A stretch of DNA of 52,915 nt. Origin: Calothrix sp. MO_192.B10 (GTDB taxonomy: Bacteria; Cyanobacteriota; Cyanobacteriia; Cyanobacteriales; Nostocaceae). Within the stretch, counting starts at the first letter, position 1. Every line of letters starts with the position of its first letter. The notes under the pieces were generated by a model, which searched no databases, was not told the DNA's origin, and saw nothing but the letters and a program-made list of their open reading frames with translations. The stretch covers positions 1 to 52,915 of the forward strand of contig JASJDS010000055.1 in NCBI GenBank assembly GCA_030065055.1, given 5' to 3'. This document shows, in pieces, positions 1 through 52,915 of this stretch. A program made the position numbers and the translations under genes.

Positions 1-145
1 TCAAATTATAATTTCAGGTCAGTTTCAGATAATGTGGTCTCAGTTTCAAATAATGTGGGTCGAGGCGATTTTATAGTTTCATTTAATGTGGTCTCAAAAC
101 GCGGATGATTTCGGGTCGAAGCGATTATGATTTCAGGTCGCTACA
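1..145. mobile_element. Left half of a 283-bp cargo-less element (MITE) with Tn7/Tn402-like ends, opened at the window edge
   Basis: Bases 8-145 are the reverse complement of 52778-52915 with a single mismatch (base 140 against 52783). If the molecule is circular, the two halves form one 283-bp element with about 138-bp inverted arms and a 7-base centre (bases 1-7). Its tips read TGTAGYGACC...CTACA. Each arm carries five or six related motifs beginning GACC and continuing as AAATCAT or ACATTAnnTGAAAC. Repeated sites behind TGT/ACA tips are typical of TnsB/TniA-type transposases. There is no ORF inside. The flanking 6-bp repeat and the clean repair of the split gene support real transposition. 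A longer element collapsed at an assembly break cannot be excluded. Confidence 0.85.
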
Positions 146-151
146 CTTAGT
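146..151. repeat. Target-site duplication, copy 1 (CTTAGT)
   Basis: CTTAGT lies directly outside the left arm and recurs at 52772-52777 directly outside the right arm. The shared string can be stretched to CTTAGTTGTA because the host sequence happens to resemble the element tip, so the true duplication could be 5 or 6 bp. Confidence 0.75.
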
Positions 152-762
152 TGTAATTGCAGTTGCTCCTTCTTAAAATTCATCTCCTGACGAGCTATTT
201 CCAGTCGAGCAGCAATGGTGTTGCGTCTATTGGCAGCAGAGGCTAGTTTTGCCTCCAATGCTTGTTGCTTAACCAGGCGTTTTGTAGGGATTGGTGCATT
301 AGAGGTGTAGGGAGAAGAATCAATGTAACTCTTCAGTTGGGCTTCAGCTAACTCCACTTGTTGATTGGCTTGGATTAAGTAAAACTCTTCCTTTGGACTA
401 CCAACAGCATTGATTTGACTAACAAGTTGAATCCTTGTTAAACGCTGTTGTGGGGTAGGCTGACGTTCAACAATTACCTGACCTGCAATCACCTTGTCCC
501 CTTGGTTTACCTTTAAATCTGATGGTTGCTCCAAGGTGAGATTCATTTTAAACCTCCTCCCCTTGGACTTTTGAGACTTGGCAACTTTAAACACTGGGGC
601 AGTTTCAGGGACAGCCGCCACAGCTTGACCATCATCCTGTGTGGTTAGTTGCTGCTTGGAACAACCAGCCCCCAGGACTGCTAACATTCCCAATGCTAAA
701 AGGCTACAGACCTTTAGATGAGAAAACTTTTGCTTGAATTTGACCTGTGACATACTGACCAT
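146..762 (-). pseudogene. HlyD-like periplasmic adaptor lipoprotein, 5' part (gene split by the element)
   Basis: This is the N-terminal part of a membrane-fusion (HlyD-like) lipoprotein. Residues 16-34 form a signal peptide ending in the lipobox LGAGC (Cys34). A lipoyl-like stretch (KVNQGDKVIAGQVIVER) and then a long coiled coil from about residue 100 to 200 follow. Translation runs into the element and stops at 133. Joining 762-146 to 52771-52636 gives an in-frame 250-aa protein whose C-terminal lipoyl half (KSPYTGTVRRV, VERGS) is complete. The start overlaps the end of the upstream YdjM-like gene by 59 bp in another frame, and a second Met at 753 is possible. Adaptors of this kind bridge an inner-membrane pump and an outer-membrane channel; no pump is visible here. 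The insertion probably inactivates the gene. Confidence 0.8.
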
Positions 763-1738
763 TTAATTGTGCGATCGCTCTACCTAAAGAATTAAACTCC
801 TGTTGATAAGTGCTTCCACTCACCTTTGATGTGTCCAATACATTGGGGTTTGGTGTAATGCTGATTTCCTCCGGTGCATCCACTTGTAAGCTACCCGTGA
901 GGTATATGGGTTGATTGGGGAATTTTTCAGCCAAAGCCTTAAAAGTGGTTAACGGGTTTTCATCATCAAAGACCAACGTGTAAACCTTGCTAGTTGCAAA
1001 AGCCCCAGGTTCAGCGATTAGACGAGATGCAACGATTTGACCAGTTTCCCCAGTTTTGTAAATCTGCTTGCCGTCTGTAACCACATACTCGCTGCCAGAC
1101 TTACCAAGAATCCAGAATCTACCATTTACAGGAGTGCGATCGCTCGTCCTTGCCCCTTGTATATTTGCATACACATGACGTGTTCCTGCATTCTCGTTAT
1201 AGATGCGCTCTTGGGCTGACTTGATACCAAAGGTTTGAGATGCCTTAAAGATTAGTCCACCCCCGGTGTAGGTGTAGAAGGAAAACACCAGCATTGCTAC
1301 AGCTGCGGCTAACACCCAATACTCACCGGGACCACCAGTTGTGAGACGACGGCGGGGGTTTAAGCCGCGTACACACCATACGGGCACGGGGTAGAACAAC
1401 TGTACTCCCTGTTTGGTGAAGGTATCACTAAATATTGAGACAAGATGACCAGCCCAAAGTGCCACCCAAAGTTTCCAATCTACATATAAGTAAAGTGGTA
1501 GTGACAATAAAGCGATCGCACCAGTTGCCAAGAATGAGTGGGTAATACTGCGGTGTGGGTAACGTGCCTCAATCCATCGGGAGACAGGGAATGCAGCCGA
1601 ACCCACCAGGGATGTGGAAGTATCAATGTCTGGTAGTTGGGAGCCTAAAATCGCACACCCAAGCACCAGGGGCGAACAATCCCCCAGCGCCAAGCTAACT
1701 ACTGAGCCTGCTATCGTCGCATGCGTAAGCGCCATCAT
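704..1738 (-). CDS. YdjM-like membrane-bound metal-dependent hydrolase
   Basis: A 344-aa protein whose first ~170 residues match the YdjM/LexA-binding inner-membrane family: an early conserved His (LTHATIAG), an acidic LPDIDT motif near residue 36, and the HRSITHS motif near residue 62, with four or five hydrophobic segments up to residue ~160. The remaining ~170 residues look soluble and resemble nothing I recognise. Its start overlaps the stop of the preceding ATPase-like gene by 4 bp (ATGA), which suggests translational coupling. Family members are predicted membrane metal hydrolases of unclear substrate. The fusion to a large soluble tail and the operon with a HlyD-like lipoprotein and a thermonuclease suggest an envelope role, but that is inference. 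Confidence 0.7.
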   Translation of the reverse strand: MMALTHATIAGSVVSLALGDCSPLVLGCAILGSQLPDIDTSTSLVGSAAFPVSRWIEARYPHRSITHSFLATGAIALLSLPLYLYVDWKLWVALWAGHLVSIFSDTFTKQGVQLFYPVPVWCVRGLNPRRRLTTGGPGEYWVLAAAVAMLVFSFYTYTGGGLIFKASQTFGIKSAQERIYNENAGTRHVYANIQGARTSDRTPVNGRFWILGKSGSEYVVTDGKQIYKTGETGQIVASRLIAEPGAFATSKVYTLVFDDENPLTTFKALAEKFPNQPIYLTGSLQVDAPEEISITPNPNVLDTSKVSGSTYQQEFNSLGRAIAQLNGQYVTGQIQAKVFSSKGL

Positions 1739-2478
1739 TGACCAAATTTCCTCCTACTATTGTTGCCAATCTTGCCTAAATAGCGCATTGACAAGCCGAA
1801 CATAATAGCGATACCCCCAACCACATACATGGTGCGATCGCCTGTTGCCATGCCCCAGAATTTCAACACACCCAACATTGCCACCGCCGCCATAATCAAC
1901 GGCGTGATATCCAGATATTGGGCGTGTTCCACCTTATCTGGATTCATCCCTAAGGCCTCCCGCTGAACTGTCTTTTTTGCCAGCAGGGGGTTACGTCCTG
2001 CCAGGGGTTGTAGTGCTGCCAACCGCGACTCTGAAAGCGTCAGCCCCAGGGCTTGAGCCTCTTGCTGCATGGTTTCTCGAATCATGCGATCGCTTGGTAG
2101 TTCTATCTCAATCTCAATCATCTTGAGAAAGATGTCCCTGCCAGGATTTAGCACTGCAAAGCAGCACACCCTCACCCCATTGCTCATCAAGTCCTCTAAC
2201 CAGTACCTAATCCCAGTGGTTAGGCGTTTGGCTTCGGGGAAGATAAGCAGGGTTGATTCGTTGACGTTGAGAGCAATCTCATCCTTGAGGGCATCCATGC
2301 TCATGGCTTTGCCATCTTCATTTTCAGTGGGGATGTCAAGTTGTTCGGCAATGGATTGGAAGAACTTCTTGCCACTGCCTTTGTAGGTTGCGTGAGCAAC
2401 ATCCATTTCGCCACTGAAACAATCCCACACCTGCTGGGGTAATCCGTCTGTTAAGCCAGTCTCACCCAGCACTATCAC
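1735..2478 (-). CDS. ATPase-like protein with C-terminal membrane anchor
   Basis: A 247-aa protein from a GTG start. The beginning (VIVLGETGLTDGLPQQVW) looks like a degenerate P-loop strand-loop-helix without the usual GKT/S. A Walker-B-like strand (STLLIFPEA) sits near residue 76. Two hydrophobic helices at about residues 190-230 form a C-terminal anchor. The reading frame stays open upstream to about 2665 and reads protein-like (a segment ending ELDQITNALAGGHS), so the real product may start earlier at a non-ATG codon, or be coupled to the gene ending at 2553. It resembles TnsC/MuB-like AAA proteins that have lost the nucleotide-binding lysine. Function unknown; it lies in an operon with MerR-like and YdjM-like genes. 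Confidence 0.6.
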   Translation of the reverse strand: MIVLGETGLTDGLPQQVWDCFSGEMDVAHATYKGSGKKFFQSIAEQLDIPTENEDGKAMSMDALKDEIALNVNESTLLIFPEAKRLTTGIRYWLEDLMSNGVRVCCFAVLNPGRDIFLKMIEIEIELPSDRMIRETMQQEAQALGLTLSESRLAALQPLAGRNPLLAKKTVQREALGMNPDKVEHAQYLDITPLIMAAVAMLGVLKFWGMATGDRTMYVVGGIAIMFGLSMRYLGKIGNNSRRKFGQ

Positions 2479-2552
2479 TGAGTGGCCACCGGCTAGAGCA
2501 TTTGTAATTTGGTCTAATTCCCGCCGAAGGTCTTGATTTCGTGATACAGCCC

Positions 2553-3173
2553 TTAATTCCCGCTCCGACTGCTGCGATATTGGGCGAGTAGATTGCTGGC
2601 TACCGAAGCGGGATTCATCTTTGGGCTGGCTGCTTCCCGTACTGCGGTGACTTTCTCCTTTAAATCAGCAGGTAAATCCTCAAAGGTCATTTGAGATGAA
2701 AGCTGTAATGCAACCAAATCAGGCATCGCCAAGCCCTGTGCTTTTATTTCCGCAGCTTGCCTAATTATCCCCTCCATCCCCTGAGAAAAGTCCTGCTGGG
2801 TTTGGGGTATCTCCTGCTCAATTACACTGTCTGGCTTTTCGTCGCTAGTGGTGGATGCGGCTAGTTTACTGCTCCCTTTGACAGCTAACTTTCCTCCTTT
2901 CTCAGTGGAATCATCTTCGGTTTCTACTTCCTCATCTTCCCCAGGACTAAATTCAAAACCTTCCATCTTGCCAGTCGCTTTTACGTGTGACTCTAACTTT
3001 TCTAACAACTCGACTTGTTCAGAGTCTAAGTATGCCTTTCCCCCCTCGTCCTTGTGAGCTTTGATTCCCAAAAATTTCAGTCTCTCATAATACGCAGATT
3101 TTTTTATACCAAGTAACTGTATAATTTCATCTGGGGTAAAACGGTCTTGTGTAGCGGAATTCCGAGCACTCAT
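2553..3173 (-). CDS. MerR/excisionase-like HTH protein
   Basis: A 206-aa protein. Residues 12-60 form a MerR-like winged helix (FTPDEIIQLLGIKKSAYYERL followed by a wing, and LDSEQVELLEKL). An acidic low-complexity linker (residues ~75-125) leads to a helical C-terminal half. It is the first gene of the minus-strand operon that runs through the ATPase-like, YdjM-like, HlyD-like and thermonuclease genes. A CGGAATTCCG palindrome lies inside its first codons and further GGAATTCC and CGGAAAA/TTTTCCG repeats lie upstream, which fits autoregulation. Typical cyanobacterial plasmid regulator; the exact target is inferred. Confidence 0.65.
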   Translation of the reverse strand: MSARNSATQDRFTPDEIIQLLGIKKSAYYERLKFLGIKAHKDEGGKAYLDSEQVELLEKLESHVKATGKMEGFEFSPGEDEEVETEDDSTEKGGKLAVKGSSKLAASTTSDEKPDSVIEQEIPQTQQDFSQGMEGIIRQAAEIKAQGLAMPDLVALQLSSQMTFEDLPADLKEKVTAVREAASPKMNPASVASNLLAQYRSSRSGN

Positions 3174-3261
3174 AGTTTTTTTTCATAGCTTCTAGACATA
3201 ATATGCTTTGGAAAAATAAAAAAAATAATCGGAATTCCACCGGAAAAACCATGATTTTCCG
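3155..3261. promoter_or_regulatory. Palindromes at the MerR-like gene start
   Basis: CGGAATTCCG (3155-3164) is a perfect palindrome inside the first codons of the HTH gene. CGGAATTCC recurs at 3230-3238, and CGGAAAA (3241-3247) pairs with TTTTCCG (3255-3261). The cluster around the start of a DNA-binding protein suggests operator sites. Confidence 0.4.
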
Positions 3262-3422
3262 TTTAAGATTCATCTATTAAAATACGTAATTGCCCTTATG
3301 ATAAAAGTAGTATTAATTGCATTACAACGAGTTATAACTCTACGGAATTGGCAATAATTCGGACTATTAAAATTTCGCGAATTCAAAATTTTAGCAAATT
3401 GCTAATATGTAAAATAAATCAC

Positions 3423-3539
3423 ATGGCTGATTCAGATGTACGGAATCGCCTTCAGTGGCTCCTGTGGGACATCGCCCAAGCCCGTGATTCGAGCGAGGAA
3501 AATGTATTTCGCACAACGGACTTGAATGGCATCGCTTGA
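3423..3539 (+). CDS. Possible small protein, doubtful
   Basis: A 38-aa reading frame from ATG 3423 (MADSDVRNRLQW...), with an in-frame extension to 3348. The sequence is mildly protein-like (a short acidic/amphipathic helix), but there is no recognisable family and no strong ribosome-binding site. It could be a relic of the same locus as the frame at 3567. Low confidence. Confidence 0.2.
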   Translation: MADSDVRNRLQWLLWDIAQARDSSEENVFRTTDLNGIA

Positions 3540-3623
3540 GCGTGTGATTATGCGCTTTCTGCTGTAGTGCGATCGCATCCAATATTAACTTGCAGTGATA
3601 AGTTGAAGGCTGTCACCAGGGCG

Positions 3624-3791
3624 ATGGATGAGTTTGTTGGGGAATTGGAGCGAGGCGGGCATCGGAATTTTTCACTCGCATTTCCTTCTGCATTAGAGAA
3701 AGTCTCAACAGTAATGAGCGAGGTTGAAGGTAAGCGTAAGCACTTCTTAGCTGGCGTTTTGAAGTCAGAAAAACAATATTTGAAAAATTAA
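3624..3791 (+). CDS. Possible small helical protein or gene relic
   Basis: A 55-aa frame from the internal ATG at 3624 (MDEFVGELERGG...), opening at 3567 with a longer start. The composition (a charged helix, then EVEGKRKHFLAGVLKSE) looks coding, but no family is recognised. It precedes the effector-like gene at 3907 with a gap of about 115 bp. It may be a short truncated gene. Confidence 0.25.
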   Translation: MDEFVGELERGGHRNFSLAFPSALEKVSTVMSEVEGKRKHFLAGVLKSEKQYLKN

Positions 3792-3906
3792 AAAAAAATG
3801 AATAATTATACCTTCATCATTTCTGTAATTAAACTGAGAATAATGAGTGGTGTGAGCGTTAGAAATAAATAGAGTTTTTCATTGCAAGATTAGGTGAAAG
3901 AACCGA

Positions 3907-5340
3907 ATGGAACCCATAACGCAAGCGATTCTGTTGAGCATTTGCGGGAACTTTGCAACGGACGCAATTCGTACTTCTTACGTGGCACTCAAGAAGGCTT
4001 TAACAACCAAATACGGTGAGGATTCTGATTTAATTTTGGCTGTCAATAAATTAGAAGAAGCACCAGATAGTGATGATCGTAAAGAAACATTAGAAGCTAA
4101 AGTTAAGCTTGCTAAAGCGAATAATGATTCAGAATTATTACAGTTAGCACATAAGTTACATAAGTTATTGGACAATTTCCTGAAAGAAGGCTTTAAAGAA
4201 GCTGCATTGTTAGAAGAAGTCTTTGACATAGCAGTGTCCAAATATCCAGACGGCATGAGTCTAAGAGAAGCGGTACAATCAATTCCTGCAATAACAGAAT
4301 ACGCAAAATACCAAGCGAAACAAGAAGTTAATGAGTTTGCAGAGTCTATCTTTAATACACTTGTTTCGATGGGATATGGCAAGGTAAAAAAGGAGGAAGT
4401 AGTTGGAATATTTCAAAACAGAATCGAAACTTTTTTTGTACCGAATACAGATGAATCTGAATCAATATCGGAAATTAGCGAAAATCAAACTTCATTAAAT
4501 CAAACTTCATTTTGGGATTGTATAAATGATTTTGGATCAGCAGTATTAAGATTTATGTTTACTAAGGATATTAATGATGATAAACCCAGGAACGAGGTAG
4601 GAAATGAAGCTGAGAGTTCTTCTCAAGAGAAATCAGCAGAGGCAGAGAACGAAGCTGAGAGTTCTTCTCAAGAGAAATCAGCAGAGGCAGAGAACGAAGC
4701 TGAGAGTTCTTCTCAAGAGAAATCAGCAGAGGCAGAGAACGAAACTGAGAGTTCTTCTCAAGAGAAATCAGCAGAGGTAGAGAATGAAGTTGAGAGTTCT
4801 GCTCAAGAGAGTGAAGCAGAGGTAGGAAAGGAAGTTAATAAAGAAGCTACAGAGAACGGAGGGAATAATTGGGAGAAGTATGAAAACGAGACGGCAGAAA
4901 CTTCTAATACTGTGAATAGGGAAGGGCACATTGTAGAGTCAGAGTCAGAGCCAGAATCACTTCAGTCACAGGAGTCAGCAGAGTCACAAAACGAGCCAAT
5001 TCCTAAATTTGACATTCCTGACATTTACTTGCAAGAGACAAGTGTACCAGAGAATCTAACACAGAGACTGAAGTCACGAAACGAGCCAATTCCTAAATTT
5101 GACATTACTGACATTTTATCGGTGGAGACAAGTACACCACAGAATCTAACACAGAGACTGAAGTCACAAAACGAGCCAATTCCTGAAATAACCTCGGTCG
5201 AACCATCTGAACCGGAACAACCGGAACCGTCATTGGAACCACCGCCCGCGATGCGGAGGGATCGCACAGCGATCAGCGACAACAGGATAATAAGTAATGA
5301 GAACTCAACTCCATCCATTCAAGGGCAGAAGCAAACATAA
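3907..5340 (+). CDS. Effector-associated-like protein with two tandem-repeat blocks
   Basis: A 477-aa protein. Residues 1-90 form a helical domain (TQAILLSICGNFATDAIRTS..., then a DSDLILAVNKLEEAPDS segment) of a type I associate with the N-termini of cyanobacterial conflict or STAND proteins. Residues ~90-200 are helical. From residue 232 there are five nearly identical 15-aa repeats (ENEAESSSQEKSAEA). After an acidic linker there are two copies of a 30-aa repeat starting at residue 361 (NEPIPKFDI...NLTQRLKS) plus a third truncated copy, ending in a proline-rich tail. No catalytic motif is visible. It looks like an adaptor or scaffold carrying repeated short linear motifs. Function unassigned. 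Confidence 0.65.
   Translation: MEPITQAILLSICGNFATDAIRTSYVALKKALTTKYGEDSDLILAVNKLEEAPDSDDRKETLEAKVKLAKANNDSELLQLAHKLHKLLDNFLKEGFKEAALLEEVFDIAVSKYPDGMSLREAVQSIPAITEYAKYQAKQEVNEFAESIFNTLVSMGYGKVKKEEVVGIFQNRIETFFVPNTDESESISEISENQTSLNQTSFWDCINDFGSAVLRFMFTKDINDDKPRNEVGNEAESSSQEKSAEAENEAESSSQEKSAEAENEAESSSQEKSAEAENETESSSQEKSAEVENEVESSAQESEAEVGKEVNKEATENGGNNWEKYENETAETSNTVNREGHIVESESEPESLQSQESAESQNEPIPKFDIPDIYLQETSVPENLTQRLKSRNEPIPKFDITDILSVETSTPQNLTQRLKSQNEPIPEITSVEPSEPEQPEPSLEPPPAMRRDRTAISDNRIISNENSTPSIQGQKQT
4600..4824 (+). repeat. Five tandem 45-bp coding repeats
   Basis: Units at 4600, 4645, 4690, 4735 and 4780 each encode ENEAESSSQEKSAEA or a close variant. Units 2 and 3 are identical in DNA, and unit 5 is the most diverged, which indicates recent slippage or duplication. 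Confidence 0.95.
4987..5187 (+). repeat. 90-bp coding repeat, two copies plus a fragment
   Basis: 4987-5076 and 5077-5166 encode 30-aa units beginning NEPIPKFDI and ending NLTQRLKS; 5167-5187 starts a third copy. The conserved motif at each unit end suggests a repeated binding peptide. Confidence 0.9.
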
Positions 5341-5514
5341 GTGTAGGACCGGCAAGAGTGTAACAGATAGCTGATACAGCCTTTTATAAAGATTTGTTAC
5401 TAAAAAGCCTTTCTAGGAATTCATAGGCATTTAAGCGATTTCGATACCTGGCACCGCCGAGCTCACGCCCTGTCCCCTTTCATCCCCCAGTTTCAACAAA
5501 GCGATCGCACCTCT

Positions 5515-5784
5515 TCAATCACCTTGATGATTAGCAATTTCGCCTAACATACATTGTTCTACCCAATCGCTAAAATCACCTTCAAATCCCGAATCTTCGA
5601 GTATCCGCTTCACCTTCTTGTGTAAGTCCTTCCTTATATAAATGGTGGTTTGTCTGTACTCCGGGTTTTGACGCTTACCCTGGCTCCCTTCAATTTTCTT
5701 AGAGGAAACTTCCGGTTTAACTTCCTCTTCAGCACGGGCAGCCGCCAGTAGACCATCAAAAACACTCTTACCATTCTTAGACAT
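5515..5784 (-). CDS. Small ParB-like partner (ribbon-helix-helix type)
   Basis: An 89-aa basic protein. The C-terminal half (residues ~43-85) reads as a strand (RQTTIYIRKDLHKKV) followed by two helices, the layout of ribbon-helix-helix DNA-binding proteins. The N-terminal half is a charged tail that could stimulate the ParA ATPase. Its start overlaps the end of parA by 8 bp, so the pair is co-translated. A small RHH protein next to a short ParA is the arrangement of type Ib plasmid partition systems. Palindromic sites upstream of parA are the likely DNA target. Confidence 0.7.
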   Translation of the reverse strand: MSKNGKSVFDGLLAAARAEEEVKPEVSSKKIEGSQGKRQNPEYRQTTIYIRKDLHKKVKRILEDSGFEGDFSDWVEQCMLGEIANHQGD

Positions 5785-6367
5785 TTAACACCTCCCGTCC
5801 CAAACGTTGGTAATCACTCCAGGCAATCTTACCCATTCTGTCGCCCGACTCATAAACAGTTACACCCTTCAATGCTGCACGTTGGTAAGCTGTGAAGCGA
5901 CGAATTACAAACGGGTAAACTTGTAAACCTGCATCCTCTAAGAATTTAATTGCCTCCTCCCCCATCTTTGAAGGTTTGGGAGGCACTATATTCAGCAGTA
6001 TGTTGTAATTCGCCCCCTGGGGCATCGCCTTTAACATCAAAATTAAAGCATCAAGAGCAAGTGCATCTGGAGTGGTGGGAAGAATCAATTTATCACACCC
6101 CTTTAATAGTGCTTCTAAGTCTTCGGGTTCTGGTCGCGCTTTGGTGTCAATCACTATATGCTCATAACTTTTAGCAAGCTTAATTGCTGATTGTTCATCA
6201 CATAAGTCACAGGGAAGTTTACCCCGTCCTGCCCAACTGCTAGCACTACGGTTTGGATCACCATCCACAATTAGGGTCTTGTCATATTGGCTGAGATAAG
6301 CCGCTAAATGCACAGCAGTGGTGGTTTTGCCAATTCCGCCCTTAAAGCCTAATATCGTTACTATCAT
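5777..6367 (-). CDS. parA: ParA-family partition ATPase
   Basis: A 196-aa ATPase of the short ParA/MinD type without the N-terminal HTH found in larger ParAs. The deviant Walker A box FKGGIGKTTT lies near the N-terminus, the Walker A' strand is TLIVDGDPNRSA, and Walker B is HIVIDTKARP. I chose the ATG at 6367 because the longer start at 6391 would place the GGATACCTGGATAT repeat inside the gene. It forms an operon with the RHH-like partner downstream. Role: segregation of this plasmid by ATP-driven movement on the nucleoid. Confidence 0.9.
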   Translation of the reverse strand: MIVTILGFKGGIGKTTTAVHLAAYLSQYDKTLIVDGDPNRSASSWAGRGKLPCDLCDEQSAIKLAKSYEHIVIDTKARPEPEDLEALLKGCDKLILPTTPDALALDALILMLKAMPQGANYNILLNIVPPKPSKMGEEAIKFLEDAGLQVYPFVIRRFTAYQRAALKGVTVYESGDRMGKIAWSDYQRLGREVLNV

Positions 6368-6370
6368 GGC

Positions 6371-6533
6371 TGGATACCTGGATATTTGCATCTTTATATA
6401 TTTGCATACTTGAGTATCCGGATACTCACTATCTTGATATATTTCAATGAATCTATCTCTCTACAAGCATTATAGACACCAAAACTCTTTGTAAACATTT
6501 GGGTACTTAAATATCCGGGTACTCGCATACTCA
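6371..6533. promoter_or_regulatory. parS-like palindromes upstream of parA
   Basis: A perfect 16-bp palindrome, GAGTATCCGGATACTC, lies at 6412-6427. Related half-sites are TGGATACCTGGATAT (6371-6385) and ATATCCGGGTACTCGCATACTC (6511 onward). Several GGATACY/GAGTATCC copies within 160 bp in front of parA are consistent with a centromere that also serves as the operon operator. Confidence 0.6.
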
Positions 6534-6586
6534 GAATTAAGGCGATCGCTTGACCGCCCCAACTATTTCAATTCCTCACGCTCGAA

Positions 6587-6982
6587 TTAATCCTCATCAT
6601 CTTTACTTTCCTCTAACATTTCCCCTACTTCACTAGGAGACATGCGCTGTGCTTTGCCGCTCAATATTGATAGCCACATTTCATTAATAGAAATACCCCT
6701 CTTATTAGCCAGATACTCTACACGTTCTTTGATTCTCGCTTCCCGTTCCTGAATTTTTGCACAGAGCAGGCTTTGACCTTGTACTACCTTAGAGCGATTA
6801 TTAATCCAGGAATCTATCACAAGCAAGTCATCGTAGTATTCACCTAAAGCTGGTAATGCCAGCCTTTCGTCCTTTCTGGGGTTCATTTCGGTAATCATAG
6901 CTAATAAATATTCAGCTCTATTCTTCCAAATTTGACCCAGATTTGGTGTATCATCACAAAGCTTTACAAATATTAATCCCAA
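6587..6982 (-). CDS. Conserved-looking plasmid protein, unknown
   Basis: A 131-aa acidic, mostly helical protein. I recognise no family. The centre has a coiled-coil-like stretch (KIQEREARIKERVEYLANKRG), and the C-terminus is acidic (EESKDDED). The first ~30 residues may not be translated, since an in-frame Met follows at residue 30. The palindrome GTCCCA-N4-TGGGAC sits just upstream. It lies next to the partition module and is divergent from the following plus-strand block, so it could be a regulator or copy-control accessory; that is speculation. Confidence 0.5.
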   Translation of the reverse strand: MGLIFVKLCDDTPNLGQIWKNRAEYLLAMITEMNPRKDERLALPALGEYYDDLLVIDSWINNRSKVVQGQSLLCAKIQEREARIKERVEYLANKRGISINEMWLSILSGKAQRMSPSEVGEMLEESKDDED

Positions 6983-6986
6983 TATT

Positions 6987-7002
6987 GTCCCAAATGTGGG
7001 AC
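6987..7002. promoter_or_regulatory. Palindrome GTCCCA-N4-TGGGAC
   Basis: A perfect 6-bp-arm inverted repeat 5 bp upstream of the ATG at 6982. The position fits an operator for the minus-strand gene or for the divergent promoter. Confidence 0.35.
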
Positions 7003-7120
7003 TAATACTGACATTATTGGTACTATTTCAGTTATTGCAATAGCAATGAGAAGCGATCGCTCTTTCAGGTATCCAGCCACAAGAGCGATCGCTTACCCCA
7101 ATTCATGAGGCATAACCATT

Positions 7121-7762
7121 ATGACTGAAACCAAGACTAAAGAAACAAAGTTAGATACACGGCTGAATTACACAGCTGTTGATTTAGCAAAAGAACTTGG
7201 GACCAGCGATCGCAATCTCAATCAAAGTTGGTATCCCAAACTTTGTGAAATTTACTGGTGGAAGAAGGACGAACTGAAAAAGGGTGAGAAATACACCGCT
7301 TGGGCAAGGGAGGAATTTTTTAAACTCCAGGCTGCAATCTCTCCTAAACTCCCCATGCGGAATGAAGATGAAATGATTATCCGTGATGAGAATGGCAGCC
7401 CCCTAATTGAAAATAATCCAGACCGCATTGGTATTAGAAAATACAGGGAGCGAGTTTGGGAGAAGTACAACCGTTTTCCCCCTGCAAGGGTGGATGCTCC
7501 CACACAGGAGCAAGTTATTGAAGCTGAAGTATGTGATGTGGAATCTATCACCCTTTATGAAGGTGGGCTATCTACCTTAGATGATTTTGAAAATAGCTTT
7601 GACGGCATCTTTGATGTAGTCCGCACTGAAGCCAAAGCCAATGGGAACTACATCGTTGGACTTTATGCCGACGAACTCAGCAAAACAGTCAAAGCAGGTG
7701 TTAGCGAGGTTCACCAAAAAATGGGAAAGGCGATGTCCTCTCGCTCCCGCCGAAAATCCTGA
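7121..7762 (+). CDS. Unknown plasmid protein, possible HTH N-terminus
   Basis: A 213-aa protein. Residues 14-45 (NYTAVDLAKELGTSDRNLNQS) have the spacing of a helix-turn-helix followed by an aromatic-rich segment. The C-terminal half contains an acidic part and ends in a basic tail (SSRSRRKS). No enzyme motif is visible. It opens a plus-strand series of genes (7121, 7911, 8861, 9359) that looks like a transfer or DNA-handling block. It may be a regulator or an accessory of that block. Confidence 0.55.
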   Translation: MTETKTKETKLDTRLNYTAVDLAKELGTSDRNLNQSWYPKLCEIYWWKKDELKKGEKYTAWAREEFFKLQAAISPKLPMRNEDEMIIRDENGSPLIENNPDRIGIRKYRERVWEKYNRFPPARVDAPTQEQVIEAEVCDVESITLYEGGLSTLDDFENSFDGIFDVVRTEAKANGNYIVGLYADELSKTVKAGVSEVHQKMGKAMSSRSRRKS

Positions 7763-7910
7763 GCCTTTTTTGTCAGCATCGCCTAGTGGTTGCTGCAATT
7801 ATTGGGCTTTTGTGGTTTTTACAACTGGCACTCTCTGGATATGTCCATGCCTGGGGAGGGCAGTTATTTCAAAGTTATCAACAGTCAAAAATTAACAATT
7901 CCAAGTAATT

Positions 7911-8765
7911 ATGTTGGGAAAAATAGTTAAATCAGTTCGCGGTGCGGTAAATAAATATCAACAACAACCCCGCACAGTTAACGCACAATATACACCAGTA
8001 ACGAATACCAAAGTAGTAGGAAATGGTGGTGGTAATGGTGGTGGTAATAATGGAGGAATTAGTGCGATCGCTATTCCTGGTGACGTAGCAGGATTACTCC
8101 AAACTTACTACGGTTCAATGTTTGATTTGAGTGCAATTCCTAATATGTCACCCGACCAGTTAGGGGAATTAGTTTCTTGGCTCAGACAATGTGAATGGAT
8201 GGATGAACATCTTGAGGTGTTAGAAAAACACTTTAAGGCTTACATTCAAAGACAGGTCAACTTCAATCAATTTGTCGCTCGTGTTAGTAAAGATGGTTTA
8301 TCTGGCGCACAGAAGATTGATAAAGCAGGGTTAGATATTTATCTTGCTGCCAAAGGCTATCAAGTTAATTCCCAAAAGTTAGGGCACAAACGTGACAATG
8401 AGGTTAAATTACTTGAGCAAGATTTTGAAAACTACAAATTGCTAGAAGATTACAATTTGGAAGCATCATTTAGAGCAATGACTCTCAAACTACAGAAACA
8501 GAAAGCCTTAATTGATGCTAAACCAGACCAACAAGCAGCCCAGGAAACAGAACGTTTAGCTATCCAGGCAGAGAAACAACGGGTTAAAAACCTACTGACT
8601 TACGGTACTCAACCCCTATTTGCAGCGCCCACAGGTGTAGCACCCGCAGTTGTAGGAGTTTCCGAGTCTAGTGGTGGAAGTAACACAGCCCAATCTGAAA
8701 CTAAAAGAGAACCCCAACAGCAAAATATTTGGAAGGGAGTAAGACAGTTTTTCACAGGTAGGTAA
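7911..8765 (+). CDS. Unknown helical protein of the transfer-like block
   Basis: A 284-aa protein. Residues ~36-48 are a glycine/asparagine-rich linker (GNGGGNGGGNNGG). Residues 55-230 are predicted mostly alpha-helical with a charged coiled-coil region. The C-terminus (NIWKGVRQFFTGR) is amphipathic. I recognise no domain. It is followed by an AT-rich spacer and then a membrane protein gene and a P-loop ATPase gene on the same strand, so a structural or adaptor role in that cluster is plausible. Confidence 0.55.
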   Translation: MLGKIVKSVRGAVNKYQQQPRTVNAQYTPVTNTKVVGNGGGNGGGNNGGISAIAIPGDVAGLLQTYYGSMFDLSAIPNMSPDQLGELVSWLRQCEWMDEHLEVLEKHFKAYIQRQVNFNQFVARVSKDGLSGAQKIDKAGLDIYLAAKGYQVNSQKLGHKRDNEVKLLEQDFENYKLLEDYNLEASFRAMTLKLQKQKALIDAKPDQQAAQETERLAIQAEKQRVKNLLTYGTQPLFAAPTGVAPAVVGVSESSGGSNTAQSETKREPQQQNIWKGVRQFFTGR

Positions 8766-8770
8766 TTAGT

Positions 8771-8850
8771 AGAATTTAGAATTTAGAATGCAGAATGCAG
8801 AATGCATAATTCTAAATTCTTAATTCTTAATTCTTCATTCTTAATTCTTC
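8771..8850. repeat. AT-rich short-repeat spacer with hairpin
   Basis: AGAATTTAGAAT (8771-8782) is the exact reverse complement of 8809-8820. Between and after them are tandem GCAGAAT and TTAATTCTTC units. Such repeats are common between genes in heterocystous cyanobacteria. It may act as an mRNA hairpin between the two genes. Confidence 0.7.
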
Positions 8851-8860
8851 AGGGGTAGGT

Positions 8861-9349
8861 GTGAATCCATTAAATAATGCACCATTAACAGTGCAACCAA
8901 ATCCACAAACTGCCCCCGACCAATCGGGGGATTTTTATGAGCAAGAACCATCAATACATCAATCTCAAAAGTTAGCAAATATTGAGGGAATTAACCGTTG
9001 GAGTGTTTACATATTTTGGTTTTCTCTTGGTGTGACAGTTGCCCATGTATCAAGGTTATTTGGTACGTGGATATTGTTCTTAGTCTTCATACTTTCAGTT
9101 TCAGGTTACTTACTGTTTATTACCCCTGAAGGTGATGAAAGTAATATTTATTTACGCCGTGCTTGTGGTTTAGCAGTATTCCTAAGTTCCGTTGCTTACT
9201 GGGATGCATTAATTCAAATTGCAGTATTACCCATAACTATAGTATTACCAACTATAAAAACTTTGATTTTACCCCTATGGCTAGTAGGGTTAATCATCAT
9301 TTGTGTGCTGTTTCTAATTAGCTTGGGAGTTGCCCTAACTGCGAACTAA
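8861..9349 (+). CDS. Small integral membrane protein
   Basis: A 162-aa protein from a GTG start preceded by AGGGGTAGGT. After a soluble N-terminus (~45 residues, rich in Asn/Pro/Gln) there are four hydrophobic stretches (about residues 48-66, 68-86, 101-122 and 130-158). The stop is 10 bp before the ATPase gene at 9359, so the two are likely co-translated. A membrane partner for the ATPase is a reasonable guess. No family recognised. Confidence 0.6.
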   Translation: MNPLNNAPLTVQPNPQTAPDQSGDFYEQEPSIHQSQKLANIEGINRWSVYIFWFSLGVTVAHVSRLFGTWILFLVFILSVSGYLLFITPEGDESNIYLRRACGLAVFLSSVAYWDALIQIAVLPITIVLPTIKTLILPLWLVGLIIICVLFLISLGVALTAN

Positions 9350-9358
9350 TGAGGGTAA

Positions 9359-11278
9359 ATGATGAAAGGAATTAAGTTACTACTCAAACACAATGCTTTA
9401 TCAATTAGTGTCGGTTCATTTGCGATCGCCTTTGTTTGTAGCGCGTGGTCATTGTTAGGAAACTTTGACAACCGCGTTTCATACTGTGACACCATTACCA
9501 AACCCTGCACCCGTGTAATTGTACCTGGGTGGTATGGTATAAGCGCGACGGCGACAGAAACTGTAACCATCAAAGGTAACGGCATGACCCGCACTCTGGT
9601 TGGAGTCGGGGGGATTGTTGGGGCTGGTGTAGCGTTTATTTCCTCCGTCGTTGCTGCAAACAACCAGCGTGAAATTGATAGTGAAGCTAACCGCAGCCAA
9701 GAAATTGAAGGGGCAAGACAGCAGATTTTATCGGGTGAAGAACTGCAAAAACTTGAGATTGCCTCAGAGTTTCGGGTTAAGGACTTCAAACGGGAAATGC
9801 AGGATGGTTACGCTTACCTCATGCTTGAGGGGAACCCAGAACTGTTTGAGCAGATGGTTTCAAAGCAAGCGCCCCAGGCTGTTGAGAATCAAGAAGCTGC
9901 TGAGACACCTGTAGATGTGGAGAACTCCGAAGAACCAACACCACCAGAACCAGAAAAGCCCACTTTACTTGGTGTTGAACTACCAGAACCACCAGAGTTA
10001 GGGGTTGAATTTTGGGACTGGAACTGGTTGCAGTCTCGTGCATCCGAATTACCACACATCAGAATAGTTGCACCCACCAATGGTGGAAAGACCACTTTAA
10101 CTAATTGGATGATTGATGTAGTACCGAGCGATCGCAGTTTCATTATTACTGTGAAACGCAAGCCTCACCAATGGCAGGGTTTAGAGGTAATTGGCGTACC
10201 AGAAGATTACCCCCGCATTCGTCAAGAACTATACGCGCTACAAGATGAGCGAGTACGGCGTACTCAATTAATGGCTGATGGTCAAGACTTCCCCATGTGG
10301 AATGTTGGTGTTGATGAGTGGAAAGCCATTAACCGTAACATCAAAGCTATTAAGGCTGACCCCGAAAACGGTACTGAGTACCAACCATCGGCAAAGGAAG
10401 TGATGGGAGACACTATCACCTTGGCGAGAGAATCAAAAATCCGCATTTTTGCATTGGCACAAGGACGACAAGTTGGCACCTGGGGTCTGGAGGGAGAATC
10501 TGACCTGGAGGAGTGCTTTGCATCGTTTTACCTAGGACAGTTCGCAGTAGAAGAAGCGATCGCATACCGCAACAAACAACCCAAAGATTCCCAAGACTGG
10601 ATTACCTGGAACAAGGTTGTCACTTACCTGGAATCTTTGGGTAAACGGGCTGTGTGGGTAAGTTGCGAGTTTGGTAAGTTTCCCGGCATTGTGCCCGACC
10701 TCAGCACATGGCAACGTCAACCACCAGAACCCATACAAGACAAGCCAGACACAGACAACGCGACTGTCACAGATGACGAGACTGTCACCGACACCGCGAC
10801 GGCGGTAGATGAAGATGATGGGGGTGATGATTTGTGGTCAAGAGCGATCGCACACCTCAACCGTTGTAATGAAATACCAGACAGTCCGCAAGACACTAAA
10901 ACACAGGACAAACCAGCGACTGTCAAGAGCGATCGCTCTGATGATGACGAAACTGTCAAATCATTGTCTGATAAACAGTCTGGAGGTTCTGTCTTTGTCT
11001 GGAGTGTGAAGACAGTCGCTGAATTTTACCCAGAAACTACCCCATCAGCCTTATATCAGCAGTTGAAACTGTCCAGTGACGACTGTCCCAAAGCCAGAGA
11101 TTTGATTCGTAAAGTTCTGAAATGCAGCCAGGGTAAGGCACACCCCACACGTTCTTATACCATCCACGGCAAGACATTGTTTGTGTGGCTGATAGACAAC
11201 TACGACGATGGAACCCTTCGGTCGAAGTATGCGAAGGACATCGAAGCATTCGAGAAGGAATTTAAAAATGAACAATAA
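9359..11278 (+). CDS. Membrane-anchored P-loop ATPase, TraG/FtsK-like
   Basis: A 639-aa protein. Two N-terminal hydrophobic segments (about residues 15-35 and 80-100) anchor a soluble ATPase. The Walker A region APTNGGKTT has Lys244, and a Walker-B-like strand with Asp319-Glu320 (WNVGVDEW) follows. The stretch after KIRIFALAQGRQVG resembles the sensor region of DNA-pumping ATPases. An acidic Thr/Asp-rich linker (residues ~455-545) joins a C-terminal winged-helix-sized domain. This is the layout of coupling proteins or DNA translocases. No relaxase is evident in the window, so conjugation itself is inferred. The stop overlaps the next gene's start by 11 bp. Confidence 0.65.
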   Translation: MMKGIKLLLKHNALSISVGSFAIAFVCSAWSLLGNFDNRVSYCDTITKPCTRVIVPGWYGISATATETVTIKGNGMTRTLVGVGGIVGAGVAFISSVVAANNQREIDSEANRSQEIEGARQQILSGEELQKLEIASEFRVKDFKREMQDGYAYLMLEGNPELFEQMVSKQAPQAVENQEAAETPVDVENSEEPTPPEPEKPTLLGVELPEPPELGVEFWDWNWLQSRASELPHIRIVAPTNGGKTTLTNWMIDVVPSDRSFIITVKRKPHQWQGLEVIGVPEDYPRIRQELYALQDERVRRTQLMADGQDFPMWNVGVDEWKAINRNIKAIKADPENGTEYQPSAKEVMGDTITLARESKIRIFALAQGRQVGTWGLEGESDLEECFASFYLGQFAVEEAIAYRNKQPKDSQDWITWNKVVTYLESLGKRAVWVSCEFGKFPGIVPDLSTWQRQPPEPIQDKPDTDNATVTDDETVTDTATAVDEDDGGDDLWSRAIAHLNRCNEIPDSPQDTKTQDKPATVKSDRSDDDETVKSLSDKQSGGSVFVWSVKTVAEFYPETTPSALYQQLKLSSDDCPKARDLIRKVLKCSQGKAHPTRSYTIHGKTLFVWLIDNYDDGTLRSKYAKDIEAFEKEFKNEQ

Positions 11279-11828
11279 TTACTACCGAACTTCGACTTAT
11301 ATCGAAAGAGACGAGAACGTGACTGGATACATTTACATCATGGAAGCTGAAGGTTTTCATGGCATCTTTCCAGGTAAATTACTCAAATATAAGAGGATAA
11401 AAATTGGGCTATCTCGTAATCCTAACTCTAGAGAAAACAGGTTAAACAGCACCCAACCACCATGCAATATTAACTTAATTGATACTGTGTATGTATACAA
11501 CATGAAAGATGCCGAAACTCACTTACATCAAATGTTCCAATCATGTAATGTTAAATTAAGGAAATCTAAAGAATGGTATGATTTTAACCATTTTCAATAT
11601 ATTTCATTAATTAGAGAAATTAACAAAGTCAAGAAAAATCCTAATTGGTGTCCTCTTGCCAAACAAAGATTTTTCATTCTTAGGTTAAACTTGAAAATCA
11701 AACTACTTTTAGCATTGTTAATATCTTTGTTTTTAGGTTCAGCATTTATTGCAAATCAATTCAAATCAGCGAACCCACCGAAGATTAACCCAATACAACA
11801 GAAAGGAAACGAACCTTTTTCTATGTAA
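11268..11828 (+). CDS. GIY-YIG/T5orf172-like protein with C-terminal TM helix
   Basis: A 186-aa protein from the ATG at 11268, which overlaps the end of the ATPase gene by 11 bp. Residues ~17-105 match the T5orf172/MUG113 subgroup of GIY-YIG-like domains: GYIYIMEA, then KIGLSRNPNSRENRLNSTQPP, and a late ETHLHQMFQ...EWYDF motif. A hydrophobic helix follows at about residues 140-162. Family members are putative nucleases often found on plasmids and phages. The membrane tail and the coupling to a membrane ATPase suggest that it works at the membrane with that ATPase. Confidence 0.7.
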   Translation: MNNNYYRTSTYIERDENVTGYIYIMEAEGFHGIFPGKLLKYKRIKIGLSRNPNSRENRLNSTQPPCNINLIDTVYVYNMKDAETHLHQMFQSCNVKLRKSKEWYDFNHFQYISLIREINKVKKNPNWCPLAKQRFFILRLNLKIKLLLALLISLFLGSAFIANQFKSANPPKINPIQQKGNEPFSM

Positions 11829-11865
11829 TCGAAGCTTTTTTATCAGTAACAGCGAGTTAAGAGAT

Positions 11866-12519
11866 ATGGATACACCACAAGATTTTAGATTTTTGATTGA
11901 GTCTATAGCTCAAAGACACAACCCATATTATGAAAACGAATATTTAGTAATTCAAACTTATCCCCGCGAAATACAATTAAGAGTAGAAACACGAAGATTT
12001 GATTATGCACAAGCTAAAAAATGGTGTGAACTAGAAAACTTCGCTCATGATTATACTTCCTTTGCATTGAAAATATTTCACCAAGGAAAGCTTTACTCGG
12101 TAAACAGCGATGGAACGCCTGGGGAGATTTCTAGACAGCAAGACTGGAAAATTGACCCCAGATATTTAAATGCACATTATGACCAAAACTCTGAAGCAGA
12201 AATTATTGTTTGTAATTGCAGTTATCCTTATTTTCTCTGCTTTTTAGACCCGGAAGACTCAGAGCGGCAACCAGTAACCTGCTTGGTTGATGACTTTGGG
12301 GGAATAATTAATAACTGCCCTAACTGCGGTATTCAGATAGTTGATGATATCGAAATCGAAGACGAGCCACTTTACTTTGAAGAAGAACAAGAGTACATAC
12401 CCGAAGCCTGCCAAGGATGCAGCAACTACCACGGGTCAGTTTACAATGGTAACTTATTAGTCTGTGCTATCCATCCATATGGTTGGAATAATCAATCTTG
12501 TCCAGATTTTACAAGGTAG
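11866..12519 (+). CDS. Cys-rich protein with zinc-binding C-terminus
   Basis: A 217-aa protein from the ATG at 11866; the longer frame from 11749 overlaps the preceding gene and looks spurious. Near residues 114-160 a pair CNC...CPNC suggests one zinc site. The C-terminal ~35 residues have the pattern CQGCxxYHG...LLVCAIHPYG...SCPDF, which closely resembles the N-terminal domain of the protein at 25785-26183. Both probably bind zinc. Function unknown. It is the last sizeable gene of the plus-strand block. Confidence 0.6.
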   Translation: MDTPQDFRFLIESIAQRHNPYYENEYLVIQTYPREIQLRVETRRFDYAQAKKWCELENFAHDYTSFALKIFHQGKLYSVNSDGTPGEISRQQDWKIDPRYLNAHYDQNSEAEIIVCNCSYPYFLCFLDPEDSERQPVTCLVDDFGGIINNCPNCGIQIVDDIEIEDEPLYFEEEQEYIPEACQGCSNYHGSVYNGNLLVCAIHPYGWNNQSCPDFTR

Positions 12520-12525
12520 TTATTT

Positions 12526-12651
12526 ATGAAAAAACCTAACGTCAATCAAAACCTGTTTACACCAATTCAGACCCCCAAAGTGAGCGAAAACCTGGCATAT
12601 CTTCCATCACTACAACCACCACAAGTCAAAAAGGAAGAAAAAGGTAAATGA
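12526..12651 (+). CDS. Possible 41-aa peptide
   Basis: A short frame (MKKPNVNQNLFTPIQ...) 6 bp after the preceding stop, ending 4 bp before the ATG of the next small gene. The tight spacing suggests a real co-transcribed peptide. Its composition is proline/glutamine-rich with a Lys/Glu tail. No family is recognised. Confidence 0.4.
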   Translation: MKKPNVNQNLFTPIQTPKVSENLAYLPSLQPPQVKKEEKGK

Positions 12652-12655
12652 AAAA

Positions 12656-12841
12656 ATGAAAATCCGACGTATAACTGCGACTTTTCGATATTGCAATTCA
12701 GGGAGAGAAGAAGAGAGGACTGTACAGTGTCTATTCAACGATAGAAATGAAAAGTACGAACTTACAAAGGTTTATGTTGTTGAGTTTGGGAAAGAACTAG
12801 TTTTCGACAAACTCGATAATAGTTTCTTGGTAAATGATTAG
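12656..12841 (+). CDS. Small unknown protein
   Basis: A 61-aa protein with alternating hydrophobic and charged residues (KIRRITATFRY, KVYVVEFGKELVFD) that suggest a small beta-rich fold. It follows the 41-aa frame by 4 bp. No recognisable family. Confidence 0.4.
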   Translation: MKIRRITATFRYCNSGREEERTVQCLFNDRNEKYELTKVYVVEFGKELVFDKLDNSFLVND

Positions 12842-12922
12842 GCGAACTAAGGCATCATAAAAATGGTTGGTTTAGTCCACTCTAAAAAACATAGTGTTTG
12901 GATTTTTACTCATTTATTAAAT

Positions 12923-13558
12923 TTACAGTCTAAGATTTTCAAGCAACTGTAGTTGCTCTGACGTAATTTCACCAATTTCTTGTAGCCCTGACCTAAAACG
13001 TTTGTGGAATTTCTCAGCCCACATAAATTTAATATTAGCGGCTTCTGCCACTTCCTCATCTTCTTTTCTATCCCCTATCATCCAAATTTCATCAGCATCA
13101 TGTAGATTCCAATCCCAAATAATTTTGTTAATCATTCCTGGAGAAGGCTTGCGAAACGATGGGAATAGCAGTGTATTAGCTGATGATGAATTGGGATGTA
13201 GTAGTTCATTTCTGTAAAAATGCCTATACTCTCCTTGCTGGACTTCATAAATAATATTCCCTTCAAAGTCAGGACAAAACGCAATTAGCTCTAACTGCGG
13301 CAGTAAAATATGAGTATTCTGCATTTCCTTGATTGCTCTTGAAATGCTCTTAAATGGTAATCCTGTGGCTTTATTGACTGCGCTACAACCACCCTGGTTG
13401 CTAACACCAAACAGCTTGTATCCCTTAAGTTTAAAGTACTCTGTTCCTTCTTCTACTCCTTCAATCAGTTTAATATCGTTCTCGTCTTTCTTAAGAGCTT
13501 CCCCACTAATTGTAGTTGTTAGTGTTTTGTCTATATCAAAAAAAATAGCTTTTTTCAT
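12923..13558 (-). CDS. HAD-superfamily phosphatase (HAD-IIIA/PNKP-like)
   Basis: A 211-aa HAD hydrolase. Motif I is FFDIDKTLT (nucleophile Asp8, acid Asp10), motif II is GVSNQGG near residue 52, motif III is KPSPGM near residue 136, and motif IV is IGDRKEDEEVA near residue 160. The SNQGG and KPSPGM pattern fits the HAD-IIIA group, which includes histidinol-phosphate/heptose-bisphosphate phosphatases and 3'-polynucleotide phosphatases. No cap domain is obvious. Substrate unknown; DNA or RNA end repair is possible on a plasmid. The downstream order places it last in a short minus-strand group (14369 to 12923). Confidence 0.8.
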   Translation of the reverse strand: MKKAIFFDIDKTLTTTISGEALKKDENDIKLIEGVEEGTEYFKLKGYKLFGVSNQGGCSAVNKATGLPFKSISRAIKEMQNTHILLPQLELIAFCPDFEGNIIYEVQQGEYRHFYRNELLHPNSSSANTLLFPSFRKPSPGMINKIIWDWNLHDADEIWMIGDRKEDEEVAEAANIKFMWAEKFHKRFRSGLQEIGEITSEQLQLLENLRL

Positions 13559-13580
13559 CTTTTCATCAATCCTTTTTCAA

Positions 13581-13811
13581 CTAATTAGATTCCAGCAAGT
13601 TTTCGTGAAACCATTGAGAATGCCCATTGTTCAATCTATACAACCAACCTTTTGACATATTTTTAATCTCAAAGCTTGAACTTTCTTCCAAACAACTGTC
13701 AAGTGATAATTCAATAGAAGGCTGTTTCATCCGTCCAATAATAGTAAATTCGCTCCCTGTTAGATTCTTAATTCTGACTGAATCGCCAATCTGAAATTTA
13801 GGATTTGTCAT
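13581..13811 (-). CDS. Small SH3-like protein
   Basis: A 76-aa protein. The opening KFQIGDSVRIKNLTGSEFTIIG resembles small SH3/KOW-like barrels, and the C-terminus has WLYRLNNGHSQWFHE. It ends 23 bp upstream of the HAD phosphatase start and is probably cotranscribed with it. Function unknown. Confidence 0.5.
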   Translation of the reverse strand: MTNPKFQIGDSVRIKNLTGSEFTIIGRMKQPSIELSLDSCLEESSSFEIKNMSKGWLYRLNNGHSQWFHENLLESN

Positions 13812-13904
13812 CTTTTGCTAACCTCTTCATTTTCTTAAGAATTAAATCTTTTGGACAAAACCCTTTTTCTTCGGGGAGGAGAGCTGTCAAGCTCTTGAGT
13901 ATGC

Positions 13905-14369
13905 TTATACAAATTCCAGTTCATCGATAAAAATAAATTCACACTCAATTGGTGATAGCCAGACTTGGCATAGTATACCATCGTATATTTCGGCTTCAAG
14001 CATAGTACCTGCTGGCAAGTATTTATTGCCCAAAAAATCTGAATTTCTCAGATAAAATGTTCCACCAACTAGCAGTTTAACTGGCTTTAATCTACCCGAT
14101 TGTTTTGCCTCATTATAAGCTGTTTCTAGTTCAGAATTAGTTGGATGATGACGTACATATTTCATCACTGATTCCCAATTTTCTGGACTTAGGCGAGACT
14201 GCAAATCCTCCAATAGGTTTGCTCTTTTTTCCTTTTTCTGTTCTGATTTTAACTTTAACTGATTAATGTATAAGTTCAGAGCTTCGGAAGCACTAATTTG
14301 ATGAGTTTCGGCGATTGTCATCACATGGGCAATAATCTCTAAATCTTTAGTAGGGTCAGCCTCCATCAA
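13905..14369 (-). CDS. Unknown small protein
   Basis: A 154-aa protein. The first half is helical and charged, with a lysine-rich patch near residues 38-50. The second half is beta-like (VGGTFYLRNSDFLGNKYLPAGTML). I recognise no family. It lies upstream of the SH3-like and HAD genes in the same direction, with a gap of 93 bp containing a weak AGAGCT-GTCA-AGCTCT hairpin (about 13879-13894). Confidence 0.5.
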   Translation of the reverse strand: MMEADPTKDLEIIAHVMTIAETHQISASEALNLYINQLKLKSEQKKEKRANLLEDLQSRLSPENWESVMKYVRHHPTNSELETAYNEAKQSGRLKPVKLLVGGTFYLRNSDFLGNKYLPAGTMLEAEIYDGILCQVWLSPIECEFIFIDELEFV

Positions 14370-14465
14370 AATTACCTCACATGGGGATAAATATTAATTA
14401 TCTAATACTGAGGTGAGCGTGAGCTCCACATATTCCTGCGTTGCACCCATCTACTTGGGTAAGTG

Positions 14466-14696
14466 TTAAGCAGTTTTTGAATCTGCTGCAACTAACAGAC
14501 CAGACATATCCAACACTCGTTCGGACCAAGTACCAGCAATTGGGGCAAGATTCGCAGTTTCGGTCAACTTATCGCCTTGATGAACCCACCCTTGTAATAA
14601 TTCTTGCAGTTGGTTTAACTCAAGATTATAGGGATGATTTTGTTTTTGTACGTGCCTATTAACAGCCAGAATCTTTAGCTGTTCGCATTCCCCCAA
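14466..14696 (-). CDS. Possible protein downstream of the pilin, doubtful
   Basis: A 76-aa frame from a TTG start that overlaps the end of the pilin gene by 38 bp. The C-terminal half (TANLAPIAGTWSERVLDMSGLL) reads like a protein. The opposite strand carries a similarly long frame, so either could be chance. Low confidence. Confidence 0.25.
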   Translation of the reverse strand: MGECEQLKILAVNRHVQKQNHPYNLELNQLQELLQGWVHQGDKLTETANLAPIAGTWSERVLDMSGLLVAADSKTA

Positions 14697-15246
14697 GGAG
14701 AGTTTCTATAATTACGCATCGCTTTACATTACTGGGGGATGCTCCAGAGGTGGGTGTAGCTACCACGACTTTCAAGCCTGTATCGGATGCAGTGCCGTCA
14801 GTTTTGGATGCCAAAACTCCCATGTAGTCAAAAGTAATTGTTTGAGTAGTTGAACTGTTGAAAGTAAGACTAGCAGCAGTATTTGTACTACTGAGATTTG
14901 TACCCAGAATGACTTGCCCTGGCTGTATTCCTACCTCTTCTCCTAAAGAACTCCAACCACTTGGTGTGGAACCAGAATAAACAGCAATTTCTGGAATGTT
15001 GCTGTTAGTTCTCAAGCTGACACTGTAGTTACGTTTATTTTTTTTAGCTTCTCGCTGTGCTTCTTGTAAAGCGGCTAGCACTAAATCCCCAGCTTTATTG
15101 AGGCGCTGTCGCTTCACAAAACCAAGCCAACCAGGAGCAACAATTGCTGCCATAATCCCCACCATGAACACCGCCACTAATGCTTCCAGCAGGGTGAAGC
15201 CGTTTGACTGGGCTTTGGGTTTGAACAAATTAAGCATCATGACCAT
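14659..15246 (-). CDS. Type IV pilin-like / GspH-type minor pseudopilin
   Basis: A 195-aa prepilin. A short basic leader is followed by the cleavage motif G-FTLLEAL (cut after Gly16, with the conserved Glu at mature position +5) and a ~22-residue hydrophobic helix (residues 17-40). The rest is a globular Ser/Thr-rich domain with a C-terminal Cys pair (Cys181, Cys195). The size and the domain after the helix fit GspH/FimT-type minor pilins. No other pilus gene is in the window, so it would have to use chromosomal type IV pili, known to mediate motility and DNA uptake in cyanobacteria. Confidence 0.85.
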   Translation of the reverse strand: MVMMLNLFKPKAQSNGFTLLEALVAVFMVGIMAAIVAPGWLGFVKRQRLNKAGDLVLAALQEAQREAKKNKRNYSVSLRTNSNIPEIAVYSGSTPSGWSSLGEEVGIQPGQVILGTNLSSTNTAASLTFNSSTTQTITFDYMGVLASKTDGTASDTGLKVVVATPTSGASPSNVKRCVIIETLLGGMRTAKDSGC

Positions 15247-15365
15247 TGGGTAACACTACGCCTGATTATTGTTCCCAGAGAATGTCTATCCTTCCCGTTT
15301 TCAGCTCACGCTCCACGGAGTACGCTTGCGCTATCGCCCCCACTCATTTGGCACATTTTTTAACA

Positions 15366-17072
15366 CTAATTAAGACCTAAAACACGCTTCACTTTTGGGT
15401 TATAAACTAGCAGTCCCAATATATCTGTAACTGGAACCTTAGCTTCATTTAATGCAATTACCTGCTCTTTAAGATGCGATCGCACATAGGTTTTGCCTCT
15501 CATTCCCCCATACTCCCATTCAAAATAAAGCTGCTTGATTGGCTTTTTCTTGGTGCTATTAGCATTTGCATAACCCCAGGAGAGATTACCGCTGCCCTCC
15601 CCGTGCTTGCGGTGGGTGCTAGGGGAAATTGAAGGTAATGAACTTCCCCCTAGCACCTGGTCATTATCACTTACTTGAGTGTTTGAAGGAGTTGATAATA
15701 ATAGGTTTTCTGACTGGGTTTGGTTGTCGGCTTGTACTTGGGTGCTAGGGGAAACTGAAAGTGATGGATTTCCCCCTAGCACCTCGTTATCATTACTTAC
15801 TCGGGTGCTAGGGGAAATTAAAAGTATGTTAGTCAGGGGAATGTTGAAAAGACCCTGTTTACCCTTGACTGCAAACGGTTCTGTGATGGGTTGAATATTC
15901 TCCAACTTCCAGGCATACCGTCCTACTTGCCAGTCACCACAGAGTATTTCAGTTTGGAACTGTTGAGCAATAAACTCAGCCGTCATTTGGATGCAGTCTG
16001 TTAGGTCGCAAAGAGCGATCGCTTGCCCATGTGGAAAGTTAGTTTCATCCCAGGTTGGTAGTTGCAGCTCGTCTTTAATTTTTAGATATTCACGGTAATG
16101 TTTTGGATTGTTGAGAGTAGAGCAAATCAACAGCTTGCCCCTGTAATTAGTCTTCCAGTTTCTGGTTTCATAATGTTTCAAGCCCAGGGGAATTAAAGAT
16201 GCCCAGGGTTGCCACAAACTAATCGCTTTTAGGGATGAGGCTATTGAGGTAGAGGACTCTTCTAAGAGCGATCGCGGCGACGGATGGTACGATGGATCGG
16301 GCGTAGAGGTCATTAGATTCTCTTCGCATGGGTGTGTGGCGGCGTATTCCTGGGTAAGTGGGGGCTGGATTATCTGCCCACCAGAGAGCAAAACTCTTTC
16401 CACCCAGCCAGTGGGGAACCCCATCATCCATCCCACCACTGCTGGGTTTAGTTTGTCCCCAGGATTGATGAAAGGTCGTAGCTTCTGTTCCAATTTGTTG
16501 CTGCCAGCTGGTCGGCACTGACCGGAACCTCTGGGATAGGTCGTTGGCGTAGGCAACAATGAAAATGCGGTTCCTTTGGTGCGGGGCACCTTCTCCCTGA
16601 GCCGAGACAAGCTCAACTTCTGTTTGATATCTTGCCATTCGTAGTCCTCCAAGCACTGCTCGTAATCCGCGATTGATAACCCCTTCAGGCTGTTCCACAA
16701 TGACGAATTGGGGCAATCCTTGACAGATACATCGTAGTCCTTCAAACCAGAGCTTTGATTCTGGGTGTTCGAGTCCCGTTCGCAGTCCAGCGTTGCTAGT
16801 GCCGGTACAGGGAAAACCCAATGTGATGAGTTCAAATTCTCCTGGTTGGGGATAGTAGTCTCGGATGTCTGAGTGGATGGGAATATCTGGGAAATGGTGT
16901 TTGAGGACTCTTTGGGCGTTGGGATTGATTTCCACAAGCTGAGTTGTCTGTATTCTCCCAGTTTGCTGGGCAGCCAAGGTGAATGCTCCGATGCCACTAA
17001 ATAAACATAGGTGTCGTAATAATTGCATTTTTCTAAACCACTCTTTGAGGCATCAAAAGGATCTGGGTTCAT
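15366..17072 (-). CDS. ASCH-domain protein whose first half overlaps the methyltransferase gene in another frame
   Basis: An open frame of 568 codons from the ATG at 17072 (open to 17162), just after the dnaB stop and so possibly coupled to it. The C-terminal part from about 16240 downward contains an ASCH domain (ISLWQPWASLI, HYETRNWKT, YRGKLLICS, ...FAVKGKQGLF), followed by a repetitive Ser/Pro linker and a basic end. The part around 16400-16600 reads SLLPTPTTYPRGSGQCRPAG...LNPAVVGWMMGFPTGW, a signature I associate with methyltransferase-linked proteins. The same DNA in another frame encodes the C-terminal half of a C5-methyltransferase. An internal ATG at 16313 would give an ASCH-only product. 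ASCH domains bind RNA or modified nucleotides. Confidence 0.6.
   Translation of the reverse strand: MNPDPFDASKSGLEKCNYYDTYVYLVASEHSPWLPSKLGEYRQLSLWKSIPTPKESSNTISQIFPSTQTSETTIPNQENLNSSHWVFPVPALATLDCERDSNTQNQSSGLKDYDVSVKDCPNSSLWNSLKGLSIADYEQCLEDYEWQDIKQKLSLSRLREKVPRTKGTAFSLLPTPTTYPRGSGQCRPAGSNKLEQKLRPFINPGDKLNPAVVGWMMGFPTGWVERVLLSGGQIIQPPLTQEYAATHPCEENLMTSTPDPSYHPSPRSLLEESSTSIASSLKAISLWQPWASLIPLGLKHYETRNWKTNYRGKLLICSTLNNPKHYREYLKIKDELQLPTWDETNFPHGQAIALCDLTDCIQMTAEFIAQQFQTEILCGDWQVGRYAWKLENIQPITEPFAVKGKQGLFNIPLTNILLISPSTRVSNDNEVLGGNPSLSVSPSTQVQADNQTQSENLLLSTPSNTQVSDNDQVLGGSSLPSISPSTHRKHGEGSGNLSWGYANANSTKKKPIKQLYFEWEYGGMRGKTYVRSHLKEQVIALNEAKVPVTDILGLLVYNPKVKRVLGLN
15600..15815. repeat. Imperfect repeats in the ASCH gene linker
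   Basis: The phrase GGGTGCTAGGGGAAA recurs at about 15613, 15740 and 15804, paired with CCCCTAGCACC at about 15650 and 15774. The units encode a Ser/Pro-rich linker with related peptides (ISPSTRVS, VSPSTQV). They can also pair as hairpins. Confidence 0.6.
16219..17028 (-). CDS. DNA (cytosine-5)-methyltransferase
   Basis: A 269-aa C5-methyltransferase. Motif I is LCLFSGIGAFTLAAQ (residues 7-21), motif IV is GFPCTGTSNAG with the catalytic Cys near residue 74 (PC followed by TGTS rather than QxFS), motif VI is VEQPEGV, motif VIII is HQRNRIFIVA, and a motif-X-like RSIVPSVAAIALRRVL closes the protein. It is shorter than typical (>320 aa) because the target-recognition region is very short. The coding region lies wholly inside a second open frame on the same strand. 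No restriction endonuclease is adjacent, so it is probably an orphan methylase. Confidence 0.8.
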   Translation of the reverse strand: MQLLRHLCLFSGIGAFTLAAQQTGRIQTTQLVEINPNAQRVLKHHFPDIPIHSDIRDYYPQPGEFELITLGFPCTGTSNAGLRTGLEHPESKLWFEGLRCICQGLPQFVIVEQPEGVINRGLRAVLGGLRMARYQTEVELVSAQGEGAPHQRNRIFIVAYANDLSQRFRSVPTSWQQQIGTEATTFHQSWGQTKPSSGGMDDGVPHWLGGKSFALWWADNPAPTYPGIRRHTPMRRESNDLYARSIVPSVAAIALRRVLYLNSLIPKSD

Positions 17073-17073
17073 C

Positions 17074-18420
17074 TCATCGCTGCAAGTTTTTGATAATTCC
17101 GTAGGACTTATCGAAAAGTACCGAGGCTGTGCCAGTAGCACCATGTCGTGCCTTAGCCACAATTAGCTCTAACAATCCCCGGTCAACGGTGTCTGGGTTG
17201 TAGTACTCATCCCGGTAAGCCAAAATGACGTTATCTGCAACCATTTCTAGGATTCCCGACTGACTCAGGTCGCTCATCATTGGACGCTTTTGTTGTCTGC
17301 TTTCCACAGCCCTGGAAATTTGGGATAATGCCAGCACCGGAACATCCAAATCGCCAGCCATTTTGTAGAGTCCCCTGGCAACATCCCCTAATTCGTAGCT
17401 ACGATTGCCTCCAGTGTCGGATGCCATCAATTGCAGGTAATCTACTACCACCAGCCCTAATTTGCCCTCGCGAGCTAAAATTTGGCGGCATTCAGAAGCA
17501 ATTCCAGACACGGTAATACCCCGGTCATCATTGATGTACAATGGCAGTTCTGAAGCAATACCAACAATTTTTGCTAGGTTTTCAAATTCCCAGCTATCTA
17601 AAGGTTCTAGTCCGGCTCGATGTCTACGGATGCGATCGCATCTTATGGGAGTGAAGTTAAAATCCTTGTGCTGTCCAAAATTGCTAATTAAACTCCACAA
17701 CCTATACTCCAACTGCTTTTTAGTCATCTCTAGGGAAAAGACAGCCACAGGTAACTGGTGAAGTAACATCATCTGCAATGCCAAATTCATGGCGCAAGCT
17801 GACTTGCCCATTGATGGTCTACCAGCAACCAAAGTTAATGTCCCACCTTCAAACCCAACGATTAACTCATCTAGGTCATAAAATCCAGTTGGGTAAATGG
17901 GGCTAATATTTTCTAAATCACTATATGCCTCAGCAGTGATTGTACTGTTATGTTCGGTGTTGGTAGAAAATTTTTGGTTGGAAACCTGATATAGTTTCTG
18001 CTCCGAACGGTCTAAAATGGCTGGCAGTTCAGCTTCTTGCTGATAACCAAGTTGCACAATTTCATTACCCACACCAATCAACTGCCGCCGCAGATATTTG
18101 TCCATAACCAATTCTGCTAAAGCATCGATGTTAACTGCGGAAACAGTGCGGTCTACCAGAGATGCAAGCTTGTTTCTACCACCAATCCGGGCAAGCAAAT
18201 CGTAGTCAGTCAACCAACTGGTGACTGTAAGTAAATCTGTGGGTTTACCTTGTTGGTGTAGGCGCAGCGTTGATTGGTAAATATCTTTATGGGAACTGAT
18301 ATAAAAAGCTTCTGGTACTAGGCGTGAGCTAATTCGACTAATGGCTTGTGGGTCAAGCATTATCCCGCCCAAGATAGCTTCTTCAGCTTCGACGTTTTGT
18401 GGAGGTAAGTTGTCTGTCAT
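17074..18420 (-). CDS. dnaB: Replicative DNA helicase DnaB
   Basis: A 448-aa DnaB-type helicase. The N-terminal domain (residues ~8-105) binds primase. The RecA-like domain has Walker A GRPSMGKSA, the FSLEMTK motif, Walker B LVVVDYLQLM and the late ALSQISRAVESR arginine-finger region. There is no intein. It overlaps the upstream winged-helix gene by 4 bp (ATGA), so the two are coupled like a phage or plasmid helicase and its loader. Role: unwinding at the plasmid fork. Confidence 0.95.
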   Translation of the reverse strand: MTDNLPPQNVEAEEAILGGIMLDPQAISRISSRLVPEAFYISSHKDIYQSTLRLHQQGKPTDLLTVTSWLTDYDLLARIGGRNKLASLVDRTVSAVNIDALAELVMDKYLRRQLIGVGNEIVQLGYQQEAELPAILDRSEQKLYQVSNQKFSTNTEHNSTITAEAYSDLENISPIYPTGFYDLDELIVGFEGGTLTLVAGRPSMGKSACAMNLALQMMLLHQLPVAVFSLEMTKKQLEYRLWSLISNFGQHKDFNFTPIRCDRIRRHRAGLEPLDSWEFENLAKIVGIASELPLYINDDRGITVSGIASECRQILAREGKLGLVVVDYLQLMASDTGGNRSYELGDVARGLYKMAGDLDVPVLALSQISRAVESRQQKRPMMSDLSQSGILEMVADNVILAYRDEYYNPDTVDRGLLELIVAKARHGATGTASVLFDKSYGIIKNLQR

Positions 18421-19211
18421 GTTTTACCTCCAGATGATTGCTTTTGGGCTTGGGAGAGTTTACCAGCCCTTTCACCACGCAACCGCCGTTCTTCCAATTC
18501 TTGCTGCCACTCTGCAAATTCCCTCCTAGCACGTTCTCTCTTATCTAATTGTTTTTTCTCCTGCTCTGACTGATTTTTCTTTTGCTGGGAAGCCGACACA
18601 AATTTTTCGTAATAAACCTCCCACCTATTTCTTCCGGCTTTGTTCTTGTGGGCTAACCACGCCTCAATGTCATTCACTTCCTGGCTGAGATTCTTTGTCT
18701 TCTCCTTGCAAAATTCTAAAAAATTCGCTCGCTCCTCTTCTGAGAGAGAGTCTTTAAAGTCTGAATAAGTCTGATCTTTCTGAGGAGTGCTGTAATCCTT
18801 ACCTGAAGCGGGTTTTGAAGCTGATTTTTCTCGTTTTTGAGACTTTGAGTCTCGTTTTTGAGACTTTGAGTCTCGTTTTTGAGACTTTGAGTCTCGTTTT
18901 TGAGACTCCAGTCTCATTTTTGAGACTCCAGTTAAATTTCTGAAACTGACTTTTTCTTCTTGAAAGTCAAATATTTCAAGTTCTTGGAATTTGGCTTTAG
19001 CTCGGTAGTAAGTCGGTTTACTGATTTCACATTCTGTTTGTATGGTCACCGGGTCGAGGTCGTGATAGCGATCGCCGTATGGGTCAATCTCCACTAAGTA
19101 AGCCCAAAATCTCCATTCTGCGGCGGTCAGCTTGGCTTCTCGCAGCTTATGAGCCAGCTCTGGAGTAAGCGGGTAAAATTTACCTTGAATTTTTGTACTG
19201 TTTTGCGTCAT
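18417..19211 (-). CDS. Winged-helix primosomal/replication-initiation-like protein
   Basis: A 264-aa protein. The N-terminal ~95 residues form a winged-helix domain (LTAAEWRFWAYLVEIDP..., then TECEISKPTYYRAKAKFQELEIF). A low-complexity linker has a heptad SQKRDSK four times in tandem. The C-terminal part is very charged and helical (a coiled coil around residues 205-250). The winged-helix-plus-linker layout, and coupling to dnaB, resemble phage O/DnaD-type proteins that load the helicase at an origin. It is a paralogue in layout of the protein at 38525. The linker may itself be an origin-like repeat region. Confidence 0.7.
   Translation of the reverse strand: MTQNSTKIQGKFYPLTPELAHKLREAKLTAAEWRFWAYLVEIDPYGDRYHDLDPVTIQTECEISKPTYYRAKAKFQELEIFDFQEEKVSFRNLTGVSKMRLESQKRDSKSQKRDSKSQKRDSKSQKREKSASKPASGKDYSTPQKDQTYSDFKDSLSEEERANFLEFCKEKTKNLSQEVNDIEAWLAHKNKAGRNRWEVYYEKFVSASQQKKNQSEQEKKQLDKRERARREFAEWQQELEERRLRGERAGKLSQAQKQSSGGKT
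18831..18935 (-). repeat. Tandem 21-bp coding repeats
   Basis: TCGTTTTTGAGACTTTGAGTC-type units repeat at 18831, 18852, 18873 and 18894, with a degenerate fifth. They encode SQKRDSK. Iterated short repeats inside an initiator gene can serve as a replication origin in plasmids and phages; here that is a possibility only. Confidence 0.85.
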
Positions 19212-19216
19212 AATGC

Positions 19217-19238
19217 ACCTACATAATACCTACATAAT
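19217..19238. promoter_or_regulatory. Direct repeat ACCTACATAAT x2 at the start of the primosomal operon
   Basis: Two adjacent copies of ACCTACATAAT (19217-19227 and 19228-19238) lie 6 bp upstream of the start codon at 19211. This fits an operator, or overlapping -10 boxes, for the winged-helix/dnaB operon. Confidence 0.4.
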
Positions 19239-19511
19239 TTTGTTAACTTACTGCCCCTCTCCCCCCAGACAGGGGCAAAATTTTTGCATACAAAAACTGC
19301 CATAGTTACAGCCCGTACTACGCAAACGTTAGTTATTTATTGTTGTTTACTGCCGCTTACTATTTACATGAGTCCTGCTGCTGATTGCCCACTCACGCTC
19401 ATAAGGCATTTGCAGCTATTGTCTGCTAGGATTAATTTATTCATACATTTATTGTCATTTACTTAAGTACAGATTAGTATACACTGTATAGGATAAGATA
19501 CAGTAAATCAG
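19239..19511. other. Intergenic region with a palindrome before the XRE gene
   Basis: About 270 bp between two divergent genes. TATACA-C-TGTATA (19478-19490) is a perfect 6-bp-arm palindrome 21 bp before the ATG at 19512, a likely operator for the HTH gene. The rest holds an imperfect AT-rich promoter zone and no convincing ORF. Confidence 0.5.
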
Positions 19512-19895
19512 ATGCAAAGTTTTGTATCAAAAGCAGAGTTTGATATGCATTGGCGGTTGTTCGATGAGATGATGAACCGTTTTAATTTGGGTGTGACAGA
19601 AATATCAGAAGCAGCCGGTGTTTCGCGGGTAATGCTGTCTCGGTTTCGTCACGGGAAAGCGGATATGGGAGCAGCCAAGCTGATTGCTTTGCTTTTAGTA
19701 GTACCGCATGAAGCAAGAATGTGGTATGTGTCTGAACTACTCGGCATTAGTCCAAATACGAGCTTGAGGAAACTGATTGCTCAAGCACCTCCAGAGGAAA
19801 AAGTTGAAGCCCTGCGGTTAATTGCTGATTCATTTGACGGAAACCAAAAAGCTGAAAACACTGTAGACACAGTGGAGTTACCTGAAGCAGTATAA
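19512..19895 (+). CDS. XRE-family HTH regulator
   Basis: A 127-aa protein. Residues 20-75 form an XRE-like helix-turn-helix (FNLGVTEISEAAGVSRVMLSRFRHGKADMGAAKLIALL), followed by a helical linker and an acidic tail. Common in cyanobacterial plasmids and prophages. A palindrome at 19478-19490 overlaps its likely promoter, consistent with autorepression. It is divergent from the dnaB operon and could regulate it. Confidence 0.8.
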   Translation: MQSFVSKAEFDMHWRLFDEMMNRFNLGVTEISEAAGVSRVMLSRFRHGKADMGAAKLIALLLVVPHEARMWYVSELLGISPNTSLRKLIAQAPPEEKVEALRLIADSFDGNQKAENTVDTVELPEAV

Positions 19896-20538
19896 TTACC
19901 GTGCCTCTCCAAATCGACGAGCGCATTACTATCGCTCACTTCCGCTCCTAAAAGGTTCGACCTTTTTGTACTGGTTGGTATAATTTTTGCGTCCGAATAA
20001 TTCATGTTTTGTTTCTTGCATTTAACGCACCTGTAATCGCATTCGTTATATTTTAGATAATTTTATATGAAAAATATTACTAATGTCTACTTAGAAATAT
20101 CTGTAATATACTCTAAAAACAAAATAAATTTTTGTGGCAATTTAAGGCAGATTTAGTATCAATAAAGCGAGATATAAACGAGGTTGATAAGTAACAGTGT
20201 AATATTTAAAGCTGTTGCTATCTAAGCCTTTTAGACTACAAAGGTATTTTTTGATTTGATTAAAATATTTAAATAAATTAGTTTCACGCTTGGGTCTTTT
20301 AGCCTTTTTATCTAACCCCAAAATACAATACCCTCAATATATAATTTTCATTTGAATGCGATACATTACTAATACTAGAAAGTATAGATTTGGTACAAGA
20401 AAAAATATTGTATATCAACGGTTTCCCTGTGCTTGAACTGGAACTTACCTGAAAAAGAATTGTATTGTATGCAAATGAACAAGTATAAACAGTTATTTAA
20501 CTATATGTGAATAATACGTAGAAGTAGACTTAAAACTC
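19896..20538. other. AT-rich gap without visible features
   Basis: About 640 bp, AT-rich, between the XRE gene and the convergent HNH gene. I see no ORF with coding character, no clear hairpin and no repeat. Stretches of scattered T-runs could hold a small RNA, but nothing specific supports this. Confidence 0.5.
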
Positions 20539-20829
20539 TCACCACAAAGACAACTGTCCTGGCGAAACGTTAGACCTACCCCCCTGGTGGTACGAAAGAT
20601 GGCAGCCACTGCACAGAGCCACCAAATTCTCTCTTCTATTATCAGATGGGTTGCGGTTCCAGTGGTGGACTTGCAAGGTGTACACCATCCGCTCGGAACG
20701 GGACAGGTGTGATGTTTTTTCACCTGGGGCTATGCACTTCATCCCACATTTTTGACAATGCCACTTGGCTTCTTGCTTGATTGCAGTGGCAATTTCTGTC
20801 CAATTATCTGGATATGAGTTCAGCAGCAT
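20539..20829 (-). CDS. HNH endonuclease
   Basis: A 96-aa HNH nuclease. A CxxC pair (WHCQKCGMKC) and the second pair in LCSGC bind structural zinc. The catalytic motif is LQVHHWNRNPSDNRRENLVALCSGCH, with the metal-binding HH and Asn. The whole protein is little more than the nuclease domain, as in many stand-alone cyanobacterial HNH proteins. Its target is unknown; it is isolated in a non-coding region, so it may be a homing-type or conflict nuclease. Confidence 0.85.
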   Translation of the reverse strand: MLLNSYPDNWTEIATAIKQEAKWHCQKCGMKCIAPGEKTSHLSRSERMVYTLQVHHWNRNPSDNRRENLVALCSGCHLSYHQGGRSNVSPGQLSLW

Positions 20830-21088
20830 TGGGGTGTCAGTTTGGGGGCTTAATTGATTTTACCTTCTGAGGGATGGTGGGAAGCGATCGCTCTTTCTTG
20901 AGCCACTGCGCTCACGCTTCAAATTGCTAGGGCAGGGAATAAGTTAACTCAGGCACTTGATTAGACGACTGCGATATTTAAATTACTAGGGGTTTTTTAG
21001 TTTGCACTTCGAGTAATGTGATCGATCACAGTCAGCTTCCCAATTCAAATATCATATTTAAGAGGATTCCGATTGTTATGAGTAAAAA

Positions 21089-21634
21089 ATGACTGTGCCG
21101 CAAATAAAACCCTCCGACTCTCAGCAAGAGATGACTGCACTTTGGGAAGAACACCTACGTCATGAGTTTAAGACTAAAAATACCTCTCAAACCCTGGCGA
21201 CGATGGTTGAAAACGCTTATGTCAATCATGTTCCAACCTTAACTGGTGGTGTCGGATATGAAGCGTTGAAAAAATTCTACAGCGAACACTTTATCCCGAA
21301 AATGCCACCGGATACGGAAATTATTCCTGTATCGCGTACCGTTGGCAATAACCAAGTTGTCGATGAGATGGTATTTAAGTTTACTCACACAATTGAGATG
21401 GACTGGATGTTACCCGGTATTAAACCGACGGGTAAGTCTGTTGAAGTGCCTTTGGTGGTGATCGTTCAGTTTCGCTCCTGCAAGGTTGCACACGAACATA
21501 TTTATTGGGACCAGGCGAGTGTACTAGTTCAGATTGGTTTGCTCGATCCCAATTTGTTACCTGTTGCGGGAGTTGAAAGTGCGCGAAAAGTCCTCGACCC
21601 TTCTTTACCTGCTTTTGAGTTGAGTGCTAAATAA
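21089..21634 (+). CDS. SnoaL/NTF2-like protein
   Basis: A 181-aa protein. A helical start (MTALWEEHLRHEFKTKNTSQTLATMVENAYVNH) is followed by a beta-rich half, typical of SnoaL/NTF2-like cups related to polyketide cyclases and ester-cyclase-like enzymes. A charged pair in EHIYWDQASV at residue ~150 lies in the position of the usual active-site residues. It is the only metabolic-type gene in this part. Substrate unknown. It may be passenger DNA; no neighbours share an operon with it. Confidence 0.65.
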   Translation: MTVPQIKPSDSQQEMTALWEEHLRHEFKTKNTSQTLATMVENAYVNHVPTLTGGVGYEALKKFYSEHFIPKMPPDTEIIPVSRTVGNNQVVDEMVFKFTHTIEMDWMLPGIKPTGKSVEVPLVVIVQFRSCKVAHEHIYWDQASVLVQIGLLDPNLLPVAGVESARKVLDPSLPAFELSAK

Positions 21635-21732
21635 CAAACTGTCTTCATTCGAGATTTACACGCGGTGCTTCTCGGTGTCCCAAGCGATCACGTAGCGGGA
21701 CCCCTTATGGGAGCATCGCCCCAGAAAACTCA

Positions 21733-22575
21733 TCACTCATCATCTGGCAAATACAACCCACTACTATCAGTAGGTCTGGCGTGGAGGTACATTTCAGTAA
21801 TCGCCACCGAACTATGACCCAAAGTCTTTTGCAACAAATGTATCGGCGCACCTCTATCTAAACTATGGGATGCGTGAGAATGCCTTAACCAGTGGGGGCT
21901 AACATTACCTTCCAGCCCTGCTCGTTTGGCTGCATTCTTGACTATATGAAAAACCATACTTCTACACAGATGACCGCCCTTAGCAGAAACAAACACCGGG
22001 TCATCTTTTTTAGCATTATCCTTTAACTCTTGAATATCTCGCCATACCCCTTTCCCCACCAACACAGTCCTGGTTTTATCACCCTTACCAAACACGGTAA
22101 TTTGTCCGCCGTCGCCTCTAGCTTTGAGGTCACGCCATTTGAGGTCGCATAATTCCGATACCCGTAAACCTGCAAAATAAAGTAGGCGAACCAGAGTGCG
22201 ATCGCGTCCATTTGTAGTGGAATCTATCAGTAAATGTACTTCCTCTTGAGTTAAAATTCGTTCTGCCAATCTGTTTTTTGCCTTGGGTGATTTAACCAAC
22301 ACTCCCAAGTTAGCCGATACCACCCCCAACTGTTTAGCGAAGGAAAACAGACTTTTAATTGCACCAATAGCCACCCTCTGGCTGTTGTCAGAACTCTTTA
22401 AACTCATCTGCCACAGCTGAAATTCCATGAGAGTGACTTCCCCCAGGGGTTTATTACCAACCGAGGTAAAAAATCGTGTGGCATAGCGACGATACCCATC
22501 AACGGTATTGGCACTTTTACCGTGCAGCCAGAGGTCAATGAGTTCGGTATTAGTGAGGGTCGAAGCATTCAACAT
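21733..22575 (-). CDS. XerC/D-like tyrosine recombinase
   Basis: A 280-aa integrase of the XerC/D type. It has an N-terminal SAM-like domain (residues ~10-85) and a catalytic domain with Arg (AGLRVSEL), Lys (GKGDKTR), His-x-x-Arg (HWLRHSHASH), His (LGHSS) and Tyr (EMYLHARP). All six catalytic positions are present. Plasmid-borne Xer recombinases resolve dimers. Relics of another recombinase lie at 23612 and 40860, so this may be the one surviving copy. It overlaps no other gene; the next upstream gene encodes an RHH protein. Confidence 0.92.
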   Translation of the reverse strand: MLNASTLTNTELIDLWLHGKSANTVDGYRRYATRFFTSVGNKPLGEVTLMEFQLWQMSLKSSDNSQRVAIGAIKSLFSFAKQLGVVSANLGVLVKSPKAKNRLAERILTQEEVHLLIDSTTNGRDRTLVRLLYFAGLRVSELCDLKWRDLKARGDGGQITVFGKGDKTRTVLVGKGVWRDIQELKDNAKKDDPVFVSAKGGHLCRSMVFHIVKNAAKRAGLEGNVSPHWLRHSHASHSLDRGAPIHLLQKTLGHSSVAITEMYLHARPTDSSGLYLPDDE

Positions 22576-22627
22576 TGGTTATTCTTATGTTGAATCCATC
22601 CCCATTAAACCCTACTGGGGGGACATT

Positions 22628-23215
22628 TTATTTAATTGGATGGTACAGACCATCAGAGCTATATCTCCACTTACGTTTACTGGGGTCACGCTCACTACAC
22701 CATTTCTCAAATTCTTCTTTGCCCATAGTTGAGCGTCTGTCTTGCAATGTGGAAACATTTGTACTGAGGCGCATTGCCAATTTCTCTTCATCCAGGGGTT
22801 CGAGTTGAGGTGGTTGGGAGTTGTACTGGTAAGGTGAATAACGACGCGATGACCCTCTAGAACCAGTACGCCCTGCATTTACACTCGATCGCAGCTGCAT
22901 CAATGCCCCTTCAAACCGTGCAAGTCGGTTGGTTAATTCTTCCAGTTTGGCTTCCACTGAAGTTAACCTGGCTTTTTGTTGGGAATTAGTACTTGACCCA
23001 ATGCTTTCCTTGAAACGGAAAAACTCTTCTTCCAGTTGGGCAAGACGGACTTCTACACTCGCTTCTACACCGGGTACATCCCCCAAGATGTGGTGCAAGC
23101 CTTGGATTACCAATTCGGTGGCGGTGGTTTTGCGTTCCTTGGCAGCTTTACGCAACTCTGCTGTTAAGGATTTGGGGAGTTTAAAGTTGATTGATTCCCG
23201 TTCAGTTGAAGGCAT
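22628..23215 (-). CDS. RHH DNA-binding protein with coiled coil
   Basis: A 195-aa protein from the ATG at 23215; a longer frame reaches 23305. Residues 8-40 (SINFKLPKSLTAELRKAAKERKT...) are a ribbon-helix-helix. A coiled coil spans residues ~55-110, then a Gly/Ser/Tyr-rich linker and a charged C-terminus. The inverted repeat CTACACC...GGTGTAG (23218-23224 and 23238-23244) sits just before the start. The gene lies 52 bp upstream of the recombinase gene. It may be an accessory or directionality factor of the recombinase, or a plasmid copy regulator. Confidence 0.7.
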   Translation of the reverse strand: MPSTERESINFKLPKSLTAELRKAAKERKTTATELVIQGLHHILGDVPGVEASVEVRLAQLEEEFFRFKESIGSSTNSQQKARLTSVEAKLEELTNRLARFEGALMQLRSSVNAGRTGSRGSSRRYSPYQYNSQPPQLEPLDEEKLAMRLSTNVSTLQDRRSTMGKEEFEKWCSERDPSKRKWRYSSDGLYHPIK

Positions 23216-23217
23216 TT

Positions 23218-23244
23218 CTACACCATGTATAGAGACTGGTGTAG
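23218..23244. promoter_or_regulatory. Inverted repeat CTACACC-N13-GGTGTAG before the RHH gene
   Basis: Perfect 7-bp arms (23218-23224 and 23238-23244) overlap the region just upstream of the start at 23215, the place where an RHH repressor would bind its own promoter. Confidence 0.45.
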
Positions 23245-23283
23245 ATAGCTTACAATGCCAATAACCCACACCCAAAAGCGAAT

Positions 23284-23288
23284 CAACC
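23284..23288. repeat. Target-site duplication CAACC, left copy
   Basis: CAACC directly precedes TGTCGG and recurs at 23607-23611 directly after CCGACA. Confidence 0.85.
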
Positions 23289-23606
23289 TGTCGGTTCGCG
23301 GACAAAGTGAAAATTGTCGCAGACTACTTGAAAATATTCGCGGACTAATTGAAAATTATGTTTGTGTAACCCTGATTTTTTCGTAGTAAACGGCGCGAAC
23401 ATTCTACAAAATTATTACACCAAAGCCTTATCCTATATGATTTTTGCGACTTTTATTGTGAATTGAGCGGAAAATTTCACTTAGTCCGCGATTTTGGTAG
23501 GAAATTTTCATCTAGTCCGCGACATTTTTTCATTTAGTGCGCGACATGAAGAGCCAGAACCCCTATAGCTCCGTTAAATTTTTTTCAATTAGTCCGCGAA
23601 CCGACA
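23289..23606. mobile_element. 318-bp cargo-less Tn7/CAST-like mini-element
   Basis: The ends are TGTCGGTTCGCGGAC and its reverse complement GTCCGCGAACCGACA. A 5-bp duplication CAACC flanks them. The left end has three motifs of the form TCGCGGACTAATTGAAAAT (near 23296, 23316 and 23337). The right end has four in inverted orientation (near 23474, 23504, 23525 and 23580), each ending AGTCCGCGA or close to it. A 3-plus-4 arrangement behind TGT/ACA tips with a 5-bp duplication is the layout of Tn7-type TnsB-bound ends. There is no ORF in the ~100-bp centre. It must have been moved by a transposase supplied elsewhere. Confidence 0.85.
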
Positions 23607-23611
23607 CAACC
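23607..23611. repeat. Target-site duplication CAACC, right copy
   Basis: Second copy of CAACC, flanking the mini-element. Confidence 0.85.
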
Positions 23612-23790
23612 CGGATATGCCACAGATGAACTACGGCGGCGTTGGATGTTACGGATGGGAATAAAAGGTGCGGTGTAGAAGTTAAGCAGACACGCTGACC
23701 CCAGGACGTTGATGATTTATGATGACAACAGGCAGAAGGTGCAGAAGGAAATTAGCGACTTACGATTTGGGGTTGATTTAGTGCGAACAA
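23612..23790 (+). pseudogene. Frame-shifted C-terminal relic of a tyrosine recombinase
   Basis: Pieces read ALDVTDG in one frame, then KLSRHADPRTLMIYDDNRQ in another after an internal stop, matching the part of a phage-type integrase that includes the nucleophile Tyr (MIYD). The same sequence with intact phase occurs at 40870-41042. The relic is too short to be active and is disrupted by a frameshift. It shows that an integrase-bearing element once lay here; its left part was lost or separated by the mini-element. Confidence 0.75.
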
Positions 23791-23797
23791 GCGTGTT

Positions 23798-25153
23798 TTA
23801 AGCACGAGCTAGAATTTTTAAGGGGTCGCCAGGAAAATCATCAAAAATTGCTCCTCGTTGAATTAGGTCAAGCTTCATTTGCTCTGAAATTCCTTGGTTA
23901 CTTCCGAATCTAGCTTCTTTCACTTTGGCACCCCCCAGGTAGGCACCCCCCAGGTAGGCACCACGCAGGTCGGCACCACGCAGGTCGGCACCACACAGGT
24001 CGGCATCACGCAGGTCGGCACCACGCAGGTTGACACCAAACAGGTTGGCACCACGCAGCTTGCCACCACGCAGATTGGAACCACGCAGGTTGGCACCACT
24101 CAGGTTGGCACGAAACAGGTTGGCACCACTCAGGTTGGCAAGATCCAGGCTAGCACCACGCAGGTTGGCAAGATCCAGGCTAGCACCACGCAGGTTGGCA
24201 TCACGCAAATTGACACCATGTAGGTTTTGAGAATCAATTGGGTGATTGATAATCTCCCATACTAGACGCCATCTGCGATCAATCTCTGTTTTCTCATCAA
24301 TTTTTGCACCACGCAGGTTAGCACCACGCAGGTCGGCATCCCCCAGGTTGGAACCGCGTAGGTCGGCACCACGCAGGTTGGCATTACGCAGGCTGGCATT
24401 AAGCAGGTTGGTACCAAACAGGTTGGCATTACGCAGGTTGGAACCACTCAAGTTGACACCACTCAGGTTGGCACTAAACAGGTCTGCATCATGCAGGTTG
24501 GCACCACGCAGGTTAGCACCACGCAGTTTGCTATCACGTAGGTTGGCATCAAACAGTTCTGCATCATGCAGGTCTCGATTATTAATTGGGTGATTGATAA
24601 TCTCCCATACTAGACGCCATCTGTTATCAATCTCTGTTTTCTCATCAATTGTTGCACCCCCCAGCTCGGCACCCCCCAGCTCGGCATCACGCAGGTTGGT
24701 ACCACGCAGGTTGGTACCAAACAGGTAGGCATTACGCAAATTGGCACCAAACAGGTTGGCATCACTTAGGTTGGCACCACTCAGGTAGGCATCACGCAAA
24801 TTGACACCACTCAGGTTGGAACCACGCAGGTCGGCATCACCCAGATTGGCACCACGCAGGTCGGCACTACGCAAGTCAATATTGTTTAAGTTAAAATTAT
24901 CTTTTTTGAGAATTTCCAATAACTGTTTCGAGTCCGTAAGCCTTTCCTTCTCCCTCCAAGCAACAAATACAATCCCTGCTAACAAACTAAAGGTTATAAC
25001 CCACCCCGGTGGATTGCCTCCTGTAAGCAGCAGCACAAGCATCAAGCCACCAAAGACCACAGCACCTTGCTTTAACAGCGAAGTTAATCCTAACCTCGCT
25101 TCGTCATACAAACTAATTTGCTTGTGGTTGATTTGAGTCATACCCTGTAACAC
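23798..25153 (-). CDS. Pentapeptide-repeat protein with N-terminal membrane segments
   Basis: A 451-aa protein. Residues ~28-66 form two hydrophobic segments. From residue ~90 on it consists of A(D/N)LxX pentapeptide repeats, which form a right-handed quadrilateral beta-helix. The helix is interrupted twice by a short segment (EKTEID-RWRLVWEIINHPI), seen near residues 167 and 287. These repeated interruptions are similar to each other, which points to internal duplication. Function unknown; members of this family can mimic DNA or act as scaffolds. It follows a membrane protein gene by 2 bp in the same direction. Confidence 0.85.
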   Translation of the reverse strand: MLQGMTQINHKQISLYDEARLGLTSLLKQGAVVFGGLMLVLLLTGGNPPGWVITFSLLAGIVFVAWREKERLTDSKQLLEILKKDNFNLNNIDLRSADLRGANLGDADLRGSNLSGVNLRDAYLSGANLSDANLFGANLRNAYLFGTNLRGTNLRDAELGGAELGGATIDEKTEIDNRWRLVWEIINHPINNRDLHDAELFDANLRDSKLRGANLRGANLHDADLFSANLSGVNLSGSNLRNANLFGTNLLNASLRNANLRGADLRGSNLGDADLRGANLRGAKIDEKTEIDRRWRLVWEIINHPIDSQNLHGVNLRDANLRGASLDLANLRGASLDLANLSGANLFRANLSGANLRGSNLRGGKLRGANLFGVNLRGADLRDADLCGADLRGADLRGAYLGGAYLGGAKVKEARFGSNQGISEQMKLDLIQRGAIFDDFPGDPLKILARA

Positions 25154-25155
25154 CC

Positions 25156-25569
25156 TCAGTGTTTCTTAAGATTTCTCAAATCGACCCAAAATCGACCCAA
25201 GATTCGAGCAGCCATTAATATCCAAAGCAGATAGTTAGACAAAACAATAACAGAACAGGCGAACCGAGTCGGATTGAGTAAATCGTATTTTAAACATACT
25301 TTCAAGCTGGAGAAATTTTCACCAATAATCAACGCTCCTAAAGCGTCTGGAATTTTCAGGAGAAGAGCCAGGGCAACAGCATCCTGTAAGCTAAGGTAAA
25401 AAGTTCTCCATAAATCACCTAGAACAGCTTTGCCTATCTCATCCACTGGTTCCCAAATCTTCTTCAAAAGCATCCTTGTTGTTGGTAGTCGCCCATTCGG
25501 CGAAGATGGTTGAATGGCAACTTTGCTGCTTGTTTGAGACTTCTGAGAAGTTTTGGGGTTTGGGTTCAT
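25156..25569 (-). CDS. Small membrane protein coupled to the pentapeptide gene
   Basis: A 137-aa protein from the in-frame ATG at 25569; the longer frame from 25614 adds a hydrophobic start. The N-terminal ~40 residues are Ser/Pro/Gln-rich and basic. Hydrophobic stretches at about residues 65-85 and 105-130 are likely membrane segments. Its stop lies 2 bp from the next start, so the two are one operon and possibly a complex. No family recognised. Confidence 0.55.
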   Translation of the reverse strand: MNPNPKTSQKSQTSSKVAIQPSSPNGRLPTTRMLLKKIWEPVDEIGKAVLGDLWRTFYLSLQDAVALALLLKIPDALGALIIGENFSSLKVCLKYDLLNPTRFACSVIVLSNYLLWILMAARILGRFWVDLRNLKKH

Positions 25570-25784
25570 GAAGTCAAGATAGCTACTTGCAACAAATACA
25601 ACTAGGTAATTCAAAACTAAGTATATGGGAACAACCTTCTAAAAATCATTCTTAATTCTCAGTTCTTAATAAAGCGATCGCGCGTGCATACGCGACTAGC
25701 TCCGAAAATTCCGGAATTGAGTTAAACGGCTATCCATTATCATCCCCGTCAAATATCACCAAACAGGGATAAAGAGCGATCGCC

Positions 25785-26183
25785 CTACACCGAATCGTCC
25801 ATCCAACCACAATCACAGTCCCAATGCACCCGTGCTGTGTAGTCTCGGTTCATTGCAGCACCACACTGGGGACACTTACCTGTGAATAGGGGATGGTTAT
25901 CAAGTAGCCACAACTGTTGCTCTTGGCTCCACTGTTGTGGTGGTTGCCTAATTTCCTCGCCGTTGTAGTACGTGCGTTCAATTACCAATTCGTCATCAAT
26001 ATATCTAGCCCCTTGGGGTTCCCACAGTTCCTCAACTTCTGCGCTGGGGTCTTCCCGGAAATCCAAGCAGCTGTCACCACCTGGTCCCGATGGGTGAACA
26101 GCACAAACCAAGTGGGGGTCATGAGAGTAAAATTGGCAGCGATCGCACTCTGGTATCTTCTTCCTCACTCTGGGTTTAATCAT
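25785..26183 (-). CDS. Zinc-binding Cys-rich protein
   Basis: A 132-aa protein from the ATG at 26183. The N-terminal domain has the pattern CDRCQFY...LVCAVHPSG...SCLDF, also found at the C-terminus of the protein at 11866-12519. The C-terminal domain has CPQC and CDC pairs (KCPQCGAAM, WDCDCGW), a second zinc site. Function unknown. Standing alone on the minus strand, it may be a small regulatory or nucleic-acid-binding protein. Confidence 0.6.
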   Translation of the reverse strand: MIKPRVRKKIPECDRCQFYSHDPHLVCAVHPSGPGGDSCLDFREDPSAEVEELWEPQGARYIDDELVIERTYYNGEEIRQPPQQWSQEQQLWLLDNHPLFTGKCPQCGAAMNRDYTARVHWDCDCGWMDDSV

Positions 26184-26201
26184 GGCACATTCCACGGGCA
26201 A

Positions 26202-26528
26202 GGTAGTTATTTACTGATGATAGCCTTACACCGAGTGCGATTACTGCAACGGGGTAGCAAGGGTGACGACATGAAGTATCCACATTGGGTGCGTGCTTAC
26301 GTACTTCTTGGTTTTGGGCATGGTGGCTTAATGAACCAGCGAGTGCCCAGTATTCGCAGATGAACAGGTGTGCAATTCATTTGTGATTGATGAGTGATAT
26401 CAGTAAGAAATTGCCACTGAATCATTTTTAGACCACCACGTTTCTGTATAATTCCCAAAATTTTAGCGGCTAGACAATAAAGTTAGAGGATAATCTCAAG
26501 TATATTAATTTAAGGTGCGATCAGTACC
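26202..26528. other. Intergenic region, no clear features
   Basis: About 330 bp between divergent genes (minus at 26183, plus at 26529). I see no ORF, hairpin or repeat of note. The promoter of the plus-strand pair must lie here, but no clear -35/-10 box is visible. Confidence 0.4.
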
Positions 26529-27521
26529 ATGGTCAACAAGTCACAGGGTTCACAAAGAATCAAGGATCTCTTAGCAGCACTAGACTGGTTCATATTTGTC
26601 ATAGCGATTGTCGCGTTATTACTTTTTACAGCAGCCTACTTCTCGATTCCTTCAATACTAGACAAAAACAATCCAATAACAGACTTCTTACAAAATATCA
26701 TTACAAATCTGATTCCAGTTTTACTTTTATTTGTTGTATCATACATAGCGTACCGACGCATTGAAGCTATCCGGTATAAAAGTGATACTGAGTTTTTGTC
26801 GGATATACTGAGTGATGAGTTAGTTCGTAAGCTAAGTCATCCAGATACAAGAATTGAACAACTAACAAGAATTGAACAGCGTTTATATGAAATTGATATA
26901 AAAGCCATATTTGGGGCACTACAAAATACTCACGATGCTGGGATAGTAGCGGTACATAAGAGTTTATATTCTGACTCCTTTAAGGAATATATCAGCAATG
27001 CTGAAGAAATAATTATACTAAATACATTTATTCCAAATCTTGACTTTTTAACTGATGCATTAGTGACTGCCCTCAATAAAGAATCTAATGTGAGAATTTT
27101 GATGTTGTATCCACACTCTGGTATTTCAACATTACGAAGTAAGTCATTGAAGAGTTCTCGTGATGAGAATCAAGTTAGATCGGGAATAGAGCAGTGTCTT
27201 GACACATTGAGTAGTATTGCACGAAGGCTCGATGATAAAAGTAAACAGTCTTTGAAGGTCAGGTTATACAATTCGCTACCTTCAATTTCAGTGTATAGTG
27301 CAGATGAACGTTTTTTTGTTAGTGTTTTCTTTCATGGACAGCTTGCTATAAAATCTCCTCAGATTGAAGTTCAATCTAAAAAATCAATTTTGGGCAAAGC
27401 TATCTCTATAGAAATCGAAACGCTATGGAATATTGGACAAGAATTTAATGATATCAATAATTGGCGTACTGAAATAAGTATTATGGCTCCAAAATTTAAC
27501 GAAATCAACAAAAACATATAA
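26529..27521 (+). CDS. Membrane-anchored PLD-like/unknown protein
   Basis: A 330-aa protein. Two hydrophobic segments (about residues 16-38 and 52-75) lead to a soluble part. The stretch EEIIILNTFIPNLDFLTDAL...NVRILMLYP near residues 158-197 resembles the beta/alpha start of a phospholipase D-like (HKD) domain, but I see no complete HKD motif. It is the first of a pair with the gene 13 bp downstream. Membrane-linked PLD-like proteins occur in defence islands, so a two-gene effector pair is possible. Not assigned. Confidence 0.5.
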   Translation: MVNKSQGSQRIKDLLAALDWFIFVIAIVALLLFTAAYFSIPSILDKNNPITDFLQNIITNLIPVLLLFVVSYIAYRRIEAIRYKSDTEFLSDILSDELVRKLSHPDTRIEQLTRIEQRLYEIDIKAIFGALQNTHDAGIVAVHKSLYSDSFKEYISNAEEIIILNTFIPNLDFLTDALVTALNKESNVRILMLYPHSGISTLRSKSLKSSRDENQVRSGIEQCLDTLSSIARRLDDKSKQSLKVRLYNSLPSISVYSADERFFVSVFFHGQLAIKSPQIEVQSKKSILGKAISIEIETLWNIGQEFNDINNWRTEISIMAPKFNEINKNI

Positions 27522-27534
27522 GGATATAAATAAT

Positions 27535-28296
27535 ATGATTGAATTAGATAAGATTGAAGATGAATTGATTCTAAAATTTAAGAGTCATCGTGTTTTGAAA
27601 AATATTGAATCAATCTCTCAATCAGAATTTCTAGAAATTCTGATTCAAAGGCGTTTTTTGTCACTTATTTTAACTACAGTTTATGATATAGCGATTGACT
27701 CTCTTACAGACTTAGAATCTATAAAGATAGCTCGCCAAATATTGCGAGAAGAGTACCCTGACTGTAATGGTAATACTCCTTCACATAGGGAAGATTTGGC
27801 TTATGATTTAATGTTGCTTGGAGCGACAAAATTAGATATCGTGAAATCCCGTCCTTCAGATGCAACGAATCAAACAATTAAGAAAACCCTAGCGCTTGTT
27901 TGTGGATTTGAAAGTAGTGAACTATGCGATGTAAAGATATTAACCATGCTGCGTTTTTGGGGTGAAGTACTAGTTTCAGTTGAGTATGGTGAATTCTGGA
28001 GAAGAATGTCCAAATATTTTAGTGTGCATGGAGATAAGCGATCGCGTTTTTACTACCCTCATTTCTGCCATGATTCTAGGGAAACTATGGCAGAGGCTTC
28101 GCTTGCTTCAGCAACTCATTCGGGTAGGTTAGGGGCACGTTTACGAGAAATGCTAACTTCTGAAGCTGCCAAAAAAAGCTTCATTGACATGGAAAGGAAG
28201 ATTCTTGACATAAAGCTCAAATTTTATGATCAGTTTATATTTACCCCTACTGCTGTGAGCGATCGCCATGTCAATCACTCCTTAACCTCAAGCTGA
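27535..28296 (+). CDS. Heme-oxygenase-like diiron protein (DUF3865/CADD-like)
   Basis: A 253-aa all-helical protein. Residues resembling diiron ligands occur in the spacing of heme-oxygenase-like proteins: Glu72-Glu73 with His84 in one helix pair, Glu144 or Glu150, and a HFCHDSRE segment (His176, His179, Asp180, Glu183). The sequence resembles DUF3865/CADD-like proteins known from Nostoc. The SD sequence AAGGATATAAATAATATG precedes it. It follows the membrane protein closely, so the two are probably one operon. Such enzymes oxidise small molecules; the substrate is unknown. The end overlaps the convergent gene by 22 bp. Confidence 0.6.
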   Translation: MIELDKIEDELILKFKSHRVLKNIESISQSEFLEILIQRRFLSLILTTVYDIAIDSLTDLESIKIARQILREEYPDCNGNTPSHREDLAYDLMLLGATKLDIVKSRPSDATNQTIKKTLALVCGFESSELCDVKILTMLRFWGEVLVSVEYGEFWRRMSKYFSVHGDKRSRFYYPHFCHDSRETMAEASLASATHSGRLGARLREMLTSEAAKKSFIDMERKILDIKLKFYDQFIFTPTAVSDRHVNHSLTSS

Positions 28297-28616
28297 TAAA
28301 CCCGCATGGATGGGTGTTCCGGCACCATTCGCCAGTAGTATCCTTCAGATACAGGCATTGTCCTGTCACTGCATCTATAAAGAAAAATTGGCTCATCACG
28401 GTGGATAACTTTCTTAAGTGCTTGTTCTAACTTTTGGTCTGGCTTCGCACTGTTGTACCAAAACAGATGAGATTTACCAAAGTATTCGGCTGCCATAAGG
28501 CTGGCAAAGAACCATTCCATCAATGATTGAACCTGCTCTGGCTCAATGCTGGGTTGACCGTAGCTAGAGATGGTCGGCTTGGTGGGTTTGGGTTTGAAAA
28601 GGTCGAGTAATTTCAT
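28275..28616 (-). CDS. Small unknown protein
   Basis: A 113-aa protein from the ATG at 28616 (an upstream Met is at 28634). It contains WFFASLMAAEYFGKSHLFWYN (helical) and a C-terminal EHPSMRVYQLEV. No family recognised. It is convergent with the DUF3865-like gene. The upstream stretch is a repeat-rich non-coding region. Confidence 0.45.
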   Translation of the reverse strand: MKLLDLFKPKPTKPTISSYGQPSIEPEQVQSLMEWFFASLMAAEYFGKSHLFWYNSAKPDQKLEQALKKVIHRDEPIFLYRCSDRTMPVSEGYYWRMVPEHPSMRVYQLEVKE

Positions 28617-28634
28617 TCGGGTTGGTAAACGCAA

Positions 28635-29072
28635 CTTTTACCAGGGTTCCCGGATTAGGGGGTGCGATACGCGCAGCGTCAAGCCTCCGGCTTATCGCTC
28701 GCTCGGTCTGTGTGGGGCTGCATCCCCACTATCCCTCGCTCGCATGGTCATCGGGCTGGGTGTCGTAGCCAGTTTCCGCACAGATAGTTGGTTGACTGGG
28801 ATGCAAGCGTTCAATTGCTCGCTCGGGCGGCGGGGGGTCATCTGGTTGTGTGGCAGAGTTTACTCGCTTACCCTTCCCCCCTCCTGGTCGCTCGCACTTA
28901 TAAGTCGCTTTACCCGATAGCCAGATTCCGCACACTCAGCATCGGGCGAGGCCCAATCCCCGATCGCATCTGAGGCCTTGAGAAGTTTTCCAAAAATTTA
29001 AGACAAATTGTGTACAAAACTTTTACTCTAGAGGGCCTCAGAGCGTCGGGGCTTAGGGCCTTTAAAATAAGA
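28635..29072. other. Non-coding repeat-rich region with CGCTCG clusters
   Basis: Contains the palindromic unit 28662-28698 (see separate entry), repeated CGCTCG clusters, and two related phrases of the form AGCCAGxTTCCGCACA near 28770 and 28920. Long frames here are chance frames in GC-rich repeats. No gene is supported. Confidence 0.5.
28662..28698. repeat. Palindromic repeat unit (GTGCGATACGC...CCTCCGGCTTATCGC), copy 1
   Basis: GTGCGATACGC opens the unit and CCTCCGGCTTATCGC closes it. GCGATA pairs with TATCGC. A second copy is at 34039-34076. It looks like one of the small dispersed palindromic repeats of cyanobacterial genomes. Confidence 0.6.
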
Positions 29073-29456
29073 TCACTCCGGATTAACACTCGCCCGCGCG
29101 AAGCGCGGGCAAAACCAAAGACTGCCAAACAAAGAGGGTTGGTTGGTGTGGGTGTTTTGGTTTTTGGGTTTAGATTTTGGGTTTTGATTTTTATTTGTTA
29201 ATAGAAAAAATAGGTAGACAGCGAGCGGAAGAATCAGTTTAGCCACGACATCTCGACTTACGATTGAATCTGCGATCAAAGGGTTTAGACTGATACTTGA
29301 AGCGATCGCTGCTGGATTATTGACAGAAAAGAGGTTTACCTTCGCGGGTAGGTATCTCTTATCTGGTGGTTTCACTTCCCTCGCTCCCTGTCGTTTCCCT
29401 GGTTCCCGCGATACCAGTTCATTGCCTCCGGGCTTACGTCGTTCCGTTTCTTCCAC
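29073..29456 (-). CDS. Possible small membrane protein
   Basis: A 127-aa frame from a GTG start. The N-terminus is highly charged (EETERRKPGG), followed by a helical part and one hydrophobic segment at about residues 75-92 (AKLILPLAVYLFFLL), and then a low-complexity Asn/Lys tail. The last 12 residues are encoded by a GC-rich hairpin (29092-29110) and may not be functional. The palindrome ATAGCA-N6-TGCTAT lies just upstream (29466-29483), as it does near other genes of this region. The gene is plausible but unproven. Confidence 0.45.
   Translation of the reverse strand: MEETERRKPGGNELVSREPGKRQGAREVKPPDKRYLPAKVNLFSVNNPAAIASSISLNPLIADSIVSRDVVAKLILPLAVYLFFLLTNKNQNPKSKPKNQNTHTNQPSLFGSLWFCPRFARASVNPE
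29092..29110. repeat. GC-rich hairpin GCCCGCGC-GAA-GCGCGGGC
   Basis: An 8-bp perfect stem (29092-29099 and 29103-29110) with a GAA loop. It may terminate transcription or be part of a dispersed repeat. Confidence 0.5.
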
Positions 29457-29465
29457 TCTTATATA

Positions 29466-29483
29466 ATAGCATAACTGTGCTAT
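29466..29483. promoter_or_regulatory. Shared operator-like palindrome ATAGCA-N6-TGCTAT, copy 1
   Basis: ATAGCATAACTGTGCTAT has 6-bp perfect arms, 10 bp upstream of the GTG at 29456. Related sites are at 30055-30072 and 33620-33637. Confidence 0.6.
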
Positions 29484-29527
29484 AAAATGTTGGCTTTTCT
29501 GTCATGTTTACAATATCTTTACAATTC

Positions 29528-30007
29528 TTAAAACAAGCTGAGTTGTTGGTGGTCTGGCTCTTTCAACCAATCAGGCATCCAGCTTGTATCACCATACCTT
29601 GTTTTGAATTGCGGAAATATATATATCTGCAAGCCCCGATATTTGGCATAGGCAATTGTGAGCCAAGTGCCGGAACCTTTACCATTAGGGTTTTTACAAG
29701 GCTTGCATCCATCGGGACAAAGCTTATTTGGGAAGGCATAAAGCCAGGGGTCGGGAAGATTAGCGATCGCATCTACCATCCGTTTAGAACGCTCTGCAAA
29801 GTGCCAGCGTTGTTTCCCTTGCACCTCATACACAGTAAGGGTTTTGTTGTAGTAGCCCGCAGCCCGCCGCACGAAATCATCAAGCCCTGGTGCATCGCCT
29901 ACGTGCCATTGTGCATTGTGGTTGCTGATGAAATAGTCGAAATCCTTGTATATCTCGCATTCCTGCTCTTTGGTCAGGTTGCGTGATCCAGTAAAAGCTA
30001 TCTGCAT
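29528..30007 (-). CDS. SLOG/Rossmann-like protein
   Basis: A 159-aa protein from the ATG at 30007; longer frames reach 30061. It starts with IAFTGSRNLTKEQ, and near residue 39 has HVGDAPGLDDFV. These GSR and GDAxGxD motifs are typical of SLOG/YpsA/DprA-like nucleotide-binding Rossmann folds. The C-terminal half contains a GKGSGTW loop near residue 110. Such proteins sense or produce nucleotide ligands in conflict systems or bind DNA. It is divergent from the gene at 30099, and the shared palindrome lies between them. Confidence 0.65.
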   Translation of the reverse strand: MQIAFTGSRNLTKEQECEIYKDFDYFISNHNAQWHVGDAPGLDDFVRRAAGYYNKTLTVYEVQGKQRWHFAERSKRMVDAIANLPDPWLYAFPNKLCPDGCKPCKNPNGKGSGTWLTIAYAKYRGLQIYIFPQFKTRYGDTSWMPDWLKEPDHQQLSLF

Positions 30008-30054
30008 AGAGGTTTTATAAACTTTTCTATATTTTAGCATGAATGTACCTATTT

Positions 30055-30072
30055 TTAGCACAGTTATGCTAT
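30055..30072. promoter_or_regulatory. Shared operator-like palindrome, copy 2
   Basis: TTAGCACAGTTATGCTAT, 27 bp upstream of the ATG at 30099 and about 50 bp upstream of the divergent start at 30007. The core AGCACAGTTATGCTAT is identical to copy 1 in reverse orientation, so it may control both genes. Confidence 0.6.
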
Positions 30073-30098
30073 ATTATAGTTAGGGTTGAGGAAATAAG

Positions 30099-30821
30099 AT
30101 GTACGATATTAGTTCAGCATTGGCCAGCCAAACCATCAATAAAAACACAGTTTGGAAATGCTTGGTTGCACTTGGAAAGACATCAGGAAGTCTGAACCAA
30201 TTCATTAGCTCACGCATGATTATCGAAGGCTGGGCGGTAGGTGTCCGCGTGGTAATTAAGCGGGGTTACAAAGGTATTCAAATTTTCAAGGGACTCTCTA
30301 CAATTATTTCTCCCTTGAAGATTGCTCTGCACATAATGGAGCAAACTTTTGTCAAGTCTGTCGGTTTGAATGTAATTCGTAAAAGTGAAAGATTATTCTT
30401 GGTAGATTCCTATCAAAATCCCAAAGAAAAGCACGTAGTAACTGCTCATCCTGATGGTTTAACTTGCAGTTGCATGAAGTTTAAGTGTTTGAAAAACCGG
30501 ATGGAAAAGGAAGCACCACAACTATTAAAAGCATTAGGTCAAATTAATTTATTAGATGGTTCTAAGCTCTGCGTTACTGAAATTTACGACCATCAAACAA
30601 GAAGCATAGAATCAAAAATACATCTGCAATGTCATCACATTCAAGCAGTGATGCGAGAGTTTTTTAATGCATTTAGTTCACTGGAATATGCGTTTAATTG
30701 GAAACAAGTAATTAAAAGCTATCAGCCACAGCAAAATGACTGGATGGGTGATGAACAGTGGGAGCAAGAATTAGAGTTTTTCCCGGAAGATTGGGGAGAA
30801 TTTAAACGAAAAATTAGTTAG
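30099..30821 (+). CDS. SWIM-like zinc-finger protein
   Basis: A 240-aa protein. Near residues 119-183 a CSC pair (GLTCSCMKFKC) and a later CHH (HLQCHHIQAVMREFF) give the CxCx(n)CxH spacing of a SWIM domain. The rest is basic and helical. SWIM domains bind DNA or proteins. The region between the two pairs is unusually long. It lies directly downstream of palindrome copy 2. Function unknown. Confidence 0.55.
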   Translation: MYDISSALASQTINKNTVWKCLVALGKTSGSLNQFISSRMIIEGWAVGVRVVIKRGYKGIQIFKGLSTIISPLKIALHIMEQTFVKSVGLNVIRKSERLFLVDSYQNPKEKHVVTAHPDGLTCSCMKFKCLKNRMEKEAPQLLKALGQINLLDGSKLCVTEIYDHQTRSIESKIHLQCHHIQAVMREFFNAFSSLEYAFNWKQVIKSYQPQQNDWMGDEQWEQELEFFPEDWGEFKRKIS

Positions 30822-30926
30822 TTAATTTCGACCTAGATAAGTCGTTAAACTGTCTGACTTTTAAAAACTGCCGCCCCTCCGACCAAGAGAAAACGGCAGC
30901 TACCCCAAACACATGAGGTAAATCAA

Positions 30927-31157
30927 ATGTACAACACAATTAACACAGTTGCAGACATCGACCACGAAATTGCGGCAATTGAAGAAGACAAGGATCGCCT
31001 AATACTCTATTTATTTGAGAAAGGCGAAACCGATCGCTTGTTCAACCTACCGCCCCAACATCAAGAGAGTGAGTGGTATATGCTGGGCTACCACGATAGA
31101 GATTACCAGATAGAAATCGGTTTCACTCCTGAACCAACAGTTTTTGAACACTTCTAA
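30927..31157 (+). CDS. Small unknown protein
   Basis: A 76-aa acidic protein (DIDHEIAAIEEDKDRLILYLFEKG...) with a plausible helix-rich start and a C-terminal aromatic cluster. No family recognised. A GC-rich double hairpin follows at 31204-31255. Confidence 0.5.
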   Translation: MYNTINTVADIDHEIAAIEEDKDRLILYLFEKGETDRLFNLPPQHQESEWYMLGYHDRDYQIEIGFTPEPTVFEHF

Positions 31158-31203
31158 ACATCAGCTTTGAGTCAATCTCGAACACAACGATTGCTCACTC
31201 GTC

Positions 31204-31255
31204 GGGGTGGGGTTGCGTCCTGAAGGGGAAACCCCTCCGGTCGCTGCCCCCACCC
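31204..31255. terminator. Nested hairpins between genes
   Basis: GGGTGGGG (31205-31212) pairs with CCCCACCC (31248-31255), and inside it AGGGGAAACCCCT (31224-31236) forms a second stem. No T-run follows, so it is at best a weak terminator or a mRNA structure between the genes. Confidence 0.35.
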
Positions 31256-31290
31256 ACTCCTCGCTCGCTTTTTTGAATTAGGAAATAATC

Positions 31291-31950
31291 ATGGCTCGTA
31301 ATAAGTTCTTTGAAGAATCTACACCCAAAAACGAAGGCTTAATCATTCCCGAAATGGCGGTTTTCTGCCGCAATGATTGCAAGGAAGGTAAATGGATGGT
31401 AGGCGAGACTGATTACGGTTCTAGGCTAGAGTTCCTAGTTGTTCATTTCTCGCGGCGCGTTTCTGAGTACATGGGTGGACGTATCGCCCAGGGGCAAGTT
31501 TGGTTTACCCCTGTTGCTGGTGAAGTACCAATGGGGATTGTTTATTACACACTAATCAAGAATAGCCGCAGTGGTCGCAGTGGTTCATTAAAAAACTTTG
31601 GTTGCCAAGTTGCGATCGCACAATCCCAAGGTTACGACCCCCGCGAGTTGGTCTGGTGTCCCAAGTTCATCAAAAAATCCGCAGCTATCACCAATGAAGA
31701 TGGTAACACCGAGTCTGCCAGTTGGTACGTAATTGACTGGTCATGGCGCGAGTGCAAGCCAGAAGAAGAAGCAATCTTGGACAACACCGTAAAAATAATT
31801 CAAAACCCCAAAGATATGGAAATGCTATTTGACATGGACTTGGAAGCGAGTTCTGTTTGTGTTGACGGTATGAGCCAGCGTGAAATTCTGGCACTGCTTA
31901 ACCAAACCAGTTCGATAGCTTTACCAGCTGCTACTGAAACCAACAGTTAA
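31291..31950 (+). CDS. Conserved plasmid protein (DUF5895-like?)
   Basis: A 219-aa protein with a beta-rich N-terminal half (MAVFCRNDCKEGKWMV, WFTPVAGEVPMGIVYYTLIK) and an acidic helical C-terminal half. I recall DUF5895-like proteins of this size on cyanobacterial plasmids but cannot confirm. No catalytic motif is seen. Possible role in plasmid DNA handling; unassigned. Confidence 0.45.
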   Translation: MARNKFFEESTPKNEGLIIPEMAVFCRNDCKEGKWMVGETDYGSRLEFLVVHFSRRVSEYMGGRIAQGQVWFTPVAGEVPMGIVYYTLIKNSRSGRSGSLKNFGCQVAIAQSQGYDPRELVWCPKFIKKSAAITNEDGNTESASWYVIDWSWRECKPEEEAILDNTVKIIQNPKDMEMLFDMDLEASSVCVDGMSQREILALLNQTSSIALPAATETNS

Positions 31951-32068
31951 TACAAAAGACCTGGGGCAAGTCTTCTTAAACTGCCCCAATTTTAAAACTG
32001 CACGTATTTAGCCGCCATTAAATGTAACTGGGGTCTTTGTCTTTAGCTAGACCCCACAAGCAAGAACT

Positions 32069-32455
32069 ATGCAAGCCGCCCATTGTGCCCTATATGTGGC
32101 TTTGAAAAAGTTGACCATAATTCCAGAACTAGCGATCGCACGCTCACACCTAGAAACAGCAATTAACCTTTCTGAGGAATACGACAGAGTTAAAAACTCA
32201 ATTTTTTGGAAAACTTCGCCAACCCAAATAAAGAGAAGAATTAGCCAAAAAATGCACGAATTAGCCTTTGACTGTTACTCACACATGATTATTTTTGCAG
32301 ATGAAATTAACAAATACGCTCTCCTTCAAAACAAGCTACAAACAAAACCAATAAAGGAATGGAGGGAATCAATATTTCATCTACAACTAGCATTTGAATG
32401 GATAGAGAGAGAACATCTCAGAGAAATTAAATACAAACAATTATCACTTTTTTAG
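32069..32455 (+). CDS. Unknown helical protein
   Basis: A 128-aa protein, mostly alpha-helical, with no recognised motif. It ends in a basic tail with LSLF. It precedes a second 128-aa helical gene at 32523 in the same direction, so they may be related in function. Confidence 0.45.
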   Translation: MQAAHCALYVALKKLTIIPELAIARSHLETAINLSEEYDRVKNSIFWKTSPTQIKRRISQKMHELAFDCYSHMIIFADEINKYALLQNKLQTKPIKEWRESIFHLQLAFEWIEREHLREIKYKQLSLF

Positions 32456-32522
32456 AGTCAATAACTGGCATTAAGCCCACAGCCATAAGCGAGGGCTTCT
32501 ACATTATCAAGGAGCAAAATTT

Positions 32523-32909
32523 ATGTATATGCAAGAAATTCTAGAAAAACTAGATAACTTAATCCAAAAATTAAAAAGCCTAATAGATGAAGCTGATGGC
32601 GAGAATCTAGACCAAAAATTTACAGAGGATCTAGGCCTTGCACTAGCCTATCTCAAAAAAGCTTATGACCACAAGAACATGGAAATAATGGAACTAAGAA
32701 AATTTTACGAGATACATTGTCTTTGCGACGGGTATGGTTCTGTCAAGACCAATAAAGAATGGATTGAACTATCAAATACTTTTTTGTCACCAGAAAACGC
32801 AAAGACATTTCAAAAATGCCTGTCAAACACTGGAATGACAATTTTTGAGGGTAATCCACCTCATGAGCCTTATATACCAAGAGATAGAGATTTTAATTGC
32901 TGGGATTAA
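32523..32909 (+). CDS. Unknown helical protein
   Basis: A 128-aa protein with a coiled-coil-like N-terminus (EILEKLDNLIQKLKSLIDEAD) and a Cys/His-containing middle (YEIHCLCDGYG). The AGGAGCAAAATTT spacer precedes the ATG. No family is recognised. The end lies 54 bp before the AlkB start. Confidence 0.45.
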   Translation: MYMQEILEKLDNLIQKLKSLIDEADGENLDQKFTEDLGLALAYLKKAYDHKNMEIMELRKFYEIHCLCDGYGSVKTNKEWIELSNTFLSPENAKTFQKCLSNTGMTIFEGNPPHEPYIPRDRDFNCWD

Positions 32910-32962
32910 CAGCACCAGGGGAGTTATTAAACTCCCCACCTTTCCTTCAACCACTACACCCA

Positions 32963-33568
32963 ATGCAACAACTAACCCTATTCAACCTCGAAGACAATCC
33001 ACCGCCTGTGGAGTACATACCCGATTTCCTCACAAAAGCTGAAGCTAACGAATTGTACGACCATTGTCAAACCTTAGATTGGCGGCAGAACAATATCAAA
33101 ATTATGGGTAAATCAATACCTATCCCCAGGCTCGAATGTATGTATGGTGATACGGGATGTAGTTACCTTTACTCGAAATCGGTATTACTGGAACCTTTAC
33201 CCTGGACGGAACAATTGCAAGATTTACAAATACGCATCCAATCCACTACAAACTACCGCTTCAACATCGTGATCTGCAACCGCTACCGCGACGGTCGGGA
33301 CTCAATTGGTTGGCATAACGATAACGAACCGAGTATGGGAACAAGACCAGCGATCGCTTCCCTTACCCTTGGTGCTACTCGTAAATTTCAGCTAAAGCCA
33401 AATAGCGGCGGGGAATCCACGGATTTTTGGCTGGAACATGGCAGTTTATTGCTAATGCGACCGGGATGTCAGTCAAACTGGGTTCACCAAGTACCAAAGA
33501 CTTCCAAGCCAGTTGGTGAAAGGATTAATTTAACTTTCCGTCCCCATGTTAATGGCACTTTGAGCTAA
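32963..33568 (+). CDS. AlkB-like 2-oxoglutarate/Fe(II) dioxygenase
   Basis: A 201-aa protein from the ATG at 32963 (MQQLTLF...). The Fe ligands are in WHNDNEPS (H-x-D) and the later His in NWVHQVPKT, and the 2-oxoglutarate-binding Arg is in RINLTFR. This is the ALKBH2/AlkB repair type, which removes alkyl groups from DNA or RNA bases. It is about the size of bacterial AlkB. It could repair plasmid or host DNA. Confidence 0.88.
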   Translation: MQQLTLFNLEDNPPPVEYIPDFLTKAEANELYDHCQTLDWRQNNIKIMGKSIPIPRLECMYGDTGCSYLYSKSVLLEPLPWTEQLQDLQIRIQSTTNYRFNIVICNRYRDGRDSIGWHNDNEPSMGTRPAIASLTLGATRKFQLKPNSGGESTDFWLEHGSLLLMRPGCQSNWVHQVPKTSKPVGERINLTFRPHVNGTLS

Positions 33569-33619
33569 TGTGGGCAGCTAGTTAGCTCATGTGGTAGACA
33601 AAACTCGGACTAAAATTAA

Positions 33620-33637
33620 ATAGCACCGTTATGCTTA
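33620..33637. promoter_or_regulatory. Shared operator-like palindrome, copy 3
   Basis: ATAGCACCGTTATGCTTA has the left arm ATAGCA and right arm TGCTTA (one mismatch), nine bases before the ATG at 33646. Confidence 0.5.
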
Positions 33638-33645
33638 AATACAGC

Positions 33646-33891
33646 ATGAATGCCCTACAACAACTACTTCATGAGAAAAACTGGAACATTTCCGACCTCG
33701 CCAAAGAGTACGGAAAACATGAATGTCCGGGCATTTCTGAAGAGGATGCCATCAAAAAATATGGATCTCTCATGCGTAAAGTGTTAAAAAGCCCAGAAGA
33801 TACCAAGCACAGAGTAGTAAAGAATGTGATAGAGGTTCTAGGGGGCGAGTTAGTGATACAGGTAAAGCGAATCGAAAAACTGCCCTTGTGA
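33646..33891 (+). CDS. Small HTH (XRE-like) regulator
   Basis: An 81-aa protein from the ATG at 33646; the frame starting at 33631 would begin inside the palindrome. The N-terminal region (LLHEKNWNISDLAKEYGKHE) has the form of a helix-turn-helix, and residues ~40-65 (SLMRKVLKSPEDTKHRVVKNVIEVLGG) finish an XRE-like fold. It is the smallest of the HTH proteins here. Because the palindrome occurs upstream of it and of other genes in this region, it is the best candidate for the repressor. The function is inferred. Confidence 0.55.
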   Translation: MNALQQLLHEKNWNISDLAKEYGKHECPGISEEDAIKKYGSLMRKVLKSPEDTKHRVVKNVIEVLGGELVIQVKRIEKLPL

Positions 33892-34464
33892 ATTTTTGAG
33901 GGGAATAGACAGATCGCTTTTTCTCAAGGCAGCCTCCAGGGGCTTGGGGCATAGGTCATCGCCCCGGAGGTCTGCCCAGGGGTTTGGAGTTGGTGTTCGG
34001 GTTGTGCGTGAGCTGGGGAGCAGGACGGTTCAATCTGGGTGCGATACGCGGAGCCGTATTGCCTCCGGCTTATCGCATCAATACGCAAATGTAAAACCTC
34101 ATCCCTATTATTTTTTGCGGACAAGCATTATTTTCTTGAACATTAAATGAGCGATCGCAACAATCATGCACAAGCGAAAGTGCCGAATTTTTAAAGCTTC
34201 GGAATGATAGTGACAGCTAGTCTACAAACATCGTAATTGGTAAGAAACTATTGCTGACCTAAAACTAACCAAAATAGTTGTGAACTGTATCTGAACTAAA
34301 CCTACTCTCTCTGAAGCGTAGATCTGATAAAGCAATTATCTAGTCGCTATTAATATTACAAAGCAATAAGTATTATTAGGGTTGATTAATTGTATTGCAA
34401 GCAACATTAATAACCATATAGCTAAGTATTTAGTTAAGTCTTGAAATTCATCATTAGATGACAA
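33892..34464. other. Non-coding region with palindromic repeat
   Basis: A 570-bp gap. The first 190 bp are GC-rich with the palindromic unit 34039-34076 (copy 2 of the unit at 28662-28698); the rest is AT-rich. No ORF has coding character. Confidence 0.5.
34039..34076. repeat. Palindromic repeat unit, copy 2
   Basis: GTGCGATACGCGGAGCCG followed by GCCTCCGGCTTATCGC, nearly the same ends as the unit at 28662-28698. Confidence 0.6.
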
Positions 34465-34920
34465 TTAATCATCTTTTTGTGGCTTCATCACGATGTGACA
34501 GCTTAGTAGCAAGTTCCTAACGGCTTCTAATGCCGTCTCAATTTCGAGCTTTTTGTCTGCGCTAAAGACTCCGGTAACGGCAAGCCCATACTTTGATGAA
34601 GAGTTTTCGTCTGAAGTCGAATTATTGCTTGTTATGTTTTTTGTTATTAGAGATTTTTGTGTCTCTGGGACAACTTTGGTGCTGTCTACATCATCCCAGT
34701 CAACCAGTTTTTGCCATTCTTCAATGCCTACAGCATTGCACAAATTCTTAAAATGTTGGGCAGAAATTGATTCTCCCTTTAAAAATCGTTTTAATGTTGA
34801 TTCTGAACTCATGCCTAAATCACACCATTCCTTGGATGTTCTTCCCCATCCTTTGAATATTCTATTCTTTTCAACTTTCTTTAATCCCTCTGAAGAGAGC
34901 TTATAAGTTGTTCTTGACAT
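34465..34920 (-). CDS. HTH protein like the N-terminal domain of cyanobacterial STAND proteins
   Basis: A 151-aa protein. Residues 8-70 (LSSEGLKKVEKNRIFKGWGRTSKEW..., MSSESTLKRFLKGESISAQHFKNLC) have the pattern of the small helical HTH found at the N-termini of many cyanobacterial NB-ARC/CHAT/WD40 proteins. The C-terminal part has an unknown VTGVFSADKKLEIETALEA segment. It stands alone, so it may be a free-standing adaptor that recruits an effector. The upstream 880 bp are non-coding. Confidence 0.55.
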   Translation of the reverse strand: MSRTTYKLSSEGLKKVEKNRIFKGWGRTSKEWCDLGMSSESTLKRFLKGESISAQHFKNLCNAVGIEEWQKLVDWDDVDSTKVVPETQKSLITKNITSNNSTSDENSSSKYGLAVTGVFSADKKLEIETALEAVRNLLLSCHIVMKPQKDD

Positions 34921-35799
34921 ATCATTTTTATACTGAAAATTTAAAATAGTCGTTGGTAGTTGTTCTTAATTATACATTTAATCTTATACATGATGTTTAA
35001 CGTAATATTACTAGGTATTGAATCAGTTATTTTATATAGGAAAAGAATATTTTCTGGTCTATATGGACTAATAGAAGCCTAAATTTGACCTATAAACGAA
35101 TAGGAAAACATCTTTACTTGATACATGACTCGGAATAAACACGTAAGTATAAGGCGTGATATCAAGAAATGTCACTGGAAACAAAATTTACTCTTACTTC
35201 TAGGGTGGAAAGCTGCTAACACTCTTCGTTATCACCAAAGAAACTAAATAATCGTTGTAACCTAGTGGTGGCAAACATTTTAATTAATTAGTGCTGTAAT
35301 CGCCAAAAAGTATATAGTGCCAAGGTTTGAACTATTTTCGGTTTCCCAACAGCGACAAGTCTACTATTCGCTTTTTACTTACTAGACTTGGTAAAATACA
35401 TTAATTTCAACAATATGTATCAAGAGTAATACAAGCAACTAATTTAAAATGTGTATTATATTTATCAATTAAGCGATATTTGAGCTAATATAAATACAAG
35501 GAGAGAGCTTATGATCCTTTAATTAAGTCAAATCGCCAACCTGACTAACTTTTATAGGGTTTATTTTATGTAAATAAGCTCTTTCCACATAATTAATGAA
35601 CAAAAATTCTCTTCACTTTGTTCTTTTAAAGTCCAATTAAAGCTCTATATTGGGTTACGTAAAAAAATATTTTTACAAGGAAAAATAGTTACAAATTTCC
35701 TGTTTAAAGCATTACAATTTAGATATCTCAGTTTAGATATCTCAGTCAGGTTGGCGACTTGTGGAGATAGACTAACTTAATTTAAGGAGACTGATACTT
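34921..35799. other. 879-bp non-coding region with long inverted and direct repeats
   Basis: AT-rich. Near its downstream end AATCGCCAACCTGACT (35531-35546) is inverted at 35744-35759 (one mismatch). A direct repeat of TTTAGATATCTCAG occurs at 35718-35731 and 35732-35745. The repeat pair spans ~215 bp and ends about 40 bp before the ATG at 35800. No ORF of coding character is seen. It may hold a non-coding RNA or a recombination site. Confidence 0.5.
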
Positions 35800-36120
35800 A
35801 TGAGTGATTGCAGGAAAATCATCTCTGTGTCTGATGATGATTTGCATTCAGAAAATGAAGTTGTTATCTTGCCCGAAGATAACGATTCACCAACAACGGA
35901 TTTGACTCCAGTTGCCATTACTGGCAAACCATTACAACAATTTTGGAAGTTTGCACCTCAATTACTGCATGAAGGTGGACCTCCTGCTGCATTAATTCTT
36001 GCGTTGGGGGCAATCGCTATTCCATTGGCGTTAATTCCAAGTAACTTGATTGCTGGCATCCTCGCAGGAGGGGCTGTAATGGTGGCTGTAATCTACGCAA
36101 TTGGTACAATCATCTGTTAG
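35800..36120 (+). CDS. Small membrane protein
   Basis: A 106-aa protein. An acidic, soluble N-terminus of ~40 residues is followed by two hydrophobic segments (about residues 58-76 and 82-104, GGPPAALILALGAIAIPLAL and GILAGGAVMVAVIYAIG). The SD AGGAGACT precedes the ATG. Function unknown; it could be a holin-like or toxin-like peptide. The repeats lie directly upstream. Confidence 0.6.
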   Translation: MSDCRKIISVSDDDLHSENEVVILPEDNDSPTTDLTPVAITGKPLQQFWKFAPQLLHEGGPPAALILALGAIAIPLALIPSNLIAGILAGGAVMVAVIYAIGTIIC

Positions 36121-36390
36121 CGTAACCGCAACGTCTAAAAATAGCTTGAAGTAGTTTCATATCCTTGCACATAAATAGGATGTATCAGACCTTCCGAATA
36201 TCAACGAAAATAGTGTAATGTTTTCCATATTCCCAAGGCTTCTGATATTCCTTTGTCTATATTCTTAATTAATGCGATCGCACCCGTTATCTCAAGTTTT
36301 AGTAGGAAGCAAGGGTGAGTAATTTCCAACTCCCCAATCAACTCATCTATCGCCCTGATGAGAGCTTTCAATCGATGCGATCGCTTACCT

Positions 36391-36540
36391 TCAACCCCCG
36401 CTCACTGCTGTTGAGACTTTCCCCAATGCAGATTCGATGCGGGTGAAAAATTCTGATGAGCGATCGCCGCTTAATATAAGTTGGTCAATTGCCCGTGTCA
36501 TCGCAATATATAGAAGACGTGCTTCTTCATGAAATGGCTG
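36391..36540 (-). pseudogene. UvrD/Rep-type helicase C-terminal relic
   Basis: The stretch FHEEARLLYIAMTRAIDQLILSG matches helicase motif VI of UvrD/PcrA-like enzymes (EERRLLYVAMTRA). Only ~45 residues of the C-terminus remain, preceded by an unrelated Thr/Pro-rich stretch. It is a leftover from a larger gene. Confidence 0.65.
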
Positions 36541-36781
36541 TCCACACCGCGAAGGTCGCGGTGTAGTGGTAGTTGGTAGTTGGGGAGGGATAACAGTTGT
36601 GATTACAGATATTAAAGCTGTCACTATACCTATAATCACTGTTAATCTCCCTAAATTTCACTCAACAAACCTTGTAAATACTTTTGCTCTATTTACTATC
36701 CTATTTTTGAAACTTTTTACCACAGTAAATAATAACTAGTTATCTATAGTAAAAAACATCAAGTCAAGGTAGAGTGTAGTA

Positions 36782-36961
36782 TTAACTAGGTAGGCGTGGC
36801 ATGAGAGAACCGATGTATCCAGACACTAGAATCTCAGCCAACCTTGCAAAATCACTACGGTAGCCATCATCTATAACAGCAAGAGTTAGGCATCCCAAAA
36901 CGACCACAAGAACTAAAAAAGATAACAGACTAGGGCTAGCCTGATTACCACGTTTAAACAT
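36782..36961 (-). CDS. Small single-TM protein
   Basis: A 59-aa protein from the ATG at 36961. GGAGG lies 8 bp before this ATG, which decides the start over the in-frame ATG upstream (36976). One hydrophobic helix at residues ~14-35 (LLSFLVLVVVLGCLTLAVI). No family recognised. Confidence 0.55.
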   Translation of the reverse strand: MFKRGNQASPSLLSFLVLVVVLGCLTLAVIDDGYRSDFARLAEILVSGYIGSLMPRLPS

Positions 36962-36976
36962 TTGGTAAACCTCCAA

Positions 36977-37247
36977 TTTATTTAGATGAAGGGAGGATGG
37001 AGGTGCGTAGAAAGATAAAAATCATAGAACAAAATTAACTACTGCGACCCAAAACATCCTCACTACAAAATCAAAATTACAATAAGAACAGAATGACACG
37101 TTGTAACGGTTGCTACTTTTTTGTATACCAAGATACCAAAATCAGTATTTTAGTATCACAAGATACCAAAATATATAAGTGTAAAGAAGTAAAGTAATAA
37201 GCTAGAACAAAATTAATTACTGTGACCCAATCTTCATCTTTATAGAT
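36977..37247. promoter_or_regulatory. Non-coding region with direct repeats and GATACCAAAA sites
   Basis: TAGAACAAAATTAAyTACTG is repeated at 37025 and 37203, extended by GyGACCCAA. GATACCAAAA occurs at 37132 and 37162, with TTTTAGTATC as an inverted near-copy at 37148. The sites lie near small RHH genes and look like operators or a partition site. Confidence 0.4.
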
Positions 37248-37478
37248 ATGGGTCATTTCCCCAAAAATAAAATCACTCTGAATAAAGTAAAAATCTACAG
37301 TAATTCATTTTCGCCACATTCTTTCTCAGCCTTGGCGTATCTCAAACATGATGCTTTGCTTTTAATGTCTGGCTCGAAGTATTCCACTCACTCAGCCCAA
37401 AACCACAGAATTATTACTTACTACTTTTTAGTCTGCGGCAGCCCCAAGGCTTCTACAGTCCAGGATTGCTCCATATAA
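37248..37478 (+). CDS. Possible small ORF, doubtful
   Basis: A 76-aa frame without recognised domain and with many Ser/Tyr/Leu residues (LNKVKIYSNSFSPHSFSALAYLKHD). Codon use does not look convincing and there is no SD. It may be chance. Low confidence. Confidence 0.15.
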   Translation: MGHFPKNKITLNKVKIYSNSFSPHSFSALAYLKHDALLLMSGSKYSTHSAQNHRIITYYFLVCGSPKASTVQDCSI

Positions 37479-37527
37479 CAACCAGGGGATGCGATCGCTC
37501 GAATGTCGAATAACAACCACAGCATCC

Positions 37528-37722
37528 TTATGCAGAAGGTGCGTCCAGGCCTCGCCGCTTAAACTCATTGTCAATTGCTTCTCTAATAAACTCTCGATAG
37601 TCTTCCTGCTGTAACAGTTTTGAATACATAGAAGCAGTCATCCGCAGAGTTAGTTTTTCACTTAGCGGTTCTTTCCTGTCGGTCGCAAATCTTGTTTTAG
37701 GGCTTGGATTTGGATTTGGCAT
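37528..37722 (-). CDS. Small RHH-like protein
   Basis: A 64-aa protein. The sequence EKLTLRMTASMYSKLLQQEDYREFIREAIDNEFKRRG has the strand-helix-helix pattern of CopG/RHH proteins. The N-terminus is proline-rich (PNPNPSPKTRF). It is one of three short RHH-type genes in a row, 37528-38277. Confidence 0.6.
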   Translation of the reverse strand: MPNPNPSPKTRFATDRKEPLSEKLTLRMTASMYSKLLQQEDYREFIREAIDNEFKRRGLDAPSA

Positions 37723-37788
37723 TTGGGTGCGTGTTACCTCTAACTCTCATGTTAGGTGTGGTGACATGGGGTAATCACCACATTTTCT

Positions 37789-38013
37789 CTAACTAGCGTG
37801 AAGAGTTTGTTCGTTTTCTAATTCTAAATATTGGTCAATCGCAGCTCTAATTATGTCTGGCACCGTGCATTTTTTCTGGTCAGCCAGATTTTTAAGCTGC
37901 TGCTTTACTTTAGGATGCATCAACACCTTTACCTGCTCTGATAGCGGTTCCTCTCTTCCGTAATCAAAGCGATACTTTTTCCCAAAATCTGGATTACCAC
38001 CAGGTCGTGCCAT
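37789..38013 (-). CDS. RHH protein
   Basis: A 74-aa protein from the ATG at 38013 (MARPGGNP...). The SEQVKVLMHPKVKQQLKNLADQKKCTVPDIIRAAIDQYLE segment is an RHH motif. It shares the phrase EPLSEQ/EPLSEK before the RHH motif with the protein at 37528, so the two are paralogues. Probable antitoxin-like or copy-control regulator; no toxin gene is evident. Confidence 0.65.
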   Translation of the reverse strand: MARPGGNPDFGKKYRFDYGREEPLSEQVKVLMHPKVKQQLKNLADQKKCTVPDIIRAAIDQYLELENEQTLHAS

Positions 38014-38058
38014 TTTTTCTAAGCCCCAAACATACAATAGGACTATCTATATAGTAGT

Positions 38059-38277
38059 CTACATATTCGCTTTCTTTAATGGTCTACTTAAAATAAACTC
38101 TCCACGCCCCAATGATTCTATAATCTCTGAAACAGAAATTCCTAGCTCTTGAGATAACTCAACACATCCCTGCCAACCCTCATCAGTCACACTTAAACGT
38201 CTATGCTTCTTAGCTGAACCACGTTTCAATGGTCGTCCTTCATGCTGAAGATTCGCCAAAGAATTTAGATGTGCCAT
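38059..38277 (-). CDS. RHH-like small protein
   Basis: A 72-aa basic protein. The first 25 residues are basic (RPLKRGSAKKHRRLSV), then TDEGWQGCVELSQELGISVSEIIES has the HTH/RHH-like pattern often found in cyanobacterial plasmid regulators. It is the first gene of the small cluster (38277 to 37528). Confidence 0.55.
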   Translation of the reverse strand: MAHLNSLANLQHEGRPLKRGSAKKHRRLSVTDEGWQGCVELSQELGISVSEIIESLGRGEFILSRPLKKANM

Positions 38278-38524
38278 ATAATTTCAAATTTATATTTACA
38301 TTTATAGTCTAACAAAAAGACTTTTTTGATTCTATTAAATAGCCTACAATATAGAAAATTAATCGGGCATTTATCCGCCTAGGCTACTTGCAACAGTTTA
38401 GAGTCAACTAATTCGGTAAGCGGATTACAACAGTCTCGTAGATGCAAGTAAGGTCAATTTACACAAAAACCCCGTCCTGTGACGAGGACGGGGAAATAAT
38501 TCTTAATAAAAAACTACATCTATC
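38278..38524. other. Intergenic region, possible origin or regulatory region
   Basis: A 247-bp gap between divergent genes. Its end carries a strong hairpin (38470-38493). No clear iteron array is visible. It is the obvious promoter region of the downstream winged-helix/ParB-like operon. Confidence 0.4.
38470..38493. terminator. Hairpin CCCCGTCCT-N6-AGGACGGGG
   Basis: A perfect 9-bp GC-rich stem with loop GTGACG (38479-38484), with A-rich sequence on each side (AAAAA before, AAATAATT after). It lies 32 bp before the ATG at 38525. It is bidirectional in shape and may insulate the downstream gene. Confidence 0.6.
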
Positions 38525-39532
38525 ATGACATACATACCAGTTCCTCAGCGAACCGGCAACCAAAAGGTTGTTGGAGGATTCTATCCTTTGCAGAAGTCAG
38601 AGCTGATGGCTTTGAGGAAGAGCAAGCTCATCAACAATGCAGCTTACGTTCATTTAGCTCTGCGCTATGAGAATCCTTTTTGCGATCGCCCCATTGAAAT
38701 TGTCCCCAAAGAATTTTCCCTGCGGTGGTTAATTCCAGAAAGCAGTGTGTATGAAGCACTGGGCAAGTTAAGAAAGCTGGAAATTATCAATATTAAGACT
38801 GGTAAAGTTGTTGTTCAATGGGTATCTTCTCAACAAACAGAACTTATTGATTGTCAACAAGCAGTGGATTCTGACAATCCAGAATTGATTACGGAATCCC
38901 AGAATGAATTACGGGATTTCAGAACGGATTCTGGGACTTCAGAAACTCAAGACTCAAAACCCTTGCCATTAGAGGATTCTGGCTCTCTTCAGACTCTTCA
39001 AAATATTCAGACCAACCAGACCGGGGCGGTTGAAAAAATTGAAGAGGAAGCTACACCAGCTGAACCAACACCCCAGGTCAAGCAACAAAACCAAGAATCT
39101 TCACCAACAGATGTCACTACTTCTGGTTCTTCTTTCACCCACATATCAAATACCCTGCCTTCACCACAAAAACCACAACAGGGGAGAACCTCCGCGCCAA
39201 CTGAGAAAGATTCTCAAATACCCCAGGACTTGAGGAATAAGTTGGAGGGGTTGGAGATACCGCTAGATGGGAGGGTTAGGAAAGCGATCGCATCTCACCA
39301 CATATCCCAAGCCTACGGTGCAGTGGCGCACATCGAGCGTACTTGGGAAACCATAAATAATCCGCGAGGGGTGTTCCTGTTTCAAATCAGCAGACAACCA
39401 GTCGAACCAATGGGGGCTAGATTACCAGTCAAAACGGCGGCTGATGATTTGACCCTGGAATACCTCAAGAGGATGTACCCGAACAATTGGCAGGATGCGG
39501 CGGCTCACTTTGGGCTGGAGGTGGACGCATGA
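38525..39532 (+). CDS. Winged-helix replication-initiation-like protein
   Basis: A 335-aa protein. Residues 18-95 form a winged helix (GGFYPLQKSELMALRKSKLINNAAYVHLAL, IPESSVYEALGKLRKLEIINIKTGK). A long Ser/Thr/Gln-rich linker (residues ~105-235) follows, then a C-terminal helical domain (GRVRKAIASHHISQAYGAVAHIERTWETINNPRGVFLFQIS). The form matches cyanobacterial plasmid replication proteins that have a winged helix plus a C-terminal DnaD-like helical domain. The overlap with the ParB-like gene by 4 bp (ATGA) means they are coupled. With the pair at 17074-19211, the window has two initiation-like sets. Confidence 0.65.
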   Translation: MTYIPVPQRTGNQKVVGGFYPLQKSELMALRKSKLINNAAYVHLALRYENPFCDRPIEIVPKEFSLRWLIPESSVYEALGKLRKLEIINIKTGKVVVQWVSSQQTELIDCQQAVDSDNPELITESQNELRDFRTDSGTSETQDSKPLPLEDSGSLQTLQNIQTNQTGAVEKIEEEATPAEPTPQVKQQNQESSPTDVTTSGSSFTHISNTLPSPQKPQQGRTSAPTEKDSQIPQDLRNKLEGLEIPLDGRVRKAIASHHISQAYGAVAHIERTWETINNPRGVFLFQISRQPVEPMGARLPVKTAADDLTLEYLKRMYPNNWQDAAAHFGLEVDA

Positions 39533-40785
39533 GTAGCAACCGTAAACAGCCACCATCCCCAGATGTAGATACTGCTGCAAACGGGAAAGTTCTGTCCTCT
39601 GTGGAGTACTTGACGTTGGATGAAATTCGCCGTGATGGTGGAACCCAGCCCAGGGCTGCCATTGATTTGAAGCACGTTAAGCTCCTGTCCGAGCAGATGG
39701 AGGATGGTTTTACATTGGAAGCGATCGCTGTCTTCTATGATGGTGAATCCTACTGGTTAGCTGATGGTTTCCATCGTTGGCAGGCACACCACAACCGTGA
39801 AGAAGAAGTTATAGCCTGTGTGATTCACCAGGGCAGCCACCGTGATGCAGTGCTTTACTCTGTGGGTGCTAATGCTGACCACAAGCCAGCTTTACCACGT
39901 TCTCGGACAGATAAGCGACGGGCTGTGATGACGCTGCTACAAGACCCGGAGTGGAAGGAGTGGAGCGATAGGGAAATTGGTAGGCAGTGTAAGGTGTCTC
40001 AGCCATTTGTGTCGAAGTTGAGAGGCAATCTCACTGATAATATTTTCAGTGAAAATTCTCGCCTCACTGATAACGTTATCAGTGACAACACAAAGCGCAC
40101 CTACAAAACTAAACATGGCACTGTCGCCAAAATGAACACAGCCAAGATTGGTAAATCTGGGAAACAAGCAGACCCGCCACGGGAAGGAGATGACAGCGTA
40201 CCAAACTGCCTGAAGATTGGAAACCGCGTCACGGTAAAAGACGACCATCCCCTGTTCCCCGGTCAATCTGGTAAAATCACACAATTCCCCAACCCAGATG
40301 CTGCAATTGTGGAACTTGATGGTGGCTCACGCGAGTTAATTTACCTGAGATATTTAAATGTGGAACAACTTTCTTTGAATGTGGAGCAAGCAGAAACTAT
40401 GAACCACGTTGAGTTGGCACACCATCTCAAGCTGGTGCAGGGGGGACTGGTCGAAATTCACACCCCCAACAACAACAAGATTGACCACCGCCTAGGGCGT
40501 ATTGCTGCTGTACATGACAGTACCGTTGAGGTGTGGGTACGGGATGTGAGTACCATGACCATGTATAAATACACACTCAGGCACCAACAGGTGGAAGCTG
40601 TGGGTTTGGAGAATGAACCGCAGTGTCAGGAGGTTTGTCTTCGCATTCACGCGCTGAGGCAGTGCAACTTAGACCCGTTTGAGGTGGAAATACTGAGTCT
40701 GCTAGAGCGACCAGTGGCTTTTACACCAGTTGAGTTGGGGTATCTTGCACAAATTGAGCAGCGACATGAAATTGGTGAAAGTTGA
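39529..40785 (+). CDS. ParB/Srx-like nuclease-domain protein
   Basis: A 418-aa protein from the ATG at 39529. Residues ~20-110 are a ParB N-terminal-like domain (TLDEIRRDGGTQPRAAID..., LADGFHRWQAHHNR...), and residues ~145-165 are an HTH (WSDREIGRQCKVSQPFVSKLRG). The C-terminal half has a KOW/SH3-like segment (GNRVTVKDDHPLFPGQSGKITQ) and a helical tail. The GFHR motif is typical of ParB/Srx families. It could be a replication, partition or methylation-associated protein. It is unlike the small RHH partner next to parA. Confidence 0.75.
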   Translation: MSSNRKQPPSPDVDTAANGKVLSSVEYLTLDEIRRDGGTQPRAAIDLKHVKLLSEQMEDGFTLEAIAVFYDGESYWLADGFHRWQAHHNREEEVIACVIHQGSHRDAVLYSVGANADHKPALPRSRTDKRRAVMTLLQDPEWKEWSDREIGRQCKVSQPFVSKLRGNLTDNIFSENSRLTDNVISDNTKRTYKTKHGTVAKMNTAKIGKSGKQADPPREGDDSVPNCLKIGNRVTVKDDHPLFPGQSGKITQFPNPDAAIVELDGGSRELIYLRYLNVEQLSLNVEQAETMNHVELAHHLKLVQGGLVEIHTPNNNKIDHRLGRIAAVHDSTVEVWVRDVSTMTMYKYTLRHQQVEAVGLENEPQCQEVCLRIHALRQCNLDPFEVEILSLLERPVAFTPVELGYLAQIEQRHEIGES

Positions 40786-40859
40786 TGATGGGCGATCGCC
40801 TAACACCCGAAGGAAGTATGAGAAAGATATAATCAACTTCTTTCCGGTAATGAGCGAGT

Positions 40860-41042
40860 GTGAACCTACACAGGATAAGGCTCTGGAGTTCAATTACGGC
40901 GGCGCTTGATGCCACGAATGGGGATATTAGGAAAGTTCAGAAACTTAGCAAGCACGCCGACCCCAGGACGTTGATGATTTATGACAACAACTGTCAACGA
41001 GCGCAGAAGGAGATATCGAATTTATTAGATGGGTTGGTTTGA
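40860..41042 (+). pseudogene. C-terminal relic of a tyrosine recombinase
   Basis: A 60-aa frame. LHRIRLWSSITAALDATNGD followed by KLSKHADPRTLMIYD covers the HxxR and the catalytic-Tyr region of a phage-type integrase, but the N-terminal ~75% is missing. It is the same family as the frame-shifted relic at 23612-23790, with an intact reading frame here. Non-functional. Confidence 0.75.
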
Positions 41043-41145
41043 TAATGTGGCTACTACTTCTAAGTATCCGTTTGTTTAATTTTACTTAATGTCCATCAAA
41101 AAAATATGTTGCTACACTGAAGAGTAAAGTTACGTAATTCTCCCT

Positions 41146-41370
41146 ATGAGTATACCGCAATTCAGTATCCGCATTCCGCCAGAACTGGAAAAGCGGATAA
41201 ATGACTATGCCAAGGAAAATCGTACCACTAAGACCAGAGTAATGATTGATGCCTTGGCTTATTATCTCGGCAGTATTGATGACGTGCCACTAAGCCGGAA
41301 GGTCATGGAACTGGAAAAGAGGTTGACAACTCTAGAAGCAGAAGTGAGAGGCACTAATTGCTACAGTTGA
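41146..41370 (+). CDS. RHH protein (antitoxin-like)
   Basis: A 74-aa protein. FSIRIPPELEKRINDYAKENRTTKTRVMIDALAYYLG is a clear RHH motif, followed by a coiled-coil end (RKVMELEKRLTTLEAEV). The next genes on the same strand are the 42-codon frame, the Trypco2-like gene and the CHAT-NB-ARC-WD40 gene. It may be a regulator of that module. Confidence 0.7.
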   Translation: MSIPQFSIRIPPELEKRINDYAKENRTTKTRVMIDALAYYLGSIDDVPLSRKVMELEKRLTTLEAEVRGTNCYS

Positions 41371-41485
41371 GATTCTTGAATATCCTTTCCGCGCTACAAT
41401 GGCTGGCACACAAGCAAATAATCATAACATCCGTTTGCGCTTAATATTTGAATCTCCCGAATTAGCAGCCCTACCAGAAGATTAA
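41357..41485 (+). CDS. Possible 42-aa peptide with an ATT start
   Basis: In the frame shifted from the RHH gene, an ATT (41357) followed by GCT ACA GTT GAG opens 42 codons ending at a TAA 2 bp before the next ATG. It reads ATVEILEYPFR, then ATMAGTQANNHNIRLRLIFE and SPELAALPED. The sequence is protein-like, with beta-strand character. It could also start at the internal ATG at 41399, giving 28 aa. ATT could be a rare start or a mutated ATG. Confidence 0.4.
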   Translation: MATVEILEYPFRATMAGTQANNHNIRLRLIFESPELAALPED

Positions 41486-41487
41486 TT

Positions 41488-41895
41488 ATGCCTAAATTAT
41501 CAAAAAATATTGGTCTGAATGAACTGATTACCAAAATCAAAAATGAGTTAGAAAGTACAAATAAAGACTCACCAGCTTTTTTTGTAGAAAAGGCAGAATT
41601 AGAACTTCAAGTAACTTTTTCTAAAGAAATTGTTGGAGAAGCTGAAGGTAAAGGAAAAACAGAACTTAAAGTTCAGGTTTTAAGCGTTGACTTTCTGAAA
41701 TTAGGAGAACTAGAAGGTGGGGGGAAAGTTACAGGAAAATCTAGTCGAGAAGATGTACACAAAATTACACTAACTCTTACGCCAGCTATTGGTTTGAACC
41801 AAGAAGTATGGAATCGTATCAAGCCAGATAAACAAGAAGAAATCAAAGCAGCAGCTTCAAAAGTAGTTATCCAAGGTGATGATGACGATATTTGA
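41488..41895 (+). CDS. Trypsin-co-occurring domain 2 (Trypco2)-like protein
   Basis: A 135-aa protein. The opening IGLNELITKIKNELE, the beta-rich AELELQVTFSKEIVGEAEGKG, and the HKITLTLTPAIG near residue 90 match the Trypco2 domain of bacterial conflict systems, known next to trypsin-like or CHAT peptidases and STAND ATPases. It precedes the CHAT protein by 17 bp. The inferred role is as the substrate, regulator or adaptor of the CHAT effector. It lacks any catalytic motif. Confidence 0.75.
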   Translation: MPKLSKNIGLNELITKIKNELESTNKDSPAFFVEKAELELQVTFSKEIVGEAEGKGKTELKVQVLSVDFLKLGELEGGGKVTGKSSREDVHKITLTLTPAIGLNQEVWNRIKPDKQEEIKAAASKVVIQGDDDDI

Positions 41896-41912
41896 CCTAT
41901 TAATCTTTTTCA

Positions 41913-44900
41913 ATGGAAAAACTAAAGTTAAATTTATCTCCGATAGGTGGTATAAATTTTAGAATTTATGCTGATAAGTATGGGGAAGAAGAATCATTAT
42001 TACCCTTTTCAGATGGTAATGAAGATTCTAATCTATTCACGGTGCTTAATGTACTCAATACATTTAATCCTAAATACAAACATCGCAAAGGAAACGATAA
42101 GGATTGGATGGTAAGAGAAGGAATTCTCTGTGAGGATAAGCCTTTTTTTCACGATAAGATGCGGGACAATATAGGTCAAAAACTCTATGATGCTCTGTTT
42201 CCCGACAAAATTAGAGAAGCACTAAATCAAAAACTCGGAAAGGCTGGTTCAAAGGAAGATTTACATCTTCAAATTCAGTATGATGCTGACGCGATTCAAG
42301 AATCTAGATTATCTTTATACCCTTGGCAATTAGTAAACAATGGACAGGATTTTTTAGCCAAACGCCGAGTGATTCTTTCTTATTTAATAGCTCATAGAAA
42401 TTTACTTGCAGCAGGAAAAAGAAAAGTTAAGCAGATTAAAATTTTATTTGTATCATCTAGCGCATCTGAAAAGGATAATCAGAAACTAAAGAATAAAGAA
42501 TTATTTATACGTAATGGCTTAAAAAAAGCAGAACAAGAAGGTCATGCTTGTTTATTAACTTGGTATGAATTGAGTAAAGAAAAATCAACTTATAAAAAAC
42601 TTTCTGCTTATTTAACTGACAATATAAACGAGCAAGAAAAACTTCCTGACATAATCCATTTTGATGGACATGGTGTTTTTAAAAGACAGTGCAAAAATCC
42701 TTTCTGTCCTGAAAATGGAAGCAATAAAATTTTTTATCCTACTCATCGGAAAATATGTACACATTGTAAAACTCCTTTAAGTAGACCTGAAGGATTTATT
42801 CTTTTTGAGGATGATGAAGGAAATCCAGATTATATCAGTGCTGAAAGATTTGCCAATTTAGTAGCGATTAGTAAACCTGCATTAGTTGTTATAACTGCTT
42901 GTAAATCAGCTTTAGCTCATCAAAATGAGTCTGTTTTTAACGGAATTGCCCAAAGTGTACTTCGTGAAGTTCCAGCAGTTGTAGCCACATCATTTAATCT
43001 TAGTGAAGATAGTACAACTAATTTTGTAGAACAATTTTATCGCGCTTTAGGTGCTAAACAATCATTATTAAAAGCAGTGAAATTAGCATCTCAAGCGATG
43101 CGTTATTATGATTACGAATGGTATCGTCCAATTATTTTTCTGCGTCATGATGGAGATGAAGATGGATACCTATTTGAGTTTTTTGACCAAAAATTAAATA
43201 TTGAAACTCAAAAACCAGATTGGGAAAAATCTCCTGCTGTTGATGTTTTTTTTGGGCGTGATAAAGAATTAAAGACACTAGAAAATTTGATTGTAGAAAA
43301 TAATTGTCGATTGGTGACAATTATTGGAATGGGTGGAATTGGTAAAACTGCTTTGGCAAAAAAACTTGCTGAAAAAATTCAAGGTGAGTTTAATTTTGTC
43401 ATCTGGAGAAGTCTGCGAGAAGCTCCTCCCTTAGACAAAATACTAAAAGATTTAATTAAATTTTTATCTAACCAACAAAAAAATGATTTACCTGATAACT
43501 TATCTGATGCAATCAATGTAATAATTCAAGATTATTTAAACCCTTCAAGCTGTCTTTTAATACTCGATAACGTCGAGTCAATTATGCAAAGTGGAGAGTT
43601 AACAGGACAATATCGAAAAGGATATGAAGATTATCGCAAACTTTTTGATGCGATTGGAGAACGAGAGCATAATAGTTGTTTATTATTAACTAGCCGAGAA
43701 AAACCGCAGAATCTAGAAAAACTAGCAAGTGAAGATGGAGCTGTTCGTTTTCGAGAATTGTCAGGTTTGAATTTTGGAGATGTACAGCAATTTTTTAATG
43801 GTATTTCTGTTTCAGAAAACGAATTAAAAGAAGTATGTAACTTATACAGTGGTAATCCTTTATTTTTGAAGTTAGCTGCCAAATATATTAAATATGAAAA
43901 GAGATTTCAAGGTAATATTGGGCAATTTTTAGAAGAAGCAAAATTTGTCATTGGTCAACCTCTTCGTGATTCTGAAGATGAACGAGATGCTATTCGTAAA
44001 ATGCTAGATTGGTATTTCAAACGTTTATCTGATGATAATCAATCAGATGAAGAACAAAAAGAAATTACATATTGGTTAGCGATTAATCGTGAACCTGTTT
44101 CGTTTTCAGAGCTTAAAGACGATATATTATTATCTTCATCAAAAGAAAATTTACCAAATACTCTACAAACTTTACAGCGAAGAATACCATTAGAAATAAG
44201 TGAAAATAATAAATACACTCTACAAAACTTACTAATCGAGTACATGACGTTTCGATTGGTTGAAGAAGTTTGTGATGAAATAAAAACTGGGCAAATTTTT
44301 ATTTTAAAAAGTCATACACTCCTTAAAGCACAAGCACCAGATTATATAAGAGAAACTCAAAAAAGACTTATTCTTAAACCACTTGTAGACAGATTTAATG
44401 ATTTTGATATATACATTGAAGATAAACTAGATGAAATTCTCGAAAGCTTGCCAAAACCTCGCCAATCTCGCCAAAAACCTAAACTACCAAAACCCAGTTA
44501 TGTAGTAGGGAATATTATCAATTTTTTGACCTATTTAGATATAGATTTAACTGGCTATGATTTTTCCAATCTAGCTATATGGCAAGCCTACTTACAAGGT
44601 GTACCTTTACACAATGTCAATTTTGCTAACACAAACTTTTCTAAATCAGTTTTTACTAAAACCTTAGGTCGGATTTGTTCTGTAGCTTTTAGTCCCGATG
44701 GTCAAATTTTAGCAATAAGTGATAGTAACAGAGAAATTCGTCTGTGGCAATTAACGGATGGCAAAGAACTTTGCATTTTGGAAGATCACGAGGGTTGGGC
44801 ATGGTCAATAGCATTTAGTCCTGATAGTCAAAAATTAGCTAGTGGGAGTGATGACCGAACGGTAAGACTATGGGATGTCAAGAACGGTTATTGTATCGGA

Positions 44901-46550
44901 ATTTTAGGGCGACATACTGAAGCAGTAAAGGGAGTTGCTATCAGTCCAGATGGTAAAATTCTTGCCAGTTGCGGTGATGACACAAAGATAAAATTATGGG
45001 ATATTAGCACCCATCAACTCCTCCAAACTTTAGAGGAACACACGGATTCTGTATGGTCAATCGCCTTTAGTCCAAAAGATAGTAAAACTCTTGTTAGTGG
45101 CAGCTATGACAAAACGGTGAAGCTATGGGATATCAGCACAGGTAAATGCCTCAAAACTTTGCAGGCGCATAGCTATGGGGTAAGATCTATTGCTTTCAGT
45201 TGTGATGATGAAACTGTCGCCAGTTGTAGCAAAGATCCAAAAGGAAAGGTGAAATTATGGAACATCAGGACGGGTCAATTACTAAAAACGTTGCAGGGAC
45301 ATACCAATCAAGTCCGTTGTGTTACCTTCAGTAGTGATGGTAACACACTCGCCAGTGGCGGTGAAGACCATACAGTAAGACTGTGGAATGTTAATACTGA
45401 TCGAAGTTTCCGAAAACTTTTGAAAGATACTCACAGTGTGTGGTCAATTGCTTTCAGTTCCGATGCTCAAACCCTCGCTAGTGGCACTTATGACCAAACA
45501 GTAAAGCTATGGGATATTAGTCAAGGTAACTGTCTCAAAACTTGGCAAGGACCAGCCAATCTGATTTTATCAATTGCTTTCAGTCCCGATGCTCAAACCC
45601 TCGCTAGTGGAAGTAGAGACAAAATGGTAAGACTATGGGATATAGATACTGGTCAATGTATCAATGCTTTTCAGGAACATACAGATTTGGTATGGTCAGT
45701 TGCTTTCAGTTGCGATGGCCAAACTCTCGCTAGTGCAGGCGATGACCAAACGGTTAAGTTGTGGGATGTTAGCAAGGGTGAGTGTATTAAAACTTTAAAA
45801 GCAACTGCTACTTCAGTGCGGTCATTGTCATTCAGCCCTGACGGTCAAACTTTAGCTTGTGGCAGTGGAGATGGATATATAAGAATTTGGAGGCTCATCA
45901 CAAGTCACAATTCCTCACAACCTTCTTTTCAGCCACATAATTCTGTTCGGGCGCATACTAATTGGGTATGGTCTTTATCATTCAGTCCTGATAGTAAAAT
46001 TCTAGCTAGTAGTAGTGGAGATGGAACAGTAAAATTATGGACTGTAGAAACAGGAGAATATCTCAAAACCTTGCATGAATCAACTAATTCAATTCGGGCA
46101 GTAGCTTTCAGTCCCGATGGTCAGTTCCTAGCCTGCGGCGGTGATGACCGAGTATTAAGATTGTTGGAAATTCGTACTGGTCAATGTATTAAAAAATTCC
46201 AAGGGCATACTGATTGGATTTGGTCAGTAGCTTTTAGTTTAGATAGTAAAACCCTTGCTAGTGGTAGTAAAGATAATACTGTAAGGTTATGGGATATAAA
46301 TACCGATCAATGCCACACTGTGACAGGGCATACCAATTTTGTTCGCACAGTAGCCTTTAGTCCCGATGAACAAATCCTAGCTAGTGGAGGTGATGATGAG
46401 ACTATTCAGCTTTGGGATATTCAGACAAGTAGTTGTGCCAGAATACTGAAAGCTAAAAGACTCTATGAGGGAATGAACATTACTGGTGTTAATGGCTTAA
46501 CTGAAGCTGAAAAAAATACACTGAAAATACTAGGGGCAATTGGGTCATAA
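41913..46550 (+). CDS. CHAT peptidase - NB-ARC - WD40 STAND protein
   Basis: A 1545-aa protein. Residues 1-~430 form a CHAT (caspase-like) domain: the catalytic His is in HFDGHG (His253) and Cys in ITACKSA (Cys330). Between them a C-x4-C and C-x2-C insert (QCKNPFC, CTHC) suggests zinc binding. Residues ~445-800 form an NB-ARC ATPase with GMGGIGKTAL (Lys478) and LLILDNV (Asp552). Residues ~919-1500 contain 14 WD40 repeats, enough for two propellers. Such proteins sense a signal via WD40, oligomerise by ATP and activate a protease, giving cell death or defence. An intact copy is present: catalytic dyad and P-loop are all kept. Confidence 0.92.
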   Translation: MEKLKLNLSPIGGINFRIYADKYGEEESLLPFSDGNEDSNLFTVLNVLNTFNPKYKHRKGNDKDWMVREGILCEDKPFFHDKMRDNIGQKLYDALFPDKIREALNQKLGKAGSKEDLHLQIQYDADAIQESRLSLYPWQLVNNGQDFLAKRRVILSYLIAHRNLLAAGKRKVKQIKILFVSSSASEKDNQKLKNKELFIRNGLKKAEQEGHACLLTWYELSKEKSTYKKLSAYLTDNINEQEKLPDIIHFDGHGVFKRQCKNPFCPENGSNKIFYPTHRKICTHCKTPLSRPEGFILFEDDEGNPDYISAERFANLVAISKPALVVITACKSALAHQNESVFNGIAQSVLREVPAVVATSFNLSEDSTTNFVEQFYRALGAKQSLLKAVKLASQAMRYYDYEWYRPIIFLRHDGDEDGYLFEFFDQKLNIETQKPDWEKSPAVDVFFGRDKELKTLENLIVENNCRLVTIIGMGGIGKTALAKKLAEKIQGEFNFVIWRSLREAPPLDKILKDLIKFLSNQQKNDLPDNLSDAINVIIQDYLNPSSCLLILDNVESIMQSGELTGQYRKGYEDYRKLFDAIGEREHNSCLLLTSREKPQNLEKLASEDGAVRFRELSGLNFGDVQQFFNGISVSENELKEVCNLYSGNPLFLKLAAKYIKYEKRFQGNIGQFLEEAKFVIGQPLRDSEDERDAIRKMLDWYFKRLSDDNQSDEEQKEITYWLAINREPVSFSELKDDILLSSSKENLPNTLQTLQRRIPLEISENNKYTLQNLLIEYMTFRLVEEVCDEIKTGQIFILKSHTLLKAQAPDYIRETQKRLILKPLVDRFNDFDIYIEDKLDEILESLPKPRQSRQKPKLPKPSYVVGNIINFLTYLDIDLTGYDFSNLAIWQAYLQGVPLHNVNFANTNFSKSVFTKTLGRICSVAFSPDGQILAISDSNREIRLWQLTDGKELCILEDHEGWAWSIAFSPDSQKLASGSDDRTVRLWDVKNGYCIGILGRHTEAVKGVAISPDGKILASCGDDTKIKLWDISTHQLLQTLEEHTDSVWSIAFSPKDSKTLVSGSYDKTVKLWDISTGKCLKTLQAHSYGVRSIAFSCDDETVASCSKDPKGKVKLWNIRTGQLLKTLQGHTNQVRCVTFSSDGNTLASGGEDHTVRLWNVNTDRSFRKLLKDTHSVWSIAFSSDAQTLASGTYDQTVKLWDISQGNCLKTWQGPANLILSIAFSPDAQTLASGSRDKMVRLWDIDTGQCINAFQEHTDLVWSVAFSCDGQTLASAGDDQTVKLWDVSKGECIKTLKATATSVRSLSFSPDGQTLACGSGDGYIRIWRLITSHNSSQPSFQPHNSVRAHTNWVWSLSFSPDSKILASSSGDGTVKLWTVETGEYLKTLHESTNSIRAVAFSPDGQFLACGGDDRVLRLLEIRTGQCIKKFQGHTDWIWSVAFSLDSKTLASGSKDNTVRLWDINTDQCHTVTGHTNFVRTVAFSPDEQILASGGDDETIQLWDIQTSSCARILKAKRLYEGMNITGVNGLTEAEKNTLKILGAIGS
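44667..46440 (+). repeat. Fourteen WD40 repeats (coding)
   Basis: Fourteen units of ~126 bp each with the pattern SxAFSPDxxxLASGSxDxTVxLWD. Several adjacent units share long near-identical DNA (AGTGGCA, CCCTCGCTAGTGG), a sign of recent expansion. Confidence 0.9.
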
Positions 46551-46601
46551 GTAATGGTGTTGTTGTAGCAGCCAGAATTATCCTAAAATTAGCAAAACAT
46601 C

Positions 46602-47156
46602 ATGATTTTTAGAGAAAAAAGCATTATTTATTTGATAGGAATGATGGGATCTGGAAAAACTACAACTGCACCCGTCCTTGCTCAACAACTTGAATATAAT
46701 TGGACCGATACGGATTCAGAAGTTGAAAAGGTAACAAAAAAATCATGTTACGAAATTGTAGACGAAGTAGGAGTTGAAGGTTTTAGAACTGTAGAAACTA
46801 AAGTTTTGACAGAAGTTACAACCCGCACTCGCCTTGTCGTAGCGTGTGGTGGAGGAATAATAATGCGACAGGAAAACTGGCACTATCTTTGCCAAGACAA
46901 AACAGTTGTGGTTTGGCTGAATCTGTCAGTGGAAGAAATACATAAACGCATTAGAGATGAACCTCGACCCAATCTCAGGGGACTAGATTCTCAACAGTTG
47001 AGACATAAACTAGAAGAAATATTTATACAACGGCGTTCTTTATACGCTCAAGCAGATATTTCTATTTTTGTTAATAGTGGAGAAACACCTCAACAAGTAG
47101 CAACTAAAGTAAATCAGGAACTGAAGAAATTAGAGTTCTGCCGCAAAAAGTTTTAA
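46602..47156 (+). CDS. Shikimate kinase-like protein
   Basis: A 184-aa P-loop kinase of the AroK type. Walker A is GMMGSGKTT (near residue 13), the substrate Asp is in TDTDSEVE, Arg/Glu are in GFRTVE, the GG motif is CGGGII, and the RPNL arginine sits in the lid near residue 126. All the usual shikimate-binding residues appear to be present. Chromosomal aroK is normally essential in cyanobacteria; the plasmid copy lies 50 bp after the CHAT gene, so it may be a metabolic passenger or part of that module. Real substrate unproven. Confidence 0.8.
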   Translation: MIFREKSIIYLIGMMGSGKTTTAPVLAQQLEYNWTDTDSEVEKVTKKSCYEIVDEVGVEGFRTVETKVLTEVTTRTRLVVACGGGIIMRQENWHYLCQDKTVVVWLNLSVEEIHKRIRDEPRPNLRGLDSQQLRHKLEEIFIQRRSLYAQADISIFVNSGETPQQVATKVNQELKKLEFCRKKF

Positions 47157-48257
47157 AAGATAGAATAAACCTTTACTTCTGAGAAACTCATTGCGCCAAA
47201 ACTAAAGGCTAAAACCACCAAAAATCGTTAAAGTTTATGGGCTATGGAAACTTGAAGGCATAACAAAGCCTTCTAGAGTCAATATCAACTCTAGAATCAA
47301 TTAATGATGAGAACCCTGACCTGGGCTGGTATTTTTAGATAATCTTCTGAACGGGATAGTAGCCAAAGCTACTTCACCAATATAGTAACCACAGAAGCCC
47401 AGAACCACGCTCCTAAGCAGGCTTAAAAGCACTACTGATAATTCGGCTTTAACTGTCAGGATACTTTTCATTATACAAGTTTCTCTACATCAGTAACGGG
47501 TGGCGATCGCCGCCAGTAAAACGCTCCTAACTTGCACATTTTATAACCCTTATATAGCAAGGATTTTAACCGAACAAGAATGCAGGTGCTAGTTTCATCT
47601 GTTGGGAGGGGATTTAATAATTTTGACTTTTGGGGGGGAAAGTAGCGAGCTTGTCACGAACCGCCACACAACGCCTGAAAGTATTGCTGTGAAAGGATTA
47701 CAAAAATAAAATTTCGTTTTTACCCATAAATCGGCGAAAAACCTTGTTTTTGTAGTAGCAATTAAACTTTAAGTTATTTGGTACAGGATTTGACAACGTA
47801 GCCACAAGGCTTTCAGGCTCCAAAAATTGGGAGGGTTCAAATGGTACAGCCTGATATGCGTATCCAGTCGGTCAAAATCCCATTTTTAGGATAAAAGTTG
47901 AAAAATTTTTCTGAAACTACCTTGGGGTAAAAGTTTCAGCCGTCGCGTGGCGGCTCATGGTAGACTCGCTACTTTCCCCCCATCTTGAAAGCACCTTTTA
48001 ATAAGCGTTTCAGGCGATACCGTGAGTTGTCTTTAAGCGATCACTCTTAAACTCATGCTGAATACTCGAAAAGTGACGATGGCTGAAACCCTTATTCCTA
48101 CATCAATTTCCGAAAGTTTGTGATCTACTGAATGTGCAAGTTAAGAGTATATGGTCTTGCTTCTTGAGTGAGACAAAATTTTATTTTTTGTAAAAATTTT
48201 GGAAATTATCCAGAACGCTACTGTAGCAGTTCATATTCGTCAGTATCTAAATCCTAA
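47157..48257. other. Non-coding region made of nested IS/MITE relics
   Basis: 1.1 kb with no convincing gene. Outer inverted repeats: CTCCTAACTTGCACATT (47524-47540) against AATGTGCAAGTTAAGAG (48131-48147), 16 of 17 matching. Inner inverted repeats: 47631-47682 against 47932-47982 (~75% identity, opening TGGGGGGGAAAGTAGCGAG). A ~110-bp direct repeat of 47524-47640 recurs at 49648-49755. Confidence 0.6.
47524..48147. mobile_element. IS-derived element with nested inverted repeats (~624 bp)
   Basis: Terminal repeats CTCCTAACTTGCACATT and AATGTGCAAGTTAAGAG define it. A second inverted repeat of ~52 bp lies inside (47631-47682 and 47932-47982). No transposase gene is present. The left end recurs at 49648, next to a transposase fragment. 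No clear target duplication is seen. Confidence 0.55.
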
Positions 48258-49580
48258 ATGACTAAGTCTCAAGAGAAAATGAATTCCCTATCATACTCCT
48301 TGCTAGAAAAATACGATGGTATTGATCAAGCAAATCCAGAAACACAAGCTTTAGGTAATATCATTAGCTGGGAAGTACAACCAAAATTTTTTAGAATTGG
48401 TCGTTCAGCATTTCAGTTACTGAAAAAACCTATTGTTATTCCTGGTAGTGATTTAAAAATAAGTTCTATAAAGCTAAAAGGAGTGGGAGCGAGAACACAC
48501 AGTGGGGATATTATTAAACCTACTACATTAGCTGTACACAACAACAACCCCCATCTTGGATTTAACAAGCATGGCGACTTTATTCCTGTTAAAAGTACTC
48601 CTGCACCTATTGGTGCTATCACATTGGAGCGAGCATACAGGGAATTTAATGTGTCAAAGGCTCTAATAAAAGTTGGTTGTCCAAGTATCATACCTATAAG
48701 CGTATATAAATATCTTGATTCAGAGCTGAAATTTTCATTGAGTAAGACAAAGTCAGAAGTTCTAGGTGTTGTTGTTACAGGAATTCCACAAAATACTTAT
48801 CTACGAGCAGATTCTGTTTTTAAATACAAAACTCTTGATAAAAAAGAGCAAAAAAAATTGAACGAATGGATGAAACATCTCGGCATTGTTAATAGTGTAA
48901 ATCCAGCATTATCTCTCATAACAGAGTTGAGCCGATTGTATGGAAGAACTATCAGAAAATTCAGTGAAGCTGGCTTTTATCGTTATTCTGGTGCACCCGA
49001 TAATTATAGTTATTGCGTAGATACAGGTGAAGTATTCCTGATTGATCTTGATTCATCGAGGTTATTAGAAGAATGTTCATCAATTGAAAAACCTCTGCAA
49101 ATTATGCGTGATGCAGCTAGTGGTATAGCTTATTTAATTACTTTTTTAACTGACCCAAATTGTTTGCATAATTTTCCAAAAGAGCAGGTACTTAATTATA
49201 ATCCATTCAAGTCATTTATCATGGGTTATTATGATGATATTAATTCTGAGTATATTGATTCTTTATCCCCTATTATTGATGATTTTTATGTTAAAGTTTA
49301 CGAATTATCTCATCAGAATAATTCTAATTATTTAGTGACAAATAACGACAATAAAAGTTTTCAGCAATATTTATCAAATTCTTTTATTCGTCCTTGGATT
49401 GATAGAAAGGAGATATACTCACATTTGATGCCAATATTTTGGTTACTGCATGAGAAAAGTAATATGATGAATTATGCTCCGCATCAGCTTTCACTAGATC
49501 AAATATTTCAAAAAATCAGCAAATACAGTTCGATTAAAACAGTAAATTCGGTGAAAAATAAGCTAAGATATTGTATATAG
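48258..49580 (+). CDS. Protein-kinase-like / SelO-type-fold protein, unknown
   Basis: A 440-aa protein. Near residues 67-90 IKLKGVGARTHSGDI resembles the glycine-rich or KG motif of SelO/YdiU-type pseudokinases. Near residues 245-272 the sequence APDNYSYCVDTGEVFLIDLDSSR has the spacing of a kinase catalytic loop (HxDN) and DFG-like LID. The His of HxDN is replaced (Ala-Pro). The remaining third is helical. It lies between two related IS relics, so it may be moved as a passenger. A phosphotransferase or AMP-transferase is possible; unproven. Confidence 0.5.
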   Translation: MTKSQEKMNSLSYSLLEKYDGIDQANPETQALGNIISWEVQPKFFRIGRSAFQLLKKPIVIPGSDLKISSIKLKGVGARTHSGDIIKPTTLAVHNNNPHLGFNKHGDFIPVKSTPAPIGAITLERAYREFNVSKALIKVGCPSIIPISVYKYLDSELKFSLSKTKSEVLGVVVTGIPQNTYLRADSVFKYKTLDKKEQKKLNEWMKHLGIVNSVNPALSLITELSRLYGRTIRKFSEAGFYRYSGAPDNYSYCVDTGEVFLIDLDSSRLLEECSSIEKPLQIMRDAASGIAYLITFLTDPNCLHNFPKEQVLNYNPFKSFIMGYYDDINSEYIDSLSPIIDDFYVKVYELSHQNNSNYLVTNNDNKSFQQYLSNSFIRPWIDRKEIYSHLMPIFWLLHEKSNMMNYAPHQLSLDQIFQKISKYSSIKTVNSVKNKLRYCI

Positions 49581-49965
49581 CAGCTCTCAATTGTATGGCA
49601 TACAGATAAGTAGTCGTGCCAGATAAATTACTCTAAAAATCCCTTTACTCCTAATTTGCACATTTTATAACCCTTATATATCAAAGCTTTTAGCCAAACA
49701 AGAAAAATATGCTAGTTTTATTTGTTGGGAGGGAATTTCATACTTTTGAATGAGTGAATGAGTGAATGCATGACTTCCCCTCCTTGGGCGCTCACATCTT
49801 GCACCTGGAAATATTGATGTAATTTAATCACTCAGTATTAAGGCTAAAAGCTTAATTGAGCGATAAAAACCAAGTAGAATAATGTAGCTTTATTGCGCTG
49901 TTTTTAAATTTTTCCTGGTTTATACGAATAGGTGCAAGATATGAGTTTAGGAAACAGGGAATCGG
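49581..49965. other. IS relic with inverted repeats
   Basis: The direct repeat of the 47524 element (49648-49755) is here. CTCACATCTTGCACCT (49789-49804) is inverted at 49931-49946 (15 of 16 matching). No ORF. It probably holds the ends of an IS interrupted by a smaller element. Confidence 0.55.
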
Positions 49966-50232
49966 ATGTTGCACATTCATGTGCGTAAAATCCGTTGGAA
50001 AATAGAGGAGTTTCACAGGGAAATAAAACAATTAACTGGCATTGAATCATGTCAATGTCGTAAAGCCCGTCTTCAACGAAATCATATTGCTTGTGCTATG
50101 CTGGTTTGGCTAAGACTGAAAACTTTAGCTTATAACACAGGTAAAACTATTTATAAAATAAAGCATAATTTACTTTCAAATTATTTAATTGAGCAACTAA
50201 AACGTCCAGATATTGCTATGTGTTCTGTGTAG
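49966..50232 (+). pseudogene. DDE transposase C-terminal fragment (IS4-like)
   Basis: An 88-aa frame. IRWKIEEFHREIKQLTGIESCQCRKARLQRNHI matches the C-terminal part of IS4/IS701-type transposases of Nostoc (the WxIEEFHRE glutamate region, followed by RNHI). The N-terminal catalytic parts are absent. The fragment starts just after the 49789-49946 repeat pair, which may have disrupted the gene. Confidence 0.75.
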
Positions 50233-50370
50233 TTTTTTGGGTATTCAGTGCGCTTTGTGCACCATTGCTTGTGCCAGTTGCGTAAGTCCTGACTCCATAA
50301 CAAATAGCAGGTAAAATAATTCAGCAGCTTAAAATCAATGAATATAATATTACCTCTACTTATAAAAAAA

Positions 50371-51630
50371 CTAGCTTGAAACAAACTGAATTATTCCACG
50401 TTCTCCGTTTATTAACCAATCAGAATCTTCAAAATATAACATATCTATCTGCTTCGCTTGAAGACCAGCCACCACTTCTGACTTAAGAGTACGTAAAGCT
50501 ACAAAAGGTTTAGGAAAGTAGCAGGTTATATCTTCAAAAGAAGTAGTAAAATCCCAAGAACAATCGCCTAGCAATCGGCGATAATTAGCATCTCCTTTAA
50601 TAATAATAAGACTAGCTTGAGCTAAATTTTGCTGTAACGAGATTGGCATATCCCAAAAAGCTAAAGGTGATGTCCAATAATAATCTTCTCGACATAGCAA
50701 GCGATTATTATTGAAATAGTTTTCTAACCGAGTAGCTAAAGAGCGAACCTCAACATTGCTATCGGCTAGTAAAAAGTTCAATATATGGCGAAAATCTCTA
50801 ATTGTAGCATCAGAAACAAAAGTAGGATGTGCTTTTAAATGTAAAACAAACACCTCTGCTGCTTGGATAGATAGCAAAAAGTCTATTAAACATAAATCAG
50901 TAAAAAGCTCAAAACCTGCATTGTCTGCAATCAAGTCAATACGTGCTTTCTGAAAAGTGCTTATTAACTTGATTAAATCGGGTGTATCATCAATAAAAAT
51001 ATCTTTTTTTTGAGATTTAACTTTTATAGTATTGCTTTGGTCTTTATTTGTTTCAGCAGACCAACGACTTAAATCGGCTTTATTTCCCCATAAAGATATA
51101 TAGAGCAAATTAATTAAATTTACTTCATTTAATAAATGATTGTTATTAGATAGTTGACTATGCCAATTATTAACTTGTTTGCTAATAATTTGGATAGAGT
51201 CGATTGCGACTTCTAAGCTTTGATTTTTTTGATATTGAAATGGGTCTACTGCTTGTTCTGCTTTAAAGTAGTTTATAGCCTCAATAATTCTTCGATAGAA
51301 ATATGTTTCAGCAAAGTAAAATGGGATTTCAAACCAGGTTTTCTCTTGAAAAGGCTCTATATAAGATAACCAAGCGGTAAAATCATTTCCTCCATCATCT
51401 TTTAAAGGTCTTATGAAACCATCAAAAATTTCTTGAGATAAATTTTCTAAATTTTGAACAACGGGTGGAGAAAAATTATTATTCTCTATGATTTGCTTGA
51501 TAGTAGCTGGTAATCTTTTGGTTATTGTATAGTGAGCAAATGATTTTTTTTCCGTTACCATTAATGGAGATGGAATAGATAATCGGGAATGTTGAAACTC
51601 GCTTGAAAAAAAATTTACTTTGTCCATCAT
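50371..51630 (-). CDS. DUF89/ARMT1-like damage-control phosphatase family protein
   Basis: A 419-aa protein. The metal-binding region shows ADNAGFELFTDLCLID (Asp/Asn), KAHPTFVSDAT, and IIIKGDANYRRLLGDCSWD, the hallmarks of the DUF89/ARMT1 domain. The N-terminal ~200 residues are the helical lobe. Family members hydrolyse harmful sugar-phosphate by-products using a metal. It is complete in length. On a plasmid its substrate is unknown. A perfect hairpin lies 54 bp upstream. Confidence 0.85.
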   Translation of the reverse strand: MMDKVNFFSSEFQHSRLSIPSPLMVTEKKSFAHYTITKRLPATIKQIIENNNFSPPVVQNLENLSQEIFDGFIRPLKDDGGNDFTAWLSYIEPFQEKTWFEIPFYFAETYFYRRIIEAINYFKAEQAVDPFQYQKNQSLEVAIDSIQIISKQVNNWHSQLSNNNHLLNEVNLINLLYISLWGNKADLSRWSAETNKDQSNTIKVKSQKKDIFIDDTPDLIKLISTFQKARIDLIADNAGFELFTDLCLIDFLLSIQAAEVFVLHLKAHPTFVSDATIRDFRHILNFLLADSNVEVRSLATRLENYFNNNRLLCREDYYWTSPLAFWDMPISLQQNLAQASLIIIKGDANYRRLLGDCSWDFTTSFEDITCYFPKPFVALRTLKSEVVAGLQAKQIDMLYFEDSDWLINGERGIIQFVSS

Positions 51631-52069
51631 TTAATCTAATTCTATGATTGTACTCTTGAATACTTGTATCCCTAACGCCTGTTCCACTATCACATCTACC
51701 AATTGCTCCTTTGACAATTGGTAGATGTGATAGTGGTCTAGTTTCCCAGCCGGTTCTTAAGCTTTTTTATTTATATAGGAATCCGGTTTGATTTCTGAAA
51801 GAGTTTTTAGACTTTAGCCTTGCTATATCAGCTTTTGAGTTTCAGTACATTTTTAAAATTCAAGTAGGATTCCTATATGTATTCTTATGCGATAGTTATT
51901 ATTCACACATAGATTATACATATATAATATATGATTATATGTATAACTATATAATATTAAAGTTACTCAATTATTGCATATCAATTGCCGGCTGCAGAAT
52001 TGTTCGGCTGAAGGGCGATCGCCACTAATAAACGCAGGGTAAAAAAAGCTTTCATCACTTACTCCTCTT
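51631..52069. other. Intergenic region with a long perfect hairpin
   Basis: Contains the 22-bp-stem hairpin 51684-51736 (see next entry) and then an AT-rich stretch with runs such as TATATAATATATGATTATATG near 51920-51950. No ORF is supported. Confidence 0.5.
51684..51736. repeat. Perfect inverted repeat, 22-bp arms, 9-nt loop
   Basis: CCACTATCACATCTACCAATTG (51684-51705) and its exact reverse complement (51715-51736) enclose CTCCTTTGA. It lies 54 bp upstream of the DUF89 start. It may be a mRNA leader hairpin, a small-RNA-like structure or a recombination site. Confidence 0.85.
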
Positions 52070-52639
52070 CTATCTGCGGTAAGCCCAAGGTTCCTGGTAG
52101 TTCCCACTCCACACCCCTAAACGCAGCTGCTTTGCAGAATCTTGGGCAGCTTTTACCCCCTCCCAGGTGGGACAATCATCTTTATATTGCTCGTATGCGT
52201 AAGCCAGTCCTTTCACCACCATCAAGCTCTGCACTAACTCTTTTCCACGCTGCGGCGTATCTATCCACACCTCTGCCACACTACGCCCATATCTATCAGA
52301 CTTAATCACATTCAGCCCCACCTTTCCCCTGGAGCTATCTATGAGACTTCGCAAATAGTCCCTTGATTCCTTACCAAGTGGTTGCGCCAACTCTGGTGCA
52401 TCGATGCAAGCAAACCTAACTTTCAGTTTTTCACCATTACGAGAAACGCTGATGGTATCCCCATCATAGGCAGGTTTTGTTACTGTCCAATCAATTGGTG
52501 GAGCTTTTGGTACAACTCTGCCCGGTGCATAACCTACTTGGGGCGGTTCAGTCCTGCGGTTTTTTGTGACAACTGCGGCGACTCCAATGACAGCAATAAT
52601 CGCACCTAACGTTACAAGATTCCTGAGAAGATGTTTCAC
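52070..52639 (-). CDS. Thermonuclease (SNase-like) with N-terminal membrane/signal segment
   Basis: A 189-aa protein. One hydrophobic segment at residues 8-25 is a signal anchor. The SNase domain has DGDTIS, RFACIDAPELAQP with the catalytic Arg, DRYGRSVAEVW, and EQYKDDCP, with RLGVW at the end. All key residues (Asp, Arg, Glu-like) are visible. Role: calcium-dependent cleavage of DNA/RNA outside the cytoplasm. It overlaps the end of the HlyD-like C-terminal fragment by 4 bp (ATGA), so it is the last gene of that operon. Confidence 0.88.
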   Translation of the reverse strand: MKHLLRNLVTLGAIIAVIGVAAVVTKNRRTEPPQVGYAPGRVVPKAPPIDWTVTKPAYDGDTISVSRNGEKLKVRFACIDAPELAQPLGKESRDYLRSLIDSSRGKVGLNVIKSDRYGRSVAEVWIDTPQRGKELVQSLMVVKGLAYAYEQYKDDCPTWEGVKAAQDSAKQLRLGVWSGNYQEPWAYRR

Positions 52640-52771
52640 AGCATTTCCTGAGTTTGAATGGTCAAAGTAACTGCTATCTGACTATTTGACCCCCGTTCAA
52701 CTTTCACCCGCCGCACAGTGCCAGTGTAGGGAGATTTAACTTTTAGCTTCTCCAAATCAGCATCTAAGGCT
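52636..52771 (-). pseudogene. HlyD-like lipoprotein, 3' part
   Basis: This 44-residue piece (from about RALDADLEKLKVKSPYTG) completes the split lipoprotein described at 146-762. A frame that starts at 52818 inside the right arm reads through the junction. The motif KSPYTGTVRRVKVERGS is the conserved C-terminal lipoyl-like hairpin of HlyD proteins. It ends by overlapping the thermonuclease start by 4 bp. Confidence 0.8.
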
Positions 52772-52777
52772 CTTAGT
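52772..52777. repeat. Target-site duplication, copy 2 (CTTAGT)
   Basis: CTTAGT is the right copy of the duplication at 146-151. Confidence 0.75.
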
Positions 52778-52915
52778 TGTAGTGACCTGAAATCATAATC
52801 GCTTCGACCCGAAATCATCCGCGTTTTGAGACCACATTAAATGAAACTATAAAATCGCCTCGACCCACATTATTTGAAACTGAGACCACATTATCTGAAA
52901 CTGACCTGAAATTAT
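52778..52915. mobile_element. Right half of the 283-bp cargo-less element
   Basis: TGTAGTGACCTGAAATCAT opens the arm, which is the reverse complement of 8-145 with one mismatch. The motifs and the TSD are described at the left half. Because the two halves join only if the sequence is circular, this is the strongest evidence for circular topology. Confidence 0.85.

Follow-up and report, generated by a model that had tools for sequence, protein, structure and literature searches.

A gene-free element with Tn7-like ends

The window, a stretch of 52,915 nucleotides from Calothrix sp. MO_192.B10, contains a gene-free element of 318 bp whose ends form an exact 15-bp terminal inverted repeat, the first 15 bases (TGTCGGTTCGCGGAC) being the exact reverse complement of the last 15 (Table 1). 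The element is flanked on both sides by CAACC. Motifs resembling TCGCGGACTAATTGAAAA are repeated at its ends, three at the left with a spacing of 21 bp and four at the right, in inverted orientation, with spacings of 31, 22 and 55 bp. The original prediction had described a cargo-less element with inverted ends, CAACC on either side and three plus four opposed motifs, and a re-check of the sequence confirmed every one of these features.

The TGT/ACA tips, together with repeated TnsB-type sites that are unequal between the two ends, give the element the end structure of a Tn7-like transposon. No ORF of note was found inside it, the longest stop-to-stop stretch being 53 codons, and it has no transposition protein genes of its own; it is therefore classed as a MITE and not as a full Tn7-like member. 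In random sequence of the length of the window, approximately 0.02 inverted pairs of exactly matching 15-nt words no more than 400 bp apart would be expected, and the end layout recurs in other genomes, so that the element cannot be attributed to chance. The window gave no Rfam match at the gathering threshold and no tRNA by ARAGORN.

Table 1. Features of the element and its surroundings, in window coordinates.
Feature	Positions	Strand	Match
Tyrosine recombinase downstream of the RHH-like gene	21733..22575	-	PF00589, 4e-35
Neighbouring (target) gene, 195-aa RHH-like protein; start codon 73 bp from left tip	22628..23215	-	
29-bp palindrome TCTACACCA-N11-TGGTGTAGA, 9/9 arm pairs, between RHH start codon and element	23217..23245	.	
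Target-site duplication, left copy CAACC	23284..23288	.	
318-bp Tn7-like MITE; left, tnsA-type end at 23289	23289..23606	+	
15-bp terminal inverted repeat, left	23289..23303	+	
TnsB-site-like motif L1	23296..23313	+	
TnsB-site-like motif L2	23317..23334	+	
TnsB-site-like motif L3	23338..23355	+	
TnsB-site-like motif R4, innermost	23474..23491	-	
TnsB-site-like motif R3	23505..23522	-	
TnsB-site-like motif R2	23527..23544	-	
TnsB-site-like motif R1, outermost	23582..23599	-	
15-bp terminal inverted repeat, right	23592..23606	-	
Target-site duplication, right copy CAACC	23607..23611	.	
Decayed C-terminal remnant of another tyrosine recombinase (KLSRHADPRTLMIYDDNR), right of element	23632..23739	+	

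Genes around the element

The product of the neighbouring gene looks, by eye, ribbon-helix-helix-like at its N-terminus, and is called RHH-like here for that reason. A Pfam scan of the 195-aa protein returned no RHH family, nor any other Pfam family above its cut-off, while its AlphaFold2 model is weak (mean pLDDT 69, pTM 0.32) and produced no PDB match at E <= 0.001 in Foldseek. Genes of this family occur in 206 of the 217 family genomes and in 77 plasmid records, and some of those occupied by an element lie on chromosome-sized contigs (G047:C1, G074:C1). The recombinase that follows the RHH-like gene is Xer-like, the XerA and XerD models scoring below their cut-offs.

For a conserved stretch of 100 bp in the right flank of the element, a noncoding element was considered and rejected, because the translated stretch resembles the C-terminus of a tyrosine recombinase. 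A query containing this remnant matched 75 of the 217 family genomes, and the copy that was checked (L353) is coding sequence. A second decayed C-terminal remnant of a tyrosine recombinase lies at 40892-40991. Elsewhere, the window encodes a 451-aa pentapeptide-repeat protein adjoining the element (23798-25153, minus strand), a 1545-aa WD40-repeat protein (41913-46550) and a protein with a HetE-N domain (3907-5340).

Autonomous relatives are bounded by the same ends

When up to 2 mismatches are allowed, the tip pattern is present in 65 of the 217 genomes of the family, to which Nostoc and Anabaena also belong, and DNA related to the element (E <= 1) was found in 16 of 72,556 plasmid records, all of them Nostocales by name. 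In a broader scan of contigs for the tip pattern the matches listed were mixed with unrelated bacteria, and 12 cyanobacterial loci were examined. A single copy of the 318-bp element was found in the host assembly, which is a draft; another species of the host's genus has two, one at 92% identity and a partial one at 84%.

In some cases two paired tips enclose about 6 kb of DNA. Two such copies, each of 6006 bp and with identical proteins, are carried by Nostoc sp. 'Peltigera membranacea cyanobiont' N6, one on plasmid pNPM2 and one on an 8.2-Mb contig, and a third, of 5980 bp, is carried by G134 (the three together being L151-L153). These elements encode tnsA, tnsB, tnsC, tniQ and a 147-aa protein of no known family, and no cas gene is present among their ORFs of at least 100 aa. 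In L152 the five ORFs of at least 100 aa are precisely these, with Pfam domains assigned to TnsA (PF08722), TnsB (Mu-transpos_C, with rve just below its cut-off), TnsC (TniB) and TniQ, and the annotation of pNPM2 agrees on all four transposition proteins. The TniQ of these relatives is only 264 aa long.

The correspondence between the window element and the 6-kb elements extends to the placement of the motifs, whose offsets are common to all (7, 28 and 49/50 at the left; 7, 62, 84 and 115 at the right), and to the sequence of the ends, the first 68 bp being 88% and the last 137 bp 82% identical to those of L152. The middle of the window element has no match to L152. A sister end type, in L155, likewise bounds TnsA, TnsB, TnsC and TniQ genes. 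Because its ends also bound tnsA/tnsB/tnsC/tniQ elements of 6 kb, the 318-bp element is identified as a Tn7-like MITE, and these full-length elements support the predicted cargo-less, Tn7-type mini-element with asymmetric site arrays. A search for full-length elements with matching ends had been proposed for the host genome itself; they were found in relatives, while the host assembly yielded only the window copy.

The 147-aa gene lies at 5814-6257 (minus strand) of L152, and is also present in the 1.4-kb derivative L158, in L222 and in L225. A third end type, with identical motif offsets (7, 63, 117) at both ends, was seen on the tnsABC-tniQ elements L327 and L333.

Affinity to CRISPR-associated transposons

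The closest solved proteins to the TnsB of the family are those of Pse (3.5e-89) and Tn6677 (2e-79), compared with 7e-30 for a ShCAST-type TnsB. Its TnsC is closest to VchTnsC (2.5e-44), and its TniQ to that of 7u5d (7e-12). Here, Pse, Tn6677 and 7u5d represent type I-F3, and the ShCAST-type TnsB the V-K side. L152 carries TnsA and has no cas gene among its ORFs of at least 100 aa. By these ORFs it is neither a type V-K CAST, which would have Cas12k and CRISPR and no TnsA, nor a type I-F3 CAST, which would have type I-F Cascade genes.

These results bear on the possibility that the 318-bp element is a relic of a V-K CRISPR-associated transposon, moved by a Cas12k system of the host. The TGT/ACA tips, asymmetric sites and 5-bp duplication would all suit such an origin, and in PADLOC the only TnsB and TnsC matches are to V-K models, the best TniQ match being to I-F. 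Yet the autonomous relatives carry TnsA and have no cas gene among their ORFs, their TnsB is nearest to I-F3 proteins in the PDB, and the search of the host assembly for TniQ came out negative, so that this origin is judged extremely improbable. The ends had been predicted to be of Tn7/CAST type: the Tn7 part of that description holds, while V-K affiliation is not supported, because TnsB is nearest to I-F3 proteins and the 6-kb elements combine TnsA with an absence of cas genes among their ORFs.

Search for a helper transposase

Close relatives of the family TnsB (E < 1e-170) occur at 17 places in 13 of the 217 genomes. In the host genome, a draft of 96% completeness, no TnsB of the family type was found at E <= 1e-30. 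Similarly, among 11 genomes searched for TniQ (PF06527), none was found in the host or in G001, G002, G009, G058 and G206; the other five were positive, among them the positive control G124 with six matches, and 14 control genomes were negative. The prediction that a helper transposase is encoded elsewhere in the host was consequently not borne out in this assembly.

A TnsAB-TnsC-TniQ operon beside a MITE on pC052_C was also considered as a helper, and was rejected because it is flanked by different ends (TGTCACTG and CAGTGACA, compared by eye) with repeats of their own. This operon belongs to a separate Tn7-like element (L144, 2550-7700) with a fused TnsAB of 921 aa, TnsC, TniQ and GAAAGCATAAGTTGAGCAA repeats, which adjoins two neighbouring MITE-like copies. 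At L340, L346, L221 and L222, left ends of the present family are found 178-254 bp in front of tnsAB genes similar to that of the pC052_C element, one Tn7-like family here lying in or adjoining another.

Independent insertions, an empty site and the target duplication

The flanks just past the tip are unlike between most sites, and the RHH proteins encoded there are as little as 27-29% identical; several of the insertions are therefore regarded as separate. L146, a left-end fragment of the family on the Anabaena sp. 90 plasmid pANA01, and L188 have a common flank and were counted as one event. That shared flank, and the presence of RHH-like genes in 77 plasmid records, would also be expected if one or a few ancestral insertions upstream of an RHH gene had been spread by plasmid exchange and recombination. 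Such a history is nevertheless considered very unlikely, as tip flanks, duplications (CAACC, GATT, GTTT) and RHH subfamilies differ between sites, and as one close sister plasmid, contradicting it for that pair, has an uninterrupted site.

This empty site was observed directly. When the element and one 4-bp copy are removed from G058:C16, the remainder aligns without gaps to G006:C7 over 674 bp, of which 636 are identical. G006:C7 agrees in gene place with the Anabaena cylindrica plasmid pANACY.02, and its single 4-base copy is one base off from the 4-bp repeat of G058. No empty site of the window copy was found in the 217 genomes: among the matches listed outside the host none spans the junction, most covering query positions 44-147 (the recombinase remnant), with no more than three candidates scored per genome in the initial comparison. 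The proposed check for empty sites in relatives thus succeeded for the G058 copy and not for the window copy.

Among 32 complete elements, the duplication is 4 bp in 14, 5 bp in two (CAACC in the window and TTTCT in L163) and 3 bp in one, and is absent in 15, the three 6-kb copies L151-L153 included. The chance of 14 four-bp repeats in 32 is 8.5e-26 if the cases are independent; the 14 represent approximately 11 events, since flanks are shared in L164/L166 and in L167/L199/L207, and four of the 14 would become 5 bp with the terminal A included. A 5-bp duplication is described for Tn7 and for every element related to it (PMC11406308). The perfect 5-bp target duplication that had been predicted is real at the window element, although 4 bp is commoner among its relatives.

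A part of the left ends faces RHH-like and recombinase genes

The family's ends differ in what they adjoin. Within 300 bp of the tip, 13 of 54 left ends face an RHH-like gene or fragment and a further seven face a tyrosine recombinase, with all 20 genes reading away from the element; at the right, one of 41 ends (L263) adjoins an RHH-like gene. This asymmetry (20/54 versus 1/41) gives a Fisher p of 3e-5, or 7e-5 when L270, which entered the locus set through the RHH search, is left out. The ends were deduplicated among the fetched loci and the outward flank was up to 1200 bp, many being only 600 bp; it was shorter than 300 bp at one left end (163 bp) and two right ends (251 and 292 bp). Fragments account for three of the 13 RHH-facing ends (L186, L249, L253), and two of the seven recombinases are N-terminally truncated (L344, L258). 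L326, which has an irregular tip, stands outside the set of 54.

At 13 sites the distance from the left tip to the RHH start is 58-75 bp, two of the starts being ambiguous. These 13 include L172 (61 bp), which is outside the 54 left ends since its left end was untyped by the offset rule, and exclude both L186, whose RHH-facing tip has fragments only, and L029 (50 bp), which is of the third end type. At L270 the element stands 65 bp in front of the recombinase; the RHH gene there does not lie behind the recombinase but is convergent to it. Of 30 RHH loci, 23 have a tyrosine recombinase within 1.5 kb, whereas none does among 17 control loci, which surround other TnsB genes and were not plasmid-matched. 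Two autonomous copies with sister end types also face a recombinase gene, L325 at approximately 250 bp and L326 at 66 bp. A narrow distance, a single orientation and an empty site in a relative, as at an att-type target, are seen for part of the family, namely 20 of the 54 left ends.

An RHH gene was not seen at the left end of any complete autonomous element, the sole trace of such copies being TnsA remnants at two RHH loci (L248 and L255), which suggest that autonomous copies were once there. The complete copies L152 and L153 instead adjoin xisH, a gene linked by name to excision, which lies on the side of their left ends (L337, L338), and in G006 it is the right end of the element copy that adjoins an RHH gene.

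The element could alternatively be a Tn7-like MITE whose insertion is untargeted or loosely regional, RHH/recombinase modules being simply common at its destinations. Neither gene lies within 300 bp at 34 of the 54 left ends, the RHH family is widespread, being found in 206 of 217 genomes, and the cyanobacterial Tn5469 is described as apparently untargeted (PMC11406308). Conversely, untargeted insertion would not be expected to produce distances confined to 58-75 bp, a single orientation at the left-end sites, or the difference between left and right ends, and it is regarded as improbable.

A model for placement and its candidate signal

The explanation that is favoured, with a probability of roughly 0.7, is that the 318-bp element is a MITE of a cas-less Tn7-like family, brought to its site by a Tn7-type pathway that targets recombinase modules. 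It would be a non-autonomous miniature of the Nostocales family of tnsA-tnsB-tnsC-tniQ elements of 5-6 kb, having kept both TnsB-site arrays and lost all genes. By extension from Tn7 biology, TnsB would bind the end arrays, TnsA and TnsB supplied in trans by an autonomous relative would excise the MITE, and TnsC with the single short TniQ would choose the insertion site, TniQ acting as the selector. In the window, the outcome would be the insertion 73 bp upstream of the RHH-like gene, itself followed by the tyrosine recombinase, the tnsA side of the element being turned toward the RHH-like gene. The signal may be the palindrome in this interval, or the recombinase or RHH protein bound there.

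The 26 distinct RHH loci compared for the palindrome comprise 16 of the window's subgroup and 10 of a subgroup with GATATC repeats. In 14 of the former 16, TCT...AGA arms stand 28-30 bp apart and stop one base short of the start codon. A palindrome outperforms shuffled sequence at p <= 0.01 in five of the 26 loci and at p <= 0.05 in nine, all within the 16-locus subgroup; in none of the 10 GATATC-subgroup loci did one do so. In front of recombinase genes, a perfect palindrome with 10-bp arms was found in L326 only, of eight flanks searched. There, between the element end and the recombinase start, it has a 12-6-12 arrangement, which we take to be dif-like in layout. Among the other seven flanks, four have arms with one mismatch (inside the gene in L209 and L344) and three have none.

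In a version of the favoured explanation, TniQ would not read the DNA; TnsC/TniQ would be attracted by a protein of the module itself, either the RHH-like protein or the tyrosine recombinase, while it occupies its operator or recombination site. A comparable attraction is reportedly suggested for resolvases by the title of a paper on Tn5053 as a res-site hunter. A bound protein could explain why both RHH subgroups are used despite their unrelated repeats, why use extends to recombinase genes that lack a preceding RHH gene, and why L326 has its palindrome between end and recombinase start. However, the recombination site is putative, with a perfect palindrome in one of the eight flanks (L326), and this version is considered possible though rather doubtful.

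Comparison with known systems

The proposed placement of a cas-less Tn7-like MITE by a Tn7-type pathway invites comparison with Tn7 itself (TnsABC with TnsD, and attTn7), which shares with the present family TGT/ACA ends, asymmetric TnsB-type arrays, TnsA alongside TnsB, and insertion in one orientation within a narrow range of distances from a gene (see also PMC11406308). The differences are that a gene-free mini-element is involved, that RHH and recombinase genes take the place of glmS as neighbours, that a 4-bp duplication is commoner, and that TniQ has only 264 aa. The core of type I-F3 CAST systems (Tn6677, PseCAST) provides the nearest solved TnsB, TnsC and TniQ sequences; unlike these systems, the 6-kb elements have no cas gene among their ORFs and reside in cyanobacterial hosts.

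Tn5469 of Fremyella diplosiphon reportedly has a large transposase, in contrast to the separate TnsA and TnsB found here, and is set apart from the present family by description, not by sequence. It resembles the family in being cyanobacterial and Tn7-like, with a single TniQ and no cargo (PMC11406308). Anabaena sp. 90 has 147 type II MITEs, which are likewise short, gene-free Nostocales elements with inverted repeats and no known helper (PMC3542288).

Among the publications compared, judged by their titles and the openings of their abstracts, there was neither a Tn7-type MITE nor Tn7-like targeting of tyrosine-recombinase modules, the survey by Hsieh and Peters (2022) lying outside the comparison. 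The target classes given for Tn7 relatives in PMC11406308 are glmS, comM, yhiN, parE, tRNA genes and plasmid resolution sites. The Tn7-type MITE is itself a variation on a known theme, and the new part would be the target class: if the targeting is real, tyrosine-recombinase modules would join this list, reached with one short TniQ and no CRISPR, and would offer a compact target selector for study.

An analogy to such elements is offered by the Tn5053 family, which has a single TniQ and inserts beside recombinase modules, lacks TnsA, and resolves its cointegrates with a site-specific recombinase (PMC11406308). L152, conversely, carries TnsA and has no resolvase ORF, so that Tn5053's combination of no TnsA, its own resolvase and insertion at res sites does not apply to it, and the neighbours in the present family are tyrosine recombinases. 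It is tentatively proposed, at somewhat less than even odds, that these elements form a cas-less cyanobacterial Tn7 lineage that hunts tyrosine-recombinase modules, a TnsA-bearing counterpart of the res-site hunter Tn5053 whose insertions point their tnsA end at the module, lie some 60-75 bp from the RHH start and often have a duplication of 4 bp instead of 5 bp, and whose MITEs mark the hunted sites after the transposase has been lost. Gene-free copies such as that in the window would then constitute a record of past targeting across many genomes.
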